Origin: Phyllobacterium bourgognense
GTDB lineage: Bacteria > Pseudomonadota > Alphaproteobacteria > Rhizobiales > Rhizobiaceae
Assembly: GCF_003337575.1 (NCBI RefSeq)
Contig: NZ_QPJM01000002.1
Location: 248,001 to 312,000, forward strand
DNA length: 64,000 nucleotides
Direction of reading: 5' to 3'
The notes beneath the pieces are model-generated. The model had not been told where the DNA came from. It did not search any database and saw only the letters and a list, made by a program, of their open reading frames with translations. This document shows, piece by piece, positions 1 through 64,000 of the stretch. The translations under genes and the position numbers were made by a program. Each line of letters starts with the position of its first letter. The first letter of the stretch is position 1.

Positions 1-789
1 GCCATCGACAACGTCAATGTTGAAATTCCGCAGGGCCAGATGGTTGGCATTATCGGCCGATCGGGCGCAGGCAAGTCGACCTTGCTGCGTATGATCAACC
101 GGCTTATCGATCCTTCCGAGGGCTCAATTCTCTTCGAGGGCACCGATGTCGCCAAGCTGCGCGGGGCACACCTGCGCAATTGGCAGCGCGACTGCGCCAT
201 GATCTTCCAGCAGTTCAATCTTGTGCCGCGCCTCGATGTTCTGACCAATGTCTTGCTTGGCCGTCTCAATCATCGTTCCACCATTAAAAGTCTTCTTGGC
301 ATTTTCTCGCGGGAAGAGCGTGCCATGGCCATTGCTGCCCTTGAGCGTCTCGATATCGCCAAGACTGCTTTACAACGCGCTGGAACGCTTTCCGGTGGTC
401 AGCAACAGCGTGTCGCCATTGCCCGTGCTCTGATGCAAAACCCCAAAGTCATCCTTGCGGACGAGCCAATTGCCTCGCTCGATCCGCGCAATGCTCAGGT
501 TGTGATGGAGTCGCTGCGTGACATCAATGAGAAGGAAGGCCTGACCGTTATCACCAATCTGCATACGCTTGACACCGCGCGGCATTTTTGCAGCCGTATC
601 ATCGGCATGCAAGGCGGCAAGATCGTCTTCGATGGCACACCGGACGACCTGACAGAGCTTGCTGCGCGCCGGATTTATGGCGCTGACGGCATGAAGGATG
701 CATTTTCAGAAGCCATTACTTCCACAAGCATTTCGCGTGGCACGCCAAAGCCCATTCCCGAACTTGAGGCCATTCTCGCCGCGCGCTGA
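1..789 (+). CDS. phnC: Phosphonate ABC transporter ATP-binding protein PhnC (5' end outside window)
   Basis: This is the ATPase of the phosphonate importer and drives uptake through the PhnE permeases downstream. The reading frame is open from base 1, and the codons before the first ATG (base 40) already encode ABC-like sequence, so the gene starts upstream and 262 residues are visible. Walker [10 protein letters not shown] is at visible residues 19-27, followed by the Q-loop MIFQQFN, the signature LSGGQQQR (about base 388), Walker B ILADEP, and the D-loop ASLDPRN, a spelling typical of PhnC. phnD follows after 76 bases, so this is the upstream part of a phn transport operon. C-P lyase core genes are not visible. 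Confidence 0.95.
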
Positions 790-865
790 AAGAATCGTCT
801 AGCCCACGTCACGGGCAACCATGAACAGATCACAAACTCAAACGGAAGTTTGACAGGAGAGAACG

Positions 866-1780
866 ATGTTGCTCAAAAAAGCTTTACTTGGTGCAATCAC
901 GATTGGCGCAATGCTTGCCGGTTCGATGGCGCGTGCGGAAAATCTCGAAACGTTCCGTATCGGTATTATCGGCGGCGAAAACGAAGCTGATCGCCTACGC
1001 AACTATCAGTGCGTTGTGGATCAGCTTCCGAAAGTTCTCGGGGTGAAGGACGTCAAGCTGTTTCCGGCTACGGATTATGACGGTGTTATCCAGGGGTTGC
1101 TTGGTGGCACGCTAGATTATGCCGAGCTTGGTGCATCGGGTTTTGCTAAAATCTACCTCACCAATCCAAAGGCAGTAGAACCGATTCTGACCACTATTCA
1201 GACCGATGGCGCGACCGGCTATTATTCGATCATGGTTGCCCGCAAGGACAGCGGCATCAAGACGCTTGCGGATATGAAGGGCAAGAAGCTAGGCTTCGCA
1301 GATCCGGACTCGACGTCGGGCTATCTCATTCCAGTGACCTCTCTACCAAAGGACATCAAGACTTCGGTCAAGGATTATTTCAGTGAAACTGGTTTTGGCG
1401 GCGGTCACGAGAATCTCGTCCTCGCTGTTAAGGACGGCAAATTCGATGCCGGGACCACTTTCGGTTCAGGTGTTGGCACATTCGACGAGGGTTACACGTC
1501 CGGCAACCTGCGCAAGATGGTCGACAAGGGCTTGATCGACATGAAGGACTTTGTCGAACTGTGGAAGTCGCCGCTCATTCCGAACGGCCCGATCGTGGTC
1601 CGCACATCGCTCGACAACGACATGAAGGCCAAGTTCAAGGACTACATGATGAACTTGCCAAAAACCGATCCGGCTTGCTTTGCCTCGACGATGGGTGGTG
1701 ATTTCAAGGGCTACACCGAAGTAAACACCGAATTCTATCAGCCTATCATCGACGCCCGCAAAGCGCAGATCGGCGGTTAA
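866..1780 (+). CDS. phnD: Phosphonate ABC transporter, periplasmic substrate-binding protein PhnD
   Basis: This 304-residue protein captures phosphonates or phosphate esters in the periplasm for the PhnC/PhnE importer. A signal peptide with a hydrophobic core ends at about residue 24 (SMARA, then ENLE). The mature part has the PhnD pattern, with an N-terminal FRIGIIGGENEADR strand, ligand-loop sequence TTIQTDGATGYYS and the LADMKGKKLGFADP segment. An AGGAGA ribosome site lies just before the ATG. A hairpin plus T-run follows the stop codon immediately and separates this gene from the permeases, which could raise the dose of binding protein over membrane subunits. Confidence 0.95.
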   Translation: MLLKKALLGAITIGAMLAGSMARAENLETFRIGIIGGENEADRLRNYQCVVDQLPKVLGVKDVKLFPATDYDGVIQGLLGGTLDYAELGASGFAKIYLTNPKAVEPILTTIQTDGATGYYSIMVARKDSGIKTLADMKGKKLGFADPDSTSGYLIPVTSLPKDIKTSVKDYFSETGFGGGHENLVLAVKDGKFDAGTTFGSGVGTFDEGYTSGNLRKMVDKGLIDMKDFVELWKSPLIPNGPIVVRTSLDNDMKAKFKDYMMNLPKTDPACFASTMGGDFKGYTEVNTEFYQPIIDARKAQIGG

Positions 1781-1793
1781 TTCGTAACTCTCC

Positions 1794-1830
1794 ATCACGG
1801 CCAGGTCTTTGGATCTGGCCGTGATTTTTT
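1794..1830 (+). terminator. Hairpin with U-run between phnD and phnE (partial terminator or processing site)
   Basis: A perfect 10-bp stem (TCACGGCCAG at 1795-1804 with CTGGCCGTGA at 1815-1824) has a 10-base loop and is followed by six T. This is a canonical Rho-independent terminator shape, placed inside an operon 15 bases after the phnD stop. Transcription must at least partly pass it to reach the permeases unless another promoter exists. I infer partial termination or mRNA stabilisation. Confidence 0.8.
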
Positions 1831-1851
1831 ATGCTTCGGAAGGATAGTTTG

Positions 1852-2820
1852 ATGAGCCGAGCCATTTCCACCGAACTGTCGCTCGATGGCATTCAGATCG
1901 AACGGCACTGGCAGGAACTTGCCGGGCGCCGACGTGCGTATTCCTGGCTGATTTCGATCTGCCTTCTGGCGACAGTGGCTGGCTCGCTCTGGTTTGCCAA
2001 TGAATCGAATGCCGGCAAATTTTTCGATCGCCTTCCGCATTTCTTTGATTTTGCCGGTGATCTCATTCCGCGCGATGGGTGGGAAGTCTGGCGAGCCCTG
2101 TTCGATCTGCCATCACCTTATTTTGACGGAAGCCTGAAATACGATTATCCGGAAGGCCGGGTTTATCTTTTCGGCGGGTTCTACGTTCCGGAATACTTTT
2201 ACAAGATGCTGGAAACGCTGAATATTGCGATCCTTTCCACGCTCGTTGGTTTTATCTTCGGCTTTCTTCTCTGCTTTCTCGCTGCCAGGAACCTAGTCAA
2301 GAACAGGCTGATCCGCTGGGTAGTGCGTCGCTATATGGAAATCCTGCGCGCGTTCCCGGAAATCGTTATTGCCGGCTTCTTCGCCGCGATCCTGTCGCTC
2401 GGACCGATTCCTGCAATGTTTGCTGTTGGTATTCATACGATCGGTGCGCTTGGAAAGCTGTTCTTCGAAGTGGTCGAGAATGCCGATATGAAAGCGGATG
2501 AGGGGTTGCGCGCAGTCGGGGCAAACTGGTTCGAGCGCGTCGGTTTTGGCATTGTGCCGCAAGTGATGCCGAATTTCATGTCCTATGCGTTGCTGCGCCT
2601 TGAAATCAATGTGCGCGCCTCAACCATCATCGGTGCTGTTGGCGGCGGCGGCATAGGCGAGGAATTGCGCCTGTCGATCGGGCGCGGCCATCAAGCCAAG
2701 ACGCTGGCGATTGTGTTGCTGTTGTTAGCCACGATCATTGCTGTTGATCAGTTCTCTGCCTGGCTCCGCCGTCGTCTCGTCGGCAATCAGGCATTTGCCT
2801 TTGGTGGGAAACTATCATGA
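1852..2820 (+). CDS. phnE: Phosphonate ABC transporter permease PhnE (first copy)
   Basis: This is a 322-residue inner-membrane permease of the phosphonate importer. An N-terminal transmembrane helix (about residues 33-53) is followed by the binding-protein-dependent permease domain, with the EAA-type coupling loop EGLRAVGANWFERVGFGIVPQ and the PhnE signature STIIGAVGGGGIG. I prefer the ATG at 1852 over the in-frame ATG at 1831, because GGAAGG lies 9 bases before 1852 while 1831 directly abuts the U-run of the preceding hairpin. The stop overlaps the next start (ATGA), so the two permeases are translationally coupled and probably form a heterodimer. Confidence 0.93.
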   Translation: MSRAISTELSLDGIQIERHWQELAGRRRAYSWLISICLLATVAGSLWFANESNAGKFFDRLPHFFDFAGDLIPRDGWEVWRALFDLPSPYFDGSLKYDYPEGRVYLFGGFYVPEYFYKMLETLNIAILSTLVGFIFGFLLCFLAARNLVKNRLIRWVVRRYMEILRAFPEIVIAGFFAAILSLGPIPAMFAVGIHTIGALGKLFFEVVENADMKADEGLRAVGANWFERVGFGIVPQVMPNFMSYALLRLEINVRASTIIGAVGGGGIGEELRLSIGRGHQAKTLAIVLLLLATIIAVDQFSAWLRRRLVGNQAFAFGGKLS

Positions 2821-4151
2821 ATGCCATTTCTTCCGCAGCGATTGCAGATTTCGAATCCCGGTATCCAGCCGTCTTCAATCCACCCATCTGGAAGCGTTTC
2901 ATGCCACTGATGATTGGCGGCGGCATAATCTTCTATATGCTCTATTGCTGGTGGTTCTTTTCCATTGGCACTGTGCTTGCGAGCGGCCAATGGCAACGCG
3001 CCGAACTCTATGCACGCGATTGGGTATCCTATGCGATCAGGACGACGATCCGCATGTCGCCGACAGCGATGACCGTGTCCTATCCCCGGTTCTCGGAACT
3101 CGGAGACAATCCGAAGCCGGACTGGATGGTTCAGGCCGGAAACAATGTGACAGTGCTCTTTGGCAGCGGGAAATCGCTCGATATCAATGATCAACGGGTC
3201 ATTGCCACGCGCGGCGACGAGAGTTTGACAGTCCTGATCGAAGCGGATGGCGCAAAGCCTCAGGGAACGATGCCCAAATGGGCGACGCTCAAGGAAGACC
3301 AGGTTACGGTCGACTTCGGTTTTGCGGGTCAGGCGGATATCATTCCCGAGCGCGTCGTGGTGAGCCGCCGCTTTCTCGGATGGGCGAATTTCGTCTTCGA
3401 TACGAGTTCACCCTTCTGGAACAGATCTTTCGGCGAGGTCGCATCGCTGATCATTAGTGGCGAGCGTATCAAACCGGAGATGTCCAACGCGGCTTTGGCC
3501 TTCAACAACATTTGGTACAATTCGTCCTGGCAGCACGGCGATGTCTGGACGAAGCTGATGCAGACCATCGTCATGGCTTTTATCGGCACATTACTGGCGT
3601 CTCTGGTTGCGTTTCCATTGGCCTTCATCGCTGCCCGCAACATCATGCCAAATTTCTTTGCCAATCAGGTAACCAAGCGCTTCTTCGATTTTCTGCGATC
3701 GGTCGATATGCTGATCTGGGCGCTGTTTTTCACTAGAGCATTCGGTCCTGGGCCGCTTGCCGGTATTTCGGCGATTTTCTTCACCGACACGGGTACGCTT
3801 GGGAAGGTCTATTCGGAAACCTTGGAAAACATCGATGACAAGCAGCGCGAGGGCGTCAAATCCGTCGGGGCTTCGCCGATGAATGTCCAACGCTATGGTG
3901 TCGTGCCTCAGGTACTGCCGGTTTTTGCCAGCCAGGCACTATACTTCTGGGAGTCTAACACACGATCGGCGACTATCATCGGCGCGGTGGGGGCTGGCGG
4001 CATCGGTCTCAAGCTCTGGGAAGCGATGCGGACGAACACCAATTGGCACAATGTGGCCTATATGGTGGTGCTCATACTGGCCGTGATCTTCATTTTCGAC
4101 AGCATATCCAATGCACTTCGCTCACGCTTGATGGGAAAGCAACAGCATTGA
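2817..4151 (+). CDS. phnE: Phosphonate ABC transporter permease PhnE (second copy, long N-terminus)
   Basis: This is the second PhnE-type permease, 444 residues, coupled to the first by a 4-base overlap. After a first transmembrane helix (about residues 28-50) there is a roughly 180-residue segment that looks soluble and probably periplasmic, followed by the permease domain with the coupling loop EGVKSVGASPMNVQRYGVVPQ and the motif SATIIGAVGAGGIG. Its length is well above the roughly 270-330 residues of a simple PhnE. Paired PhnE genes with one extended member are usual in rhizobial phn operons. The role of the inserted region is unknown. Confidence 0.92.
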   Translation: MNAISSAAIADFESRYPAVFNPPIWKRFMPLMIGGGIIFYMLYCWWFFSIGTVLASGQWQRAELYARDWVSYAIRTTIRMSPTAMTVSYPRFSELGDNPKPDWMVQAGNNVTVLFGSGKSLDINDQRVIATRGDESLTVLIEADGAKPQGTMPKWATLKEDQVTVDFGFAGQADIIPERVVVSRRFLGWANFVFDTSSPFWNRSFGEVASLIISGERIKPEMSNAALAFNNIWYNSSWQHGDVWTKLMQTIVMAFIGTLLASLVAFPLAFIAARNIMPNFFANQVTKRFFDFLRSVDMLIWALFFTRAFGPGPLAGISAIFFTDTGTLGKVYSETLENIDDKQREGVKSVGASPMNVQRYGVVPQVLPVFASQALYFWESNTRSATIIGAVGAGGIGLKLWEAMRTNTNWHNVAYMVVLILAVIFIFDSISNALRSRLMGKQQH

Positions 4152-4218
4152 GATACGATAGGGTTCAAAGGCTTGTCATAATCGGAGTGTAACGCGAAAG
4201 TGTTCCGGAGGAATCAAT

Positions 4219-4926
4219 ATGCGCTATGCGATCTATTTCACGCCGCCATCGAGTGACCCGCTTCTGAAAGTCGCGGCGAACTGGCTTGGCCGAAATGCCT
4301 TTACTGGTCAACCTGTACGGCCGCCGCAGATCCGCGATATGGCGCACGAGGATTTCACGCTCTTGACGTCATCTGCACGTCGCTATGGCTTCCATGGTAC
4401 TTTAAAAGCTCCGTTCCATCTTGCCGACGGCTTTGAGGAAAAAGAGCTTTTGTCGGCTCTTATGCATTTTGCCTCATCCATGGATCCAGTTGAGATTCCG
4501 AAATTACAGATCGCCAGCCTTGACGGATTTTTTGCACTGGTTCCGGAAGAGCCGGTGGCGCGTCTCAACCAGCTGGCTAATGACGTTGTTGTCGGGCTTG
4601 ACCGCTTCCGCGCTCCCCCAACTGACGAGGAAATCAAACGACGCAATCCAGACAGAATGACAGTGTCGCAGCGGCGAAATCTCGAACAATGGGGTTATCC
4701 CTATGTTTTTGAGGATTTTCGCTTCCACATGACACTTACCGATACGGTGCCGGAGCGCGACCGCCCTAGAATCGAACGGATTTTGAGCCGATTCCTTGAA
4801 CCGGTTCTGGAAGAGCCTGTTGAGATAAATAATCTGGCGCTTTTTACCGAAGCCGAACCCGGTTTCCCTTTTGAAATACACTCACTGCATCCGCTTGCAG
4901 GAACCAACAGAAGAAAGTCTGCCTAG
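4219..4926 (+). CDS. DUF1045 phosphonate-operon protein, 2H phosphoesterase-like
   Basis: This 235-residue soluble protein belongs to the DUF1045 family that accompanies C-P lyase operons. Two HxT motifs are visible, HGT at residues 59-61 (FHGTLKAPF) and HMT at 170-172 (FHMTLTD), which is the hallmark spacing and context of the 2H phosphoesterase superfamily. Such enzymes open cyclic phosphodiesters. The gene sits between phnE and phnM, and phnP, which normally opens the cyclic ribose phosphate made by C-P lyase, is not visible in the window. I infer a possible PhnP-like or repair role. A strong GGAGGA ribosome site precedes the ATG by 6 bases. Confidence 0.85.
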   Translation: MRYAIYFTPPSSDPLLKVAANWLGRNAFTGQPVRPPQIRDMAHEDFTLLTSSARRYGFHGTLKAPFHLADGFEEKELLSALMHFASSMDPVEIPKLQIASLDGFFALVPEEPVARLNQLANDVVVGLDRFRAPPTDEEIKRRNPDRMTVSQRRNLEQWGYPYVFEDFRFHMTLTDTVPERDRPRIERILSRFLEPVLEEPVEINNLALFTEAEPGFPFEIHSLHPLAGTNRRKSA

Positions 4927-4969
4927 AGCCTTTTCTGACCATATTGACCTATTCTGACGGAGGCATGTT

Positions 4970-5197
4970 GTGACAAGATCAAGCGAAGACACGAAGACCC
5001 GCACTTTGCGTGCGGGCGAGTGGCTCAGCGCCGATATTGGTGCAACAGGCCCCGTCCCTTCGGGTTTCCGGCTGACGGACACCCGCTTTGTCAGCCGGCT
5101 TCGTCCGATGGACCACATCGGCCTCGCCACCTTCCGCGCGGATTGCATCGTCAGCCGCGAAACAGAATACGGCCAATATGGCCAGAAAGAGCTCTAA
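4970..5197 (+). CDS. Small protein of unknown function coupled to phnM
   Basis: A 75-residue reading frame with a GTG start, placed by a GGAGG site (4959-4963) six bases upstream. Its TAA stop shares one base with the phnM start (TAATG), so translation is probably coupled. Codons prefer G or C in third position, like the neighbours. The sequence is hydrophilic, with no signal peptide or transmembrane helix, and has a SADIGATGPVPSGFRL core and a single Cys near residue 58. I do not recognise the family. The alternative is that it is an untranslated spacer, but ribosome site, coupling and codon use argue for a real gene. Confidence 0.65.
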   Translation: MTRSSEDTKTRTLRAGEWLSADIGATGPVPSGFRLTDTRFVSRLRPMDHIGLATFRADCIVSRETEYGQYGQKEL

Positions 5198-6336
5198 TGT
5201 CTGCCGAATTGATCTTGAGCAACGCGAAAATCGTCCTTGAGGATGACGTCATCTCCGGAACGGTTGTGATCAGAGATGGCAAGATTACCGATATTTCGGA
5301 AGGTTCGGTTTCTGGCGGTGAGGATTTCGAAGGCGATTATCTCATTCCCGGACTGATCGAACTACACACGGATCATCTCGAAGGGCACTATATGCCGCGT
5401 CCGCGGGTGCGCTGGAATCCGATTGCTGCAGTCCTTGCCCATGACGCGCAGATCGCTACGTCGGGTATTACCACCGTCTTCGACGCCCTGCGCGTTGGGC
5501 TGGACGAGGATGCGGACATGTCCGCGGATGAAAGCCGCAAGCTTGCCGACGCGATTGAAAATAGTGTGGAGCAGGGCCGGTTGCGAGCCGACCATTATAT
5601 CCATTTGCGCTGTGAGGTATCGGCAGCTGATTGCCTTGACGGTTTCGCCCATTTTGACAACGACAGCCGCGTCCGGCTGGCCTCTTTGATGGATCATGCA
5701 CCTGGTCAGCGGCAGTTCGTCAGTCTGGAAACCTACGCCTATTATTACCAGCGTAAGCTGAAGCTCTCGGACAAGGAATTCAATGCATTTTGCGAGAAAC
5801 GTATGGCAGAATCTGCAAAGAATTCCGGGCCGCAGCGCAAGGCTATTGCCGAGCTATGCCGCGAGCGTGGGATTGTCCTTGCCAGCCATGATGATGCGAC
5901 ACGCGCGCATGTGGATGAAGCGGTCGAGCAAGGCATTCATGTGGCGGAGTTTCCAACGACGCTCGAAGCTGCCGCTGCATCAAAACAGGCTGGCCTTTCC
6001 GTGCTGATGGGAGCGCCGAATGTTGTACGCGGCGGTTCGCATTCGGGAAATGTGTCTGCACGCGAACTCGCCGAACATGGTCATCTTGATATTCTATCGT
6101 CCGACTACATTCCGTTCAGTCTGATCCAATCGACCTTTTTCCTAGGAGAAACTGTTGACGGAATCACGCTTCCGGATGCGGTGCGTCTGGTAACGAAAAA
6201 CCCGGCAAAGGCTGTGGGGTTCGAAGATCGCGGTGTTATCGAACTGGGTAAGCGCGCCGATCTCGTGCGGGTTCGTGTCGATGAGCATATCCCAGTAGTG
6301 CGCACAGTTTGGCGGGAAGGCCGCCGGGTCGTATGA
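5197..6336 (+). CDS. phnM: PhnM, alpha-D-ribose 1-methylphosphonate 5-triphosphate diphosphatase
   Basis: This 379-residue amidohydrolase-superfamily enzyme removes pyrophosphate from the ribose-triphosphate phosphonate intermediate before C-P bond cleavage. Metal-binding motifs are visible: LIPGLIELHTDHLEGH near residue 55, LRCEVSA, ASHDDAT near 230 and SSDYIPFSL near 300. The frame is open further upstream, but the ATG at 5197 (MSAELILSNAKIV) gives the family length and overlaps the preceding stop by one base. The end overlaps phnN by 4 bases. Confidence 0.95.
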   Translation: MSAELILSNAKIVLEDDVISGTVVIRDGKITDISEGSVSGGEDFEGDYLIPGLIELHTDHLEGHYMPRPRVRWNPIAAVLAHDAQIATSGITTVFDALRVGLDEDADMSADESRKLADAIENSVEQGRLRADHYIHLRCEVSAADCLDGFAHFDNDSRVRLASLMDHAPGQRQFVSLETYAYYYQRKLKLSDKEFNAFCEKRMAESAKNSGPQRKAIAELCRERGIVLASHDDATRAHVDEAVEQGIHVAEFPTTLEAAAASKQAGLSVLMGAPNVVRGGSHSGNVSARELAEHGHLDILSSDYIPFSLIQSTFFLGETVDGITLPDAVRLVTKNPAKAVGFEDRGVIELGKRADLVRVRVDEHIPVVRTVWREGRRVV

Positions 6337-6959
6337 TGGCGGCAATGATAGAGCGCGCGCTCAACCCGGCATCTGCACCGCTGCGCAATGGTGCCTTCGT
6401 TGCCGTTGTCGGGCCGAGCGGGGCAGGGAAAGACACAATCATCGATTTCGCTCGCGCTGAGCTTGGCGAACAACCAGGCTATCATTTTGTTCGCCGCGTG
6501 GTGACCCGTCCGTCATCGGTAGATACGGAAGATCATGACACTCTGAGCGAAAAACAATTCCTGACAGCGAAGCGGGCAGGAGAATTCTCTCATTTCTGGG
6601 AAGCCCATGGCCTGCACTACGGCTTGCCGAAATCTATTGACGACGAGATCGAGCGCGGGGCAGTAGCGATCGCCAATGTCTCTCGCGGTGTGTTGCCCGC
6701 TCTACGTGCAGCTTACGCCAACTTTATCGTGGTCCACATCACCGCATCGCATGAGGTTCTGGCGAAGCGGTTGGCTTCACGCGGACGCGAAGACGCTGCG
6801 GAAATCCAGCGCCGTCTGATGCGGGCTGCTCCCAATCCATGCGATCCCGCGGATGCAACTATAATAGACAATTCCGGAGCGGTTTCGGTCGCTGGCAACG
6901 CGTTCGTTGCAGTTCTAAAAAAAACCGCAGCGTTTGCTGCTGTCTCGGAACAGATTTAA
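6333..6959 (+). CDS. phnN: PhnN, ribose 1,5-bisphosphate phosphokinase
   Basis: This 208-residue kinase converts ribose 1,5-bisphosphate to PRPP, returning the sugar part of phosphonate breakdown to metabolism. The P-loop VVGPSGAGKDT is at about residues 22-32 in a guanylate-kinase-like fold. The start is the ATG at 6333, whose ATGA overlaps the phnM stop. It is the last gene of the operon and is followed by a strong symmetric terminator shared with the convergent porin gene. Confidence 0.93.
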   Translation: MMAAMIERALNPASAPLRNGAFVAVVGPSGAGKDTIIDFARAELGEQPGYHFVRRVVTRPSSVDTEDHDTLSEKQFLTAKRAGEFSHFWEAHGLHYGLPKSIDDEIERGAVAIANVSRGVLPALRAAYANFIVVHITASHEVLAKRLASRGREDAAEIQRRLMRAAPNPCDPADATIIDNSGAVSVAGNAFVAVLKKTAAFAAVSEQI

Positions 6960-6973
6960 CCTAGTTTTGGGAC

Positions 6974-7000
6974 AAATCCGGAGGCGTCGCCTCCGGATTT
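6974..7000. terminator. Bidirectional terminator between phnN and porin
   Basis: A perfect 12-bp stem (AAATCCGGAGGC at 6974-6985, GCCTCCGGATTT at 6989-7000) has a 3-base loop. A/T-rich stem ends give a short U-run on either strand, so it can terminate both convergent transcripts. Confidence 0.85.
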
Positions 7001-7015
7001 CCAGCTAAACAATTT

Positions 7016-8110
7016 TTAGAAATCGCGCTGGAAGCGGACGATGCCGCCGAACGCATCGTCGCTGCCGCCTTCAGCGAGCGCTTCATCCTTACGGGCACCG
7101 TCAAACTTGGTATAGTTGAGCTCAGGCGTGATCGTGAAACCTGGAACAAGTTCGTAAGCCACGTTGAGGGCGAGAGCATATGTGCCTTCAGACTCATAGG
7201 CTGCCTGACCGTTGATTGTTGCCTTGTCGGAAACCTTGGCGGCGAAACCGCCCCAAGCTGCCCAGTCGCCTTCCCACAGGCCGTACCAGTTCTTGTTGGT
7301 ATTGGTCACGAATGAATCCGGGTCATAATCGGATTGATAAGCGCCCATTACCCAGGCTGAGATCGTATCGGTGAATTTAACATCCAAACGCGCCTTGACG
7401 CCAATGGCCTCTTGCACCGAGTCGTAGCCAACAATACCGGAGATCGTTCCCCAGCCCTGTTCGAATTTCGCGCCTGCTAGAACGTGGGGCATGTAGTCGT
7501 CGATAGTGTAGTCGTAGTCCCCTTCTACCGAGCCCTGTTCGGCGGCGATGATAGCGGAGAAACCATTGCCTGCCTTGTAGGTATAGCTGATCTCGTTACT
7601 GGAGAAACTATCGCTGCCATACTGGATCACGTCGTCATTGACGATATCACCGGCATAGCCGACCCATGAACCGAAGATTGCGTCGTTGACACCGATCTGG
7701 AAACCGCCGAGCTCAATGTAGGCCTGATGAAGGGTAGCGCCATCGTCCTCGCCATCGGTATACTGGAAGCGGCCGTCAATGTAGGAGCGCAATGTGCCGA
7801 GTTCCGTTTCGGAGCGCGCGTCAAATCGAAGCTCAGCACGAGTGCTCTTGCTCCAGGTGTCGTGCTCGCCGCCCACACTCCCACCGGTATAGACATCGTC
7901 ACCAGCGGCTGCATCGTAACGCAAATAACCGCCGATCTTGAGGCAGGTTTCAGTTCCTGGGATGTAGAAGAAGCCAGCGCCATAGGCGTCACATACCCTC
8001 ACGTATTCAACAGGCTCGGGTTCGGCCACGACCACCGCATCTGCAGCGCGGGCGCTCGATGCCGCTATGAGGGCAGCAGCCGAGCCGAGGAGGAAGCTTT
8101 TGATGTTCAT
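7016..8110 (-). CDS. Outer membrane porin, Brucella Omp2 type
   Basis: A 364-residue general-diffusion porin that forms a beta-barrel for small hydrophilic solutes in the outer membrane. The signal peptide ends at SARA (about residue 22). The mature start [20 protein letters not shown] and the segment [18 protein letters not shown] are characteristic of alphaproteobacterial porins (porin_2 family), and the last residue is Phe, as expected for barrel insertion. I choose the ATG at 8110, with GGAG seven bases upstream, over an in-frame TTG six bases earlier. It stands alone between a shared terminator and a divergent spacer toward dusA. Confidence 0.93.
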
Positions 8111-8159
8111 TTCCAATCTCCGGTTAAAAAGATAGTCACAAGCTCATGTCCCCAATGGA

Positions 8160-8188
8160 TGCATATTCCTGTTCGTTGACGCGCGCAA
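8160..8188 (-). promoter_or_regulatory. Possible sigma-70 type promoter of the porin gene
   Basis: On the minus strand, TTGCGC (8183-8188) and TATGCA (8160-8165) are separated by 17 bases, about 50 bases before the porin ATG. The match is moderate and found by eye only. The rest of the 284-base spacer to dusA (8111-8394) shows no gene. Confidence 0.35.
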
Positions 8189-8394
8189 AACCTAAGCCTG
8201 ATCGAACTACGGGTTCGGAAATCGTTGTTGCGATTTTACAACGAGATCCGGAAACAGCATGGTATTCACCGAGTGATCAACATAGCTGGCGGATTGGACA
8301 ATCGTTGCTTTGCGTTTTATGAGGGCGACCAGATGTTGGTAAGCGGCGGGGTGCTACACTACATACGCCCCGCAGACAAACGGACGTTTCCAGA

Positions 8395-9411
8395 GTGATT
8401 GATCAGGTCGATACACGTGAAAACTACAAGCGCAACCGTTTCGCGGTAGCGCCGATGATCGATTGGACGGACCGACATTGCCGGACCTTTCACCGGCAAT
8501 TCACACGCCATGCCTTGCTCTATACGGAGATGGTCGTTGCCGATGCTGCGATCCACGGCAATCGCGAGCGCATTCTTGGGTTTGCCGAAGCGGAACATCC
8601 TGTTGCGCTGCAACTCGGTGGCTCCGATCCTATTAAGCTGGCTGAAGCAGCACGCATCGGCGAAGCCATGGGTTACCAGGAAATCAATCTCAATGTCGGC
8701 TGCCCATCTGACCGCGTTCAATCCGGCACATTCGGCGCTTGTTTGATGAAAACACCGTACATCGTTGCGTCAAGCGTCGAGGCGATGAAGCAGGCGGTCG
8801 CAATTCCCGTGACGGTCAAGTGCCGCATCGGTGTCGACGATCAGGATCCGGAAACGGCCCTTGATCAACTTGCGAGCGGTGTTTTTGATGCCGGTGCAGA
8901 TGCGTTGTGGGTACATGCCCGCAAGGCTTGGCTGAAGGGACTTTCGCCCAAGGAGAACCGCGATATTCCGCCATTGGACTATGCTCGCGTCTATCGTCTG
9001 AAACAGCAAAATCCGAGTCAATTCATAGGGATCAATGGCGGCATTCAGACGCTCGATGAAGCGCTTGACCATTTGAATCATGTTGACGGTGTCATGCTTG
9101 GCCGCGCGATTTACAACAACCCGATGCTGTTGCTCGACGTCGATAGAAGCATATACGGCAGCGAAAGCGCGGCGCCTTCAATCGATGCGATCATAGAGCA
9201 CATGTGCGACTATGCAGATGCTCATATAGCTCGAGGCGGTCGATTGTCGCACATTGCCCGCCACCTGGTGGGTCTGTTCCATGGCGCGGCCGGGGCACGG
9301 CGCTGGCGCCAAATACTGTCGACTGAAGCCAATCAAACAGATGCAACCAGTGCTGTGATCCGGCTGGCGTATGCCGCGATCGAGACCGTGTCGACAGAGG
9401 AAGCAGCCTGA
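8395..9411 (+). CDS. dusA: tRNA-dihydrouridine(20/20a) synthase DusA
   Basis: A 338-residue flavoenzyme that reduces uridine 20/20a in the tRNA D-loop. DusA hallmarks are present: FAVAPMIDWTDRHCR near the N-terminus, the catalytic-Cys segment NLNVGCPSDRVQ near residue 100, GTFGACLM and HARKAWLKGLSPKENR. The GTG start at 8395 gives the usual length, but no strong ribosome site is visible, so the start is less sure than the identity. dusA is a known integration site for some phages, but no integrase is nearby. Confidence 0.93.
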   Translation: MIDQVDTRENYKRNRFAVAPMIDWTDRHCRTFHRQFTRHALLYTEMVVADAAIHGNRERILGFAEAEHPVALQLGGSDPIKLAEAARIGEAMGYQEINLNVGCPSDRVQSGTFGACLMKTPYIVASSVEAMKQAVAIPVTVKCRIGVDDQDPETALDQLASGVFDAGADALWVHARKAWLKGLSPKENRDIPPLDYARVYRLKQQNPSQFIGINGGIQTLDEALDHLNHVDGVMLGRAIYNNPMLLLDVDRSIYGSESAAPSIDAIIEHMCDYADAHIARGGRLSHIARHLVGLFHGAAGARRWRQILSTEANQTDATSAVIRLAYAAIETVSTEEAA

Positions 9412-9414
9412 GCT

Positions 9415-10119
9415 CTAGTCTGACAGAACCAGCCGGTCGCCGCGTACGGAAAAACCACTGAGTGTATTGAGGAAATTCATGCCCAGCAGGCTGCCTGCCA
9501 TTTGCCCATCTGCGGTCACCATCGCACGAATGTTACGCCGTTCGATGGCACCTATCCTGATGCTGTCCAATGTGACGCTAGCTGCGGTCGCCATGCCATT
9601 GGCGGTCATGATCGGCGTTTTGTAAGAGAGCTTATCCGGATTGAGCCCGGCGCGGCGCGCATCTCCAGCCGAGAGCACGATCGATGAGGCGCCCGTATCG
9701 ATGATGAATGGTACCGTCGCACCATTTACGTCGCCGTGAACCTCGAAATGACCTGTATCCGCCTTGGCCAGCGTCACAGTGATTGTTCCATCGCCATCGC
9801 GATTGGAAATAGGACTTCCAGGGACCAGTCCCGCCGTTATCCGGTGGCCAACGTCCTGTAACTCGTAGCGGTATTGATAGCCGGCAACGATTGCGAGAAA
9901 AATGACGACCCAGATTGCCATGCTGCGTAAAAAGTGACTGAGTGGAATTCCGGAGCCAAGCAGGGCCGAACCAAGCACGACACCCCAGATTCCCATGTAG
10001 GCGAAACGGGCGAAATCGTCGTTGGCGATGCCCAGAGTCGAACCGCCGTCATTGTTCGCCATCAATAACAGCAAAGTTGCGCCAATCAAGGCAATGATGA
10101 TCCAGAACAAGCGGCCCAT
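9415..10119 (-). CDS. TIGR02281-type membrane-anchored retropepsin-like aspartic protease
   Basis: This 234-residue protein has about three transmembrane helices (roughly residues 3-20, 33-55, 65-82) followed by a single retropepsin-like domain. The catalytic motif FIIDTGASSIVLS lies at about residues 138-150, and FLNTLSGFSVRGDRLVL closes the domain. Clan AA proteases of this type act as dimers and presumably face the periplasm. The gene ends 3 bases from the end of convergent dusA and is preceded on its strand by the DUF1289 gene at a 6-base gap, so those two are probably cotranscribed. The substrate is unknown. Confidence 0.88.
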   Translation of the reverse strand: MGRLFWIIIALIGATLLLLMANNDGGSTLGIANDDFARFAYMGIWGVVLGSALLGSGIPLSHFLRSMAIWVVIFLAIVAGYQYRYELQDVGHRITAGLVPGSPISNRDGDGTITVTLAKADTGHFEVHGDVNGATVPFIIDTGASSIVLSAGDARRAGLNPDKLSYKTPIMTANGMATAASVTLDSIRIGAIERRNIRAMVTADGQMAGSLLGMNFLNTLSGFSVRGDRLVLSD

Positions 10120-10125
10120 CTTCGA

Positions 10126-10356
10126 CTAACCTTCTTGCTTTTCGCGCGCCATACGGCTGCGCCGCGTTTCGCGACGGGGGCGCCGCTCAACTGTCTCTAA
10201 CCGCTCCGGCAGGCCCGCCATGACGCGGCGGCGAGTCTCAGGCGACATAATTGACCATGCACCTATTTCCTCGCGCGTGCGCCCGCAACCGAAGCAAAAT
10301 CCGGTCTTCATATCGATTGCGCAGACGAGGATGCAGGGTGACTCGATGATGCTCAT
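10126..10356 (-). CDS. DUF1289 small cysteine-rich protein
   Basis: A 76-residue DUF1289 protein with four cysteines at positions 8, 12, 21 and 24 (SPCILVC and FCFGCGRT), a pattern that suggests metal binding, followed by a basic Arg-rich tail. The function is not established. It lies between cobS (18-base gap) and the aspartic protease (6-base gap) in one minus-strand run. Confidence 0.85.
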   Translation of the reverse strand: MSIIESPCILVCAIDMKTGFCFGCGRTREEIGAWSIMSPETRRRVMAGLPERLETVERRPRRETRRSRMAREKQEG

Positions 10357-10374
10357 TCTAAGGATTTGGTACGG

Positions 10375-11148
10375 CTAAAGTGCAATGACAAGACCGAGCA
10401 GCAGTGAAATTGTCGCGAGTTGCTGCATGGCCCCCAATGTATCACCCGTCTGTCCGCCGATCTTTTCGCGGCAACGTGCGGAAAAACCGACAAAAACGAG
10501 CGCCGTCAAACATGCCGCGATGACGATTGCTAGTGGCCCACCGGCAGCGCCATAGCTGATTGCAAGAACGACAGCGCCGAAAATCAGGGCAAAATTGGCT
10601 GCTTCGGCAGTCGGCGCTCCCGCTTGGTCGGCGACGCCACCCACGCGTGCGGATGGCAGGCTCTGCCAGAGTTTTGCCATGACGGAGCGGCTGGCGGCTT
10701 CTGTCCCTATGATGACAGCTACCGCATGGATTACACCGACCTCGTCGAGTATCGTGGTAAGCAACGCTGTCCGCAAGAACACAGAGACAATCAGCGCAAG
10801 TACACCGTAAGAACCCGTCGCCGAATCCTTCATGATCTCCAGCCGCCGGTCAATCGACGTCCCGCCGTAGAAGCCGTCAGCTACATCAGCAAGCCCGTCC
10901 TCATGCAATGCACCGGTGGTGATGATCAATGCGACGACAATCAACAACGCCGTGATGATCTCGGGAAGATCAAGTGCATGAGCGATCAGCAGGACGAGCG
11001 AAGCGGGCAGGGCGACAAGTATACCTGCCACGGGAAAGCCACGCACAGTACTACTGAGCGAGCCGTCATAGCCTTCGAACCAGCGTTGCGGGACGGGCAG
11101 CCGTGAGAGAAAGGCCAGCGCCCGCATCGTATCGTTGACCAAATCCAT
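10375..11148 (-). CDS. cobS: Adenosylcobinamide-GDP ribazoletransferase CobS (CobV)
   Basis: This 257-residue integral membrane enzyme joins adenosylcobinamide-GDP to alpha-ribazole to complete cobalamin. The acidic metal-binding stretch GALHEDGLADVADGFYGG is at about residues 78-95, with several hydrophobic helices after it. It is divergent from cobT, which makes the alpha-ribazole phosphate precursor, so the two final lower-ligand genes share a 127-base intergenic region. I see no cobalamin riboswitch there, and the space is short for one. Confidence 0.93.
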   Translation of the reverse strand: MDLVNDTMRALAFLSRLPVPQRWFEGYDGSLSSTVRGFPVAGILVALPASLVLLIAHALDLPEIITALLIVVALIITTGALHEDGLADVADGFYGGTSIDRRLEIMKDSATGSYGVLALIVSVFLRTALLTTILDEVGVIHAVAVIIGTEAASRSVMAKLWQSLPSARVGGVADQAGAPTAEAANFALIFGAVVLAISYGAAGGPLAIVIAACLTALVFVGFSARCREKIGGQTGDTLGAMQQLATISLLLGLVIAL

Positions 11149-11275
11149 GCTGCAGCCTTTGAATCACTGACGTCGCGACACTCTGCGCCGCCGGTTGACC
11201 TTTGCGTTTTCTCTCCCAGCGCTTATAGGACGGTGTTTGCTAATTTGCCATGAAGAGTTGATTGCAAGGGATATC

Positions 11276-12292
11276 ATGACCACTGGCCTGCCGTTTGACG
11301 ATTTTCGTACTCTCATCGAGACATTGCCGGGACCCGACGAGGCTGCAGTTGCTGCCGTGCGCAAGCGCGATGCGACGTTGACGAAGCCACCGGGTGCACT
11401 TGGGCGTTTGGAAGAGATTGTCGAATGGCTTGCCGCGTGGACCGGGCGTTCGCGTCCGCAGATCACCCGGCCTCTTGTCGCAGTCTTTGCGGGCAATCAC
11501 GGCGTTACCGCCAAGGGTGTTTCGCCCTATCCCTCCTCTGTCACGGCGCAGATGGTCGAAAATTTTGCTGCCGGCGGCGCTGCGATCAACCAGATCTGCA
11601 TCGCCAATGACCTGGGTCTGAAAATCTTCGATCTTGCGCTTGAATATCCTACCGCGGATATCACCGAAGAAGCGGCCATGGACGAAAAGACCTGCGCAGC
11701 GACCATGGCGTTCGGTATGGAATCGATCGCTGGTGGTACCGACCTTCTTTGCATCGGCGAGATGGGGATTGGCAATACGACGATTGCCGCGGCGATATTC
11801 CACGGCCTCTATGGCGGTACTGCAGAGGAATGGGTCGGTCCAGGCACCGGTGCCAACAGCGAAGGAATGAGGCGCAAGGCCGATGCTGTACGTACAGCAG
11901 TCGCACTCCACGCTTCGCATCTGAAAGATCCGCTTGAACTGCTGCGACGCCTCGGCGGGCGTGAAATCGCTGCGATGGCAGGTGCCATTCTTGCTACACG
12001 TGTTGAAAGAATCCCGGTTATCATCGATGGCTATGTGGCCACCGCCGCAGCGGCCATTTTACACGCCGCGAATCCGGAAGCGATCGACCACTGCCTCTTC
12101 GGCCATGTCTCAGCTGAACCAGGCCATCGCAAGGTTTTGGAGAAGCTTGGGAAAAAGCCATTGCTTGACCTTGGAATGCGGCTCGGCGAGGGTACCGGCG
12201 CCGCACTTGCAGCGGGCATCGTCAAGGCAGCAGTGCTCTGCCATAGCGGCATGGCAACATTCGATCAGGCTGGTGTCAGCAATCGCGACTGA
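11276..12292 (+). CDS. cobT: Nicotinate-nucleotide--dimethylbenzimidazole phosphoribosyltransferase CobT
   Basis: This 338-residue enzyme makes alpha-ribazole 5'-phosphate for the lower ligand of cobalamin. Motifs include TKPPGALGRLEEI near residue 40, the GNHGV loop, GEMGIGNTT near 165 and the catalytic-Glu segment GMRLGEGTGAALA near 305. The start at ATG 11276 is supported by AAGGG five bases upstream, and upstream in-frame codons look non-coding. A good terminator follows. Confidence 0.95.
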   Translation: MTTGLPFDDFRTLIETLPGPDEAAVAAVRKRDATLTKPPGALGRLEEIVEWLAAWTGRSRPQITRPLVAVFAGNHGVTAKGVSPYPSSVTAQMVENFAAGGAAINQICIANDLGLKIFDLALEYPTADITEEAAMDEKTCAATMAFGMESIAGGTDLLCIGEMGIGNTTIAAAIFHGLYGGTAEEWVGPGTGANSEGMRRKADAVRTAVALHASHLKDPLELLRRLGGREIAAMAGAILATRVERIPVIIDGYVATAAAAILHAANPEAIDHCLFGHVSAEPGHRKVLEKLGKKPLLDLGMRLGEGTGAALAAGIVKAAVLCHSGMATFDQAGVSNRD

Positions 12293-12300
12293 GTAAAATA

Positions 12301-12324
12301 GGCCCGCAAAAGCGGGCCTTTTTT
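12301..12324. terminator. Rho-independent terminator after cobT
   Basis: The 7-bp GC stem GGCCCGC/GCGGGCC has an AAAA loop and is followed by a six-T run. It lies between the convergent cobT and DoxX genes. The A-rich left flank could also serve the minus-strand transcript weakly. Confidence 0.88.
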
Positions 12325-12338
12325 AGATGGGAGGGACT

Positions 12339-12785
12339 TCAAAACTCCTTGCCGATCCTTGCATCGAGGGAGTGGTTGTTTGCGCCACGAATGACGAAGA
12401 AAAACAGGATTGCCGTCCACAGGATAGATTTTTCCGAACCGCTCCAGCCCTGCCCCTGCACGAAGCCGTGGAAATATATGGTGACTGCAAGCACGATCGC
12501 CGTGGCGAACGCCGCGGGGCGCGTGAGCAAGCCGATTGTAAGTAGAATGCCACCAAGGAACTCGGTGGCGGCAAGAAGCGGCGACCAGAACACGCCCGGA
12601 TAGAAGCCGAGACCTTCGACCATTCCCACCGAACCCATCGGATTGACGATCTTGCCCGACCCGTGCACAACGAGTGCGGCACCGGCCACCACTCGCAGGA
12701 TCGTTTCCGAGATATCACCGAGAGCGGCATAGATGCCACCAAGGGCAGGGATTATCAAAGGACGGTTATTGCCGTTTGAATTCAT
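12339..12785 (-). CDS. DoxX family membrane protein
   Basis: A 148-residue protein with four predicted transmembrane helices and DoxX landmarks: LRVVAGAALVVHGSGKI near residue 32, EFLGGILLTIGLLTRPAA near 80, and the FHGF segment near 105. Family members are linked to redox or quinone-related membrane functions, but the substrate is unclear. It lies alone between cobT and the histidine kinase gene, both of which end or begin at a distance, so an own promoter is likely. Confidence 0.85.
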   Translation of the reverse strand: MNSNGNNRPLIIPALGGIYAALGDISETILRVVAGAALVVHGSGKIVNPMGSVGMVEGLGFYPGVFWSPLLAATEFLGGILLTIGLLTRPAAFATAIVLAVTIYFHGFVQGQGWSGSEKSILWTAILFFFVIRGANNHSLDARIGKEF

Positions 12786-12875
12786 TGAGAAATGTTCCGT
12801 TCATTGTTGCGCTGCCATGAGCAATGCAGGGCCGTTCACCAACGCGCAAATAACAATAAATTGAAGTTGAGTATT

Positions 12876-14399
12876 CTAGGCAGCTTTTTTCTGGAAAGGC
12901 TTGTTGTGCTTGGCCTGGGTGCCCTGAAGGACACGGCTGCGCGGGAAGGTAGCGAGCGCTTCCGTCCCTTCGCGCAATTTGGAGAACAGATGAAACTCGC
13001 CATCGTGGACGTGAACCAGCGCCTGAACGATAGGAAGACCGAGACCAGTTCCCTGTTCGGCGTTCTTGATTGCGATCGACCCTTGGCCGAAAGCTGAAAG
13101 AACGATGGGGATCTCTTCCGGCGGAATTCCTGGTCCAGTGTCGCGGACCGAAATGTATTGTCCACCTCCTGCGGTCCAGCCCACTTTGATATAGATCTTG
13201 CCGTTCGGAGGCGTGAACTTGACAGCATTGGCCATAAGGTTGAGCAATATCTGGCGAATAGAGCGCTCATCGGCCACCAGGCGCAGCATCCCGGTTTCGA
13301 ACTGTGGTATCAGGGCGATATCCTTGTTGCGGGCCTTCAAATTCATCATGTGAATGCATTCGCTGGCAATATCGGTCAACAGCAGCGGCTCGTCATTGAT
13401 CGAATATCGTCCTGCCTCGATCCGGCTCAGATCGAGTATTTCATTGATTAGATTGAGCAGATGTTCGCCTGATGCATGAATATCACTGGCATACTCCCGG
13501 TATGTCCCGTTCTGGATCGGCCCAAGTACTTCCTTTGCCATGACCTCCGAGAAGCCGAGGATAGCGTTGAGGGGCGTGCGCAGTTCGTGGCTCATCGAAG
13601 CCAGAAAACGCGACTTGGCGAGATTGGCTTCCTCTGCACGCCGTCTGCCTTCATCGGACATGGCGTTCGCCGTTTCGAGTTCGGCGATCAAAGCGTCTTT
13701 CTCAGCTTGCAATGCCAGAGTGATTGCAACCGATTGGTTGAGCCGGGTTGCAACCAGATAAAAAAAGGCGAGTCCGGCAACCAGCATGATCACCATCGTT
13801 GCCTGCACTGGATTATCAAAATGCGTCCAAGCCAGGAGGGTATAGGTCAGGACTGGTAAAGCGAATGCGGCTAAAATGGCCGCACGAAGCGCCGATGAAA
13901 TAATCGCGGTAATCGCCATCACCAGAATAATGACCACGGCCTTGATCACCGGAAACAGATTGGAGCCGCAGGCTGTACATTCGAGAAAGGTGAAATAGGC
14001 CCATCCCAGACTAGTCATGAAATGGCCACCCAGATAGATCGCTTGCCATTTCCGGATTTCCTCGTTGGCCAACCCTGTTTTCTCCAGGTGGCGTGCGAGA
14101 AGCCCCAGTATCGCATAGAGTCCAATGGCGAAGCCGGCCCATAGGACGATCGTTCTGTCGAAACCGGTGAACACACCTATGACGACAATCATGGCTATCA
14201 GAAGCGGGATAGTCGCTGAGTTGATGATCAAGGCACGCGTATGCATGAAGAGCAGTTCGCGATCAAAATGATAGATGCCTGCGCGCTCCATCAGGCGTTC
14301 ACGTGCTCCACGGATGACGACACTCAGATCCTTGTTACGCGGCAATTTGCGGCGATCAACAATGTTTTTGTCTGCACTGGTCGCGTCGAGTGATGCCAT
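12876..14399 (-). CDS. Membrane-bound sensor histidine kinase, DivJ/PleC-like HisKA type
   Basis: A 507-residue kinase. About six transmembrane helices fill residues 57-215, followed by a short coiled linker, the H-box ASMSHELRTPLNAILGFSE (phosphoacceptor His about 271), an N-box NLMANAVKFTP, G1 DTGPGIP and G2 EQGTGLGLPIV. The H-box and FGQGS spacing resemble the DivJ/PleC/PdhS cell-cycle kinases of alphaproteobacteria, but I cannot assign an orthologue. No response regulator gene is adjacent, so it is an orphan. The start is uncertain: ATG 14399 has GAGG just upstream, while ATG 14423 and GTG 14450 are in frame without clear ribosome sites. Confidence 0.85.
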   Translation of the reverse strand: MASLDATSADKNIVDRRKLPRNKDLSVVIRGARERLMERAGIYHFDRELLFMHTRALIINSATIPLLIAMIVVIGVFTGFDRTIVLWAGFAIGLYAILGLLARHLEKTGLANEEIRKWQAIYLGGHFMTSLGWAYFTFLECTACGSNLFPVIKAVVIILVMAITAIISSALRAAILAAFALPVLTYTLLAWTHFDNPVQATMVIMLVAGLAFFYLVATRLNQSVAITLALQAEKDALIAELETANAMSDEGRRRAEEANLAKSRFLASMSHELRTPLNAILGFSEVMAKEVLGPIQNGTYREYASDIHASGEHLLNLINEILDLSRIEAGRYSINDEPLLLTDIASECIHMMNLKARNKDIALIPQFETGMLRLVADERSIRQILLNLMANAVKFTPPNGKIYIKVGWTAGGGQYISVRDTGPGIPPEEIPIVLSAFGQGSIAIKNAEQGTGLGLPIVQALVHVHDGEFHLFSKLREGTEALATFPRSRVLQGTQAKHNKPFQKKAA

Positions 14400-14561
14400 G
14401 CGCCTCGTTCCAGATATATCCATAGCTCTGCACTTGTGGCAGCATTGCACCGCAAGGCTATTCAGAAATGATTAACACTCCATCAAACCAATACAGCAAA
14501 TGGTATCGATCGGATTAGCTCCAAGGGCCTATATGAACCTTCTTGTTGCGATGAAACGACG

Positions 14562-15197
14562 ATGAACCGAGGGTACCGCAGCTATCGCCGCAGATGGCGG
14601 CGCCCGCCGGCGCCGCGTTCATTTGGGCGCAAACTGGTGGACTACAGCTTGATGGTGATCTTCTTTGTGCTGGTCGCCCTGCTGGCGGCGAAACTCAGTC
14701 AACCGAAAGCTCCGACACAATCGCTCGCGGGCAAGGCCTATGTCATTGACGGCGACACGCTTTCCATTTCAGGCAACCATATTCGTCTCCGGGGTATCGA
14801 TGCTCCCGAGATTGAGCAGAGTTGTGGCGCCAATGCTTGCGGAAAAGCTGCCAGGCAGACGTTAGTTCAGCTGATCCAGGGCAGACCGGTTCGCTGCGAC
14901 GGATATGGCCACGATAAATATAATCGCAGCCTGGCCATCTGCTTTATTGGCACGATAAATCTCAATCGTGCCATGGTTGAGGCTGGACAGGCGATCGCTT
15001 ATGGCGATTATCGTGATGTAGAGCTCAAGGCTCGAAGAGACAAAAAAGGTCTGTGGTCCGGGAAATTTGAGATACCGCAAGATTGGCGCAGGGAGCATGA
15101 GCAGGTGCCGGAAGCGCCGCAACCTCAACCCAATCGTGCGCCGGATCTGATTGACCAATTCGTAGGATGGATCCGTGGTTTAGTTGGAGGACTCTGA
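14562..15197 (+). CDS. Membrane-anchored thermonuclease-family (SNase) protein
   Basis: A 211-residue protein with an Arg-rich cytoplasmic N-terminus, one transmembrane helix (about residues 29-46) and an SNase-like nuclease domain. The active-site pattern is visible in VIDGDTLSISGNHIRLRGID and APEIEQSC, followed by ARRDKKGLWSGKFEIPQDWR. The topology places the nuclease outside the inner membrane. Its stop overlaps the next start by one base (TGATG), so it is coupled to the GST-like gene. Confidence 0.88.
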   Translation: MNRGYRSYRRRWRRPPAPRSFGRKLVDYSLMVIFFVLVALLAAKLSQPKAPTQSLAGKAYVIDGDTLSISGNHIRLRGIDAPEIEQSCGANACGKAARQTLVQLIQGRPVRCDGYGHDKYNRSLAICFIGTINLNRAMVEAGQAIAYGDYRDVELKARRDKKGLWSGKFEIPQDWRREHEQVPEAPQPQPNRAPDLIDQFVGWIRGLVGGL

Positions 15198-15808
15198 TGA
15201 AGCTTTACGATGGAGGGCGCGCGCCCAATCCACGCCGCATTCGTATTTTTATGGCGGAAAAGGGCATCGAGGTGCCCTTGGTGCCTATTGACATGACCGC
15301 CATGGAACACAAGACGCCTGAGTTTACAGCGCTCAATCCATTTCAGCGGCTACCGGCGCTTGAGCTCGACGACGGCATGGTTATCAGCGAATCAGTGGCT
15401 ATCTCGCGTTATTTTGAGGAGTTGTATCCCGACCCGCCTTTGTTTGGCACGGGCGCCGTTGGCAAGGCGCAGGTGGAAATGTGGAATCGCCGCGCTGATC
15501 TCCATCTCCTCGTTGTCGTGATGGCAGCATTTCGCCATACGCACCCTGCTATGGTCGAATGGGAGGTCCCGCAGATCCCGGCTTGGGGCGAAGCCAACCG
15601 GCCGAGAGCGTTGGCGACGATGAAGATTATGGATGATCAACTCGCCGCGAGTGAATTCATAGCAGGTGATGACTTTTCGATTGCGGATATCACGCTGCTT
15701 GTGTCGATCGACTTTCTAAAACTTGCCAGGATACAAATGCCTGAGGAACTGGGCAACCTCCGGCGGTGGCACGCTGCCGTGTCGAGCCGTCCCAGCGCCA
15801 AAGCGTGA
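15197..15808 (+). CDS. Glutathione S-transferase family protein
   Basis: A 203-residue GST-fold protein with an N-terminal thioredoxin-like domain (MKLYDGGRAPNPRRIRIF, then the glutathione-site segments FQRLPALELDDG and ISESVAISRYFEELYP) and an all-helical C-terminal domain ending near DFSIADITLLV. The start at ATG 15197 is set by TTGGAGGA upstream and overlaps the SNase stop. The substrate is not predictable. No classical N-terminal Tyr or Ser-Cys pair is obvious. Confidence 0.88.
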   Translation: MKLYDGGRAPNPRRIRIFMAEKGIEVPLVPIDMTAMEHKTPEFTALNPFQRLPALELDDGMVISESVAISRYFEELYPDPPLFGTGAVGKAQVEMWNRRADLHLLVVVMAAFRHTHPAMVEWEVPQIPAWGEANRPRALATMKIMDDQLAASEFIAGDDFSIADITLLVSIDFLKLARIQMPEELGNLRRWHAAVSSRPSAKA

Positions 15809-15831
15809 GATTTTAGAGCGATTTGCCGCCA

Positions 15832-16443
15832 ATGCTCGATATCTTGTCGTCGGAAATCAAGGCGTGCCGGATATGCCGGGACGCTCCACGGTATGGCGCG
15901 CCACTGCCGGATGAACCCAATCCGGTGTGTGTGCTCTCTGCGACAGCGCGCATTGTCATTTGCGGGCAAGCGCCGGGCATTCGCGTGCACAACACTGGTT
16001 TGCCGTTCAACGATCCTTCAGGGGTCCGATTGCGTGACTGGCTTGGTGTCGATCGCGAAACATTCTACGATCCGGACAAGTTCGCCATTGTCCCGATGGG
16101 ATTTTGCTTTCCGGGCTATGACGCGCATGGCAGCGATCTTCCCCCTCGGCGCGAATGCCGCGAAACATGGCATGATCGTGTGTTTCATTCCATGCCGCAG
16201 ATCGAACTTGTTCTGACGATCGGCCAATATGCGCAGGCCTATCATCTCGGAAGCCGTCGCCGCGCCAGTATGACCGCAACGGTGTTGAACTGGCGTGATT
16301 ACTTCGAGCCAGAATCGGGGCGGTCAATTCTCCCGCTTCCGCATCCCTCCTGGCGCAACAGCTCCTGGCTGAAAAAGAACCCCTGGTTCGCGCGAGACGT
16401 TCTCCCCTTGCTTCAGGAAAAGGTCAGAATTCTAACTTCATAG
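15832..16443 (+). CDS. Uracil-DNA glycosylase family protein
   Basis: A 203-residue protein of the UDG superfamily, which removes damaged bases or is a relative of such enzymes. Motif 1 appears as VICGQAPGIRVHNTGLPFND near residues 43-62, a central FAIVPMGFCFPGYDAHGSD segment follows, and motif 2 appears as LPLPHPSWRN near 168. The N-terminus has one CxxC pair (KACRICRDA) but I do not see the full four-Cys iron-sulfur set of family 4 enzymes. The start is ATG 15832; TTG 15823 is also possible. It begins 23 bases after the GST gene. Confidence 0.82.
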   Translation: MLDILSSEIKACRICRDAPRYGAPLPDEPNPVCVLSATARIVICGQAPGIRVHNTGLPFNDPSGVRLRDWLGVDRETFYDPDKFAIVPMGFCFPGYDAHGSDLPPRRECRETWHDRVFHSMPQIELVLTIGQYAQAYHLGSRRRASMTATVLNWRDYFEPESGRSILPLPHPSWRNSSWLKKNPWFARDVLPLLQEKVRILTS

Positions 16444-16553
16444 GCTTTAGGACGAAATTTTTGCTGGGTTTGAAAAGTTTAGAATAATTTTCTTGTACGG
16501 TGGCGGATTATCAGACCATAAAGTATCTCATTCCAATGGGACTGTAAGCAAAC

Positions 16554-17033
16554 ATGGACAGACTCGATCGAAAAATACTTCGTCTTTTGCAAGAGGATGC
16601 AACGCTTGCCGTAGCGGACGTTGCCAAGAAAGTCGGACTTTCGACAACGCCTTGCTGGCGCCGCATCCAGAAGCTGGAAGAAGATGGTGTGATTCAGCGA
16701 CGTGTCGCCATTCTGGATCCTGTCCGCGTCAATACGCGAGTCACAGTCTTCGTCTCGATCCGTACTGGATCTCACAGCAATGAATGGCTGAAGCGCTTCT
16801 CCGAAGTTGTTCAGGAGTTCCCGGAAGTGGTTGAATTCTATCGCATGAGCGGCGACGTCGACTATCTCCTGCGCGTCGTCGTGCCGGATATCGCTGCCTA
16901 TGATGCGGTCTACAAGCGCCTGATCAGCAAGATAGACATTCGGGATGTCTCGTCTGCGTTCGCCATGGAGCAGATCAAATACACCACCGAATTGCCGCTC
17001 GATTACATGAGCATCGAGAAGGAGTCGAACTGA
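16554..17033 (+). CDS. Lrp/AsnC family transcriptional regulator
   Basis: A 159-residue regulator with an N-terminal helix-turn-helix (DRKILRLLQEDATLAVADVA, then GLSTTPCWRRIQKLEEDG) and a C-terminal RAM ligand-binding domain (FYRMSGDVDYLLRVVVPDIA). Such proteins respond to amino acids and often autoregulate. The 110-base region upstream is A/T-rich and probably carries its promoter. It faces the convergent 3-hydroxyisobutyrate-dehydrogenase-like gene, so its target cannot be inferred from a divergent neighbour. Confidence 0.92.
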   Translation: MDRLDRKILRLLQEDATLAVADVAKKVGLSTTPCWRRIQKLEEDGVIQRRVAILDPVRVNTRVTVFVSIRTGSHSNEWLKRFSEVVQEFPEVVEFYRMSGDVDYLLRVVVPDIAAYDAVYKRLISKIDIRDVSSAFAMEQIKYTTELPLDYMSIEKESN

Positions 17034-17044
17034 GGCTATAGCTC

Positions 17045-17076
17045 GCGCGACTGGATTACTTTTTCTCCAGTCGCGC
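17045..17076. terminator. Perfect 11-bp hairpin at the convergent Lrp / dehydrogenase junction
   Basis: GCGCGACTGGA (17045-17055) pairs with TCCAGTCGCGC (17066-17076) around a 10-base T-rich loop. The minus-strand stop codon of the dehydrogenase lies inside the loop, so the hairpin is partly coding. No U-run follows on either strand, so it may be a Rho-dependent or mRNA-end-stabilising structure rather than a classical terminator. Confidence 0.5.
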
Positions 17077-17928
17077 CAGCAGAGATGACGTATCCCAGCG
17101 TTTGCCGCCCATAACCTGAACATCCTTGTAGAACTGATCGACCAACGCAGTTACCGGCAATTTGGCATTGTTGCGGTTGGCTTCGGCGAGGCAGATGCCG
17201 AGGTCCTTGCGCATCCAGTCGACCGCAAAGCCGAAATCATACTTTCCGGCATTCATTGTCTTGTGGCGGTTTTCCATCTGCCACGAACCGGCGGCGCCTT
17301 TGGAAATCACCTCGATGACTTTTTCGATATCGAGACCGGCTTGTTTACCGAAGTGAATGCCTTCCGCAAGACCCTGGACCAACCCTGCAATACAGATCTG
17401 ATTGATCATTTTGGTCAATTGTCCGGCACCGGCCGGTCCCATCAGACCAACCATCTTGGCGAAGGACTCGATGACCGGTTTTGCCTTGTCGAATGCGTCT
17501 TGTTCGCCACCGACCATAACGGTAAGCGCACCATTTTCGGCGCCCGCCTGACCACCGGATACGGGAGCATCGAGAAAGTGGAAGCCATGCTCGCGGGCTT
17601 TCGTGTCGAGTTCCCGGGCAACTTCAGCGGAGGCTGTAGTGTTGTCGATGAAAATGGCGCCTTTCTTCATCGACTGGAATGCGCCGTTTTCACCGATCGT
17701 CACCGCGCGCAGATCATCATCATTGCCAACACATGAGAAGACGAAATCTTTGTCCTTTGCCGCTTCCTCCGGCGTTGGCCCGTAGGCGCCACCAAATTGC
17801 TGGGCCCATTTCTTTGCCTTCTCGCTGCTGCGATTGAAGACTGTAACGTCATGGCCGCCGCGCGATTTCAAATGACCCGCCATCGGATATCCCATGACGC
17901 CAAGACCAATAAAAGCGACTGTTGCCAT
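17056..17928 (-). CDS. NAD(P)-dependent oxidoreductase, 3-hydroxyisobutyrate dehydrogenase family
   Basis: A 290-residue beta-hydroxyacid dehydrogenase. The Rossmann motif FIGLGVMGYPMAGHL is at residues 6-20, the substrate-loop signature DAPVSGGQAGAENG at about 119-132 and the catalytic-Lys segment GAGQLTKMINQ near 170. Substrates of this family include 3-hydroxyisobutyrate, tartronate semialdehyde and related acids; the sequence alone does not decide which. GAGGAAA precedes the ATG by seven bases. It stands alone, with the penicillin-acylase gene divergent. Confidence 0.9.
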   Translation of the reverse strand: MATVAFIGLGVMGYPMAGHLKSRGGHDVTVFNRSSEKAKKWAQQFGGAYGPTPEEAAKDKDFVFSCVGNDDDLRAVTIGENGAFQSMKKGAIFIDNTTASAEVARELDTKAREHGFHFLDAPVSGGQAGAENGALTVMVGGEQDAFDKAKPVIESFAKMVGLMGPAGAGQLTKMINQICIAGLVQGLAEGIHFGKQAGLDIEKVIEVISKGAAGSWQMENRHKTMNAGKYDFGFAVDWMRKDLGICLAEANRNNAKLPVTALVDQFYKDVQVMGGKRWDTSSLLARLEKK

Positions 17929-17985
17929 TCCCTAGTTTCCTCTGTCAGATAGGCCGTGTGATGAGCATCGGGGGACGTTAGGACA

Positions 17986-20445
17986 ATGCGGCGGATCATC
18001 AAAGGCCTATTATGGATTGTTTTCTCTCTCATCCCCATCGCATTGCTCGGCACGGTCCTCGGTTATGTCTGGCTCGCGCGCTCGGTAGCGCCCGCCACCG
18101 GCGAGATGGTGCTTGCGGGTTTATCCGCGCCGGTCACTGTCACGCGCGACAAGAATGCGGTCCCGCATATTAGCGGTAACTCGGTTGAAGACGTTCTGAC
18201 CGCTCTTGGCTTTGTTCATGCGCAGGAACGCCTCTGGCAAATGGAAGTGAACCGCATGGCGGGACAGGGACGCCTGTCCGAGCTTTTCGGCGACAAGACC
18301 ATCTTCACTGACCGCTTCATCCGCTCGATCGGCCTCTATGAATCGGCCCAAAGCTCCGCCGCGTCGCTGGACGAGGCGGACCGGAAGAAGATTGACGCAT
18401 ATCTGCTTGGAATCAATGCGTTTATTGCCGAAGCGGGGTCGACATTTGGTTCCAAATATTCGCCGGAATTTGTCATACTGGGCCATACACCGGAAAAATG
18501 GACTCCCGCTGACGTTATTGTGACGTTGAAATTGATGTCGGTGACACTGGCCGCCAACATCGATGACGAAGTGTTGAGATTGAAGTTTGCCCGTCTTGGC
18601 ATGAGCGATGCGGAGATCATCGATTTGCTGCCGCCGGTGCCGGGTGATACGCCACCGTCTTTGCCGGACCTGCGCCAGGTTCTCGGATTACCCAGCGGCA
18701 CTCTCAAGGCGGGCGCTGCGGAAGCGGAAAGACAGTTTGCGACGTTGAACGACATTATGTCCACCGGCGCTTCGAACAATTGGGTCGTAGGTGGCGCCCG
18801 AACCGAGACCGGGAAGCCAATACTAGCCAATGATCCGCATTTAGGCCTGACGGCACCCTCTCTCTGGTATCTTGCGCACCTGCAGGTCAAGAATGACGAT
18901 GGATTGTCGAAAAACCTCGTCGGCGTGACTCTGCCGGGAGCACCCTTGGTGTTGCTCGGACGTAATGACAAGGTGGCGTGGGGCTTCACAAATACCGGAT
19001 CCGATGTTCAGGACATTTTTGTTGAGAGGATCAATCCCGCCAATCCCGATGAATACCAGACACCTCAGGGTTTCTCACCTTTCGAAAGAAAACCCGTATC
19101 CATCAAGGTCAAAGGCAGCGACACCGTAACCTTTGACCGCAGGACCACACGTCATGGTCCGGTCTTGCCTGCGGATTATCGTGGGCTCGATCATTATCTA
19201 CCGGATGGCACTGTTGCAGCCTTGTCCTGGACTGCTTTGGCTGGCGATGACAAGACCATCTCGGCCGGATTGAAGCTTTGGGACTTCGCGAATGTCGCTG
19301 ATTTTCAGAACGGGATGCGCGACTTCGTAACGCCGATGCAGTCAATCGTGATCGCAGATGCCGATGGAAATATCGGCCTGATTGCTCCCGGCAGGGTGCC
19401 TGTGCGTGATCCTGCCAATCAAATCATAGGACGAGCACCATCCCCGGGTTGGGACTCCACCTATGATTGGAAGAGCTTTATTCCCTATGAGCAATTGCCA
19501 CGGGTCTACAATCCCGCGGACAATGTTCTGGCAACTGCGAATACGAAGATTGTCGATGCGAGTTATCCGCATTTCCTCACCTTCGACTGGGACGAACCTT
19601 GGCGCTTCGAGCGTATCAAAACGCTAATCTACGGTGCGAACCAGCAGACGCTGGAGACCAACAGCAAGGTTCAGGGGGACGCCTTGGACAGTGCTTACGC
19701 TGCGTTGGCTCCCGTCATGCTGAGACTGGTCGATGGACGGAATGATGTCGACCTCGATATTACCAAACAGTTGCAGGCCTGGGATTTTGTCGAGGACCGC
19801 AAGCGCATCGAGCCGCTGCTGTTCAGTGCCTGGCTGAGGATGGCGACGAAGCGTATTCTTGAAGACGATCTTGGCGACGCCTTTCCATCCTACTGGCAGG
19901 GCCATGTCGACGCCATGTTGCGCTGGCTCGGCCCAAACCCGGCGCGCGATTGGTGCGATGACGGCCGCACGCCGGAGAAAGAGAGTTGCGGCGATATTCT
20001 TGCACTGTCACTCGCCGATGCGATCAAGGATCTGGAGACACGTCTTGGTTCAGACCGGTCCAAATGGACTTGGGGCACGTTGCATTATGCTTATGGAGCA
20101 CACCGGCCATTTTCACAAGTTAGCCCCCTCGACCAACTCTTCAATGTCACCGTACCTGTGTCGGGCGGTGCCTATACGCTGAATCGCGGCAAGTCGTCGT
20201 TTATGGATGAAAGCAATCCGTTCCGCGTGGCGCACGGCACCAGCTATCGTGGGCTGTTCGACCTCTCCGATCTCAATCGCTCGACCTATATCCAGACGAC
20301 TGGCCAGTCTGGAAATGTATTTTCATCGAACTATCGTGATTTCGCTCAAAAGTGGGCTGACACGGAGGCCATCACCATTCCCACCGATGAGCGAGACTAT
20401 CAGGACGGTTTGCTCGGCGTGTGGCACGTGAAGCCAGAAGAATGA
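17986..20445 (+). CDS. Penicillin acylase family protein (Ntn hydrolase)
   Basis: An 819-residue precursor. An N-terminal hydrophobic segment (about residues 9-30) acts as signal or anchor, so the enzyme is periplasmic. The family cleaves itself before a nucleophilic Ser; here this is Ser263 in STGASNNWVVGG, followed by ILANDPHLGL, giving an alpha chain of about 230 residues and a beta chain of about 557. Other family marks are GVTLPGAPLVLLGRNDKVAWGF and the late MDESNPFRVAHGTSYR. Natural roles include acyl-homoserine-lactone or other N-acyl hydrolysis, and the substrate is unknown here. Confidence 0.9.
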   Translation: MRRIIKGLLWIVFSLIPIALLGTVLGYVWLARSVAPATGEMVLAGLSAPVTVTRDKNAVPHISGNSVEDVLTALGFVHAQERLWQMEVNRMAGQGRLSELFGDKTIFTDRFIRSIGLYESAQSSAASLDEADRKKIDAYLLGINAFIAEAGSTFGSKYSPEFVILGHTPEKWTPADVIVTLKLMSVTLAANIDDEVLRLKFARLGMSDAEIIDLLPPVPGDTPPSLPDLRQVLGLPSGTLKAGAAEAERQFATLNDIMSTGASNNWVVGGARTETGKPILANDPHLGLTAPSLWYLAHLQVKNDDGLSKNLVGVTLPGAPLVLLGRNDKVAWGFTNTGSDVQDIFVERINPANPDEYQTPQGFSPFERKPVSIKVKGSDTVTFDRRTTRHGPVLPADYRGLDHYLPDGTVAALSWTALAGDDKTISAGLKLWDFANVADFQNGMRDFVTPMQSIVIADADGNIGLIAPGRVPVRDPANQIIGRAPSPGWDSTYDWKSFIPYEQLPRVYNPADNVLATANTKIVDASYPHFLTFDWDEPWRFERIKTLIYGANQQTLETNSKVQGDALDSAYAALAPVMLRLVDGRNDVDLDITKQLQAWDFVEDRKRIEPLLFSAWLRMATKRILEDDLGDAFPSYWQGHVDAMLRWLGPNPARDWCDDGRTPEKESCGDILALSLADAIKDLETRLGSDRSKWTWGTLHYAYGAHRPFSQVSPLDQLFNVTVPVSGGAYTLNRGKSSFMDESNPFRVAHGTSYRGLFDLSDLNRSTYIQTTGQSGNVFSSNYRDFAQKWADTEAITIPTDERDYQDGLLGVWHVKPEE

Positions 20446-20446
20446 T

Positions 20447-21067
20447 CTAGGTGAGGGCGGTCATCACCGTCTTCTGGTAGGCAGGACGCAGCTTCAAACG
20501 TTCATACCAGGATTCAAGATGGGGATGATCCGGGCGCTCAATAGGCATTTCGAACCAAGCATAGGCAAAGCAGCCCACGGGAATATCGCCAATGCCGAAC
20601 TGTGAGCCTGACAGATAGGGCTGCGAGGCAAGCGCGGTATCAACAATAGCGAATAGTCTGCCACAAGCCTGAAGTCCTTTTTCCATAGCTGCATTATCGC
20701 GTTCTTCTGCTGACATACGCACCCGATTCCAGAACAAGTCGCGGAAAGGACCGGCTAGGGTGGACGTCGCCCAGTCCATCCATCGTTCCGCTTTCGCCCG
20801 CGTTGCTGCATCATCGATATAGAGCGTCGACTGTCCATACTGTGCGGCGAGATAGCGAACGATCGTGTTACTCTCCCACAGCACCAGATCCTTGTCCTCC
20901 AGCGTCGGTACCAGTCCGTTCGGGTTCATTGCCCGATAGGCAGGATCGGATACAACGCCATAAGCGCCTCCTGCAGGGATGTTTTCGTAAGGAACGCCGA
21001 CTTCTTCGGCGGCCCAAAGCGCCTTCTTGACGTTGGTCGAGTTGGTACGGCCCCAGATTTTAAGCAT
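20447..21067 (-). CDS. Glutathione S-transferase family protein
   Basis: A 206-residue GST with the N-terminal domain start MLKIWGRTNSTNVKKALWAA and the glutathione-site segments NGLVPTLEDKDLVLWESNTI and VRYLAAQYG. The C-terminal helical domain contains LSGSQFGIGDIPVGCFAYAW. The Ser in the RTNS stretch is a candidate activating residue. The ATG at 21067 gives the correct domain start. The gene ends 2 bases from the convergent penicillin-acylase gene and lies downstream of the amino-acid transporter on the same strand (23-base gap), so it may be its last gene. Confidence 0.88.
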   Translation of the reverse strand: MLKIWGRTNSTNVKKALWAAEEVGVPYENIPAGGAYGVVSDPAYRAMNPNGLVPTLEDKDLVLWESNTIVRYLAAQYGQSTLYIDDAATRAKAERWMDWATSTLAGPFRDLFWNRVRMSAEERDNAAMEKGLQACGRLFAIVDTALASQPYLSGSQFGIGDIPVGCFAYAWFEMPIERPDHPHLESWYERLKLRPAYQKTVMTALT

Positions 21068-21090
21068 GGCAGATTCTCTTTGGTTTGGTC

Positions 21091-21927
21091 TCAGCGTATG
21101 AGATGACGCGTGATGCGACGCTCCAACCAATCCCAGATATGTCGAATGATTTCCACCAAAATCAGATAAATGATTGCAGCCCAGAGATAGGCCTGGAAAT
21201 CGAACGTTCTCGAATAGGCGAGGCGGGTGTAACCCATCAGATCGTAGACTGTGATCAGCGCAACAATTGCTGAACCCTTGATCATCAGGATGATCTCGTT
21301 ACCATAGGGCCGCAATGCCACGATCAGAGCTTGCGGCAGGATAACCTTCCAGAATGTAACGAATTTGGAGATACCGAGCGACGCCGCTCCTTCCCATTGG
21401 CCGAGCGAAACGCTGCGAACCGCGCCACGCAATATTTCAGCCTGGTAAGCGGCTGTGTTGAGTGCAAACGCCAGTAGAGCGCAGTACCAAGCCTCACGGA
21501 AAAACGTCCAGAGACCAACTGCTTCCAGTTGGGGCTTGAATGATCCGAGGCCGTAGTAAAACAGAAAGACTTGCGCGATGAGCGGTGTTCCCCGGAAGAA
21601 ATAGACGTAGGCGTAGGCGATGGACGATGCGATGCGGTTTTTGCTCATCCGGCCAAGGGCCACCGGTACCGAAATCAACGCGCCGAGCAGGATCGACGAC
21701 CCTACAAGCCCGATCGTGGTCTTGAGGCCCGCAAGATATGTGGGGCCGTATTTCTGTATGAGCTCGGGGTTCCAGGCACTGTAGAGATAGACCAGTAGAC
21801 CTGCGAGAAGAGCGATCCAAAGACTGACAAGCAGATGGCCGACGACCCGGCTTCGGGTCCATTTTTTTGGCGGCGCCGGAGGACGCATAACGGTCGCTGG
21901 CCGTGCGTTGATGAAGCTTTCCGTCAT
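21091..21927 (-). CDS. Polar amino acid ABC transporter permease (HisM/ArtM type)
   Basis: A 278-residue inner-membrane permease with the conserved coupling loop GAASLGISKFVTFWKVILPQ and the family-typical RGTPLIAQVFLFYYGL segment. The start at ATG 21927 overlaps the preceding permease stop by 4 bases. An N-terminal extension of about 30 polar residues precedes the first helix. With the neighbouring permease it would form the channel for a periplasmic binding-protein importer. No ATPase gene is visible in this cluster. Confidence 0.9.
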   Translation of the reverse strand: MTESFINARPATVMRPPAPPKKWTRSRVVGHLLVSLWIALLAGLLVYLYSAWNPELIQKYGPTYLAGLKTTIGLVGSSILLGALISVPVALGRMSKNRIASSIAYAYVYFFRGTPLIAQVFLFYYGLGSFKPQLEAVGLWTFFREAWYCALLAFALNTAAYQAEILRGAVRSVSLGQWEGAASLGISKFVTFWKVILPQALIVALRPYGNEIILMIKGSAIVALITVYDLMGYTRLAYSRTFDFQAYLWAAIIYLILVEIIRHIWDWLERRITRHLIR

Positions 21928-22637
21928 CGCTTTGCCCCGCTCTTGGCCGATGAGCGTTCGATCGCATCGATGACAAAGGACGAAAGAATGGCGAGCACGA
22001 GATAGATCATGCAGGCTGCACCAAAGAACAGGAAGGCGTGCTTCGTAACACGAGCCGCAACGCCGGTCTGGCGCAATATATCCGCAAGTCCAATGGCCGA
22101 AACCAGGGCTGTGTCCTTGAGCAGGATCATCCACAGATTAGCCAGCCCAGGGAGCGCGATGCGGATCAATTGCGGTAGTATGACCTTGCGCATCGTCTGA
22201 CCGCTGGAAAGTCCAATGGCATAGCCGCCCTCATACTGGCCCTTCGGTATCGCACGGAATGCGGAAAGGAACACTTCGCTGGCATAGGATGAAAACACGG
22301 CGCCTAGCGCGAACATGCCGGCAATGAATGAATTGATTCCAATCGTGCCTTGGTAACCAAGCAGCTGCCCCAGCTTCTGAATGCCGATCTGCGCGCCGAA
22401 ATAGACTACGAACAAGGTGAGGAGCTCAGGCAGGCCCCGAAAAATAGTCGTGTACATGTTTGCTGCGAGTTTGACAGAACGTTCGGGTGATTGCTTGCCA
22501 AGTGCGACGAAGAAGCCGATCGCCAAGCCCACCGGTAATGTGGCCAGCGCGAGACTGACTGTCACCAGAACGCCGCTTGCAATGCTCGGGCCCCAACCGC
22601 CCTCGCCAAAACCCAGTAACGCTATTGAGCCTTCCAT
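21924..22637 (-). CDS. Polar amino acid ABC transporter permease (HisQ/ArtQ type)
   Basis: A 237-residue permease with FRGLPELLTLFVVYFG near residue 65 and the coupling loop GYAIGLSSGQTMRKVILPQ near 145. ATG 22637 is preferred, while a TTG six bases earlier is in frame; neither has a strong ribosome site. A 129-base spacer with two hairpins separates it from the binding-protein gene upstream, a usual way to keep binding protein in excess. Confidence 0.9.
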   Translation of the reverse strand: MEGSIALLGFGEGGWGPSIASGVLVTVSLALATLPVGLAIGFFVALGKQSPERSVKLAANMYTTIFRGLPELLTLFVVYFGAQIGIQKLGQLLGYQGTIGINSFIAGMFALGAVFSSYASEVFLSAFRAIPKGQYEGGYAIGLSSGQTMRKVILPQLIRIALPGLANLWMILLKDTALVSAIGLADILRQTGVAARVTKHAFLFFGAACMIYLVLAILSSFVIDAIERSSAKSGAKR

Positions 22638-22654
22638 AGGCAACTTTCATATTT

Positions 22655-22736
22655 GCGGGCTGTTCCCCATGGCTCTTTTTCTGAGCCCGCCCGTCATTTT
22701 TATTCAAAGTCGTGGATGGCGGTGTGATCCGCCATC
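22655..22736 (-). promoter_or_regulatory. Pair of hairpins between binding-protein and permease genes
   Basis: One hairpin has an 8-bp stem GATGGCGG/CCGCCATC (22715-22722 with 22729-22736) and a 6-base loop. A second has GCGGGCT (22655-22661) pairing with AGCCCGC (22684-22690) across a 22-base loop. Neither has a U-run on the minus strand, so I infer mRNA stabilisation or attenuation of the upstream transcript rather than full termination. Confidence 0.45.
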
Positions 22737-22766
22737 TACATTTCATACCAAGTCAGTGCGTTCGGC

Positions 22767-23558
22767 TCAATCCTCGCCGCCGTAAACGTCGATCTTGAAG
22801 TACTTGTCGTTGATTTCCTTGTACTTTCCGTTTGCACGGATCGCCGCAATGGCCGTGGTGAATTTGTCGGCCAGCGCTGTATTGCCCTTCTTGACCGTCA
22901 CGCCGGCACCTGGGCCGTGGATTGCGGGATCAGGCGTAATCGTGCCAAGGAGCTTGCAGCAAGAGCCGGCGTCGCTATCGAGCCACTGGCCCAAAACAAC
23001 GACGTCATCCATAACGGCATCGATGCGGCCATTGGAGATATCAAGCTTGTACTCGTCCGAAGTCGGATACATCTTGATATCCGAACCACTATACTTGGCT
23101 TGGGCGTAATTCGAATGGCTGGTCGACCCTTGCACACCCAGAGTTTTGCCCTTCAGGGAGTCTGGTGTGATGTCCTTGATATCGGAATCCTTCGGTACGG
23201 CAATCGCCGGTGGCGTGTTGTAGTACTTCTTCGAGAAGTCGACTTTCTCCAGGCGTTCGGGCGTAATCGACATGGACGCAATGATCGCATCGAACTTGCC
23301 TGCCTGTAGAGCCGGAATCATGCCATCCCAATCCTGGGATACCCATGTGCATTCGGCTTTCATTTCTGTGCAAAGCGCATTGCCGATATCGATGTCGAAG
23401 CCTTCAAGCTTGCCGTCGGGGGTCAGATTGTTGAAGGGCGGATAGGCTCCTTCGGACGCGATTGTGAGTTTCAGTGCGTCCTGCGCGTGTGCCGCGCCCA
23501 TGGAAAAGGCTAGAGCTGCAGCGGAAATCGCGAGTACGAGACGCTTAGTGGTACGCAT
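22767..23558 (-). CDS. Amino-acid ABC transporter substrate-binding protein (lysine/arginine/ornithine type)
   Basis: A 263-residue periplasmic protein with a signal peptide ending at AHAQ (about residue 26). It has the binding-protein family 3 sequence: ASEGAYPPFNNL, GFDIDIGNALC, the QDWDGMIPALQAGKFDAIIA segment, and ITPERLEKVDFSKKYY. These match the HisJ/ArgT/OccT subgroup for basic amino acids or opine-like ligands. It leads a minus-strand transporter cluster whose ATPase is absent locally. Confidence 0.92.
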   Translation of the reverse strand: MRTTKRLVLAISAAALAFSMGAAHAQDALKLTIASEGAYPPFNNLTPDGKLEGFDIDIGNALCTEMKAECTWVSQDWDGMIPALQAGKFDAIIASMSITPERLEKVDFSKKYYNTPPAIAVPKDSDIKDITPDSLKGKTLGVQGSTSHSNYAQAKYSGSDIKMYPTSDEYKLDISNGRIDAVMDDVVVLGQWLDSDAGSCCKLLGTITPDPAIHGPGAGVTVKKGNTALADKFTTAIAAIRANGKYKEINDKYFKIDVYGGED

Positions 23559-23786
23559 TTATTTGAACCTCTCTTTTATAACCCGGCTGTTCCCCTATTT
23601 TTCTGGACAGCCTTCCGGGTAAGGTCGCAGTTTATGTCACTGCTCCTGACATGGATATTCCCACTAGTTCTCTTTTAATTGCAACCGGGAATCGTGCGTC
23701 GCCGAGCGAATATGATGGTCAAAATCACATAATTATTTTGGGCGTTATACTTTTGTTGCGCACGCATTAGGTGAAAACGTTATTTT

Positions 23787-24305
23787 CTAACGCTCCTGTT
23801 GCGAAAGCTCTGTTTCGCGTTCAATCAAATCGGCCAAGGCAGCAATATCATCAAGTTCGTAGACCGGGACTTTCTCGTCCGGAATGGGGTAATCGCTGGC
23901 GATTGCAACGATGCTTGGATCGCCTGTCGTCAATCGTTCCCCTGACCGGCCTTCGGTACGGCGGGTTTCGATCTTCTTGTGCCCCTCGCGCTTGTAGCCT
24001 TCGACCAGGATAAGATCACAGGGCGCGAAACGGGCAATGATATCAGTCAGCGTCGGTTCGCCTTCATTCACCAGCTCATGCATGAGCGCCCAGCGGCGAT
24101 CCGAGACGATGGCCACTTCGCCGGCACCTGCCTTGCGGTGACGAAACGAGTCAGTGCCCTCCTTGTCGATATCGAAATCGTGATGGGCATGCTTCACGGT
24201 CGAAACCTTCCAGCCCCGGCGGGTCAATTCGTCGACGAGTTTGACGGTCAGCGTGGTTTTTCCCGAGTTCTTCCAGCCGGTTATCCCGAATATGCGAGGC
24301 GTCAT
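23787..24305 (-). CDS. mobB: MobB, molybdopterin-guanine dinucleotide biosynthesis adaptor
   Basis: A 172-residue GTP-binding protein that assists MobA in attaching GMP to molybdopterin. The P-loop GITGWKNSGKTTL is at residues 6-18, followed by STVKHAHHDFDIDKEGTDS, and ILVEGYKREGHKKIE near 105. The start at ATG 24305 overlaps the mobA stop (ATGA). The 228-base region between it and the binding-protein gene shows no gene. Confidence 0.93.
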   Translation of the reverse strand: MTPRIFGITGWKNSGKTTLTVKLVDELTRRGWKVSTVKHAHHDFDIDKEGTDSFRHRKAGAGEVAIVSDRRWALMHELVNEGEPTLTDIIARFAPCDLILVEGYKREGHKKIETRRTEGRSGERLTTGDPSIVAIASDYPIPDEKVPVYELDDIAALADLIERETELSQQER

Positions 24306-24934
24306 GGTACAGCACTCCACCGCTCCCGGGCTTCGGCAATATCTTCGGGTGTATTGATGTTGAAGAACGGGTCGAGAGACGCTCCGGATTGCGTTGTCAT
24401 GATCGGGAATTCCGCAATCTTGTGCGGATGGCCCTCGATCCAGGCAACGACACGGCGGTTCTTTTCGTTGCTCAACCAACGGCGAAGATCGCTCTTGAGG
24501 AAAACTGGCCAGAGGCCGAAAACCGGGTGCAGCCTGTTTCCAGAAGCTGCGACACCTATGTGCCCTCGGGGAGCATCTGCGACAGCTTGGCGTAATGTAT
24601 CAACAAGATTGTCGGGAAAGAATGGCGTGTCCGTTGCCACCGTCACAATGTGGGTGAACGGCAGCGCCTGATTGTTTGCCCACTCCATCGCAGCCAGAAC
24701 TCCGGCAAGGGGCCCGGCAAACCCGTCAATGTCGTCGGGGATCACGGGAACCGGCAATTCCGAAAATAGTGTCGGCTCGTTATTGCTGTTCAAAGCTACC
24801 GGTTCGATCTGCCGCGACAAACGCGCATAGACATGATCGATCACGCGCCGGTCGCCAAACGGCAGCAATGCCTTGTCAACTCCGTCCATCCTTCGCGATT
24901 GACCGCCAGCCAGTATTATACCCGCAATTCTCAC
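24302..24934 (-). CDS. mobA: MobA, molybdenum cofactor guanylyltransferase
   Basis: A 210-residue nucleotidyltransferase that makes the MGD form of molybdenum cofactor from Mo-molybdopterin and GTP. The N-terminal signature AGIILAGGQSRRMDGVDKAL and the VATDTPFFP segment near residue 100 are diagnostic. It starts with GTG, two bases after the end of the DMT transporter gene, and overlaps mobB. Confidence 0.93.
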   Translation of the reverse strand: MRIAGIILAGGQSRRMDGVDKALLPFGDRRVIDHVYARLSRQIEPVALNSNNEPTLFSELPVPVIPDDIDGFAGPLAGVLAAMEWANNQALPFTHIVTVATDTPFFPDNLVDTLRQAVADAPRGHIGVAASGNRLHPVFGLWPVFLKSDLRRWLSNEKNRRVVAWIEGHPHKIAEFPIMTTQSGASLDPFFNINTPEDIAEARERWSAVP

Positions 24935-24936
24935 GT

Positions 24937-25917
24937 CTAGACTCCATCAGGCGACGTCGCCGCCGCCGTTGTCGTTGCGACCGGCTTCAACCGGCCGACG
25001 ATGCGCTCACGGTAAAGGGTATAAAGGCCGCTGCCAATCACAACGATGGAGCCGATGATCATGGGGACATCCGGCAGATCGCCAAAAAACAGATAGCCGA
25101 GCAAGATTGCCCAGATAAGACTGGTGTAGCGGAATGGAGCAACGAAGGCGATTTCGCCTTCCCGCATGGCTAGAATGATGAAGTGATACGCAACCATGAC
25201 GCAGCAGGCCGCAAGTGTCAGCAGCAAGATGTTTGTCAGTGACATCGGCGTCCATCCGCCCAGCGGGCCGATCATGCCTATTCCGGCAAGTCCCACACCT
25301 ATCGAGGTTAACGCGGAGATCATCAGTACCGGGATAGTTTTCGGGACCTTGCGTGTCGCCAGATCACGCATCGAGGCAAAAATCACTGTGACAACGATCA
25401 GAAGAATGTATGGGCTGACACCGTTATGGCTCGGCCGAACGATTATCAGTACGCCGATGAATCCAATAATGATTGCAATCCAACGCCGCCAGCCGACCGG
25501 CTCACCAAAGAACAGCGCCGCTCCGAGGGTCACCACTAGGGGCAGGGCCTGCAGAATTGCCGAGGTCAGTGCGAGAGGCACATGAACCAGGGCGACAAGG
25601 AAGCTGACCGTGCCCACCACTTCGCCGATGACGCGCAAGATGGTCATTTTATGCAGGGCTTCACGCAGCGGAACCAGCATGCCCTTATGCCAGGCGAGAG
25701 CAAGGATAAGAATGGTTGAAATCGAGCTGCGTACGAGCATGACTTGGCCCATGTTCATGTCTTCCGCAACGAATTTGACCGTTGCATCGTTGAACGTGAA
25801 ACTGGCCATGCCGATGGCCATGAAAAGACTGCCACGCAAATTGGGAGATAGCGCCAAGATGTCAATTCCGAATGAGAAAGCGATTCTCCTCCAGAATCGC
25901 TTCTTTAGATATATCAA
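24937..25917 (-). CDS. DMT superfamily (EamA) transporter
   Basis: A membrane protein of up to 326 residues with ten transmembrane helices in two EamA repeats; the first begins SPNLRGSLFMAIGMASFTFN and a typical FGEPVGWRRWIAIIIGFIGV closes repeat one. Substrates of this group are metabolites that cannot be named from sequence. The start is unclear: the outermost TTG (25917) lacks a ribosome site, an in-frame TTG lies at 25857, and a strong GGAGGAG (25886-25892) has no standard in-frame start at normal spacing. It is embedded between moaA and mobA. Confidence 0.85.
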   Translation of the reverse strand: MIYLKKRFWRRIAFSFGIDILALSPNLRGSLFMAIGMASFTFNDATVKFVAEDMNMGQVMLVRSSISTILILALAWHKGMLVPLREALHKMTILRVIGEVVGTVSFLVALVHVPLALTSAILQALPLVVTLGAALFFGEPVGWRRWIAIIIGFIGVLIIVRPSHNGVSPYILLIVVTVIFASMRDLATRKVPKTIPVLMISALTSIGVGLAGIGMIGPLGGWTPMSLTNILLLTLAACCVMVAYHFIILAMREGEIAFVAPFRYTSLIWAILLGYLFFGDLPDVPMIIGSIVVIGSGLYTLYRERIVGRLKPVATTTAAATSPDGV

Positions 25918-25970
25918 TCTGTGCTGATCAGTGCATCTGGAATGTTCTGGCGAGGTGGGAGCCCGAGGCT

Positions 25971-27005
25971 CTAACCTCCTGTGACGCTCATGTGGCGGGA
26001 GACGGCAGGGCGATTGTGACGGCGGTCGATAATAAAATCATGGCCCTTCGGCTTGCGGCCGATTGCTTCGTCAATGGCAGAATTCAGAAGTTCGTTACCT
26101 TCTGACGCACGCAATGGTTCACGCAGGTCAGCAGCGTCTTCCTGGCCGAGGCACATGTAAAGCGTGCCGGTGCAGGTCAGACGTACCCGGTTGCAGCTCT
26201 CGCAGAAATTGTGTGTCATCGGTGTGATGAAGCCGACACGCCCGCCGGTTTCCTCGATCTCGACATAGCGCGCGGGCCCGCCGGTCTTGTAGGCGATGTC
26301 GTTCAAGGTGAACTCTTCGCTGAGTTTGGCCCGAAGCAGCGACAGAGGCAGGTACTGGTCTGTACGATCGAGATCGATTTCACCCATTGGCATGGTTTCG
26401 ATCAGCGTCAAGTCCATACCGCGGCCATGAGCCCAGCGAATCATCTCTGGAATCTCGTGATCGTTGAAGCCTTTAAGAGCGACTGCATTCAGCTTGACTT
26501 TGATGCCGGCTTCTTGCGCAGCGTTGATGCCTTCCATAACCCGGCTGAAGTCACCCCAGCGAGTAATGGCACGGAATTTCTCAGGATCCAGTGTATCCAG
26601 CGATACGTTTATACGTTGGACGCCATGGCCGGCCAACTCAGGCGCAAAGCGTGCGAGCTGCGAGCCGTTCGTGGTGAGGGTCAACTCTTCGAGCGCACCC
26701 GACTGCAGATGACGTGAAAGCTCTCCGATCAGATGAATGATATTCTTGCGAACCAGCGGCTCCCCGCCCGTAAGACGCAGTTTTTTCACGCCCTTCTCGA
26801 TGAATGCCGTGCAAAGCCGATCCAGTTCCTCTAGCGTCAGCAGATCCTTCTTTGGCAGGAACGTCATGTGTTCCGACATGCAATACGTGCACCGGAAATC
26901 GCAGCGATCCGTCACCGATACGCGCAAATAGCTGATCGTTCGCCCGAAAGGGTCGATCATGGGGGCCTGATGTGCCGTCGTATCGAGCAATGCAAGGTGA
27001 TCCAA
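25971..27005 (-). CDS. moaA: MoaA, GTP 3',8-cyclase
   Basis: This 344-residue radical SAM enzyme performs the first step of molybdenum cofactor synthesis. The N-terminal cluster motif [11 protein letters not shown], the GGEPLVRKN segment and the C-terminal cluster motif [20 protein letters not shown] are all visible. The protein ends SVTGG; MoaA proteins need this terminal double Gly. The start is TTG 27005, chosen because GGAGGA lies five bases upstream, whereas the ATG at 26960 has none. Confidence 0.95.
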
Positions 27006-27172
27006 GAGCTTCCTCCTACCAAAGAGATAGGGTGCCGGCTTCCAATTGTCCAGCCGTCGGACAAGACAACCGCCGAGATTCAATTATAGCACTTTTCGTA
27101 CCGCCACGATTTGCTAGCTTGCGGGGATCGATCCTTGTTCTTACAGAAGAGGGAGCACGAGGAGCGTTCGCG

Positions 27173-27553
27173 ATGACTGATGCCTGGCCCAAAGAACTAC
27201 GCGTAAGCAAAGACCGCCGATCACTCACGATCGTCTTCGACAATGGCGAAAGCTATGTGCTTACGTCGGAGCTTTTGCGGGTTGCATCACCTTCGGCGGA
27301 AGTACAAGGGCACTCACCCGAACAGCGCCAGACGGTGCCAGGCAAAATAAATGTCGAGATTGCCAAGATGGAACCCGTTGGAAATTATGCCGTGCGCATC
27401 ATTTTCGACGATATGCACGATACCGGCCTGTTCAGTTGGGACTATTTGATCGATCTTGGCCGTAACAAGGATATACGCTGGCAGGCCTATCTCGATGAAC
27501 TTACCGAGAAGGGTTTAAGCCGCGAACCATTCACGCCGAGGCGAGTGACCTGA
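27173..27553 (+). CDS. DUF971 (gamma-butyrobetaine hydroxylase-like N-terminal) protein
   Basis: A 126-residue single-domain protein: WPKELRVSKDRRSLTIVFDN at the start, YVLTSELLRVASPSAEVQGH near residue 25, and VGNYAVRIIFDDMHDTGLFSW, then DYLIDLG near 85. This domain is also found fused to P-loop iron-sulfur carrier proteins in plants, so a role near iron-sulfur assembly is an inference. The ATG at 27173 has GAGGAG eight bases upstream. It is divergent from moaA, a radical SAM enzyme that needs iron-sulfur clusters. Confidence 0.87.
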   Translation: MTDAWPKELRVSKDRRSLTIVFDNGESYVLTSELLRVASPSAEVQGHSPEQRQTVPGKINVEIAKMEPVGNYAVRIIFDDMHDTGLFSWDYLIDLGRNKDIRWQAYLDELTEKGLSREPFTPRRVT

Positions 27554-28089
27554 GTTACTTCAAGATAATGTCATGCGAATGCAGCCCGAGCAATTCCAGA
27601 ACCATAGGTTGCAGGAGATGACACGAACATACGCGCAGTGGGCGAGTGGTCCGATGGCCATTGCCGCCTTGGCGTTCGCGTTGACCCGCAAGAAATATTC
27701 TCTTGCTAAGTGTATTCCACGCATTTGCGGGTAGCATTAAAGAATTCATTCCAAGAACTGCTAAACACAACAGCGACATGCTGAAAAACTAGTTTACCTT
27801 GTTCTCCAATTCGATGCAGTGCCTCGATTCTTCTGGAATATTATTACGATTTTTGGGAATGAACTGGATTGCTCAACTATTTGTGTGATGAATTAACATG
27901 AAAGTGTGGGTGAATTGGGATAAATGTGTCAAAACCAGCACACAGCTTAAAATTGTGCCGCGGCGAGTTAATATTTGGGGGCGGGGCATTGTTAAAAGAT
28001 TCTAAATACGATGCGGTCAAACTGGCTACACACCTCATCAATGGCTCATGTTCATCCGTGGGCAACACAGTTCCAGCTGGGCACGCATC
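27554..28089. other. 536-base A/T-rich intergenic region
   Basis: No supported gene is found here. Base composition is clearly lower in G+C than the flanks, especially 27700-28000. Short minus-strand frames exist (27555-27779 and 27877-28068) but lack good ribosome sites. It should contain the promoter of the L,D-transpeptidase gene and could hold a small RNA. Confidence 0.5.
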
Positions 28090-30012
28090 ATGAATTCCCG
28101 TTCCAAAAAAAATGCAATCTTTCTGGCCGCGATGTTATCGGCCACGGTCGTCCCAATGGCGCCGGCATCAGCAGCCAATAACCTGATGGAACTGCTGTTC
28201 GGCAATCGCCGCGCCGAGTCGCGTCCTGTCGACCAAACACATCAGGTCCATCCTGGCAGGCTGCAGGATGCGAGCGTGCGGCGTCCGAACGCCCCTATCA
28301 AGCGCGTGGTCGTCACAGCGCCGACAAACTATGACTACAAGCCCGAAGGCTTGGTTCAGATCGATTTTTCGAAAGTGGATACACAAATCACGGCTTCAGC
28401 CGATCATGGCACGGATATCTCGCCATCAATGGCGATGGATGAGTTCGGTCTGAAGATCGACCATCTGAAGGCTGCTCATGTTCTTGCGGAAAAGGAGATA
28501 TCTGACGCGATTGTCTCATATTATGCCACGAAACAGCGCCCAATCTGGACGGCTTCTTATGATGTGACACGACAGGCGAAGGCGGTCGTGGCGCTTTTTG
28601 CAAAGGCTTCAGATGATGGTCTCGATCCACAAGATTACGCAGTTGCGGTCCCGAGTGACGATTACGACCGTGCCAACATACCAGCGCGATTGAAGGAGCT
28701 TGCAGATTTCGAGTTGTCGATGTCGGCACGAGCGCTGCGCTACGCCATGGATCAGGGTGAGGGTCGCATCAACCCAAACCGCCTCAGCGGGTTCCATGAC
28801 TTTGCTACGGGCCGTGTCAAGCCGCGCGAAGTGATCGAACAGCTCGCTTCGTCGAACGATCCCGCTGCGACGCTTGTTGCTTTCGAACCGCAGAATAAAT
28901 GGTATGCCGAGCTCAAACAAAATCTGCACGAGCTCGGTGATACCAATGAGCCGACTGTGAGCATTGCTCCCGCCACAATGATTCGTCCGGGCGACACAAG
29001 CCCTGAACTCCGCAATGTCGTAGCGCTGATCCGGGCAAAAGCGCCGCAGGACTATTTGGCAACGCACAAGATTGTGCTGGCCGCCCACGAAAACAGCTAT
29101 GTCTATGACGAGAGTCTCGTCGAAGCCATAAAGGATTTCCAGACCACACAAGGGCGCAAGGCCGACGGTATAATCGGCAGCAGCACCATCAAGTCGCTTC
29201 AAACTGAAACAACTCTGTCCAAACGGAACCGTATTCTTTATTCCATGGAGCGGCTGCGCTGGCTGCCGCATGATTTCGGCAAGCGCTATGTTTTTATAAA
29301 TCAGCCTGCCTACCGGGCCCAGTACTTCGATGACAACACAGAAAAACTGGCGATGAACATCGTGGTTGGATCACCCACGAACCAGACCTATTTCTTCGAT
29401 GATACGATCGAGACTGTTGTCTTCAATCCATCCTGGGGGGTGCCGCGTTCGATCATTCTCAACGAGATGATGCCGAAAATACTCAGCAATCCGTCCTATC
29501 TCGAAAATAGTGGATACGAGGTCTATGACAAGTCGGGTCGCGTGGTTCCGTCGAGCTCGATCAATTGGTATCAGGTTGCTTCAAATGGCGGGGGCGTTGG
29601 CATTCGCCAGAAGCCGAGCCTGGACAATGCTCTCGGGGAACTGAAGATACTCTTCCCGAATAGTCACGACATCTACATGCATGACACGCCGGCCAAATCA
29701 TATTTCAAGCGGGACATGCGGGCATTAAGCCATGGCTGTATCCGCCTGGAGCGCCCACGTGACATGGCCGCGGCGGTGCTCGGCGTTCCGGTCGAAGATC
29801 TGAAACAGTACTTCGGCAAAAACGAACGCAGCGTCAAGGTAAAGGACCAGTTGCCGGTCTACGTGTCCTATTTCACTGCGTGGCCAGACGCGACGACGGG
29901 CGAGATCAAGTATTACGACGACGTCTATGAGCGCGACGCTTATCTCGAAAAGGCTTTCGTCAAGACGCGGGCAATGCGACAGGCAACAAGCGTCCAGACT
30001 GCGAAACTATAA
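28090..30012 (+). CDS. L,D-transpeptidase, YcbB-like, with peptidoglycan-binding domain
   Basis: A 640-residue periplasmic enzyme that makes 3-3 peptidoglycan cross-links or anchors proteins to the wall. It has a signal peptide (about residues 1-30), a scaffold domain (ISDAIVSYYATKQRPIW near 145), a peptidoglycan-binding domain (VEAIKDFQTTQGRKADGIIG near 355) and a YkuD catalytic domain with SHGCIRLERP, catalytic Cys550. This order matches the YcbB/LdtD class. The ATG at 28090 gives the right signal peptide; an in-frame ATG at 28048 adds 14 residues. It ends 11 bases from the convergent Anbu gene. Confidence 0.9.
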   Translation: MNSRSKKNAIFLAAMLSATVVPMAPASAANNLMELLFGNRRAESRPVDQTHQVHPGRLQDASVRRPNAPIKRVVVTAPTNYDYKPEGLVQIDFSKVDTQITASADHGTDISPSMAMDEFGLKIDHLKAAHVLAEKEISDAIVSYYATKQRPIWTASYDVTRQAKAVVALFAKASDDGLDPQDYAVAVPSDDYDRANIPARLKELADFELSMSARALRYAMDQGEGRINPNRLSGFHDFATGRVKPREVIEQLASSNDPAATLVAFEPQNKWYAELKQNLHELGDTNEPTVSIAPATMIRPGDTSPELRNVVALIRAKAPQDYLATHKIVLAAHENSYVYDESLVEAIKDFQTTQGRKADGIIGSSTIKSLQTETTLSKRNRILYSMERLRWLPHDFGKRYVFINQPAYRAQYFDDNTEKLAMNIVVGSPTNQTYFFDDTIETVVFNPSWGVPRSIILNEMMPKILSNPSYLENSGYEVYDKSGRVVPSSSINWYQVASNGGGVGIRQKPSLDNALGELKILFPNSHDIYMHDTPAKSYFKRDMRALSHGCIRLERPRDMAAAVLGVPVEDLKQYFGKNERSVKVKDQLPVYVSYFTAWPDATTGEIKYYDDVYERDAYLEKAFVKTRAMRQATSVQTAKL

Positions 30013-30023
30013 AGGCAGCGCCC

Positions 30024-30761
30024 CTAGTCGTTTTTGATTTCGAAAGGTGGCAGGCTTTGGAATGCAAGTTTCAAGGCCTGTGACCAACCATCTGAAATCA
30101 TTTCATAATAAGGATCATGGCGTTCGATGCGTTTTTCGAAACCAAGCTTGAGACTGTCCGACTCGTAGAACTGTAAGTCCAGCGGCAGGCCGACTGACAG
30201 ATTGGACTTCAACGTCGAATCGAAAGAAACCAGCAACAGCTTGGTCGCTTCCTCGAAAGTCAGCGCGGGGTCGTAGGACCGCACAATAATCGGCTTTCCG
30301 TATTTGTGCTCACCGATTTGGAAGAAGGGTGTGTCCGGCGTCGCTTCAATGAAATTCCCCTCAGGATAAATCAGGAAAAGCCGCGGATCGCCGCCTTTGA
30401 TCTGACCTCCAAGGATAATCGAGGCGCCGAATGAATCGGCGCGCTGCCCGCCGGAATCCACCTCGTCGATGACATGTCGTATTGTATCGCCAACAAGCCT
30501 TGCCGTCTGGAACATCGATGGCATTTCGTAGATCGATGGCGACCGTTCGGACGGCTCCTTGGTGCGTTCATTCAGGATGCTGATGACCGCTTGGGTCGTT
30601 GCCAGGTTACCAGAAGAAACCAGCGTGATAACGCGGTCGCCCGTCTTGGCCCACGTATACATTTTCTTGAATGTGGAGATATTGTCGACACCAGCATTTG
30701 TTCTGGTGTCAGACATGAACACAAGGCCGCGGTCCAGTTTGAGCCCCACGCAGTAAGTCAT
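30024..30761 (-). CDS. Anbu, proteasome-type protease
   Basis: A 245-residue Ntn-hydrolase of the Anbu family, related to HslV and proteasome beta subunits. The protein starts MTYCVGLKLDRGLVFMSDTR; removal of Met would expose Thr1, with Asp17 in SDTRT and Lys31/Lys32 in STFKKM as further catalytic candidates. It is the last gene of a four-gene minus-strand operon with transglutaminase, alpha-E and ATP-grasp genes, a known association. Anbu assembles into ring or helix-like oligomers, and its natural substrate is not established. Confidence 0.92.
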   Translation of the reverse strand: MTYCVGLKLDRGLVFMSDTRTNAGVDNISTFKKMYTWAKTGDRVITLVSSGNLATTQAVISILNERTKEPSERSPSIYEMPSMFQTARLVGDTIRHVIDEVDSGGQRADSFGASIILGGQIKGGDPRLFLIYPEGNFIEATPDTPFFQIGEHKYGKPIIVRSYDPALTFEEATKLLLVSFDSTLKSNLSVGLPLDLQFYESDSLKLGFEKRIERHDPYYEMISDGWSQALKLAFQSLPPFEIKND

Positions 30762-30791
30762 AGCGAATCCCGAATCCCGATAGCAGAGCGA

Positions 30792-31589
30792 TTACTGCTC
30801 TACATTGACCTCTACGGCAAGCGATTCAATGCCCGGTCCAAAGCGGATACCGGAAACTGGTGCCGCTTCGCGGTAGTCGAGGCCACAAGCCAGACGCACA
30901 TAGGTTTCATCCGGACATATATCGTTGGCCGCGTCGAACCCCACCCAGCCCAGTCCTTCTATATGTGCCTCTGCCCACGCGTGGCTTGCCGTCTGTTCAA
31001 TCGTGTTGTTCAGCATGAGATAGCCGGACACGTAACGGGCGGGAATGTTGAGCAAGCGTGCGGTAGAAATGAAAACATGGGTATGGTCCTGGCAGACGCC
31101 TTTGCCGTTGAGAAACGCTTCCTCGGCCGTCGTGCTGATGTTGGTAGTGCCTGGTGTGTAGACCATTTTCTGATGCAATAGTGCCATCAGTTCGTGCATG
31201 ATTGCCAGTTTGTCGGTCTTGGCCGGCAAGCTTGCTGCCAATTCGCGGATCGAGTCGCCCGGTTTGGTCAGGTCCGTTTCACGCTCGTAGAGCCATATCG
31301 GCATGAAATTATAGACCTTGCCGAGAACGCCTGTGCGATCCTCGGTTTCGACGTGGCCTTCAGCGCGTATCACCAGTTCCTCGATGTCGCGATCAAGCCG
31401 TATCAGCATGGTGCGATTGCCATAGCCGTCGCGGTAGTTCGCTTCCTGCGTCGCGCCCTCCACATTGAGCGCCCAATCGATGACTTTTTGGCCCGGGCTG
31501 CTCTGTGGATGCATCCGCAATCGCAGCACCGAATAATGAACCGGAGCGTCGTAACGATAGCGGGAGTTGTGCTGGATATTCAAAAGCAT
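30792..31589 (-). CDS. Transglutaminase-like cysteine peptidase family protein
   Basis: A 265-residue protein with an N-terminal beta domain (MLLNIQHNSRYRYDAPVHYS) and a transglutaminase-like core. The triad candidates are Cys166 in GKGVCQDHTHV, His203 in ASHAWAEAHIEG and Asp219 in GFDAAND. Bacterial members usually act as peptidases or amidotransferases. ATG 31589 gives the family N-terminus; a TTG at 31598 would overlap the alpha-E stop by 4 bases and is possible. The Anbu gene follows after 30 bases. Confidence 0.9.
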   Translation of the reverse strand: MLLNIQHNSRYRYDAPVHYSVLRLRMHPQSSPGQKVIDWALNVEGATQEANYRDGYGNRTMLIRLDRDIEELVIRAEGHVETEDRTGVLGKVYNFMPIWLYERETDLTKPGDSIRELAASLPAKTDKLAIMHELMALLHQKMVYTPGTTNISTTAEEAFLNGKGVCQDHTHVFISTARLLNIPARYVSGYLMLNNTIEQTASHAWAEAHIEGLGWVGFDAANDICPDETYVRLACGLDYREAAPVSGIRFGPGIESLAVEVNVEQ

Positions 31590-31594
31590 GATCT

Positions 31595-32536
31595 TCAATC
31601 AAAATTGTATGCGTGAGCAATCTTGCTGCTCAAGCTGTTCGTTTGATAAATGAGATCGCTCAGGAATTCGTGTAGTCCATTGTCAAAAATGGTGCGGATC
31701 TCATTGTGCTCTAGCCGGGTCATAATACCCTCGGACATGTCATGGCATTCGTGCCGCTTGCCGTAGTCGAGGGCAAGGTATTTCAGATTATCGACGATAT
31801 TGGAGTAGCAGAAATTCAGGGACCGGGGCATCCTTGAATTCAAGATCAGATAATCCGCAATGTTCACGGGATTGTATTCGACATCATAGACCCAGCGATA
31901 AGAGCGGTGTGCGGAGACGGACCGCAGGATAGATTCCCATTGGAAGTTGTCGAGGGTGGTCCCAACATATGAAATCGAGGGAAGCAGCACGTAATATTTA
32001 ACGTCGAGAATGCGCGCGGTGTTATCCGCCCGCTCGATGAAAGTGCCAATGCGTGCGAAATTGAAAATCTCGTTGCGCAGCATCGTTCCATGAAAAGCAC
32101 CGCGGATAATCGCCGTTTCGCGCTTGATCTGATCGAGAACACGCGGGAGGTCGGTTTCGGGGATATTCGATGCCAGTGTCGATTTGAGCACCATCCAGGT
32201 CTCGTTGACGCTTTCCCAGGCCTCACGCGTTAGCGCAGTGCGCACCATGCGTGCATTGGATCGCGCGGTTTCAACACAAGCCATGACGCTCGAGGGATTA
32301 CTCAGATCACGCAACAGGAAATCGGAGACCAGGCTGGCATTATACTCCTTATATTTGCTGTCATAGCCGATCTTCACTCCCGCACTCATCAATACGGAGG
32401 ACCATTCCTCGGGCGCGTCGGACGTTTTCGTCAGTGCCATTCGCAGTCCGGCATCGATGAGCCGTGCCATATTCTCTGCCCGCTCAATATAACGGAACAT
32501 CCAGTAGAGACCATTTGCGGTGCGGCCAAGAAGCAT
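31595..32536 (-). CDS. Alpha-E domain protein
   Basis: A 313-residue all-helical alpha-E protein with the diagnostic start MLLGRTANGLYWMFRYIERA and ENMARLIDAGLRM. The biochemical function is unknown, and the domain occurs almost only beside ATP-grasp, transglutaminase and Anbu genes, sometimes fused to them, which implies a shared reaction. Conserved acidic and Arg residues in the helices suggest a binding role. It is placed second in the operon, 68 bases after the ATP-grasp gene. Confidence 0.9.
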   Translation of the reverse strand: MLLGRTANGLYWMFRYIERAENMARLIDAGLRMALTKTSDAPEEWSSVLMSAGVKIGYDSKYKEYNASLVSDFLLRDLSNPSSVMACVETARSNARMVRTALTREAWESVNETWMVLKSTLASNIPETDLPRVLDQIKRETAIIRGAFHGTMLRNEIFNFARIGTFIERADNTARILDVKYYVLLPSISYVGTTLDNFQWESILRSVSAHRSYRWVYDVEYNPVNIADYLILNSRMPRSLNFCYSNIVDNLKYLALDYGKRHECHDMSEGIMTRLEHNEIRTIFDNGLHEFLSDLIYQTNSLSSKIAHAYNFD

Positions 32537-32604
32537 TTTCTAGTCGTATCCTTTTTGTAGTTCCGGAACCGTCTTGAGCGATTCTTATTCCCCTCAGAAC
32601 AAGT

Positions 32605-34017
32605 CTAGTCGTCCAGCACCCAGGTATCCTTCGTACCTCCACCTTGACTGGAATTGACCACGAGCGAGCCCTCTTTCAATGCGACACGCGTCAAACCGCC
32701 AGGTGTGATGCGTATGCGGTCAGATACGAGCACGAAGGGTCGCAAATCCACGTGGCGCGGCGCCAAACCTTTTTCGGTCATGATCGGCGTTGTCGAAAGC
32801 GCAAGCGTTGGTTGTGCGATGTAGTTTTTCGGATTGGCCTTCAGTTTAAGAGCGAAGGCCTCGCATTCCTTCTTGGAAGCCGCCGGACCGACGAGCATCC
32901 CGTATCCGCCGGAGCCGTGAACTTCCTTGACCACGAGATCAGAGAGGTTTTCGAGCACATACTTGAGCGTGTCCGGTTCCGAGCAGCGATGCGTCGGTAC
33001 ATTTTCCAAAATCGCCTTGCGTCCTGTGTAGAATTCAACGATCTCCGGCATATAGGAGTAGAGCGCCTTGTCGTCGGCAATCCCCGTGCCGGGCGCGTTG
33101 GCAATCGTGATGTTCCCCGAACGATAGACATCCATGATTCCGGCAACGCCGAGAGCTGAATCGCGGCGGAAGGTGAGGGGATCGAGGAATGAATCGTCAA
33201 CCCGCCTGTAAAGAACATCTATGGCGCGGTTGCCTTCTGTCGTCCGCATGACGACCTTGCCATTCTCAATCTTGAGGTCGCTCCCCTCGACGAGTTCGAC
33301 ACCCATCTGATCGGCGAGAAAGGCGTGTTCGAAGTAGGCGGAGTTGTAGATGCCTGGCGTCAGAACCGCGATGGTGGGCGTATCCTTGCAGCCGGGCGGA
33401 GCAACCGCCGCCAACGATTGCCGTAGCAGCTTGGGGTATGTCTCGACGGGACGCACCTTGATCTGCTGGAACAGCTCTGGAAACAGCTGCATCATCGTTT
33501 CGCGGTTTTCCAGCATGTATGAAACGCCGGAAGGTGTGCGCGCATTGTCTTCCAGAACATAAAATTGGTTCTCTTCTGTCCTGACGATGTCGACGCCGAT
33601 GATATGCGTGTAGACGTTTCCCGGTGGCCTAAACCCCACCATTTCCGGCAGATAGGCATCATTGTGGGTGAAAAGTTCGCGTGGAATGCGGCCAGCGCGG
33701 ATAATCTCCTGGCGGTGATAGATATCATCAAGAAACGCGTTGAGCGCCATGACGCGCTGCTCGATGCCCTGTGACAGCCGGCGCCATTCATTGCCGGTGA
33801 TAATGCGGGGAATGATATCGAATGGGATAAGGCGTTCGGCAGCTTCCTCGTCGCCATAGACCGCAAATGTAATCCCGGTCTTGCGAAAAACGTTCTCGGC
33901 ATCAAGCGACTTTTGAGCCAACCGCTCGGGATTCTGCGTATCAAGCCAGCATTTTAGCTGTTCATATGGCGGGCGCACTTCTCCGCCTGTTTTGATCATC
34001 TCATCAAATGGCTTCAC
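32605..34017 (-). CDS. Circularly permuted ATP-grasp type 2 protein
   Basis: A 470-residue ATP-grasp enzyme of the circularly permuted class (DUF404/407). Marks are GNEWRRLSQGIEQRVMALNA near residue 76, the EDNARTPSGVSYMLENRE segment near 155, and VVKEVHGSGGYGMLVGP near 360. ATP-grasp enzymes form amide or ester bonds via acyl phosphates, so a peptide-ligating role is inferred. It begins with GTG at 34017, supported by AAGGGGG five bases upstream, and leads the Anbu operon. Confidence 0.9.
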   Translation of the reverse strand: MKPFDEMIKTGGEVRPPYEQLKCWLDTQNPERLAQKSLDAENVFRKTGITFAVYGDEEAAERLIPFDIIPRIITGNEWRRLSQGIEQRVMALNAFLDDIYHRQEIIRAGRIPRELFTHNDAYLPEMVGFRPPGNVYTHIIGVDIVRTEENQFYVLEDNARTPSGVSYMLENRETMMQLFPELFQQIKVRPVETYPKLLRQSLAAVAPPGCKDTPTIAVLTPGIYNSAYFEHAFLADQMGVELVEGSDLKIENGKVVMRTTEGNRAIDVLYRRVDDSFLDPLTFRRDSALGVAGIMDVYRSGNITIANAPGTGIADDKALYSYMPEIVEFYTGRKAILENVPTHRCSEPDTLKYVLENLSDLVVKEVHGSGGYGMLVGPAASKKECEAFALKLKANPKNYIAQPTLALSTTPIMTEKGLAPRHVDLRPFVLVSDRIRITPGGLTRVALKEGSLVVNSSQGGGTKDTWVLDD

Positions 34018-34180
34018 TCAAACCCCCTTCATGTAAGCGTATTCAAGCGGGTTCGGCGGAAAATGCAAGCACATTCCAATGTTGAGGAATGACTCCGGAA
34101 GCACGGCTCAAAAATTAGGCAACTACAGTGCGATAGAGGCAGGCGCAATGCGCTTTTCGTCTAATACGTGAGCTGGTATT

Positions 34181-34219
34181 CAAAACAAAGGGCCCGTCTA
34201 CCACTGGTAAACGGGCCCT
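34181..34219 (-). terminator. Terminator of the BA14K gene
   Basis: A long near-perfect stem, AGGGCCCGT (34189-34197) with ACGGGCCCT (34211-34219), is extended inside by TACC/GGTA. On the minus strand it is followed by a T-rich tract. It lies 19 bases after the BA14K stop and insulates the Anbu operon promoter. Confidence 0.85.
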
Positions 34220-34237
34220 GGAATCATATCGTCAGGT

Positions 34238-34708
34238 TTAGTATGGCGATACGCATTGGCGACGTGGGCCGTAGTTGGGCTGATATGTATTGTCATAGGC
34301 CCTGTATGACCGATAGCGGTTGTAGCACCACTGCGTGTGCGCACTGCCGGCACGATAGACCGGACGAGGAGCGAGGGCGCTACCCACTATAACACCGGTA
34401 CCAAAGGCAGCCAGGGGGAACCAGGCGCCGTTGTAGTAGCGATAGCCCGGACGATAGTAATTGTATCCGCGGTATCCTCCATACCGATACCGGTCGCCAC
34501 GATAGTAGCGACCTCCACGATAGTAGCGATTGCCGTTCCAGTTTCGGCCGCCGCGATAATGCCGTCGGTATTGCACCTGCTCGATGTTGGCGCTCGTGGT
34601 TTCGATACTCAGCGGCGCAAGCGGCGCCGAAAATGCGGGTATCGGACCGACCGAGGTCAGTCCCGCCGACATCGCAAGTGCGGCAAGCATTGAAGTTAGT
34701 TTCCTCAA
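34238..34708 (-). CDS. BA14K family secreted protein
   Basis: A 156-residue protein related to the Brucella 14-kDa immunoreactive protein. It has a signal peptide (about residues 1-28, PAFSA), then a Tyr/Gly/Arg-rich region of YYRGGRYYRGDRYRYGG type, a short hydrophobic stretch (AAFGTGVIVGSALAPR) and the BA14K box HTQWCYNRYRSYRAYDNTYQ near the end. The start is TTG 34708, set by AGGAGG five bases upstream; the next ATG (34690) would shorten the signal peptide. It has its own terminator. The family is linked to lectin-like or envelope roles. Confidence 0.9.
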   Translation of the reverse strand: MRKLTSMLAALAMSAGLTSVGPIPAFSAPLAPLSIETTSANIEQVQYRRHYRGGRNWNGNRYYRGGRYYRGDRYRYGGYRGYNYYRPGYRYYNGAWFPLAAFGTGVIVGSALAPRPVYRAGSAHTQWCYNRYRSYRAYDNTYQPNYGPRRQCVSPY

Positions 34709-34844
34709 TTTTTCCTCCTGAAATCCCGGGACTGCGCCCGTTTCAATGTAAGAGCAAAAAAAAATCGGATGGAAGGCTAATCCTCAGCCCGACATCTGTA
34801 ACTGGTTAACGTTCGGATAAAAAAATCGTTCCAATTCAGTCGGT

Positions 34845-35528
34845 TCAAGCGTTAACTGCACCTATCAAATCGTCTGCAAGCTTTACCTTCAACTCACGAT
34901 AGTGTGAGATGATCCTGCTCGGTTCATAGGTTGCAACCGGTAGATCGGAGTAGCCGAAATCCACCGCGATTACAGGAATCCCCGCGGCCTTTGCCGTGTT
35001 GATATCCGTTTGGCTGTCACCGATCATCACAGCGCGCTCGGGGTCGCCGCCAGCCTTGCGGATGGTTTCAACCAGATGGCGCGGGTCAGGCTTGCGGAAG
35101 GCAAACGTGTCGGAACCGCAAATCGCACTGAATCGCGATGATTGACCAAGACCCGCCAGGAGGTTGACGGACAGGCCTTCAAACTTGTTGGTGCACACCG
35201 CCAGCAGATAGCCGGCGCTCGACAAGTCTTCCATTGCCTGTTCGGCACCTTCATAGAGCGCCGAGTGGCCAGGCATATTGGCACCGTAATGTTCGATGAA
35301 GATACCGACCAGCCAGTCAAGTTGTTCTGGGCTCAGCAGCTTTTGCTGTGCTTCGAATGCTCGTTCAATCATCACCCGTCCGCCTTGTCCGACATAACGG
35401 CGCAGCGTGACCGGATCGACCTTTTGCAGGCCTGTTTCTCCAAGGCAATGGTTGAGACTATCGAGCAGGTCGGGGGCGGTATCCACCAGAGTTCCGTCAA
35501 GATCAAATACGACAATGGGTTTGGACAT
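34845..35528 (-). CDS. gph: Phosphoglycolate phosphatase (HAD family)
   Basis: A 227-residue HAD hydrolase. Motif I is VFDLDGTLVDTAPD (nucleophile Asp9), motif II AVCTNK near residue 111, motif III FRKPDPRH near 150, and motif IV MIGDSQTDINTAKAAG near 168. The overall pattern matches Gph, which removes 2-phosphoglycolate formed by DNA repair or other chemistry. It is divergent from rpiA across a 200-base spacer. Another HAD phosphatase specificity cannot be excluded. Confidence 0.88.
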   Translation of the reverse strand: MSKPIVVFDLDGTLVDTAPDLLDSLNHCLGETGLQKVDPVTLRRYVGQGGRVMIERAFEAQQKLLSPEQLDWLVGIFIEHYGANMPGHSALYEGAEQAMEDLSSAGYLLAVCTNKFEGLSVNLLAGLGQSSRFSAICGSDTFAFRKPDPRHLVETIRKAGGDPERAVMIGDSQTDINTAKAAGIPVIAVDFGYSDLPVATYEPSRIISHYRELKVKLADDLIGAVNA

Positions 35529-35728
35529 TTATGTTCCTGTGGCATCCGTAGCCGATGGCGAAAACAGCAATAGAATTGCTGGTTTCGAGAGGTGACCTTC
35601 CCACACTGAAGTATAAGGTGGGTTCAAAATCAAGCTACGAGCCTTGACCCGGTCGCCTGACGTGGTAGGGAGCAGCCAGTGTCGACTCAAAGAAACGGCA
35701 AGTCAAAGCTACAAGAGGGCGCACCATC

Positions 35729-36433
35729 ATGGATGCCAAATCGCTGAAGATCAAAGCGGCTGCGGAGGCCCTGACCCACGTCAAGGATGGCATGCGCCTT
35801 GGAATCGGGACAGGCTCGACAGCCGAGGAGTTCGTGCGGCTCTTGGCGGAAAAGGTCGCATCTGGAATGAACGTCATTGGCGTACCTACATCGGAACGCA
35901 CTGCGGCTCTCTGCCGCGAACTCGGCGTCACGCTGAGCACCCTGGAAGAAACGCCGCAGCTTGATCTTACGATCGACGGTGCTGACGAGGTCGACCCTGA
36001 CCTCGTATTGATAAAAGGCGGCGGCGGTGCCTTGCTGCGGGAAAAGATCGTCGCGGCCACTTCGAGCGAAATGATCGTGATTGCAGACGAATCGAAGCTG
36101 GTGAATACGCTGGGCGCCTTTCCCTTGCCCATCGAAGTCAATCGTTTTGGGCTTGCGGCCACGAAACTCGCCATCGAGCGGGCTGCTGGCAAGCTTGGAC
36201 TTGCAGGTCCTGTTACATTGAGGATGACTGGAGACGAAGCATTTGTTACAGACGGCGGGCATTTGATCCTGGATGCATCTTTTGGCCGCATTCCGGATAC
36301 AAGAGCTCTATCGAACGCTCTGCACGCCATACCCGGCGTGGTCGAGCATGGACTTTTCCTGGGACTGGCGCGCGTGGCCATTTTGGCCGGTGCTGACGGT
36401 GTCAGAACACTGCGGAGCAGCCCGTCTGTTTAG
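35729..36433 (+). CDS. rpiA: Ribose-5-phosphate isomerase A
   Basis: A 234-residue enzyme that interconverts ribose 5-phosphate and ribulose 5-phosphate in the pentose phosphate pathway. Motifs: [18 protein letters not shown] near residue 28, [20 protein letters not shown] (residues 82-101) with the catalytic Asp pair, and the REKIVA segment. Length and order are standard. The signal-peptide DUF2059 gene follows on the same strand after about 100 bases. Confidence 0.95.
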
Positions 36434-36538
36434 AGGCACTTGAAGCAGACGCACTTTGAATCCTGCGCAAAGCCTTCTGAAAATCGAGGATGATTTTTGG
36501 GTTATGCGCGACAACGTCGAAAACGGAGCGATAAATTC

Positions 36539-37117
36539 ATGAACCGAGCAACTGGCTTCCGCCGCTTGATTGCACCTTTGGCCGTCCTAATCATGCTTGG
36601 CGGTTTCAGCGCCGCTCAGGCGCAGGATACGAACACCAACAACAACATCACCCCGTCGCATCTGGCTGCCGCCCGGGCTGCTATTTCCGCAATCAAGGCA
36701 ACGGACCAGTTCGACTCGATCCTGCCTGGTGTTGCGCAGCAGCTGAAGGGTGAATTGATCCAGAAGGATCCAAACCTTGAGTCTATCATCGGCGCAGCCG
36801 TCGATGAACAGGCGCTGGCGCTTGCAGCCCGTCGTGCGGATCTAGAAAATGAAGCCGCCCGCGCCTATGCAGTATCGTTCAGTGAAGAAGAACTGAACGC
36901 CATCACCGGTTTTTATAATTCCGAGGCTGGTAAGAAGCTGTTGTCCGAAGGTCCGATCGTTACGCGTGAAGTCATGAAGGCCGCCGGCATCTGGCAGCGC
37001 GGCATCGCACGCGATCTTGCCCAGGCGGTTGCGGAAAAGGTCGTTGCAGCAGCGGCTGCAACCGCTCCTGCCCAAGCGCCAGCGACTCCTGCACCAGCTC
37101 AACCAAAGCAGCCGTGA
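36539..37117 (+). CDS. DUF2059 domain secreted protein
   Basis: A 192-residue exported protein. The signal peptide ends near QAQD (about residue 29). The DUF2059 core is seen as YAVSFSEEELNAITGFYNSE near residue 113 and GKKLLSEGPIVTREVM. The C-terminus is an Ala/Pro/Gln-rich tail (APAQAPATPAPAQPKQP), probably flexible in the periplasm. The function is not known. The ATG at 36539 fits the signal peptide; a TTG at 36497 is in frame. It is followed by a terminator. Confidence 0.85.
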   Translation: MNRATGFRRLIAPLAVLIMLGGFSAAQAQDTNTNNNITPSHLAAARAAISAIKATDQFDSILPGVAQQLKGELIQKDPNLESIIGAAVDEQALALAARRADLENEAARAYAVSFSEEELNAITGFYNSEAGKKLLSEGPIVTREVMKAAGIWQRGIARDLAQAVAEKVVAAAAATAPAQAPATPAPAQPKQP

Positions 37118-37141
37118 GGACGGGATCCAATTGATCGTATG

Positions 37142-37175
37142 CAAAGCCCGGCTGTTAGTCGGGCTTTGTTCTTTT
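37142..37175 (+). terminator. Rho-independent terminator after the DUF2059 gene
   Basis: The 9-bp stem CAAAGCCCG/CGGGCTTTG (37142-37150, 37160-37168) has a 9-base loop and is followed by TTCTTTT. Confidence 0.85.
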
Positions 37176-37233
37176 AAGTGGCCAAGATACAACCCATATA
37201 AGCGCTGCTCATCAGATTCGGAGTTTTTGCACC

Positions 37234-38628
37234 ATGCCAAGCTATGATTATGACCTTTTCGTCATTGGGGGAGGGTCGGGTGGTGTGCGCGCCGGAAGGA
37301 TTGCTGGCGCCATGGGCAAGAAAGTCGGCCTCGCTGAAGAATATCGTATGGGCGGCACCTGCGTCATCCGTGGCTGCGTGCCGAAGAAGCTCTTTGTCTA
37401 TGCGTCGCAGTTTTCCGAACATTTCGAGGCTGCGGCCGGCTATGGCTGGAGCGTTGGAGAAACCAGATTCGATTGGCCGACGCTGGTCGCGAACAAGGAT
37501 CGGGAGATCGGGCGACTGGAGGGCCTTTACCGGCAGGGACTCGACAATTCGGACGTCGAGATTTTCGACAGCCGCGCGGTGCTTGTCGACGATCACACCA
37601 TCGAAATTCTCAAGACTGGCAAGCGGGTGACGACCGACCAGATCCTTATCGCCACCGGCGGCCATCCAAACCCGCATCCGGCTTTACCGGGACACGAATT
37701 GTGCATCAGCTCCAATGAGACATTCCATCTCGAACAATTGCCAAAGGCCATCATTATCGAGGGCGGTGGCTACATCGCAGTTGAGTTCGCCAATATCTTC
37801 CATGGTCTCGGCGTCGAAACGACGTTGATCTACCGCGGCAAGGAAATCCTGTCGCGGTTTGACCACGATCTGCGGCAATTGCTGCACGCGGCTATGGTTG
37901 CCAAAGGTATCCACGTCCGTTGCGTGGAGGTCATCGAGGAAGTGAAGCGCCAGCATGATGGCAGGCTAGGTGTCCGCCTTTATTCGGGCGATGAACTTGT
38001 TGCGGATCAGGTCATGCTGGCCATTGGCCGGGCACCAAACACGAAATCGTTGGGCCTGGAAGAGGCGGGTGTCGAACTCGACGAACTTGGCGCAGTCAAG
38101 GTCGACGAGTATTCGCGTACGAGCAAGGCGAACATCTGGGCTGTAGGCGACGTCACCAATCGTGTTCAACTAACGCCGGTCGCCATTCACGAGGCCATGT
38201 GCTTTATCGAGACGGCGTTTAAAAACAATCCGACCAAACCTGACCATCGTCAGATCGCGACAGCGGTTTTCTCTCAACCCGAAATCGGTACCGTGGGATT
38301 GACTGAAGAAGAGGCAGCCAAGGAGTTCAGGGAGATCGAGGTGTACCGTGCTCTTTTCCGCCCGATGCGCAATACGCTATCCGGCGCCAAGGACAAAATG
38401 CTGACCAAGCTGATAGTCGATGCCGCCAGCAGGAAGGTCATCGGTGCGCATATCTTGGGCCCCGATGCGGGTGAAATGGCTCAACTTCTGGCCATTCCCA
38501 TCAAGGCCGGCTGCACCAAGGATGATTTTGACCGCACAATGGCGGTGCATCCGACTGCTTCAGAAGAGCTGGTGACCATGTATAAACCAAGCTATAGATT
38601 GGTGAATGGCGAACGTGTTGACGGATGA
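37234..38628 (+). CDS. gor: Glutathione-disulfide reductase
   Basis: A 464-residue NADPH-dependent flavoenzyme that keeps glutathione reduced. FAD-binding IGGGSGGVRAGRIAG is at residues 11-25, the redox pair Cys43/Cys48 is in GGTCVIRGCVPKK, the NADPH-binding segment is EGGGYIAVEFANIFHGLG near 175, and the dimer-interface His-Pro motif is MAVHPTASEE near 443. The last 23 bases overlap the next gene, which encodes a gamma-glutamylcyclotransferase-like protein, also of glutathione metabolism. Confidence 0.95.
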   Translation: MPSYDYDLFVIGGGSGGVRAGRIAGAMGKKVGLAEEYRMGGTCVIRGCVPKKLFVYASQFSEHFEAAAGYGWSVGETRFDWPTLVANKDREIGRLEGLYRQGLDNSDVEIFDSRAVLVDDHTIEILKTGKRVTTDQILIATGGHPNPHPALPGHELCISSNETFHLEQLPKAIIIEGGGYIAVEFANIFHGLGVETTLIYRGKEILSRFDHDLRQLLHAAMVAKGIHVRCVEVIEEVKRQHDGRLGVRLYSGDELVADQVMLAIGRAPNTKSLGLEEAGVELDELGAVKVDEYSRTSKANIWAVGDVTNRVQLTPVAIHEAMCFIETAFKNNPTKPDHRQIATAVFSQPEIGTVGLTEEEAAKEFREIEVYRALFRPMRNTLSGAKDKMLTKLIVDAASRKVIGAHILGPDAGEMAQLLAIPIKAGCTKDDFDRTMAVHPTASEELVTMYKPSYRLVNGERVDG

Positions 38629-39274
38629 AATTAACGTCCTTGCGAAGAGCGGCAAACTTGTCGCTTATTTCGGTTATGGCTCTCTGGTAAACCGCCATAC
38701 TTTGCGAACCAATATCGTTTACGCCATGCCTGCAAAACTTCATGGCTGGCGGAGATTGTGGCGCGCAAGTCCTCGCGAAGCCGGACTTCACGCCGCTCTA
38801 TTGTCTGTTCGTCGCGACGAAAATTCCAGCGTGGATGGTCTGCTTGTTTTCGATTATCTGGAAAACCTCGCAGCCGTCGATCTGCGCGAGGAAAATTACG
38901 ATCGCCGCAGCGTCCTGCCTGAACAAATCGAGACTGCAATGCCTTTTCCCGATGGCATGCCAATATTCGTCTATGAGGCGCACCTATATGTACCAGTTCA
39001 TCCGCAACCGCCGATGATCCTGCAATCCTATCTGGATGCAGTCATGCAGGGTTTTCTGGTCGAGCACGGTGAGGAAGGACTTCGTCGGTTCGTTCTCAAA
39101 ACGGAATATTTCAACACACCGATTTACAGAGACCGCCCGTCGCCGACCTATCCGCGCGCCGTCAAGCTCAGCGACAGAGAAATAGACATGTTCGATAGGC
39201 TGCTGGAGGAAATCGGTGCGAATTTTACCGATCCGCAAGACATCGATGAAGCGGCCGCCGCGGACGTAAAGTAA
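38606..39274 (+). CDS. Gamma-glutamylcyclotransferase-like protein
   Basis: A 222-residue protein with the GGCT-fold substrate loop VAYFGYGSLVNRHTL at about residues 19-33, a Tyr-Gly-Ser-Leu motif shared with ChaC and GGCT enzymes that release 5-oxoproline from gamma-glutamyl compounds. The acidic segment LREENYDRRSV near 93 may hold the catalytic Glu. The gene starts inside gor (23-base overlap in another frame); a GTG at 38615 is an alternative start. The overlap and shared substrate suggest joint control of glutathione recycling and turnover. Whether glutathione itself is the substrate is not shown. Confidence 0.82.
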   Translation: MANVLTDEINVLAKSGKLVAYFGYGSLVNRHTLRTNIVYAMPAKLHGWRRLWRASPREAGLHAALLSVRRDENSSVDGLLVFDYLENLAAVDLREENYDRRSVLPEQIETAMPFPDGMPIFVYEAHLYVPVHPQPPMILQSYLDAVMQGFLVEHGEEGLRRFVLKTEYFNTPIYRDRPSPTYPRAVKLSDREIDMFDRLLEEIGANFTDPQDIDEAAAADVK

Positions 39275-39392
39275 GTCTCTCTGCTCATTTATAATGTCCA
39301 AATTAATCCGCCTGCGGCGCCATAGTGGGATCAGCCTCGCTAGCCGCCAACAGGACTGGTATATCCCACATAATTGGACTATATGAGCGCCT

Positions 39393-39408
39393 TCCGGTCT
39401 GGACCGGA
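39393..39408. promoter_or_regulatory. Palindrome upstream of DAHP synthase
   Basis: TCCGGTC, two bases, GACCGGA form a perfect 7+7 palindrome 51 bases before the DAHP synthase ATG, within a 184-base spacer that otherwise shows no gene. The symmetry suits an operator for a dimeric regulator or a small hairpin. The regulator is unknown. Confidence 0.35.
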
Positions 39409-39458
39409 TAGTCTCAAACAATCGCTACCACTGTGGAAAGCAAGTAACAGGTGCAATA

Positions 39459-40838
39459 ATGACCAAGAACTGGACACCGACTTCCTGGAGAGGCAAACCT
39501 ATCAAGCAGGTGCCTTATTATCCGGACGCTCAGGCTGTGAGCGATGTCGAGGCCCGTCTTCGGACTTATCCGCCCTTGGTTTTTGCAGGTGAAGCACGCA
39601 AGCTCAAGAAGCAGCTTGCGGCTGTTTCCAGGGGTGAAAGCTTCCTGTTGCAGGGCGGCGATTGCGCCGAGAGCTTTGCCGAACATGGTGCGGATAATAT
39701 TAGAGATTTCTTCCGCGTCTTCCTTCAGATGGCCGTCGTGCTGACCTTTGGTGCTTCTCAGCCCATCGTTAAGGTGGGCCGTATCGCTGGTCAGTTCGCC
39801 AAGCCTCGTACCTCCGACACCGAAACCAAAAACGGCATCGAGCTCCCGATCTATCGCGGCGATATCATCAATGGCACCGAGTTCACTGAACAGTCGCGCA
39901 CGCCAGATCCGGCTCGCCAGGAAATGGCTTACCGCCAATCCGCTGCGACGCTTAATCTTTTGCGCGCTTTCGCCCAGGGTGGTTATGCCAATCTGGAGAA
40001 CGTCAATCAGTGGATGATGGGTTTCGTTGCTGACAGCCCGCAAGGCGAGCGCTATGGCCAGCTGGCACGTCGCATCTCCGAGACCGTCGACTTCATGCGC
40101 GCTGTTGGCATTACCGCGGAAACAAATGCCCAGTTGCGCGAGACGGATTTCTATACAAGTCACGAAGCCCTGCTTCTTGGCTATGAGGAAGCACTGACCC
40201 GCGTCGATTCGACGTCTGGCGACTGGTATGCGACGTCCGGTCATATGATCTGGGTTGGCGACCGTACGCGTCAGGCGGATCATGCCCATGTGGAATACTG
40301 CCGTGGCATCAAGAACCCGCTTGGTCTGAAATGCGGTCCGTCACTGGAAGCTGATGATCTCCTGCGACTGATTGATCTGCTCAATCCTGCAAATGAGCCG
40401 GGCCGCCTTACATTGATCGCCCGCTTCGGCCATGACAAGGTTGCCGATCATCTGCCGAGGCTTATTCGTGCGGTGCAACAAGAGGGCCGTGAGGTCGTGT
40501 GGTCCTGTGATCCGATGCATGGCAACACCATCACTGCCAATGGCTACAAGACACGGCCATTCGATCGTATTCTGAAGGAAGTCGAGACCTTCTTTGGAGT
40601 GCATCACGCCGAAGGAACCTATCCGGGCGGTATCCACATCGAGATGACTGGCAATAACGTCACGGAATGCACCGGCGGCGCGCGGGCAGTTCTGGCGGAA
40701 GATCTGCAGGATCGCTACCACACCCATTGCGACCCGCGCCTCAATGCCGATCAGGCTCTGGAATTGGCGTTTCTAGTTGCGGAACTTCTGAAGAAAGAGC
40801 GCGACAGCCATCCACAGAAAATGGCCGTCAACGGTTAA
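39459..40838 (+). CDS. Class II 3-deoxy-7-phosphoheptulonate (DAHP) synthase
   Basis: A 459-residue enzyme that condenses PEP and erythrose 4-phosphate at the entry of the shikimate pathway. Class II marks are seen: [18 protein letters not shown] near residue 36, [12 protein letters not shown] near 63, [18 protein letters not shown] near 107, [16 protein letters not shown] near 268, and [12 protein letters not shown] near 348. This plant/microbial AroH-type class is not homologous in sequence to E. coli AroFGH. A terminator follows. Confidence 0.95.
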
Positions 40839-40860
40839 TCTTCAGGTATTCGTGAAATAG

Positions 40861-40886
40861 AAGGCGGTCCTTTGGGCCGCCTTTTT
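40861..40886 (+). terminator. Rho-independent terminator after DAHP synthase
   Basis: AAGGCGGTCC pairs with GGGCCGCCTT (one G-T pair) around a TTT loop and is followed by further T residues. Confidence 0.85.
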
Positions 40887-40927
40887 CAATTTCAATAATC
40901 AAAACGTTTTGGCTGGAGTTTTGCCGT

Positions 40928-42124
40928 TTGGGATTCTATCAAGGTCTCATGGATCCAAAACCCGTCCGCCGAATCCGCCTGTCAGCGTCTTTCCGTTCGT
41001 TCATTGAGAGTGAGGCCTCCGGCGGCATCATTCTGATGGCGGTCGCGGCGCTGGCCCTGATTGCCGCCAACTCTCCCTTGAGCGAATATTATTTCGGTCT
41101 GCTGAAGACTTATGTTGGCGGCCTGAGCATCCTTCATTGGGTGAACGATGCGCTTATGGCCGTGTTTTTCCTGCTGGTTGGCCTCGAAATCAAGCGGGAG
41201 ATGATCAGCGGTCAACTGTCAAGCTGGTCGCGGCGCGCATTGCCAGGGTTTGCTGCTGTCGGTGGTATGGTCGTTCCCGCCCTGATTTTTCTTGCCTTTA
41301 ACGAAGGTGAGACAGTTCGCGGTTGGGCCATCCCGACCGCCACCGATATCGCTTTTTCGCTGGGCGTTCTGTCGCTGCTCGGGTCGCGCGTTCCGTTGTC
41401 AGTGAAGGTCTTCCTGACGGCCCTTGCCATCATCGATGATCTAGGTGCGGTAATTATCATTGCCTTGTTTTATACGGAGGGGTTGAACATCCCTGCGTTG
41501 GCCGGTGTCGCCGCCGTGTTCACAATACTTATGTTGATGAACATGATGGGTATCATTAGGCTTTGGGCTTATCTCGTTCTCGGAGTGATCCTCTGGATCC
41601 TCGTCTTCAAATCGGGGATCCATGCGACGATTGCCGGTGTGCTGCTGGCCCTGGCTATCCCGATGGTCGGCGCGAAGGGCGAGGCCGATTCCCCGCTGGT
41701 TGAACTCGAGCATGCTATTCAGCCGTGGGTCGGCTTTCTGATCGTTCCAATCTTCGGTTTCGCCAACGCCGGCGTTTCCTTTGGCAACGTGTCGTTGTCG
41801 AACCTCGCCGATCCGGTTCCGCTCGGCGTCGCAGCTGGCCTGTTTGTCGGCAAGCAGATCGGCGTGTTCTCCTTTGCCTGGCTGGCGATCAAGCTTCGTC
41901 TGGCCGAACGGCCCGTCGGCACAAGCTGGCTGCAAATGTATGGTGTCGCTACGCTTTGTGGGATCGGCTTCACCATGAGCCTGTTCATCGGCCTGCTTGC
42001 CTTTGCGAATTCCCCATTGTTGCAGGATGAAACCAAGCTCGGCGTTCTGCTCGGCTCGTTGCTGTCAGCGGTCTTCGGGGCTTTCCTGCTCACTCTGTCT
42101 TCGAAGCGTCCGGCAAAGACGTGA
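40928..42124 (+). CDS. nhaA: Na+/H+ antiporter NhaA
   Basis: A membrane protein of 398 residues (391 from the alternative start) that exports Na+ in exchange for protons. The NhaA signature is clear: [20 protein letters not shown] near residue 136, [20 protein letters not shown] with the two essential Asp residues near 164, and the late [15 protein letters not shown]. Two starts are possible: TTG 40928 has GGAG nine bases upstream, and ATG 40949 has AAGG four bases upstream. An inverted repeat follows the gene. Confidence 0.94.
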
Positions 42125-42137
42125 AAAAATATTGCTG

Positions 42138-42256
42138 CGTGGTTCGACAAGCTCACCATGAGGGAAGTGGGTGGACTGCAAGCCAATCACAAGCCTTGCA
42201 GAACTTGACTGCCTGCAATCAGCCTACCTCCCTCATGGTGAGCTTGTCGAACCACG
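42138..42256. repeat. Long inverted repeat (28-base arms) between nhaA and the GFA gene
   Basis: The left arm 42138-42165 and right arm 42229-42256 are exact reverse complements over 28 bases (core TTCGACAAGCTCACCATGAG), separated by 63 bases. Weaker pairing continues on both sides, including TTGCTGC near the outer ends. The arm sequence resembles dispersed intergenic palindromes seen in many proteobacterial genomes, so this looks like a REP/BIME-like doublet. It could act as an mRNA end for nhaA. Confidence 0.85.
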
Positions 42257-42296
42257 TAAAGCAGCAATGCAACTTTCAGTACGAGGGAGAAACATT

Positions 42297-42725
42297 TTGA
42301 CCCAATTGCATCGGGGTTCATGCCTGTGCGGAAGAGTACATTTCGAAACGCGCGGCAAGCTGCGCGGTATCGTTTATTGCCATTGCTCGCAATGCCGCAA
42401 ACAGTCGGGCCATTTTTACGCTGCGACGAACGTGCAAGACGATTCGATCGACATTTCCGGCGAAGAAAATATCAGCTGGTATGAGGCAAGTGAATTTGCC
42501 CGCCGTGGCTTTTGCAAGAATTGCGGCTCAGTGCTCTTCTGGAAGCACAAAGATCTCGACTATATTTCCGTCATGGCAGGATCTTTCGATCAGCCGTCCG
42601 GCCTGCAGGGAGAAAGTCATATCTTTGTCGAGGACAAGGGCGACTATTACCGGATTGACGATGACTTGCCCAAGTACGCAAAGAGTGGTGGGGGAGTCGT
42701 TGTAGCGGCCGATGGACAGGATTGA
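42297..42725 (+). CDS. GFA (glutathione-dependent formaldehyde-activating) family zinc protein
   Basis: A 142-residue protein with the CENP-V/GFA zinc-binding pattern: GSCLCG near residue 9, IVYCHCSQCRKQSG near 29, and the late FCKNCGSVLFW near 73. GFA-like proteins were linked to S-hydroxymethyl-glutathione formation, but most members have no proven activity. The TTG at 42297 is chosen because GAGGGAG lies seven bases upstream and the protein then begins directly before the first zinc motif. Upstream in-frame ATGs lie within or beside the inverted repeat. Confidence 0.85.
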   Translation: MTQLHRGSCLCGRVHFETRGKLRGIVYCHCSQCRKQSGHFYAATNVQDDSIDISGEENISWYEASEFARRGFCKNCGSVLFWKHKDLDYISVMAGSFDQPSGLQGESHIFVEDKGDYYRIDDDLPKYAKSGGGVVVAADGQD

Positions 42726-42776
42726 CGCGAGCCGTTCTCGCTTTATAGCTGCTTTTGTGAAAATACGGGAGCGGGC

Positions 42777-43127
42777 ATGCAGCGTTTGGTACTCGCATTC
42801 ATAAATTCCATGCGTGCGCTGAAGCATCTGGCGCAGCATGAAAAGGCAGTTCAGCAGGAACTCATGCTGTTCATCCTCGCCATTCCCGTTGCGGCACTCA
42901 TTGCGCCGACCGGGCTTTCGTTCCTGCTTCTTACGGGATCAGTACTGTTTCTCATCATGATCGAAGTACTCAATACCGGTATCGAGGCAACCTGTGATGC
43001 GGTTTCACTGGATTTTCATCGTGAGATCCAGATCGCTAAGGATTGCGGATCGCTTGCGGTGCTGATCTCGGTTATCCTCGTCGCAACTGTCTGGGTCTAC
43101 ACCGTGTGGAGCGTGTTTTTTTTCTGA
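42777..43127 (+). CDS. dgkA: Diacylglycerol kinase DgkA
   Basis: A 116-residue integral membrane enzyme with three transmembrane helices that phosphorylates diacylglycerol to phosphatidic acid for lipid recycling. The signature IEVLNTGIEATCDAVS near residue 61 and the IAKDCGSLAVL segment near 82 match DgkA, although the first has small deviations from E. coli. GGGAG precedes the ATG by about six bases. It is a candidate to use diacylglycerol freed by lipid turnover, including by the PlcP-like enzyme at 51920. Confidence 0.93.
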   Translation: MQRLVLAFINSMRALKHLAQHEKAVQQELMLFILAIPVAALIAPTGLSFLLLTGSVLFLIMIEVLNTGIEATCDAVSLDFHREIQIAKDCGSLAVLISVILVATVWVYTVWSVFFF

Positions 43128-43171
43128 TCGCTGCTTGACCAAACATTGTTTTTCCACCAACGAAACGATAT

Positions 43172-44857
43172 ATGTTCAATATGAGCAAAAATCCCGACAT
43201 TCTCCGTATCGCCATCGCTCAGCTCGATCCAGTGCTGGGCGATATCAGGGGCAATCTGGCAAAGGCTCGCGAGGCTCGCGCTGACGCTGCACGTCAGGGT
43301 GCCGATCTGGTGTTATACACCGAGCTTTTCATTTCCGGTTATCCGCCGGAGGATCTGGTATTGAAACGCGCTTTCATGGACGCTTGCGAGAAAGCAGTTC
43401 AGGAATTTGCTTTGGATACTGCGGATGGCGGGCCTGGCGTCATTGTCGGCACACCTCTGAAGCGTGAGTCCGGCCTGCACAACTCGGTCATGGTCTTGGA
43501 TGGTGGCAAGGTGATTGCCGAACGTTTCAAGGTCGATCTACCGAATTACGGCGAGTTCGATGAAAAGCGTGTGTTCCAGGCCGGTCCGATGCCCGGTCCG
43601 GTAAATTTTCGCGGCGTTCGCATCGGTATTCCGATCTGCGAGGATATCTGGGGCGACCTTGGTGTCTGCGAGACATTGGCGGAAAGCGGCGCGGAAATTC
43701 TCTGCGTGCCGAATGGCTCTCCCTATTATCGCGGCAAGCTCGATGTGCGTTATCAAGTGGCGTTGCGGCAGGTGATTGAAACGGGTTTGCCGTTGATATT
43801 CGCCAATCAGCTTGGCGGACAGGATGACCTGATTTTCGACGGCGCTTCCTTCGCGTTCAATGGCGACAAAAACCTTGCCTTCCAGATGTCGCAGTTTGAG
43901 GAGCAGTTGATCGTCACGACATGGCGACGTGGCGCAGATGGCTGGACCTGTTCTGAAGGCCCGATGTCGCGAATCCCGGAAGGGGAGGAAGCGAATTACC
44001 GCGCCTGCATGCTCGGCCTGCGCGACTACGTCAATAAGAACGGCTTCAAGGACGTTGTGCTCGGACTGTCTGGTGGCATCGACTCGGCGATTTGCGCCGC
44101 GCTCGCGGTGGACGCGCTGGGCGAGGAACGTCTGCGTGCTGTCATGATGCCCTACACCTACACGTCAAGGGACTCGCTGAAGGACGCCGAGGACTGCGCC
44201 AAGTTGCTTGGCTGCCGCTATGATATCGTCCCGATCTTTGAGCCTGTCGAGGGCTTCCTCAAGGCGCTTGCACCCACTTTTGAGGGCACCAAGGAGGGCA
44301 TAACCGAGGAGAACCTGCAAAGCCGTGCCCGCGGTACCATTCTAATGGCGATTTCCAACAAGTTCGGTTCCATGGTCGTCACCACGGGCAACAAGTCGGA
44401 AATGTCAGTTGGTTACGCCACGCTCTATGGCGACATGAATGGTGGCTACAATCCAATCAAGGACCTCTACAAGATGCAGGTCTATGCCATGTCGGAGTGG
44501 CGCAACAAAAACGTCCCGGCGGGTGGTCTTGGTCCATCAGGTGAGGTGATCCCCGTCAATATCATCAGCAAAGCGCCATCGGCAGAGCTGCGGGAAAACC
44601 AGACCGACCAGGATTCACTCCCGCCTTATCCGGTTCTCGACGATATCCTCGAATGCCTCGTTGAACACGAGATGGGCGTCGATGAAATCGTCGAACGCGG
44701 TCATGACCGTGCGACGGTCGAGCGTATCGAACACCTGCTCTACGTCGCCGAATACAAGCGCCGCCAGTCGGCCCCTGGCGTCAAGGTGACGAAGAAGAAT
44801 TTCGGCCGTGATCGGCGCTATCCCATCACCAACCGGTTCCGGGATCGATCGCAGTAA
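43172..44857 (+). CDS. nadE: Glutamine-dependent NAD+ synthetase
   Basis: A 561-residue two-domain enzyme. The N-terminal nitrilase-like glutaminase domain (residues about 10-260; RIAIAQLDPVLGDI, LYTELFISGYPPEDL, RIGIPICEDIWGD with the catalytic Cys) supplies ammonia to the C-terminal synthetase domain (GLSGGIDSAICAALAVDALG near 304, then VVTTGNKSEMSVGYATLYGD). This converts deamido-NAD to NAD. ATG 43172 or 43181 may be used; no strong ribosome site separates them. Confidence 0.95.
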   Translation: MFNMSKNPDILRIAIAQLDPVLGDIRGNLAKAREARADAARQGADLVLYTELFISGYPPEDLVLKRAFMDACEKAVQEFALDTADGGPGVIVGTPLKRESGLHNSVMVLDGGKVIAERFKVDLPNYGEFDEKRVFQAGPMPGPVNFRGVRIGIPICEDIWGDLGVCETLAESGAEILCVPNGSPYYRGKLDVRYQVALRQVIETGLPLIFANQLGGQDDLIFDGASFAFNGDKNLAFQMSQFEEQLIVTTWRRGADGWTCSEGPMSRIPEGEEANYRACMLGLRDYVNKNGFKDVVLGLSGGIDSAICAALAVDALGEERLRAVMMPYTYTSRDSLKDAEDCAKLLGCRYDIVPIFEPVEGFLKALAPTFEGTKEGITEENLQSRARGTILMAISNKFGSMVVTTGNKSEMSVGYATLYGDMNGGYNPIKDLYKMQVYAMSEWRNKNVPAGGLGPSGEVIPVNIISKAPSAELRENQTDQDSLPPYPVLDDILECLVEHEMGVDEIVERGHDRATVERIEHLLYVAEYKRRQSAPGVKVTKKNFGRDRRYPITNRFRDRSQ

Positions 44858-44945
44858 ACTGTTGCAATCTGGCCGCACCTAATTCTCGAAAACCGACCGC
44901 TGGAAAAAGACACTTGGCGGCGCAAAACGATTCAACTATAAGCCG

Positions 44946-45022
44946 ACCTCCGGCAATAGCGACCGGGAGGTTCTCGAATGGCACCCATGTTTATGTCCCC
45001 GCGGGGCGGCGCTCGTTCCTGA
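44946..45022 (+). promoter_or_regulatory. Possible leader peptide with hairpin-masked ribosome site
   Basis: In the 360-base spacer 44858-45217, GGGAGG (44965-44970) lies seven bases before an ATG (44978) that opens a 14-codon frame (MAPMFMSPRGGARS, stop at 45020). The GGAGGT pairs perfectly with ACCTCC at 44946-44951, so the ribosome site could be hidden in a hairpin. This would fit a regulatory leader of the ABC exporter gene downstream. Nothing else in the spacer looks coding. It could be chance. Confidence 0.3.
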
Positions 45023-45217
45023 CATGTGATGACGAAAGGATTGTTTGCCTTTCGATTGACTTCACCGGTCAAGGTAACTCATCGCCGATAATGGCCTTTC
45101 CTGTATTCAGGCGAGTTGCCAGATCATTCATGCCGTACTGATTCTGTCTTCTTTTTCACGGCATTCTCGTTTGCATTTTCTATTGAGGCTGGTGCGCATT
45201 CGCATCGGACAATCGTC

Positions 45218-47032
45218 ATGGCTTTATTTCGTAAAGACCTGCGCGGCGGCGCATTCCGCAGCGTTCTTGGATTCACCTGGTTACACTGGCAGCGACAGCC
45301 GGTGCGTATCGCCGTGATTGCGGGTGCAGTGTTGCTCTCGACACTGGCCGACGTGTTGACGCCGCTCTATTCGGGCCGACTGGTCGATGCTGTGGTCAAC
45401 GGTCACGCCACCGAGGCAGTCGTCTGGAACGCAGCAATCGCTGCTTTCTCGGCACTTCTTGCCTTGTCACTCGGTGCAATCGTCTTGAGGCACATCACCT
45501 TCATGCAGATCGTTGATCTGACATTGAACATGATGACGGAAATTGCCTCCGGTGCGTTCTACCGCATCCAGCGTTTCTCGACCGAGTGGCATGCCAACAG
45601 CTTTGCCGGCTCGACCGTACGCAAGGTAACACGCGGCATGTGGGCGCTGGACTTGTTGAACGATACGCTGTTGCTGGCGCTGTTTCCGTCGGTGATCATG
45701 TTGATTGGTTCAACCGCGCTGATGGCTTGGTACTGGCCATTGATGGGTGTGATCATCGGCATCGGATCGTTCCTGTTCGTTGCAGTCACCGCATCGCTGT
45801 CGCTCGGTTACGTTGCACCCATGGCAAGCCTCGCCAACCGCTGGGATACCAAGCTCGGCGGTTCGCTCGCCGACGCCGTCAGTTGCAACATGGTGGTCAA
45901 GGGTTTCGGTGCGGAAAGCCGTGAAGATGCACGTCTGGCGAAAGTCCTGACCAAATGGCAGGACCGTACGGCGCGCACCTGGATTCGTGGTACCTGGAAC
46001 GGCACGTCTCAAGGAACGATGCTGCTTGTGCTGCGGGCTGCGGTCATCGGTTTCGCATTGATCCTGTGGTCGAAGGGGCAGGCGAGTGCGGGTGATATCA
46101 CCTTCGTGCTTACCTCATTCTTTATCCTGCAGGGCTATTTGCGGGAAGTTGGCATGCACATCCGCAATTTGCAGCGTTCTGTCAATGACATGGAGGAGCT
46201 TGTTGACATCCAGAGTCAGCCGCTTGGTATTGAAGACCGGCCCGGCGCGAAGCCGATCCGGATCAGCAATGGCAAGATCGAGTTTGACAATGTGACGTTC
46301 CACTATGGCGCACATCGCCTGCCGCTTTATGACCGGTTTTCGGTGACGATCCGGGCAGGCGAACGTGTCGGTCTGGTTGGTCATTCGGGTTCGGGCAAGA
46401 CGACCTTCGTCAAGCTGATCCAGCGGTTGCATGATGTGAAGTCGGGCCGGATCCTGATCGATGGTCAGGATATTGCCGGGGTCACACAGGCTTCGCTGCG
46501 CCAGCAGATCGCTATCGTGCAACAGGAGCCAATCCTGTTTCACCGTTCGCTGGCGGAGAATATCGCCTATGCCCGGCCAGGTGCTTCCCAGTCGGAGATC
46601 GAAGAGGCTGCAAGGCAGGCCAGCGCGCATGACTTCATCACGGCGTTGCCGAAGGGGTACAGCACGCTGGTGGGCGAACGCGGCGTCAAGCTTTCAGGCG
46701 GCGAGCGCCAGAGAGTGGCCATTGCCCGGGCTTTCCTTGCGGATGCTCCGGTTCTCATTCTGGACGAGGCGACTTCCAGCCTCGATTCGGAATCCGAAGT
46801 GCTGATCCAGCAGGCGATGGAGCGGCTGATGCTGGGACGGACGACATTGGTGATCGCACACCGTCTGTCAACTGTGCGCTCGCTCGACCGGCTCCTGGTT
46901 TTCGAGCATGGCCGTATTGCCGAAGAGGGTAACCACGAGGCGTTGATCGGGCTCAATGGCGGCATTTATCGAGGCTTGTTCGAATTGCAGACGCTTGAGC
47001 TGACCAAGGGGCTTGTCTTGAGCGATGACTAA
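45218..47032 (+). CDS. ABC transporter, fused permease and ATPase (exporter type)
   Basis: A 604-residue half-transporter with six transmembrane helices (about residues 20-310) and a C-terminal ATPase. Walker [12 protein letters not shown] is near residue 388, the signature [17 protein letters not shown] near 490, and Walker [16 protein letters not shown] near 512. It functions as a dimer to export lipid, peptide or drug-like substrates. ATG 45218 ([11 protein letters not shown]) gives the usual N-terminus, but the frame is open for 34 more codons upstream. The ATPase sits with a strong hairpin downstream. Confidence 0.9.
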
Positions 47033-47033
47033 G

Positions 47034-47063
47034 ATATGGGCCGCGCGCAAACGCGGCCCATAT
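47034..47063. terminator. Perfect 12-bp hairpin between the ABC exporter gene and gltX
   Basis: ATATGGGCCGCG (47034-47045) and CGCGGCCCATAT (47052-47063) flank a 6-base loop directly after the exporter stop codon. No U-run follows, so it may stop transcription only partly or protect the mRNA end. Confidence 0.6.
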
Positions 47064-47097
47064 TGCCATTGCAGGCTCTATCCGATATGCCGCAAGC

Positions 47098-48471
47098 ATG
47101 ACCATTACCGTCCGTTTTGCACCATCTCCGACCGGCTATATTCACATTGGCAATACGCGTATTGCCTTGTTCAACTGGCTATTCGCCCACAAGAACAATG
47201 GCCAATTCATCCTGCGCTTTGACGATACGGATACTGTTCGTTCCAAGACGGAATATGCCGAGGCGACGATCGCGGACTTGGACTGGCTGGGTATCAAACC
47301 GGTGCGCGTCGAATACCAGTCGAAGCGTATCCCGATCTATGATGCTGCGGCCGAAAAGCTCAAGGCAGCGGGCCTGCTTTATCCCTGTTACGAGACTGCC
47401 GAGGAACTCGAACGCAAGCGCAAGCTGCGCCTGGCGCGGCGCCTCCCACCAATCTATGGGCGTGACGCCCTGAAGCTGACGCCAGCCGACAGGCAAAAGC
47501 TTGAGGCGGAAGGGCGCCGGCCGCATTGGCGCTTCCTGCTGCCAAACTTCAAGGACGATCCGTTTTCAGTAGCAAGGACTGAAGTTCACTGGAACGATCT
47601 TGTGCGAGACAGGGAAACGGTTGATCTTGCCTCGCTCTCCGATCCTGTTCTGGTCCGGGAAGATGGCACCTACCTCTACACGTTCACTTCGGTCGTTGAC
47701 GACATCGACATGGACATCTCCCATATCATCCGCGGCAACGACCACATTACCAATAGTGGCGTGCAGATTTCGATCATCGAGGCTCTTGGTGCCAAGGTTC
47801 CCGAACTTGGTCACATCAATCTCCTGACAACGGCGTCGGGAGAGGGGATTTCCAAGCGCACCGGCGCGCTGTCTATCGGCAGTTTGCGGCGTGACGGCTA
47901 TGAACCGATGGCTGTGGCCAGTCTTGCCGTGTTGATTGGAACGTCGGAAAATGTGACTGCCGTACCGGACATGGCCACGCTGGCCGATATTTTCGATCCG
48001 GCGGCAACCTCCAAATCGGCTTCGAAGTTCGATCCGGCTGAACTGGATGCGCTCAACCGCGCGCTGATCCACGCAATGCCCTATGCGCAAGCAAAGGATC
48101 GCCTCGTAGCACTTGGTATCGAGGGCAACCGGGCCGAAGAATTCTGGCTCGCAGTTCGGGGCAATCTTTCGCGCATTTCGGATGTGATCAGTTGGTGGAC
48201 GATTATCAAGGACGGTCCCGCCACGGAGGAACAGCTTGCCGAAGAGGACCGCGAATTCGTTCGCACTGCTTTCGATCTTTTGCCGCCTGAACCCTGGAAC
48301 CGCGAGACCTGGAAGCTGTGGACCGATGCGGTGAAAGCCCAGAGCGGACGCAAGGGCAAGCCGCTGTTCATGCCCCTACGTATCGCACTTACTGGGCTGT
48401 CTTCTGGTCCGGAGCTCGCAGATTTATTGCCCCTTCTTGGTCGGGAAGGAACGTTGGCCCGACGACCCTGA
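47098..48471 (+). CDS. gltX: Glutamate--tRNA ligase
   Basis: A 457-residue class I aminoacyl-tRNA synthetase. The HIGH motif appears as HIGN in [15 protein letters not shown] (residues 8-22) and the KMSKS motif as [11 protein letters not shown] near 250. Alphaproteobacteria usually carry two GluRS paralogues with different tRNA preference, one charging tRNA-Gln for later amidation; which one this is cannot be told here. Its last 83 bases overlap the 3' end of the convergent DUF2865 gene. Confidence 0.93.
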
Positions 48472-49336
48472 CCTTGCGGTTCGGATCGATCGGCTTGTCG
48501 TCGGTAAGCGGCTGCGGCAGTGGTGTTTCTGTGGTCGTTGCGGGTTCACCCAGCTGAATAATCGACGAGGGATTTTCGGTCGATTGAGCTGCGGGCACTT
48601 TCGGCTCGACGGTTGTTTCAACAGGCTTCGCCGGTTCGACAACCTTGGCTGGTTCTCCGGGCTTTCCTATGGCCGGTGTTGCTGCCGCTGGATTGCCCAA
48701 GGTGGTGAAATTTCCGGCCGATCTCTGGCAGCCGCATTGCGGCGTTCCATTGGCTCCTACCTTCCTGAACTTGAAGGCATTCGGCATGTCCTTGTAATCT
48801 TCGCCGCTTAACGAGGTCATCCTTTCAGGATTTGGATTGTCTGTGGGCTGATAGTACAGCTTCGCGCCGGGACACTGGGACTGGCACTGCGCCTGATCGC
48901 GTGAGAAATTCTCCGCGCCGGTTTCATACGAGAGCGGGAAGTAGTAGCCGTCACATGCGCGCACGCAAAGTGTCTGGTACCGGCCGCCATAGACCGGCGC
49001 CGTACTCATCTCCGGCTCGACGGGTTCCTGCTCCTTACCCAGAACCTCATAAGACTGCGAGCCCGCCGTGCCCGGTTCCTGCTCATCATAGACGCGGTCG
49101 TCCACGGCAGAACAATTATTGGCATCGAGCGCGGCCTCGACGCGGTCACGCCGCAAACTGAGTTCGAAGTCATCGACATCGGCGTTGCGGTTGAGCTCGT
49201 CGAGCCGGTGCAGCATGCGCGCGCAAATATCTGAATTTGCATAAGAAAACTGCGTCGCCGCCAGGACGGCGGTCGCTGCTATAAAGGCGATCTGAAATGT
49301 CCGGTACATGCGGCGGCCCAAGATTGTCATGCGCAT
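48389..49336 (-). CDS. DUF2865 secreted cysteine-rich protein
   Basis: A protein of about 315 residues with an N-terminal signal peptide ([15 protein letters not shown], ending near SYANS). The DUF2865 core is seen as [19 protein letters not shown] followed by [14 protein letters not shown] and PQCGCQRS, i.e. paired cysteines suited to disulfides in the periplasm. The C-terminal part is Pro/Thr/Glu-rich, low complexity. The start is uncertain (ATG 49336, 49330 or 49309) because no ribosome site is clear. The tail overlaps gltX by 83 bases on the opposite strand. Function unknown. Confidence 0.82.
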
Positions 49337-49399
49337 TCGAGGCGAGTGAATGCGCACGAACCAGCCACGGCCATGCGGCAGCAATAAGACACCCGCCTG

Positions 49400-51697
49400 T
49401 TAATCAACGCGTTGTGATGCTTCCACCACCGCCAGTGCCGTCATGTTGACGATACCGCGCGATGTCACAGACGGCGTCAGGATATGTGCGGGCTTGGATG
49501 CACCGAGCAGGATAGGGCCGACATGCAAGGCATCGGTGACGGATTTGACGACATTGAGGGTGATATTCGCCGCGTCGAGATTAGGGAAGACCAGCAGATT
49601 GGCTTCGTCGCTCAGCCGCGAATGCGGAAGTACGCGCTCGCGCAGGATCGCCGAAAGGGCAGAATCGCCATGCATTTCGCCATCCTGCTCCAGATCAGGC
49701 GCCTTGACGCGCAGAATTTCCGATGCTGTTCGCATCTTTGCCGCACTTTCAGAGTCGCGTGAGCCGAAATTGGAATGCGAGAGCAAGGCTGCCTTGGGCT
49801 CGATGCCGAAGCGGCGGATTTCGTTAGCGGCAAGAACCGTTTTTTCAGCGATTTCCTCGGCAGTCGGATCGATACTGACATAGGTGTCGGTCAGGAACAG
49901 CACACCGCGTTGCGATATCAGCAGGCTCAGCGCGGAGAAATTGCGTATGCCTTCCAGTTTTCCGATAATCTGGTCGACATTACGCAGGTGCCGCTCGAAA
50001 CGTCCCTCAAGACCACAGATCATTGCGTCGGCTTCGCCGCGAACGATAGCAAGTGCCGCGATGACGGTGCCACTGGCGCGAACCATGGTGCGAGCGACTT
50101 CCGGTGTTGTGCCCCGCCGTCCTGTGAGATTGAGCAGCAGATCCACGTAATCGCGATAACGCGGATCGTCCTCGGGATTGATGACATCGAAATCGGTGCC
50201 GATCTTGATCTTCAGCCCATAGCGCTGCAGACGCGTCTCTATGACCTGCGGGCGTCCAATCAGGGTCGGGATGGCAATGCCTTCTTCCAGCACAACCTGG
50301 GCTGCGCGCAAGACCCGTTCATCCTCGCCATCTGCGTAGATGACGCGCTTTTTCTCCGCCGTTTTTGCCGCGGTGAAGATCGGCTTCATGATCAGGCCGG
50401 AGCGGAAGACGAAGCGGTTCAACCGGTCGAGATAAGCATCGAAATCCTCGATCGGACGTTCGGCAACGCCGGTGTCCATCGCGGCTTTGGCGACCGCCGG
50501 TGCGATCCGCAGAATGAGGCGCTGATCAAACGGGGAGGGGATGAGGTAATTCGGTCCGAAGGTCGGTGTCTCGCCGGAATAGGCGCGGGCGGCAACGTCC
50601 GATGGCTCTTCGCGAGCCAGCGCAGCAATAGCCTGTACTGCCGCCATCTTCATTTCCTCGTTGATCGCCCGCGCACCGCAATCGAGTGCGCCGCGGAAGA
50701 TGAAGGGGAAGCAGAGGACGTTGTTGACCTGGTTGGGAAAGTCCGAACGGCCGGTGCAAATCATCGCATCGGCACGCGCCGCGCGCGCCTCATCCGGCAT
50801 GATCTCCGGGTTGGGATTGGCCAAGGCCATGATCAGCGGGTTCGGTGCCATCTGCTTCAACAGTTCGGGCTTGAGCACACCGGCGGCCGAAAGGCCGAGA
50901 AAGACGTCAGCTCCGCCGATGACATCCGCGAGAACCCGCGCATCGGTTTTCTGCACGTAGACCGATTTCCAGCGGTCCATGAGTGTGTTGCGGCCCTCAT
51001 AGACGACGCCATCGATGTCGCAGACCCAGATGTTCTTGCGATCAACGCCGAGCTTCACCAGGAGATTCAGGCAAGCGATTGCCGCCGCGCCGGCCCCGGA
51101 AGCAACGATCTTGATCTTGGAGAGCTCTTTTCCGGCAAGTTCCATGCCGTTGAGAATAGCCGCCGCCACGATGATGGCAGTTCCGTGCTGGTCGTCATGG
51201 AACACCGGAATGTTCATTTTGGCGCGAAGTTGTTCCTCAACTTCAAAACATTCCGGCGACTTGATGTCTTCGAGATTGATGCCGCCGAAAGTCGGCTCCA
51301 GCGCCGCTACAACGTCGACGATCTTGCTGATCTCCTGTGCATCGATTTCGATGTCGAAAACATCGATATTGGCGAATTTCTTGAAGAGGACAGCCTTGCC
51401 TTCCATCACGGGCTTGGACGCGAGCGGGCCGATATTGCCGAGGCCGAGGACAGCGGTGCCGTTGGAGATGACTGCGACGAGATTGGCGCGGCTGGTATAG
51501 TCGGCGGCCGTTGCAGGATTCTCGTGAATCGCGAGGCACGGCGCAGCGACACCGGGAGAATAGGCAAGGGCAAGATCCCGCTGATTTCCAAGCGGCTTCG
51601 TCGCCTGGATTTCCAGCTTACCCGGCTGAGGAAAGCGATGATAGAACAGCGCGCTTTCTTCTAGATCAGAGTTGCTGGGCGTTTGGTCGTTGGCCAT
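49400..51697 (-). CDS. maeB: NADP-dependent malic enzyme with phosphotransacetylase-like C-terminus
   Basis: A 765-residue enzyme that decarboxylates malate to pyruvate, yielding NADPH. The malic domain has [11 protein letters not shown] near residue 45, the metal site [11 protein letters not shown] near 160, and the nucleotide-binding [16 protein letters not shown] near 195. The C-terminal third (about residues 440-765) is a PTA-like domain, which in this multimodular class is thought to be regulatory (acetyl-CoA) rather than catalytic. GAGGA precedes the ATG at 51697; the frame extends upstream without support. A long antisense frame here is a shadow. Confidence 0.93.
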
Positions 51698-51839
51698 TGA
51701 CGATGTCCTCCGGGATTTGGCTCGCGCGTTTATACACTGGCGATTCAAGTTTTCCAGCACGCTAAAATCTCATCCAGAGGCATAACGGAACGCGATTTCG
51801 TTACAAGTGCCTATCTTGCAGAACACGCATTTTTCCGTG

Positions 51840-51857
51840 CCGTCATAAGACTGTTGC
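51840..51857 (+). promoter_or_regulatory. Possible Pho box upstream of the metallophosphoesterase gene
   Basis: CCGTCAT, AAGA, CTGTTGC gives two half-sites with the 4-base spacing and 11-base period of a PhoB box (consensus CTGTCAT repeats). The first half has one mismatch and the second three. It lies 62 bases before the ATG. The match is moderate, but a phosphate-controlled function is independently plausible for the two genes downstream. Confidence 0.4.
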
Positions 51858-51919
51858 ATGAATCAGGTTTGTGTCAGCGCAAATGGACGCGCCTTTGCGT
51901 CAGCTGAACGGAGATCAGC

Positions 51920-52741
51920 ATGGTCGAGATCGAGGCCCGTAAATTCCGCACGCTTTTCCTGTCCGATGTGCATCTCGGCTCGAAAGGTGCGAAGGCCAGT
52001 TTTCTGCTGGATTTTCTGAAATACCACGATGCCGATACGATATTTCTGGTCGGTGATATCGTTGATGGCTGGCGCCTGCGCCGCAACTGGCATTGGCCGC
52101 AAGAGCATAATGACATCGTGCAGAAGCTCCTGCGCAAGAGCCGGAAGGGCGCACGTATTCTTTATATCGCTGGAAATCATGACGAGTTCTTGCGCGATTT
52201 CCAGGGAACGCACTTCGGCGGGATCGAAGTCATGGACCGGATCATGCATGAAACCGCGGACGGCCGGAAATTCCTCGTCATCCATGGCGACCAGTTCGAT
52301 GTGGTCGTGCGCAACGCTCGTCACATCGCCTATCTCGGCGATTGGGCCTATGACGCTGCGCTTGCGATCAACACGATCATGAACAAGGTACGGCGCATGC
52401 TTGGCCTGCGTTACTGGTCGTTTTCGGCTTGGGCAAAGTTCCGCGTCAAGAAGGCAGTGAACTTCATTGGTTCGTTCCAGACGGTGGTTTCGGACGAGGC
52501 ACGCCGTATTGGTGCGGACGGCGTGATCTGCGGCCATATCCACCACGCAACGATCGAGCAGATCGACGGCATCGAATACATCAATACCGGCGATTGGGTG
52601 GAAAGCTGCACGGCCATCGTCGAGCACTTCGATGGTCGAATGGAACTTCTGTCATGGACGCATCTGATCGGCGAACAGGCCGGCTTCGCACCTGTCGTCC
52701 GGCTGGATGACAAGCGCCCAAAGGCGGCGAATGCAGCCTGA
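51920..52741 (+). CDS. Calcineurin-like metallophosphoesterase, LpxH/PlcP-like
   Basis: A 273-residue enzyme with the full dimetal pattern: SDVHLGS (Asp16, His18), VGDIVDGW (Asp46), AGNHDE (Asn86-His87-Asp88), IHGDQFD (His122) and CGHIHHA (His206, His208). It is often annotated as UDP-2,3-diacylglucosamine hydrolase, but Hyphomicrobiales normally use LpxI for that step. The family also contains PlcP, the phospholipase C that releases head groups from membrane phospholipids under phosphate limitation. It overlaps a GT4 glycosyltransferase gene by 11 bases, the arrangement known for plcP-agt, and a possible Pho box lies upstream. I therefore favour PlcP. GGAG precedes the ATG. Confidence 0.85.
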   Translation: MVEIEARKFRTLFLSDVHLGSKGAKASFLLDFLKYHDADTIFLVGDIVDGWRLRRNWHWPQEHNDIVQKLLRKSRKGARILYIAGNHDEFLRDFQGTHFGGIEVMDRIMHETADGRKFLVIHGDQFDVVVRNARHIAYLGDWAYDAALAINTIMNKVRRMLGLRYWSFSAWAKFRVKKAVNFIGSFQTVVSDEARRIGADGVICGHIHHATIEQIDGIEYINTGDWVESCTAIVEHFDGRMELLSWTHLIGEQAGFAPVVRLDDKRPKAANAA

Positions 52742-53807
52742 GGGTCAAGCGAAGCGCCTGGTCATCGTCTCGGACGCTTGGCACCCGCAAGTCAATGGCG
52801 TGGTTCGTACGCTGACCAAGCTGCGCGAGCAAATGGAAGCGCGCGGCTTTGAAGTAACGATCATCTCGCCTGCCGATTATCGTTCTGCGCCTTGCCCGAC
52901 CTATCCGGAAATCCGCTTAGCGTTGACGCATCCCCTTGCCATCAGAGCGCGCATCGAAGCGCTGCAGCCGGCTTATGTGCATATCGCGACCGAAGGTCCA
53001 CTCGGCATCATGGCACGGCGCGCTTGCCTGAAGAATAATTGGCGATTTACCACCAGCTTCCATACGCGTTTTCCCGAATACCTGCGCGAGCGGCTGCCTG
53101 TGCCTCTGTCATGGTCCTATAGTTTCCTGCGGCGTTTCCATAATGCAGCCGAACATTGCCTGGTCCCGACACAATCGATCCATGACGAACTGGCCGAACG
53201 CGGCTTTGCGACGCTGAAAGTGTGGACGCGCGGCGTTGACCGAGAGCTCTTCCGGCCGCAACCCGACGTCGATCTCAAGCTGCCCCGACCTGTCTTTCTC
53301 TGCGTCGGCCGTGTCGCGCCTGAAAAGAACCTTGAATCCTTCCTGTCTCTCGATCTGCCGGGCACCAAACTTATCGTCGGCGACGGTCCGGATCTGCATG
53401 AACTGAGGCGGAAATATCCCAATACGGTGTTTGCCGGGAAGAAAGAAGGGGAAACCCTTGCTCGTTACTATGCGGGATCGGACGTCTTCGTCTTTCCGAG
53501 CCGCACGGATACGTTCGGTCTTGTCCTGCTCGAGGCCATAGCCTGCGGCCTCCCTGTTGCAGGTTATCCCGTACCGGGCCCCAAGGATGTCGTCGGCGCG
53601 TCAGGTGCTGGCGTTCTTTCGGATAATCTGCAGAAGGCCGCGTTGGGTGCGCTGGAAATGGGCCGGGTCGATCCGGACGTCAGACTCAAAGGCTTCAGCT
53701 GGGAAGCCTGCGCCGACATATTCGAGAGCGTGCTGACGACGATTGGCAGTGCGAAAGTACTGAAATCGCGCAAGGTAAAATCCGACCGGGTGATTCCGGC
53801 ACCTTAG
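52731..53807 (+). CDS. GT4 family glycosyltransferase, Agt-like (glycolipid synthesis)
   Basis: A 358-residue GT-B glycosyltransferase. The N-terminal domain begins RLVIVSDAWHPQVNGVVRTL; donor-domain motifs are FLCVGRVAPEKNLESFLSLD near residue 190 and FVFPSRTDTFGLVLLEAIAC near 255, a GT4 signature with Asp in place of the first Glu of EX7E. The ATG at 52731 lies within the end of the phosphoesterase gene, so the two are coupled. In the plcP-agt model it glycosylates diacylglycerol freed by PlcP, giving phosphorus-free glycolipids. Another sugar acceptor is possible. Confidence 0.85.
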   Translation: MQPEGQAKRLVIVSDAWHPQVNGVVRTLTKLREQMEARGFEVTIISPADYRSAPCPTYPEIRLALTHPLAIRARIEALQPAYVHIATEGPLGIMARRACLKNNWRFTTSFHTRFPEYLRERLPVPLSWSYSFLRRFHNAAEHCLVPTQSIHDELAERGFATLKVWTRGVDRELFRPQPDVDLKLPRPVFLCVGRVAPEKNLESFLSLDLPGTKLIVGDGPDLHELRRKYPNTVFAGKKEGETLARYYAGSDVFVFPSRTDTFGLVLLEAIACGLPVAGYPVPGPKDVVGASGAGVLSDNLQKAALGALEMGRVDPDVRLKGFSWEACADIFESVLTTIGSAKVLKSRKVKSDRVIPAP

Positions 53808-53826
53808 TGTCGCTCTTGGCTGGCAT

Positions 53827-54621
53827 CTAGGTCCGCACTACAGCTGTTCCAGCCAATCTATCGTAGATTGGGTCCTGTTTATTGGCGACCGATATGACGA
53901 TCCACAGAAGCCAGACCGCTTCAATCAAGCCTCCAAAGATCATCAGTGAGAACAAGCTACGGTTAGTGAGAGAGGTCAAGTCAGCGCCGGCGAGATATTT
54001 GAAGAACATCACTGACGCAATTATTATCATAGGTATCATACCGATTAGCATCGCCAACTGCCGGAGAAATGCCTTTCGCAATGGAATGCCTGTTGAGGCC
54101 TGGGCGTCGATATCGATCGTTCGAATGTTGAGCGCCCGTTTTCCCAGAGTGCGACCAAGACGACTATCCATGAAAATCAGATAAGCAAATAAAAGAAGTA
54201 TCGCAATCCAGTCTGTTGTGAAAGCTCGGTTCGGACGTCCATCGGCGCCAAGAGTATAGTCCTGGTAGATACTAGTCGTCACCGAACCGTCTTGATTGAC
54301 CTCCGCTACTCGCAACGAGTGCGACGTGTCAAAACCCAATAATGATGTCTGGCATTCAACTATCGAGTTAAATCCTGGAGGCGGTGCGGGTTCGAGTCCC
54401 GTGGGCAATTCGCCGATAGAGACGCAGGAGGTTGAGTTTATGCCGAAGGAACCCTGCACAGCGCCGTTGGTTTGGGCAAAAAGGACTATGAGAAGGATTT
54501 GCAATGGTAGAGAAACAACAATTATATCAATGAAAAGCGCTAGTACGCGCCGCCAAAAACCAGCACGCTGCACAGTTTCCCAAAAGCCCACTTGTGCCGC
54601 AGCACTATCGCTGTTCACCAT
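53827..54621 (-). CDS. RDD family membrane protein
   Basis: A 264-residue RDD protein. The first helix follows the typical GFWRRVLALFIDIIVVSLPL, but a long loop of roughly 90 residues separates it from helix two; it contains paired Cys (NSTSCVSIGE and VECQTS), which suggests a periplasmic disulfide. RLGRTLGKRALNIRT follows, then two more helices and a C-terminal DPIYDRLAGTAVVRT. A/T content is higher than in neighbours. GGGGGATT lies before the ATG at 54621. The function is unknown; some RDD proteins affect ion exchange. Confidence 0.85.
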   Translation of the reverse strand: MVNSDSAAAQVGFWETVQRAGFWRRVLALFIDIIVVSLPLQILLIVLFAQTNGAVQGSFGINSTSCVSIGELPTGLEPAPPPGFNSIVECQTSLLGFDTSHSLRVAEVNQDGSVTTSIYQDYTLGADGRPNRAFTTDWIAILLLFAYLIFMDSRLGRTLGKRALNIRTIDIDAQASTGIPLRKAFLRQLAMLIGMIPMIIIASVMFFKYLAGADLTSLTNRSLFSLMIFGGLIEAVWLLWIVISVANKQDPIYDRLAGTAVVRT

Positions 54622-54804
54622 TGCGAATCCCCCATTTGATAATCCCCGTTGCGACTCATATGGGCTTTGCTGAAGAACGCAATCGGGTAACAACAACAAA
54701 AAACCTTTGCGTTTCTAGGCGCTTGGCGAATTTCGTGATAGTTGCGAATCTCAGGCAATGCAGGGTTGCGATTCCACCTGAACCGATCTTCCGAAAGTCT
54801 CTCC

Positions 54805-56007
54805 ATGACAACCGCTGCAGCGGATCCCAGCCAAGATATGCCGTTTCGCTTCGAGCTGCGGGTTGCGCTGGCATATTTCGCGATTTTCACATCGAGCGGC
54901 ATGCATCTGCCATACTTTCCCTTGTGGCTCGAATATCGCGCGCTGACACCGACGCAAATCTCCATCGTATTGTCCATGCCGTTGTTCGTCCGCGTCGTTG
55001 CCGCGCCGCTGGTATCGATGCTCGCCGACCGTTCGAATGACCGCGCTCATATACTGACCATGGCGACAATCCTGGCGGTCATCGTTGCGGCCTTCTATTT
55101 CGTCCCGTTCGGCTTCATCGGAATTTTGATCGTATCCCTGATGCTTGCCCCGCCATGGACGTCGCAGTTGCCGCTGGCCGACACAATCGCGCTGTCCGGC
55201 GTCCGCCGGTATGGCGCCGATTTCGCGAAGATGCGCGTGTGGGGCTCGATATCGTTTCTGCTCACGTCTTTCGTTGGCGGTGTGTTCATTCAGCAGGTGG
55301 GTGAGCACATCATCCCGTGGGCTCTTTTAGCCACGCTGATAGCAGCCTGTGGCATGAGCTTCATCGTGCCGCGCATCGGCAAGCCACGGCGCCTCTCACC
55401 TCTGTCAGATGTGGATATTGCCGATGCGCGAAGGGCGCTGCGCAGGCCGACTTTCGTCACCTTTCTCATTGCCACCGGTATCACGCAGGCGAGCCACGCC
55501 TATGGCTACAGCTTTTCCGCGATCTACTGGAAATCAATCGGCATCGAGGAGACCATGATCGGCGCCCTTTGGTCGATTTCCGTCGTTGCCGAAGTCATCA
55601 TGTTTACGTTTTTCCGTCGCCTGTTCGGCCGCCTGCATCCGGCTAAAGTCCTGATCATCGGCTCGGCCGTTGCGATGTTCCGTTGGGCGGTTTTTCCGCT
55701 CATTGCACCCGCCGGTTTTGGTGTTGCCGGGTTTCTCGCCGTCCAGAGCCTGCACGCGTTTTCATTCGCATTGTCGTTCCTCGGCATGCAGAAAATGATA
55801 GCCCTCACCATACCCGAGGAACGCGGCGGCACCGCACAGGGGCTTTCAACGTTTTTCATCGGTACATCGCTCGCCATTGCCACCATGGCGTCGGGCCCGC
55901 TCTATAGCGCCACCGGAATCAATGGATTTTACGTGATGGTAGTTCTCGCTGCGTGCGGATTGGGCCTCGCGATCGTTTCCCTAAAGCTGGAGCAACGAGA
56001 GCTCTAG
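54805..56007 (+). CDS. MFS transporter (MFS_1 / 3-phenylpropionate transporter-like)
   Basis: A 400-residue permease with about 12 transmembrane helices in two halves. It resembles the nucleoside/galactoside-type MFS clade containing HcaT: FRFELRVALAYFAIFTSSGM near residue 15, ALTPTQISIVLSMPLF near 53, RYGADFAKMRVWGSI near 140. The substrate is not predictable. ATG 54805 is chosen because the coding signal starts there, although a frame runs 21 codons further upstream. Its stop overlaps that of the convergent epimerase gene. Confidence 0.86.
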   Translation: MTTAAADPSQDMPFRFELRVALAYFAIFTSSGMHLPYFPLWLEYRALTPTQISIVLSMPLFVRVVAAPLVSMLADRSNDRAHILTMATILAVIVAAFYFVPFGFIGILIVSLMLAPPWTSQLPLADTIALSGVRRYGADFAKMRVWGSISFLLTSFVGGVFIQQVGEHIIPWALLATLIAACGMSFIVPRIGKPRRLSPLSDVDIADARRALRRPTFVTFLIATGITQASHAYGYSFSAIYWKSIGIEETMIGALWSISVVAEVIMFTFFRRLFGRLHPAKVLIIGSAVAMFRWAVFPLIAPAGFGVAGFLAVQSLHAFSFALSFLGMQKMIALTIPEERGGTAQGLSTFFIGTSLAIATMASGPLYSATGINGFYVMVVLAACGLGLAIVSLKLEQREL

Positions 56008-56987
56008 CCCCACAGTTCAGGTTTGGGCGGCGAGACGCGGCTACCTTGGAAATTCAAACCGGGTTTGCGGTCTTCGCGCAGGATCAACGGTCCATCGAGA
56101 TCGACGAAATCTGCATCCTGCGCCAGCAATACTGCAGGTGCCATGGCCAAGGAGGTCCCGACCATGCATCCGACCATGATACCAAACCCAAGCTCCCGGG
56201 CGCGCTTCCGCATCCGCAGCGCTTCAGTGAGGCCTCCCGTTTTGTCGAGCTTGATATTGATGCTGTCGTAGCGGCCGAGGAGCGTGTGCAGATCGTCTGT
56301 GCCATGGGCACTCTCATCAGCACAGATGGGCACCGGATGCGGAATTTTGGTGAGGATGGCATCTTTGCCGGCTGGCAGAGGTTGTTCGATCAGCACAACG
56401 CCGGCCTTCGCTGCAGCCAACATGTTTTCAACAATGTTTTCATCGCTCCAGCCTTCATTGGCATCAAGTATGATGCGGCTTGAGGGCGCAGCGTTGGCGA
56501 CCGCTCGAATGCGCTCGTCATCGTTCTCCCCGCCAACCTTGACCTTGATCAACGGGCGGTCCGCGAAGTCCCGAGCCGCGGCAGCCATGGTCTGGACGTC
56601 GCCGAACGAAACGGTCACCGCTGTCGTCAAATCGTGCAAAGGTGACAAGCCAAGAATATCAGCCACAGTTTTGCCACTGCGTTTTGCCTCCAGATCCCAC
56701 AATGCGCAATCGACCGCATTGCGAGCCGCACCAGCACCAATCAACACCGGCAAACCATCTCGTGTAGCGCCATTTGCCAAGGCCTCACGCAGTCCTTCGA
56801 CCTCGGCACAAACGGAGTCCAGGCTTTCGCCATAGCGCGCATAGGGCACGCACTCGCCACGTCCGGTGAACGTTCCGTCAGACAGCGTACACAGCACAAT
56901 GGCCGCTTCGGTTTTCGAGCCGCGAGAGATCGTAAATGTCCCGGCAATGGGCCAGCGCTCCACCGATATTTCTACGCTCACAACCAT
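56004..56987 (-). CDS. Dipeptide epimerase (L-Ala-D/L-Glu epimerase), enolase superfamily
   Basis: A 327-residue enzyme of the muconate-lactonizing subgroup. The N-terminal capping domain ends near the YARYGES loop; barrel motifs are LIKVKVGGEND with the catalytic KxK near residue 147, ILDANEGW and LIEQPL (metal ligands), PICADES near 218, and INIKLDKTGGL with the second catalytic Lys near 242. Such enzymes epimerise L-Ala-D-Glu from peptidoglycan so the cell can use it. The stop codon shares the CTAG palindrome with the convergent MFS gene. Confidence 0.9.
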   Translation of the reverse strand: MVVSVEISVERWPIAGTFTISRGSKTEAAIVLCTLSDGTFTGRGECVPYARYGESLDSVCAEVEGLREALANGATRDGLPVLIGAGAARNAVDCALWDLEAKRSGKTVADILGLSPLHDLTTAVTVSFGDVQTMAAAARDFADRPLIKVKVGGENDDERIRAVANAAPSSRIILDANEGWSDENIVENMLAAAKAGVVLIEQPLPAGKDAILTKIPHPVPICADESAHGTDDLHTLLGRYDSINIKLDKTGGLTEALRMRKRARELGFGIMVGCMVGTSLAMAPAVLLAQDADFVDLDGPLILREDRKPGLNFQGSRVSPPKPELWG

Positions 56988-57044
56988 ATTTCACGCCTTA
57001 ATTGTTCAAGTGACAGGAAGCACGAGACTCGATATGTGTGTGTG

Positions 57045-58220
57045 ATGTTGACCGATAGAGCAAACAATTCAAGTGCTTCTACCGCAGCGCCGCCTCACGT
57101 TGAATTCAGCAAGGATGGCGACCGCGCGACGATCACGCTATCGGGTGCATGGACCACACGCAATGTTCGCCGTGTCGATGACCGTATGCGCGAAATTGCC
57201 CACGACAATAGTTTTTCCAGTGCAATAATCGAGGTTTCCGGCATTGAACTGCTGGATACGGCGGGAACCTGGCTGATAGAACGCCTGCGAACCACACTTG
57301 AGAAAGCTGGCAAGCAGGTCACCGTCGAAGGACAATCCGAAAGCTGGGGCGCCTTGTTTGAAGCAGTAGGAGACGCTGCGTCCGCTCCAGAGGAGCCGGT
57401 TCATATCGAACGGTCATCCCTGTTGATTCGCTTTTTGGAAACCATCGGCAGAACTGTGTACGCCTTTGGCGACGACTTCGCCAAGGCCATGCATATCCTC
57501 GGCGCGACCGTGCGCGGAGCGCAGATGAAGGGCAGTGGACGCAGCGGCATCAGGCCGGCCGCGATCGTGCATCAGCTCGACAGCATGGGCATCGGCGCCG
57601 TACCGGTTGTGGTGCTGATGTCGACGATCATTGGTGCGATCATCGCCCAGCAGGGCGCATTTCAGCTTCGCTATTTCGGCGCAGAGATATTCGTCGTCGA
57701 TCTTGTCGGTATTCTGGTCCTGCGCGAGATCGGTGTGCTTCTGACCGCGATCATGATTGCCGGCCGTTCGGGAAGCGCCATCACGGCTGAAATCGGCTCG
57801 ATGAAAATGCGTGAAGAGACCGATGCGCTCACCGTCATTGGCCTCAACCCGGTCGGCGTTCTGGTGTTTCCGCGCCTGGTTGCACTGGTGATTGCCCTGC
57901 CATTGTTGACGATCATCGCGGACTTCGCGGCGTTGGGCGGTGCAATCGGAATCACCTGGGCCTACTCCGGTATCACGCCTGATGCGTTTATTCAGCGATT
58001 GCGCGACGCAATCGATACGTCCAGCTATCTGGCCGGTCTGATCAAAGCGCCGTTCATGGCGATGATCATCGGCATCATGGCGTCGGTGGAAGGCATGAAA
58101 GTCGGCGGCAGCGCTGAGTCTCTCGGTCAGCGGGTGACGGCGTCCGTGGTGAAGTCCATTTTCGTCGTTATCGTGGTCGATGGTATCTTCGCAGTCTTCT
58201 ACGCATCGATCAATTTTTGA
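57045..58220 (+). CDS. STAS-MlaE fusion, lipid ABC transporter permease
   Basis: A 391-residue protein. An N-terminal STAS-like domain (about residues 15-105; IIEVSGIELLDTAGTWLIER) is fused to an MlaE-type permease (RPAAIVHQLDSMGIGAVPVV onward, with GSAITAEIGSMKMREETDAL near 250 and FPRLVALVIALPLL). The STAS part replaces the separate MlaB of E. coli. It heads an operon with MlaF, MlaD and a lipoprotein. The ATG at 57045 is chosen; GTG codons nine and three bases upstream are in frame and no ribosome site is strong. Confidence 0.92.
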   Translation: MLTDRANNSSASTAAPPHVEFSKDGDRATITLSGAWTTRNVRRVDDRMREIAHDNSFSSAIIEVSGIELLDTAGTWLIERLRTTLEKAGKQVTVEGQSESWGALFEAVGDAASAPEEPVHIERSSLLIRFLETIGRTVYAFGDDFAKAMHILGATVRGAQMKGSGRSGIRPAAIVHQLDSMGIGAVPVVVLMSTIIGAIIAQQGAFQLRYFGAEIFVVDLVGILVLREIGVLLTAIMIAGRSGSAITAEIGSMKMREETDALTVIGLNPVGVLVFPRLVALVIALPLLTIIADFAALGGAIGITWAYSGITPDAFIQRLRDAIDTSSYLAGLIKAPFMAMIIGIMASVEGMKVGGSAESLGQRVTASVVKSIFVVIVVDGIFAVFYASINF

Positions 58221-58227
58221 GCCAGAA

Positions 58228-59097
58228 ATGACCCCGGCAACAAACAGACAACCCGACACTGACGCGCAAGAAGTGATCCTTTCAGTGAAGGATGTCAGTG
58301 TTTCATTCGGCAGGGCGAAGATTCTGGATAATCTTTCACTTGACGTCTATCGCGGCGAAATTCTGGGTTTCGTCGGGGCGTCAGGCACGGGCAAATCGGT
58401 GCTGATGCGAGCGATCCTCGGGCTCAATCAGAAACAGAGCGGACAGATCAAGATCTTCGGCCATGATATAGATCGGGCCTCGGAACAGGAGAAACTGGGC
58501 GTCGACATGCGCATGGGCGTGTTGTTCCAGCAGGGCGCGCTGTTTTCGGCCCTGACCGTGCTCGAAAATATCCAGGTGCCGATGCGGGAATACCTCGATA
58601 TACCGCAAAGGCTGATGGATGAGCTCGCACGGCTGAAAATTGAGCTGGTCGGCCTCAAGGCGGATACGGCGGAAAAGTTTCCATCGGAGCTCTCGGGCGG
58701 GATGATCAAGCGTGCCGCACTGGCGCGCGCCCTATCGCTTGATCCGGAAATCGTCTTTCTCGACGAGCCTACTTCAGGCCTTGACCCGATCGGTGCGGCG
58801 GAATTCGATGAACTCATCGCCAATTTGCGCGATACGATGGGTTTGACAGTTTATATGGTGACCCACGACCTCGATAGCTTGTTCGCCGTTTGCGACCGAA
58901 TCGCGGTATTGGGGAAAAAGAAGGTTCTCGTTGAGGGAACGATTGAAGATATGCTGGCGTTCGACGATCCGTGGGTTCAGGAATATTTCCGCGGAAAGCG
59001 TGCACGCCAGATAGTCTCCAATGGCGACAACAGACGGCGGACGGCCAATGGACAGACCAAAGGACAGCCAAAGGTAGAGCAGGATCAGACGAAGTAA
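58228..59097 (+). CDS. MlaF-type lipid ABC transporter ATPase
   Basis: A 289-residue ATPase that powers the MlaE permease. Walker A GASGTGKSV begins at residue 50, the signature LSGGMIKRAALARAL near 156, and Walker B IVFLDEPTSGLDPIGAAEFD near 178, in the Mla/Ttg2A style. It begins 7 bases after the permease. The last 30 residues are a hydrophilic tail, NGDNRRRTANGQTKGQPK, of unknown role. Confidence 0.93.
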   Translation: MTPATNRQPDTDAQEVILSVKDVSVSFGRAKILDNLSLDVYRGEILGFVGASGTGKSVLMRAILGLNQKQSGQIKIFGHDIDRASEQEKLGVDMRMGVLFQQGALFSALTVLENIQVPMREYLDIPQRLMDELARLKIELVGLKADTAEKFPSELSGGMIKRAALARALSLDPEIVFLDEPTSGLDPIGAAEFDELIANLRDTMGLTVYMVTHDLDSLFAVCDRIAVLGKKKVLVEGTIEDMLAFDDPWVQEYFRGKRARQIVSNGDNRRRTANGQTKGQPKVEQDQTK

Positions 59098-59100
59098 TCT

Positions 59101-60093
59101 ATGGAAACGAAAGCCAACTACGTCCTGGTCGGTGTCTTCACGCTCGTAGTGTGTATCCTCGCCTTTGGATTCGTCTATTGGATCGCCCGTTATGGTGACC
59201 GTAGCGAAACCGCGACGCTTGAAATCCGTATTCTCGGCTCCGTGACCGGGCTTGCTGAAGGCAGCCAGGTGCTGTTCAACGGTATCAAGGTTGGCACCGT
59301 TCGGCGCCTCTCAATCGATGCCAACAATCCTGATGCGGTCATCGCCCAGACGGAAGTCAACGCGACGACACCGATCACCCGTTCCACGCAGGCGACATTG
59401 GGTTTTGCCGGCTTGACCGGACAGGCCTTTATCGAGCTCAAGGGTGGCAAGCTCAACGAGCCCAACCTCCTCGAAGAAGCTGCCAAAGACGATCAGATCG
59501 CACGCATGGATGCCGATCCTTCGGTAGTGAACAACCTTTTGCAGAAGGCGCAGACAATTCTTGAGCGTGTGGATGGGGCTGTGGGTTCTATCGAAAGCTT
59601 CATCACCGAAGTGAAGGGGCCGTTGGTCGATACGGTCAACAACACCAAGAAGTTTACCGATGCGCTGGCTAACAATTCCGATGTTATCGATAAATTCAGC
59701 CAGAGTGCCGAAGATGTTCAGGCTGTGGTGAAAGAAGCGCGACAAATGATGACCCGGCTCAACAGTGCATCGACGCGGGTCGATGGCGTTCTCGCCAAGC
59801 TCGACAAGCAGCTGTCGGATCAGGATGGCAGCGTCGTCAGGGAGGCGCAGGATACGCTCAAATCCTATCGCGCGGTTGCCGACAATCTGAACGCCCGGCT
59901 CGGACCGATCACCGATAACATCAACCGATTCTCCGGGCAGGGTCTGCGCGACGTACAGGCGCTCGTAAATGAAAGCCGTCAGTCAGTTCAGCGCATTGAA
60001 CGGGCGATCACCGACCTTGAAAAGAACCCGCAGCGCGTAATTTTTGGGGGTGGCGGCAGCGTTCCGGAATATGACGGACGCACACGCCGTTGA
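59101..60093 (+). CDS. MlaD-like MCE domain protein
   Basis: A 330-residue inner-membrane-anchored lipid-binding subunit. A single N-terminal helix (about residues 8-28) is followed by one MCE domain (residues about 35-125: GSVTGLAEGSQVLFNGIKVG, then TLGFAGLTGQAFIEL) and a long helical region to the end that could extend into the periplasm. It starts 3 bases after the ATPase stop, so the operon is tightly coupled. No periplasmic MlaC homologue is visible. Confidence 0.93.
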   Translation: METKANYVLVGVFTLVVCILAFGFVYWIARYGDRSETATLEIRILGSVTGLAEGSQVLFNGIKVGTVRRLSIDANNPDAVIAQTEVNATTPITRSTQATLGFAGLTGQAFIELKGGKLNEPNLLEEAAKDDQIARMDADPSVVNNLLQKAQTILERVDGAVGSIESFITEVKGPLVDTVNNTKKFTDALANNSDVIDKFSQSAEDVQAVVKEARQMMTRLNSASTRVDGVLAKLDKQLSDQDGSVVREAQDTLKSYRAVADNLNARLGPITDNINRFSGQGLRDVQALVNESRQSVQRIERAITDLEKNPQRVIFGGGGSVPEYDGRTRR

Positions 60094-60161
60094 CTTTGGG
60101 CGATTCGCATCGCATGAAAGTCAACGGGGTGTGTTCGCATGACTCGGACAGAGGGGCGCTG

Positions 60162-60746
60162 GTGAAAACAAGAACGACTATTGCCGCTCTGCTGCTAGCT
60201 TTGTCCGTTTCAGCCTGCGCGAGTTCCAAGAAGCTTGATACTTTCGATCTTTCCAGCGCTTCGCCAGACGTGTCTACGCCGAAGAAGCAGGGCCGTCAGA
60301 TTCTGATCGCGGCGCCCTCTGCGCTCAAAGCGCTCGATGGCGAAAATATTGTCGTTCGATCGGGCCCGAATTCGATTTCCTTCTTGAAGGGTGCGCAATG
60401 GGCTGACCGTCTGCCGAATATCGTACAATCACGGCTGGTCCAGGCCTTTGAGAGCACTGGCCGTCTTGGCGGTGTGGGGCGTCCAGGCGAAGGCCTCGCC
60501 ATCGACTATCAGGTGATCAGCGATATCCGCACCTTCAATATCAATGTATCCAGCGGCCGGATCGCGATCGTCGAAATCGCCATCAAGATATTGAACGACA
60601 AGAACGGGACTGTGCGTTCGTCGCGCGTCTTCCGTGCGACATCGCCGGTCGGCGGCGAGGGCAATGAATCCTATATTGCCGCGCTGGACAGAGCCTTTGA
60701 TAGCGCCGCGAGCGATATTGTCACGTGGACACTGTCGGTCATCTGA
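60162..60746 (+). CDS. ABC-type transport auxiliary lipoprotein (DUF330/PqiC-like)
   Basis: A 194-residue lipoprotein. The GTG at 60162 has GAGGGG five bases upstream and opens a signal peptide with lipobox LSVSAC (Cys about 19). The body has GLAIDYQVISDIRTFNI near 115 and AIKILNDKNGTVRSSRVF near 145, typical of the ABC auxiliary lipoprotein family that pairs with MCE systems and may form the outer-membrane end of the path. The upstream in-frame ATG (60114) would put the signal sequence inside the protein, so I reject it. Confidence 0.88.
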   Translation: MKTRTTIAALLLALSVSACASSKKLDTFDLSSASPDVSTPKKQGRQILIAAPSALKALDGENIVVRSGPNSISFLKGAQWADRLPNIVQSRLVQAFESTGRLGGVGRPGEGLAIDYQVISDIRTFNINVSSGRIAIVEIAIKILNDKNGTVRSSRVFRATSPVGGEGNESYIAALDRAFDSAASDIVTWTLSVI

Positions 60747-60770
60747 GCGGACAACGCACCCACGTCTCCA

Positions 60771-60951
60771 TCATCCTCGGGCTTGACCCGAGGACCCACG
60801 GCCAAGAAGCCCGCACATTGGACCTTCCAGACGCATTCCAGGTAGGTGCGGATTCATAACGAGGAATTGCATTCCATTTGCTCGACTGGGATCCAGTCGA
60901 GCAAATGGACCCGTGATGCTCCTCAGGTCCTCGGGTCAAGCCCGGGGATGA
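60771..60951. repeat. Mosaic palindromic intergenic element
   Basis: The outer arms at 60771-60796 and 60926-60951 are reverse complements over 26 bases with one mismatch, and each arm is itself a small palindrome (CCTCGGG, five bases, CCCGAGG). Between them lies a separate perfect 17-bp palindrome (60873-60889 with 60893-60909; 3-base loop). The nested design resembles the RIME and Bru-RS palindromic repeats described in Rhizobiales. It fills most of the 289-base gap between the Mla lipoprotein gene and the coiled-coil gene. Confidence 0.88.
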
Positions 60952-60990
60952 CGGAGTGGTGGCACCAAACAAGAGGTCTAATTTACCAAT

Positions 60991-61018
60991 AAAAAACGCG
61001 GCCGAAGCCGCGTTTTTT
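60991..61018. terminator. Bidirectional terminator
   Basis: The 7-bp stem ACGCGGC/GCCGCGT has a CGAA loop, a run of A before and T after, giving a U-run for either strand. It ends the minus-strand coiled-coil gene and can stop plus-strand readthrough from the Mla operon. Confidence 0.88.
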
Positions 61019-61035
61019 GTTGTTCATTCCGCCGC

Positions 61036-64000
61036 TTACTTCAGACGGTTGCTCGCGTGCGCCAGCATCGTATAGACCTTGCCGGTGTCGGACGTCAGGT
61101 AGTTCTGCGCCATGACATTGTCGCGGTCGTTGCGCGAAACATCTTCGAGCAGGCGTTCGAAGTCATCCATGTAACGATCGACGGCGCGTTTGAATTCGCT
61201 GTCGCCCTGATATTTGCGCTTGATCTCGTCAAATGTCTGCTGACCCTTGAGCGTGTAGAGACGGCGGGTGAACACGTTGCGTTCGCCAGCGCGATAACGC
61301 TGCCAGAGTTCGACCGAAGCCTCATGGTCGATCGCGCGGGTGATGTCGATCGACAGGGAGTTCAGCGATTCAACGACCTGGCCAGGCGAGCGTCCGCCAG
61401 TCTCTGGTGCCTTTGCCTTTGGCTCGGCTTGCGTTTCGTCACTCGATGCGCGGCGCAAGAGATCCGAAACCCAGCCATTGCCGGCAGGGCGCGCAGCCGG
61501 AGCTGCGTTGCCGCGGACATCGAGGCTGCCACGTATTGCGGGTGCTTGCGCCGGTGTAGAAGCCGGCGCGGCTGCCCGCGGGGTAGGTGCCGGTTCGGTG
61601 CGCTGCGGTTGCGCTGCGACCGCCGATGTACGGGTCGGTGTTGCGGCACGTACCGCACGGGCCTCACCAACATCGGTCAAACGGCCGGATTTCTGAACGA
61701 TTTCCGCAAGTTCCTTCAAAGCGTTGATCTGCTCGGATACCGCCTTGCGCATCTGCGCAGTCGACTGCTTGGCTTCTTCCGGCATGTCCATGACGCCGCG
61801 CTGCAGCTCGGAACGGGTTTCCTCAAGCTCCGCACGGATTGCCGCAGAAGAGCGGCGGATTTCGTCCGTGGCATTGGCGAACTTCTGCGATGCCTGCTCG
61901 ACGACTTCCGAGATCGAGGTCCGGATCTGTTCGGTCGTCTGTGTCGCCCGTCCTTCGGCACGGTCGAATGCCGACGAAACCAGCGATTCGAACGAACGCA
62001 TGGTCTTTTCGACACTCTCCGACTTCGCGATCAAGCCGGCAGCGAGCTTCTGCAGGGCTTCCTGACGCTCGTCGAAGGTCGATGCGAGGTTCGATTGCGA
62101 CGCGTTGATGAGTTCGGAAGCCTTGTCGAGCATGCTGCCATGTTCTTCGAAGCTTTTCGCGATGGCGGAAATATCCGTCAGCGTCGAGTTCGAAAGTTGC
62201 GAGAGCTTTCCGAGATTACCGTCGATGAGGCGTGTCGATGTCTGGAACGACTCAGCGGCTTTCGTTGCGTTTTCGGCAAAAGTCGTCGTCGTGTCGAGCA
62301 GACGCCCGTCGATATCGCCGAGGTTCTTGGTCGCCATATCGATCAGCTCGCCGAGCTTCGCATTGGAAGCCGAGAGGCGGTCGATCAGATTGCTGACATC
62401 GTCGGTGAGGCCGGCCTTTGCCGCCTGAACGGCAGTAATGGTCTCGGCCGTGCGGCTGGCGATAGCATTGATCAGGGCGGCGTTCTCGACGCGCAGGCGT
62501 TCCGTTGCTGCCGTTGTTGCCTCTACCAGCTGCGAGGCCAGTGTACGGCCGTTGTCGGCAAGGCTGTCCACCAGCGGCTGCGCCGTGTTGTCGAGGATAC
62601 CGATAATTTCCTGCGAGCGAGCAGCGAGAACCTCGTTGAGCTCGCGCGTGCTTTCCGCAAGCTTCGATGCAGTCGAATCCGTTGCGGCGGAGAAGCGCGC
62701 TTCGAGTGCTTCCAGATTGGCGGCTGCTTCACGAGCCCGCTCACCGAGACGTTTTTCGGTTTCCGCCAGGCTTTCATTCATGCGCAGGCTGAATGCCTCG
62801 CCATGGCCGTCAAGTGCTTCGCCGGCCTTCTGTGCCTCGCCGGTAAGCGAAGAGGCGGCTTCGGAGATCTTGTCACGCAGGCTGCGTGCGACAACGGTTG
62901 CACTCTGTTCAAGCGACTTGCGTACATTGTCGACGCCCATCTCCAGAGCTTTTTGCATGGTCGTCGTGCGCTCGTCGATGGTTCCACCATGGTTGTCAAA
63001 TGCCTTGGCCAATACTTCCGCGCTGTCCTGCAGGATAGCTTGAAGGGCTACGGTACGGTCGCTGATGGCGCTCGCTTGATTGTCCAATGTCTTGCCGATG
63101 GCGGCGTTGCCTTGTTCCATGGCGGTGCGGATGCCAGCGATGCGGTCATCGAGCAGTCCGGCATGTTCGTTCAACGTGTCGCCGATACGGCTATCGCTGT
63201 CCGCAAGCGCTACACGGATTGCGGCAGCCCGTTCTTCAAGGGCGCCGATATGCGACGCCAGTGTATCACCGAACTGGTTGTTGCCATTGTCGAGCGCGGC
63301 GCGAATACTTGCGGCACGTTCCTCGATGTCATTGGCATGCCTGCTAAGTGTGTTGGCAATCTGACTATTGCTGTTATCCAGCACAGAGCGGATACCCGAC
63401 GTGCGCTCTTCGATATCGTTTGCGTGCTGGGCAAGCGTCTCGCCGATACGTGCATGGGTATTTTCGAGCGCCGACTGGATGCCGGCGGTGCGTTCGTCGA
63501 GCGAGCTCGCATGCGAGGCGAGGGTCTGGCCGATCCGCTGATCGCTGTTGCTCAGCGCCTGCTCGATTCCGGCGGTACGATCCTCGATAGCACTTGCATG
63601 GGACGCCAGCACATCGCTGATCCGTGCATCGCTGCTGGTGAGTGCCGATTCAATGCGGTTCGTTCTGTCATCGACCGAGTCGATGAAACCACCCAGCGTT
63701 TCATCGATGCGCGTGCCGCTTGCGAGCAATGTCGACTGGATTTCGGCGTTGCGGGAGTCGATAGCCTGGGTATGCGCCGCCAATGTCTCGGACAATTTGC
63801 CGTCGCTGCTCGACAGGGCCAGCTGGATTTCCTGGTTGCGCTCGTCGAGGCTCTTGGCATGGTGATCAAGAGTCTGCGCAATTTTGGCGTGCGTGTCGAC
63901 AAATGCCGCGCGCATGCCGGATGTCCGGTCTTCGAAGATCTTGGCGTGAGCGTCCAGCGTCTGGCCGATCCGGGAATCATTGGCCTGAATAGCGGCTTCG
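61036..64000 (-). CDS. Giant repeat coiled-coil protein, C-terminal part (5' end outside window)
   Basis: About 988 residues are visible and the frame stays open to the window edge with the same repeat pattern, so the true start lies beyond base 64000. From the edge inward come twelve 29-residue repeats (RIGQTLASHASSLDERTAGI type), then long alanine-rich helices (coiled coil), a Pro/Ala-rich linker (about bases 61480-61670) and a compact C-terminal domain, SIDITRAIDHEASVELWQRY through NYLTSDTGKVYTMLAHASN. Similar proteins in Rhizobiales are annotated as hypothetical or kinesin/apolipoprotein-like because of coiled coil alone. No transmembrane segment or motor motif is seen in the visible part. 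Function unknown. Confidence 0.88.
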   Translation of the reverse strand, partial: EAAIQANDSRIGQTLDAHAKIFEDRTSGMRAAFVDTHAKIAQTLDHHAKSLDERNQEIQLALSSSDGKLSETLAAHTQAIDSRNAEIQSTLLASGTRIDETLGGFIDSVDDRTNRIESALTSSDARISDVLASHASAIEDRTAGIEQALSNSDQRIGQTLASHASSLDERTAGIQSALENTHARIGETLAQHANDIEERTSGIRSVLDNSNSQIANTLSRHANDIEERAASIRAALDNGNNQFGDTLASHIGALEERAAAIRVALADSDSRIGDTLNEHAGLLDDRIAGIRTAMEQGNAAIGKTLDNQASAISDRTVALQAILQDSAEVLAKAFDNHGGTIDERTTTMQKALEMGVDNVRKSLEQSATVVARSLRDKISEAASSLTGEAQKAGEALDGHGEAFSLRMNESLAETEKRLGERAREAAANLEALEARFSAATDSTASKLAESTRELNEVLAARSQEIIGILDNTAQPLVDSLADNGRTLASQLVEATTAATERLRVENAALINAIASRTAETITAVQAAKAGLTDDVSNLIDRLSASNAKLGELIDMATKNLGDIDGRLLDTTTTFAENATKAAESFQTSTRLIDGNLGKLSQLSNSTLTDISAIAKSFEEHGSMLDKASELINASQSNLASTFDERQEALQKLAAGLIAKSESVEKTMRSFESLVSSAFDRAEGRATQTTEQIRTSISEVVEQASQKFANATDEIRRSSAAIRAELEETRSELQRGVMDMPEEAKQSTAQMRKAVSEQINALKELAEIVQKSGRLTDVGEARAVRAATPTRTSAVAAQPQRTEPAPTPRAAAPASTPAQAPAIRGSLDVRGNAAPAARPAGNGWVSDLLRRASSDETQAEPKAKAPETGGRSPGQVVESLNSLSIDITRAIDHEASVELWQRYRAGERNVFTRRLYTLKGQQTFDEIKRKYQGDSEFKRAVDRYMDDFERLLEDVSRNDRDNVMAQNYLTSDTGKVYTMLAHASNRLK
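62929..64000 (-). repeat. Tandem 87-base coding repeats (29 residues each)
   Basis: Twelve consecutive units of exactly 29 codons without insertion or loss, continuing past the window edge. The unit consensus is about xIGxTLxxHAxxIxERTx, then xIxxALxxSxx. Units differ clearly in sequence (strong divergence), so they are old repeats maintained by selection on spacing. 29 residues equal four heptads plus one. Confidence 0.9.

Follow-up and report, generated by a model that had tools for sequence, protein, structure and literature searches.

Introduction

The substrate of Anbu, a proteasome relative found in bacteria, has been in question since the protein received its name in 2008. The closest described systems are the Anbu operons of Yersinia bercovieri and Pseudomonas (PMC6376114, PMC5666114). 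In the available portions of these reports, the ATP-grasp protein of the Y. bercovieri operon releases phosphate in an ATP-dependent manner (PMC6376114), P. aeruginosa Anbu binds an inhibitor (PMC5666114), the tested Anbu proteins cleaved none of the fluorogenic peptides, and a pull-down in Y. bercovieri detected no specific association between Anbu and the products of its operon (PMC6376114). The authors of one report favour protein degradation and deem a role in peptide synthesis less likely (PMC5666114). Expression data, as far as the accessible accounts go, connect the system with nitrogen. In Pseudomonas and Burkholderia, nitrogen limitation induces the genes for ligase, alpha-E and transglutaminase (PMC5491218, PMC8050072, PMC7801951), alongside those for urease and urea transport (PMC8050072, PMC7801951). 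Induction of this trio persists in an rpoN mutant of P. putida, and in the wild type Anbu barely changed (1.12-fold; PMC7801951).

An ATP-grasp enzyme also meets a protease in two further systems. RimK, an ATP-grasp enzyme, adds glutamates, and the logic of RimK/RimB resembles that of the Anbu operon in that an ATP-grasp enzyme builds and a protease cuts; it is not known to include alpha-E or Anbu, and its protease has a different fold. The RimB protease is described as cutting polyglutamate, and the rlo operon of P. aeruginosa as encoding the retropepsin RloA, the inactive transglutaminase RloB and the ATP-grasp RloC, with mutations in RloB and RloC rescuing the loss of proteases (PMC12239564). 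The combination of an ATP-grasp, a transglutaminase-fold protein and a protease is shared with the locus studied here; unlike it, rlo combines retropepsin-like proteases that are secreted with a transglutaminase that is inactive and spans the membrane, and the available part of its description mentions no alpha-E (PMC12239564).

Results

The window is the whole 64,000-nucleotide stretch of Phyllobacterium bourgognense DNA that was analysed. At 30024-34017 its minus strand carries tightly packed genes for a circularly permuted (CP) ATP-grasp, an alpha-E protein, a transglutaminase-fold enzyme and Anbu (Table 1), separated in that order by gaps of 68, 5 and 30 bp. No terminator-like site is listed in these three gaps, regional counts of such sites being equal to the shuffled background. 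An earlier note on this DNA had read the locus as a four-gene minus-strand operon with its catalytic residues in place, and Pfam profiles, matches to PDB chains and our own reading of the residues bear this out. With the four families in this order on one strand, the locus is a canonical Anbu operon, known in the literature since 2008-2009, to which the window adds one more member. It shares the four families, their order, the Anbu-1 active site and the S1 pocket with the operons of Y. bercovieri and Pseudomonas, as far as the available text of their descriptions goes (PMC6376114, PMC5666114), and its ligase is likewise close to 3n6x; it differs in its neighbours, in having no sigma54-like site, and in that the genome also carries an unlinked gene for the metallopeptidase Peptidase_Mx.

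Table 1. Features of the Anbu operon and its upstream region (window positions)
Feature	Position	Strand	Remarks
Circularly permuted ATP-grasp type 2 ligase	32605-34017	-	470 aa, GTG start; Pfam and 3n6x match
Alpha-E protein	31595-32536	-	313 aa, all-helical; Pfam PF04168
Transglutaminase-fold cysteine hydrolase (putative)	30792-31589	-	ATG start at 31589; PF08379 and PF01841
Anbu, Anbu-1 type, Ntn hydrolase	30024-30761	-	245 aa, Met-Thr start; solved Anbu chains
CTTGCATTT block, candidate promoter element	34061-34069	-	about 45 bp before the ligase GTG; by eye
Terminator-like hairpin, 14 pairs	34189-34219	-	between the upstream BA14K gene (3' of it) and the operon

The ligase matches PF14403 (CP_ATPgrasp_2, 4e-165) and PF04174 (9e-148), aligns with 3n6x at 1e-195 over 469 residues, retains the conserved core of an ATP-grasp amide ligase, and is 49-72% identical to 23 aligned unfused relatives from the class. 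The alpha-E protein matches PF04168 (8e-92), and sequence comparison at E<=1 links it to no protein of solved structure; its AlphaFold2 model (pLDDT 88.8, pTM 0.88), made of helices only, is confident and without a significant structural match in the PDB.

Co-occurrence was counted in 285 genomes, of which 142 are alphaproteobacterial and 143 belong to a second class, that of the Caballeronia genome G158, which we take to be Gammaproteobacteria in the GTDB sense. Alpha-E and CP_ATPgrasp_2 occur in exactly the same genomes (48/142 and 41/143, or 89/285 overall), in support of the earlier note's grouping of the two, with the reservation that the genomes are related and such counts are thus not independent trials. 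In 123 of 125 cases a same-strand ligase match stops no more than 700 bp upstream of the alpha-E match, or the two are fused; the two exceptions fall at a contig edge (G124) and in a broken fused frame (G069). Because the pair shares these 89 genomes and is so consistently adjacent or fused, we propose that alpha-E behaves as an obligate partner of the ligase, and infer that the two may be in physical contact. Fusions of ligase and alpha-E exist, one of them in the P. bourgognense genome itself and others in L101 and L250-L252. The fused type of cluster (C18 of the same genome, and L098) encodes a giant transglutaminase-DUF2126 protein, an ATP-grasp::alpha-E fusion and a transglutaminase. It uses the same ligase, alpha-E and transglutaminase families as the window operon, but has no Anbu, joins ligase and alpha-E in one chain (the window ligase is 30% identical to the one fused in its own genome), and adds DUF2126.

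Anbu itself matches the Pfam Proteasome profile (2e-9) and the solved Anbu chains 5loy (7e-90), 5nyj (8e-80), 5nyf (3e-79), 5nyw (1e-70) and 5lox (2e-64). After a Met-Thr start it has the N-terminal Thr together with Asp17, Arg19 and Lys32, and its S1 pocket, T20/F30/S48/L52/T55, is of the Anbu-1 subtype, for which the available published text gives T20, F30, S/T48, L52 and S/T55 (PMC5666114, PMC6376114). Thr1, Asp17, Arg19, Lys32 and Gly50 are invariant in 28/28 aligned sequences and in all 36 named loci that carry Anbu. For the first class, where the query was a single protein (E<=1e-20), all 35 Anbu genomes fall inside the ligase/alpha-E set; for the second, searched with an alignment (E<=1e-15), 34 of 36 do (69/71 in total). 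Of the two outside the set, G182 has a fragment of 126 residues, and in G230 the gene sits on a contig of 3,476 bases. In all 16 Rhizobiaceae genomes searched Anbu is absent, with ligase, alpha-E and a transglutaminase with intact triad retained. Anbu would therefore appear to depend on the pair, yet to be optional. As for a replacement of Anbu, no gene on the operon strand recurs after the transglutaminase in more than 12 of the Anbu-less loci (by eye, a DnaJ-like protein of about 160 residues). Among the 44 named loci counted as Anbu-less, the stretches of L161 and L170 stop within 300 bp of the transglutaminase, so that absence is not readable from the locus alone; the L170 genome was searched whole.

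The transglutaminase-fold protein combines Bact_transglu_N (PF08379, 5e-22) with Transglut_core (PF01841, 3e-21). Its reported triad, Cys166/His203/Asp219, is correct when counted from the ATG (167/204/220 in a one-residue-longer translation), and a TTG at 31598 is an alternative start. The triad is intact in 36/36 Anbu-bearing named loci, and gene order and residues recur across many families, so that the arrangement is not due to chance. The cysteine is lost in 2 of 17 aligned sequences, and five alphaproteobacterial loci lack the transglutaminase gene between alpha-E and Anbu. The idea of a dispensable transglutaminase is weakened by the presence of a PF08379 protein somewhere in 48/48 alphaproteobacterial and 31/41 second-class alpha-E genomes, PF08379 covering the N-terminal region only, so that transglutaminase cores without it are missed. 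The earlier note had paired the two hydrolases with the ligase and alpha-E; they do accompany them, but the comparison does not support them as equals, given the Rhizobiaceae that keep the other three genes without Anbu and the occasional loss of the transglutaminase or its cysteine.

Comparison with related genomes, which had been recommended as a way to find a conserved extra partner, did turn one up: the zinc-ribbon metallopeptidase Peptidase_Mx. Full-length Peptidase_Mx (E below 1e-70) is present in 26/285 genomes, all 26 within the alpha-E set; weak partial matches at E 1e-9 to 1e-3, in nine genomes of which six have no alpha-E, are left out of this count and would bring it to 29/35. In seven loci of the second class we observe it directly after alpha-E, the position held elsewhere by the transglutaminase. 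Twelve of 27 copies have no ligase or alpha-E within 10 kb, and the four plasmid copies examined adjoin neither. Among alpha-E genomes full-length Mx occurs in only 18/79 with PF08379 vs 8/10 without (Fisher 6e-4; genomes related). Two PF08379-less genomes are doubtful, G253 having a DUF2126 gene cut by a contig end and G300 a transglutaminase-like gene beside a second Anbu; their reassignment gives 20/81 with vs 6/8 without a transglutaminase (Fisher 0.007; genomes related). The HExxH motif shows no variation in 16/16 aligned sequences, nor do seven cysteines of the zinc ribbon, and an eighth is nearly constant; in a second alignment, of 52 sequences, none of the eight varies. Together with the family profile this marks Peptidase_Mx as a putative zinc metallopeptidase. 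Its model (pLDDT 88.9) has as best Foldseek match 4l7a, which is not significant (E 0.014, TM 0.21/0.26); 4l7a is a putative zinc-binding metallo-peptidase. In the literature available for searching we found no pathway for Peptidase_Mx; Iyer 2009, reportedly the founding paper on the Anbu operon, may mention a link to it.

Upstream of the window operon the best sigma54-like site scores only 7/12, and we reject sigma54 control for it. In a wider scan, with 21 class-locus starts set by hand and L110 left out as having no ligase, sites of at least 11/12, 10/12 and 9/12 precede 5, 8 and 12 of 101 operons vs 0, 7 and 41 of 933 background upstreams, the latter with starts from a simple gene caller; two of the five best-scoring operons are both from Burkholderia. 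A block resembling CTTGCATTT recurs in similar form upstream of many Rhizobiales operons when the sequences are compared side by side by eye.

No conserved extra flank gene was found at the operon in the alphaproteobacterial and Rhizobiales loci. The largest flank cluster covers 6/24 class loci with unequal protein lengths, and clusters recurring in the 80 named loci resemble order-level synteny. By eye, these encode a tRNA-guanine transglycosylase-like protein, a DEAD-box helicase, a DMT transporter, an AsnC-like protein of 78 residues (before the ligase in 14 loci) and a MogA-like protein (4 loci). Nor is there a conserved small substrate-peptide gene among frames of at least 60 codons (24 class loci) or at least 50 codons (80 named loci), in keeping with the earlier remark that no short peptide gene is visible. 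An anti-phage role was considered and dropped: at E<=0.001 neither the four proteins nor the Mx of the same genome matched any PADLOC model.

Discussion

The genome comparison suggests that ATP-grasp and alpha-E are the constant core of this system, with Anbu an optional extra and the middle hydrolase replaceable by a zinc protease. We put at roughly 0.5 the probability that the operon encodes a cytosolic make-and-trim amide system. The CP ATP-grasp and alpha-E would form one obligate two-part ligase, which would use ATP to activate a carboxylate and couple this with an amine; the product would be a peptide or a tag resembling one. The hydrolase encoded after alpha-E, here of transglutaminase fold and elsewhere a zinc-ribbon metallopeptidase, would trim or remove that product, and Anbu would be an optional third hydrolase, of threonine type, on the same product or its carrier. 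Given the induction in Pseudomonas and Burkholderia, nitrogen shortage is probably the condition under which this product is formed. Several observations speak against the model: in Y. bercovieri Anbu had no specific pull-down partners from its operon, and the Anbu proteins assayed cut no fluorogenic peptide (PMC6376114); protein degradation is the role favoured elsewhere (PMC5666114); Mx occurs in a minority of the alpha-E genomes with PF08379 and often lies away from ligase and alpha-E; the window operon has no sigma54-like site, and in P. putida the trio responds without rpoN and Anbu hardly at all (PMC7801951). For the slot after alpha-E the sequences indirectly favour hydrolysis over crosslinking, because a metallopeptidase occupies the same position elsewhere; that the slot is interchangeable, either enzyme acting on the ligase product with Anbu as the optional addition, strikes us as an evenly balanced proposition.

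A rival reading is protein tagging and turnover: in nitrogen-starved cells, ligase, alpha-E and transglutaminase would attach a tag to cell proteins, which Anbu would then degrade or strip of the tag in the manner of a small proteasome. This has already been proposed, judging from the accessible text (PMC6376114, PMC5666114), and it accords with the intact active site of a proteasome relative and with the nitrogen induction. We nevertheless regard it as doubtful, since the trio persists without Anbu in the Rhizobiaceae, the window operon has no AAA+ gene, and the tested Anbu proteins are described as without peptidase activity (PMC6376114). Somewhat less probable again is a small-molecule route, with the pair producing a soluble peptide that serves as a metabolite or stores nitrogen, like a glutathione or polyamine conjugate, and the hydrolases recycling it. 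The annotation of 3n6x as a putative glutathionylspermidine synthase points that way, as do the co-induction with genes for urease and urea transport (PMC8050072, PMC7801951), the link between these domains and urea metabolism that the available account draws from marine metagenomes (PMC3597751), and the want of a peptide gene at the operon among frames of 50-60 codons or more. On the other hand, no conserved metabolic or transport gene stands at the operon beyond order-level synteny, and a ring-forming threonine protease looks like more machinery than a small metabolite would call for.

The hint in the earlier note that cell-wall peptides or glutathione are processed came from neighbouring L,D-transpeptidase and gor/GGCT genes, which are truly present in the window. 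Comparison does not support it: L,D-transpeptidase and gor recur only in the two other Phyllobacterium loci of the 139 fetched stretches, and so lend a wall or glutathione substrate no support. GGCT was found in none of the 139, which says little, as in those two loci it is expected at the stretch edge. Anbu, the transglutaminase and Mx, moreover, start without an obvious signal peptide (by eye), and we consider this explanation very improbable.

If the slot after alpha-E is indeed interchangeable, the "transglutaminase" would act by hydrolysis, and a single ligase of nitrogen limitation would have drawn in proteases of three unrelated chemistries. Peptidase_Mx, a large putative metallopeptidase family, would gain a pathway for testing. 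With ATP-grasp and alpha-E as the likely constant core, the ligase product is the thing to look for, and the focus moves from Anbu to the ligase, whose product may be sought under nitrogen limitation in hydrolase-free strains, where it would accumulate.

Operon content and the ligase and alpha-E core

The four adjacent minus-strand genes described in the earlier note are present (see table), spaced by 68, 5 and 30 bp, and its Cys166/His203/Asp219 numbering for the transglutaminase-fold enzyme is correct when counted from the ATG at 31589. The operon is an already known system, and among the matches listed the nearest relatives of its Anbu, a proteasome relative, come from Phyllobacterium. A sequence search for a solved chain related to the window alpha-E matched none; its predicted structure is confident and all-helical (pLDDT 88.8, pTM 0.88), and comparison of that model with the PDB gave no informative match. 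Upstream of the operon lies a Tyr/Gly/Arg-rich BA14K-family protein, which had 0 matches of at least 80 residues near 139 other loci, a weak test for low-complexity sequence.

Genes of the operon and the BA14K gene upstream, in window coordinates
Feature	Position	Strand	Basis
Circularly permuted (CP) ATP-grasp ligase	32605-34017	minus	profiles and solved relatives
Alpha-E	31595-32536	minus	match to its own Pfam family
Transglutaminase-fold enzyme	30792-31589	minus	profiles and solved relatives
Anbu	30024-30761	minus	profiles and solved relatives; Met-Thr start; Anbu-1 pocket
BA14K-family protein	34238-34708		

The strongest result of the analysis is the co-occurrence of ligase and alpha-E. We sampled 142 alphaproteobacterial genomes (sample 1, Phyllobacterium's own genome counted in) and 143 from the class of the Caballeronia genome G158 (sample 2, G158 counted in). 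Alpha-E is present in 48/142 and 41/143, and the genomes carrying the ligase family CP_ATPgrasp_2 are, by computed set identity, the identical 48 and 41; neither class sample held an alpha-E genome without it. A same-strand ligase match ends at most 700 bp upstream of 123 of the 125 alpha-E matches, the two exceptions being one contig edge and one broken fused frame. Phyllobacterium itself has a second cluster (contig C18) with an 816 aa ligase and alpha-E fusion, a giant transglutaminase-DUF2126 protein and another transglutaminase, without Anbu. Class V aminotransferase and family 5 solute-binding protein genes follow this fused system on the same strand.

Anbu is an optional addition

Anbu joins this core in some genomes and not in others. 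Anbu-type genes were found in 35/142 genomes (single-protein query, E<=1e-20) and in 36/143 of sample 2 (alignment query, E<=1e-15), and alpha-E is also present in 69 of these 71; in the other two, the match is a fragment in one and a gene on a contig of 3,476 bases in the other. The converse is not true, as 20 alpha-E genomes have no Anbu match. The 35 alphaproteobacterial genomes include nine with Anbu-2-type genes unlinked to the ligase and one with a 95-residue match. Among the named loci with alpha-E (80 fetched of 592 confirmed), Anbu adjoins alpha-E in 36 and does not in 44, the latter from Rhizobium, Agrobacterium, Sinorhizobium, Shinella, Martelella, Ciceribacter, Neorhizobium, unnamed Rhizobiales and, in four cases, Burkholderiales. 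Nineteen genomes from these 44 loci were searched whole: Anbu was absent at E<=1e-3 from 16/16 Rhizobiaceae and lay elsewhere in the genome in two of three Burkholderiales. Where Anbu occurs, Thr1, Asp17, Arg19, Lys32 and Gly50 are invariant (36/36 named loci, 28/28 aligned class sequences).

Unlinked Anbu-2-type genes occur in nine alphaproteobacterial genomes (L089-L097; I20/A29 by eye). Six of the nine loci have clpS-clpA close by, which may be inherited synteny, and seven have a D-Ala-D-Ala carboxypeptidase-like gene close by (by Pfam on L096 alone, by clustering in the others). All nine genomes carry ligase and alpha-E, each without a further Anbu match at E<=1e-20. Separately, a Caballeronia and a Paraburkholderia locus (L105, L111) have a rhizobial-like trio of ligase, alpha-E and transglutaminase-fold gene without adjoining Anbu, the ligase 85% and alpha-E 70-73% identical to those of the window, and a distinct Anbu (49-50%) elsewhere in each genome. 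The trio looks like a horizontal transfer.

The gene position after alpha-E

The usual place of the transglutaminase gene in the alphaproteobacterial sample is between alpha-E and Anbu; the gene is missing there in five loci (L068, L072, L076, L083, L085), and the catalytic Cys is lost in 2/17 aligned sequences (L074, L079). The triad is complete in all 36 Anbu-bearing named loci; in the 44 Anbu-less loci Cys is kept in 42/44, with Ser in two Burkholderia, and His (43/43) and Asp (42/42) wherever the position holds a letter. PF08379 proteins occur somewhere in 48/48 alphaproteobacterial alpha-E genomes (and in one without alpha-E) and in 31/41 of sample 2 (with a weak match in one without alpha-E). 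The Burkholderia loci with Ser in the operon transglutaminase, L114 and L129, have a giant transglutaminase-DUF2126 gene after it, and sigma54-like and NtrC-like sites upstream.

Twelve sample-2 loci were picked for having no transglutaminase nearby. Eight share a neighbour of ~350 residues made up of Zn_ribbon_DZR_6 and Peptidase_Mx, a putative zinc-ribbon metallopeptidase (Mx), and a ninth (L215), missed by the simple gene caller, was found later. In seven loci (L215, L216, L218, L219, L223, L254, L255) Mx is the gene directly after alpha-E, overlapping it or less than 70 bp away on the same strand; in five (L217, L220, L221, L226, L256) Mx is convergent with Anbu. An alignment of 16 copies shows HExxH and seven cysteines without variation, an eighth cysteine being almost invariant; a confident model (pLDDT 88.9) has as its top PDB match, weakly (E 0.014), the putative zinc-binding metallo-peptidase 4l7a.

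Full-length Mx (E below 1e-70) occurs in 8/142 and 18/143 genomes, all 26 inside the alpha-E set (hypergeometric 4e-15; neither this nor the following P values are corrected for relatedness). Nine genomes with weak, partial matches, six of them without alpha-E, were left out of this count. Mx is found in 8/10 alpha-E genomes without PF08379 versus 18/79 with it (Fisher 6e-4). Two of the ten are doubtful, G253 because a DUF2126 gene is truncated at the contig edge and G300 because a second Anbu there has a transglutaminase-like neighbour; moving both gives 6/8 versus 20/81 (Fisher 0.007). An alpha-E or ligase gene lies within 10 kb of 15/27 Mx copies. The single copy in Phyllobacterium's own genome is unlinked (contig C15); on a P. 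zundukense plasmid, its relative lies near stress-protein genes and carries the annotation putative zinc-binding metallopeptidase, and the ~15 kb fetched around four plasmid copies contained no ligase, alpha-E, transglutaminase or Anbu. Given these counts and linkages, co-occurrence makes Mx a partner in both classes, position mainly in one of them. Our literature search found no published mention of the partnership; the founding 2009 paper, beyond its reach, may contain it.

Neighbours and regulation

The earlier note had proposed wall or glutathione peptides as targets from the adjacent L,D-transpeptidase and gor/GGCT genes. These leads lack comparative support, because a comparison with 139 stretches retrieved around genes for Anbu, alpha-E or the ligase found homologues of the L,D-transpeptidase and gor, like those of the DUF2059 gene, the moaA-like gene, the phosphatase-like gene (34845-35528) and the gene at 35729-36433, solely in the two other Phyllobacterium loci. 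GGCT was found in none of the 139, and in those two loci would fall at the fetched edge.

Published work, as far as the excerpts available to us extend, points to nitrogen. In B. cenocepacia, I35_5080-83 (ligase, alpha-E and two transglutaminase-domain genes) are under NtrC- and sigma54-dependent nitrogen control (PMC5491218). In P. putida, PP_2685 and PP_2688 rise by 4.4 and 4.0 log2 on nitrate versus ammonium, and nitrogen depletion induces the PP_2688 promoter 3.7-fold (PMC8050072); under nitrogen limitation the PP_2686-2688 trio rises 11- to 15-fold in wild type, PP_2685 merely 1.12-fold, and the trio's induction persists in an rpoN mutant (PMC7801951; table column order as interpreted here). 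The operon's domains are associated with urea-metabolism domains in marine metagenomes (PMC3597751). Sigma54-like cores matching at least 11/12 positions stand upstream of 5/101 operons, spanning three alphaproteobacterial families among others, versus 0/933 background upstreams; the window operon has no such core upstream. A CTTGCATT-like block is, by eye, common to Rhizobiales operons. In 14 Mesorhizobium-type loci (L115-L133 and L179) the ligase is preceded on the same strand by a gene for a 78-residue protein, by eye like a stand-alone AsnC/Lrp effector domain, the end of this gene lying about 170-600 bp from the ligase.

Discussion

We propose that the ATP-grasp and alpha-E would form a ligase acting in nitrogen limitation, whose product would be cut back by a hydrolase of the cysteine or zinc type, with Anbu as a further trimming enzyme in genomes that have it. 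Alpha-E would bind the ligase, the bond made would presumably be an amide, and the hydrolases may act on the ligase product. In the parts of the publications available, the Yersinia ATP-grasp from an Anbu operon releases phosphate from ATP (PMC6376114), P. aeruginosa Anbu binds proteasome inhibitors (PMC5666114), and Anbu and its operon partners are dispensable in non-stress growth (PMC6376114, PMC5666114). The alternative preferred in PMC5666114 is that Anbu serves plain protein degradation. This preference counts against a make-and-trim account, and so do the negative pull-down and peptidase assays: in the available text of PMC6376114 no specific complexes of Anbu with its partners were detected, and the Anbu proteins tested were inactive on fluorogenic peptides. 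No AAA+ partner for Anbu is known according to the publications, as far as seen. For the ligase-and-trimming scheme the nearest experimentally studied analogue in logic, from the accessible part of PMC12239564, is the rlo operon, although its set of families differs from that of the Anbu operon.

A metallopeptidase can occupy the transglutaminase's position, and therefore this slot seems to require a hydrolase, which suggests something about the true role of the 'transglutaminase' itself.
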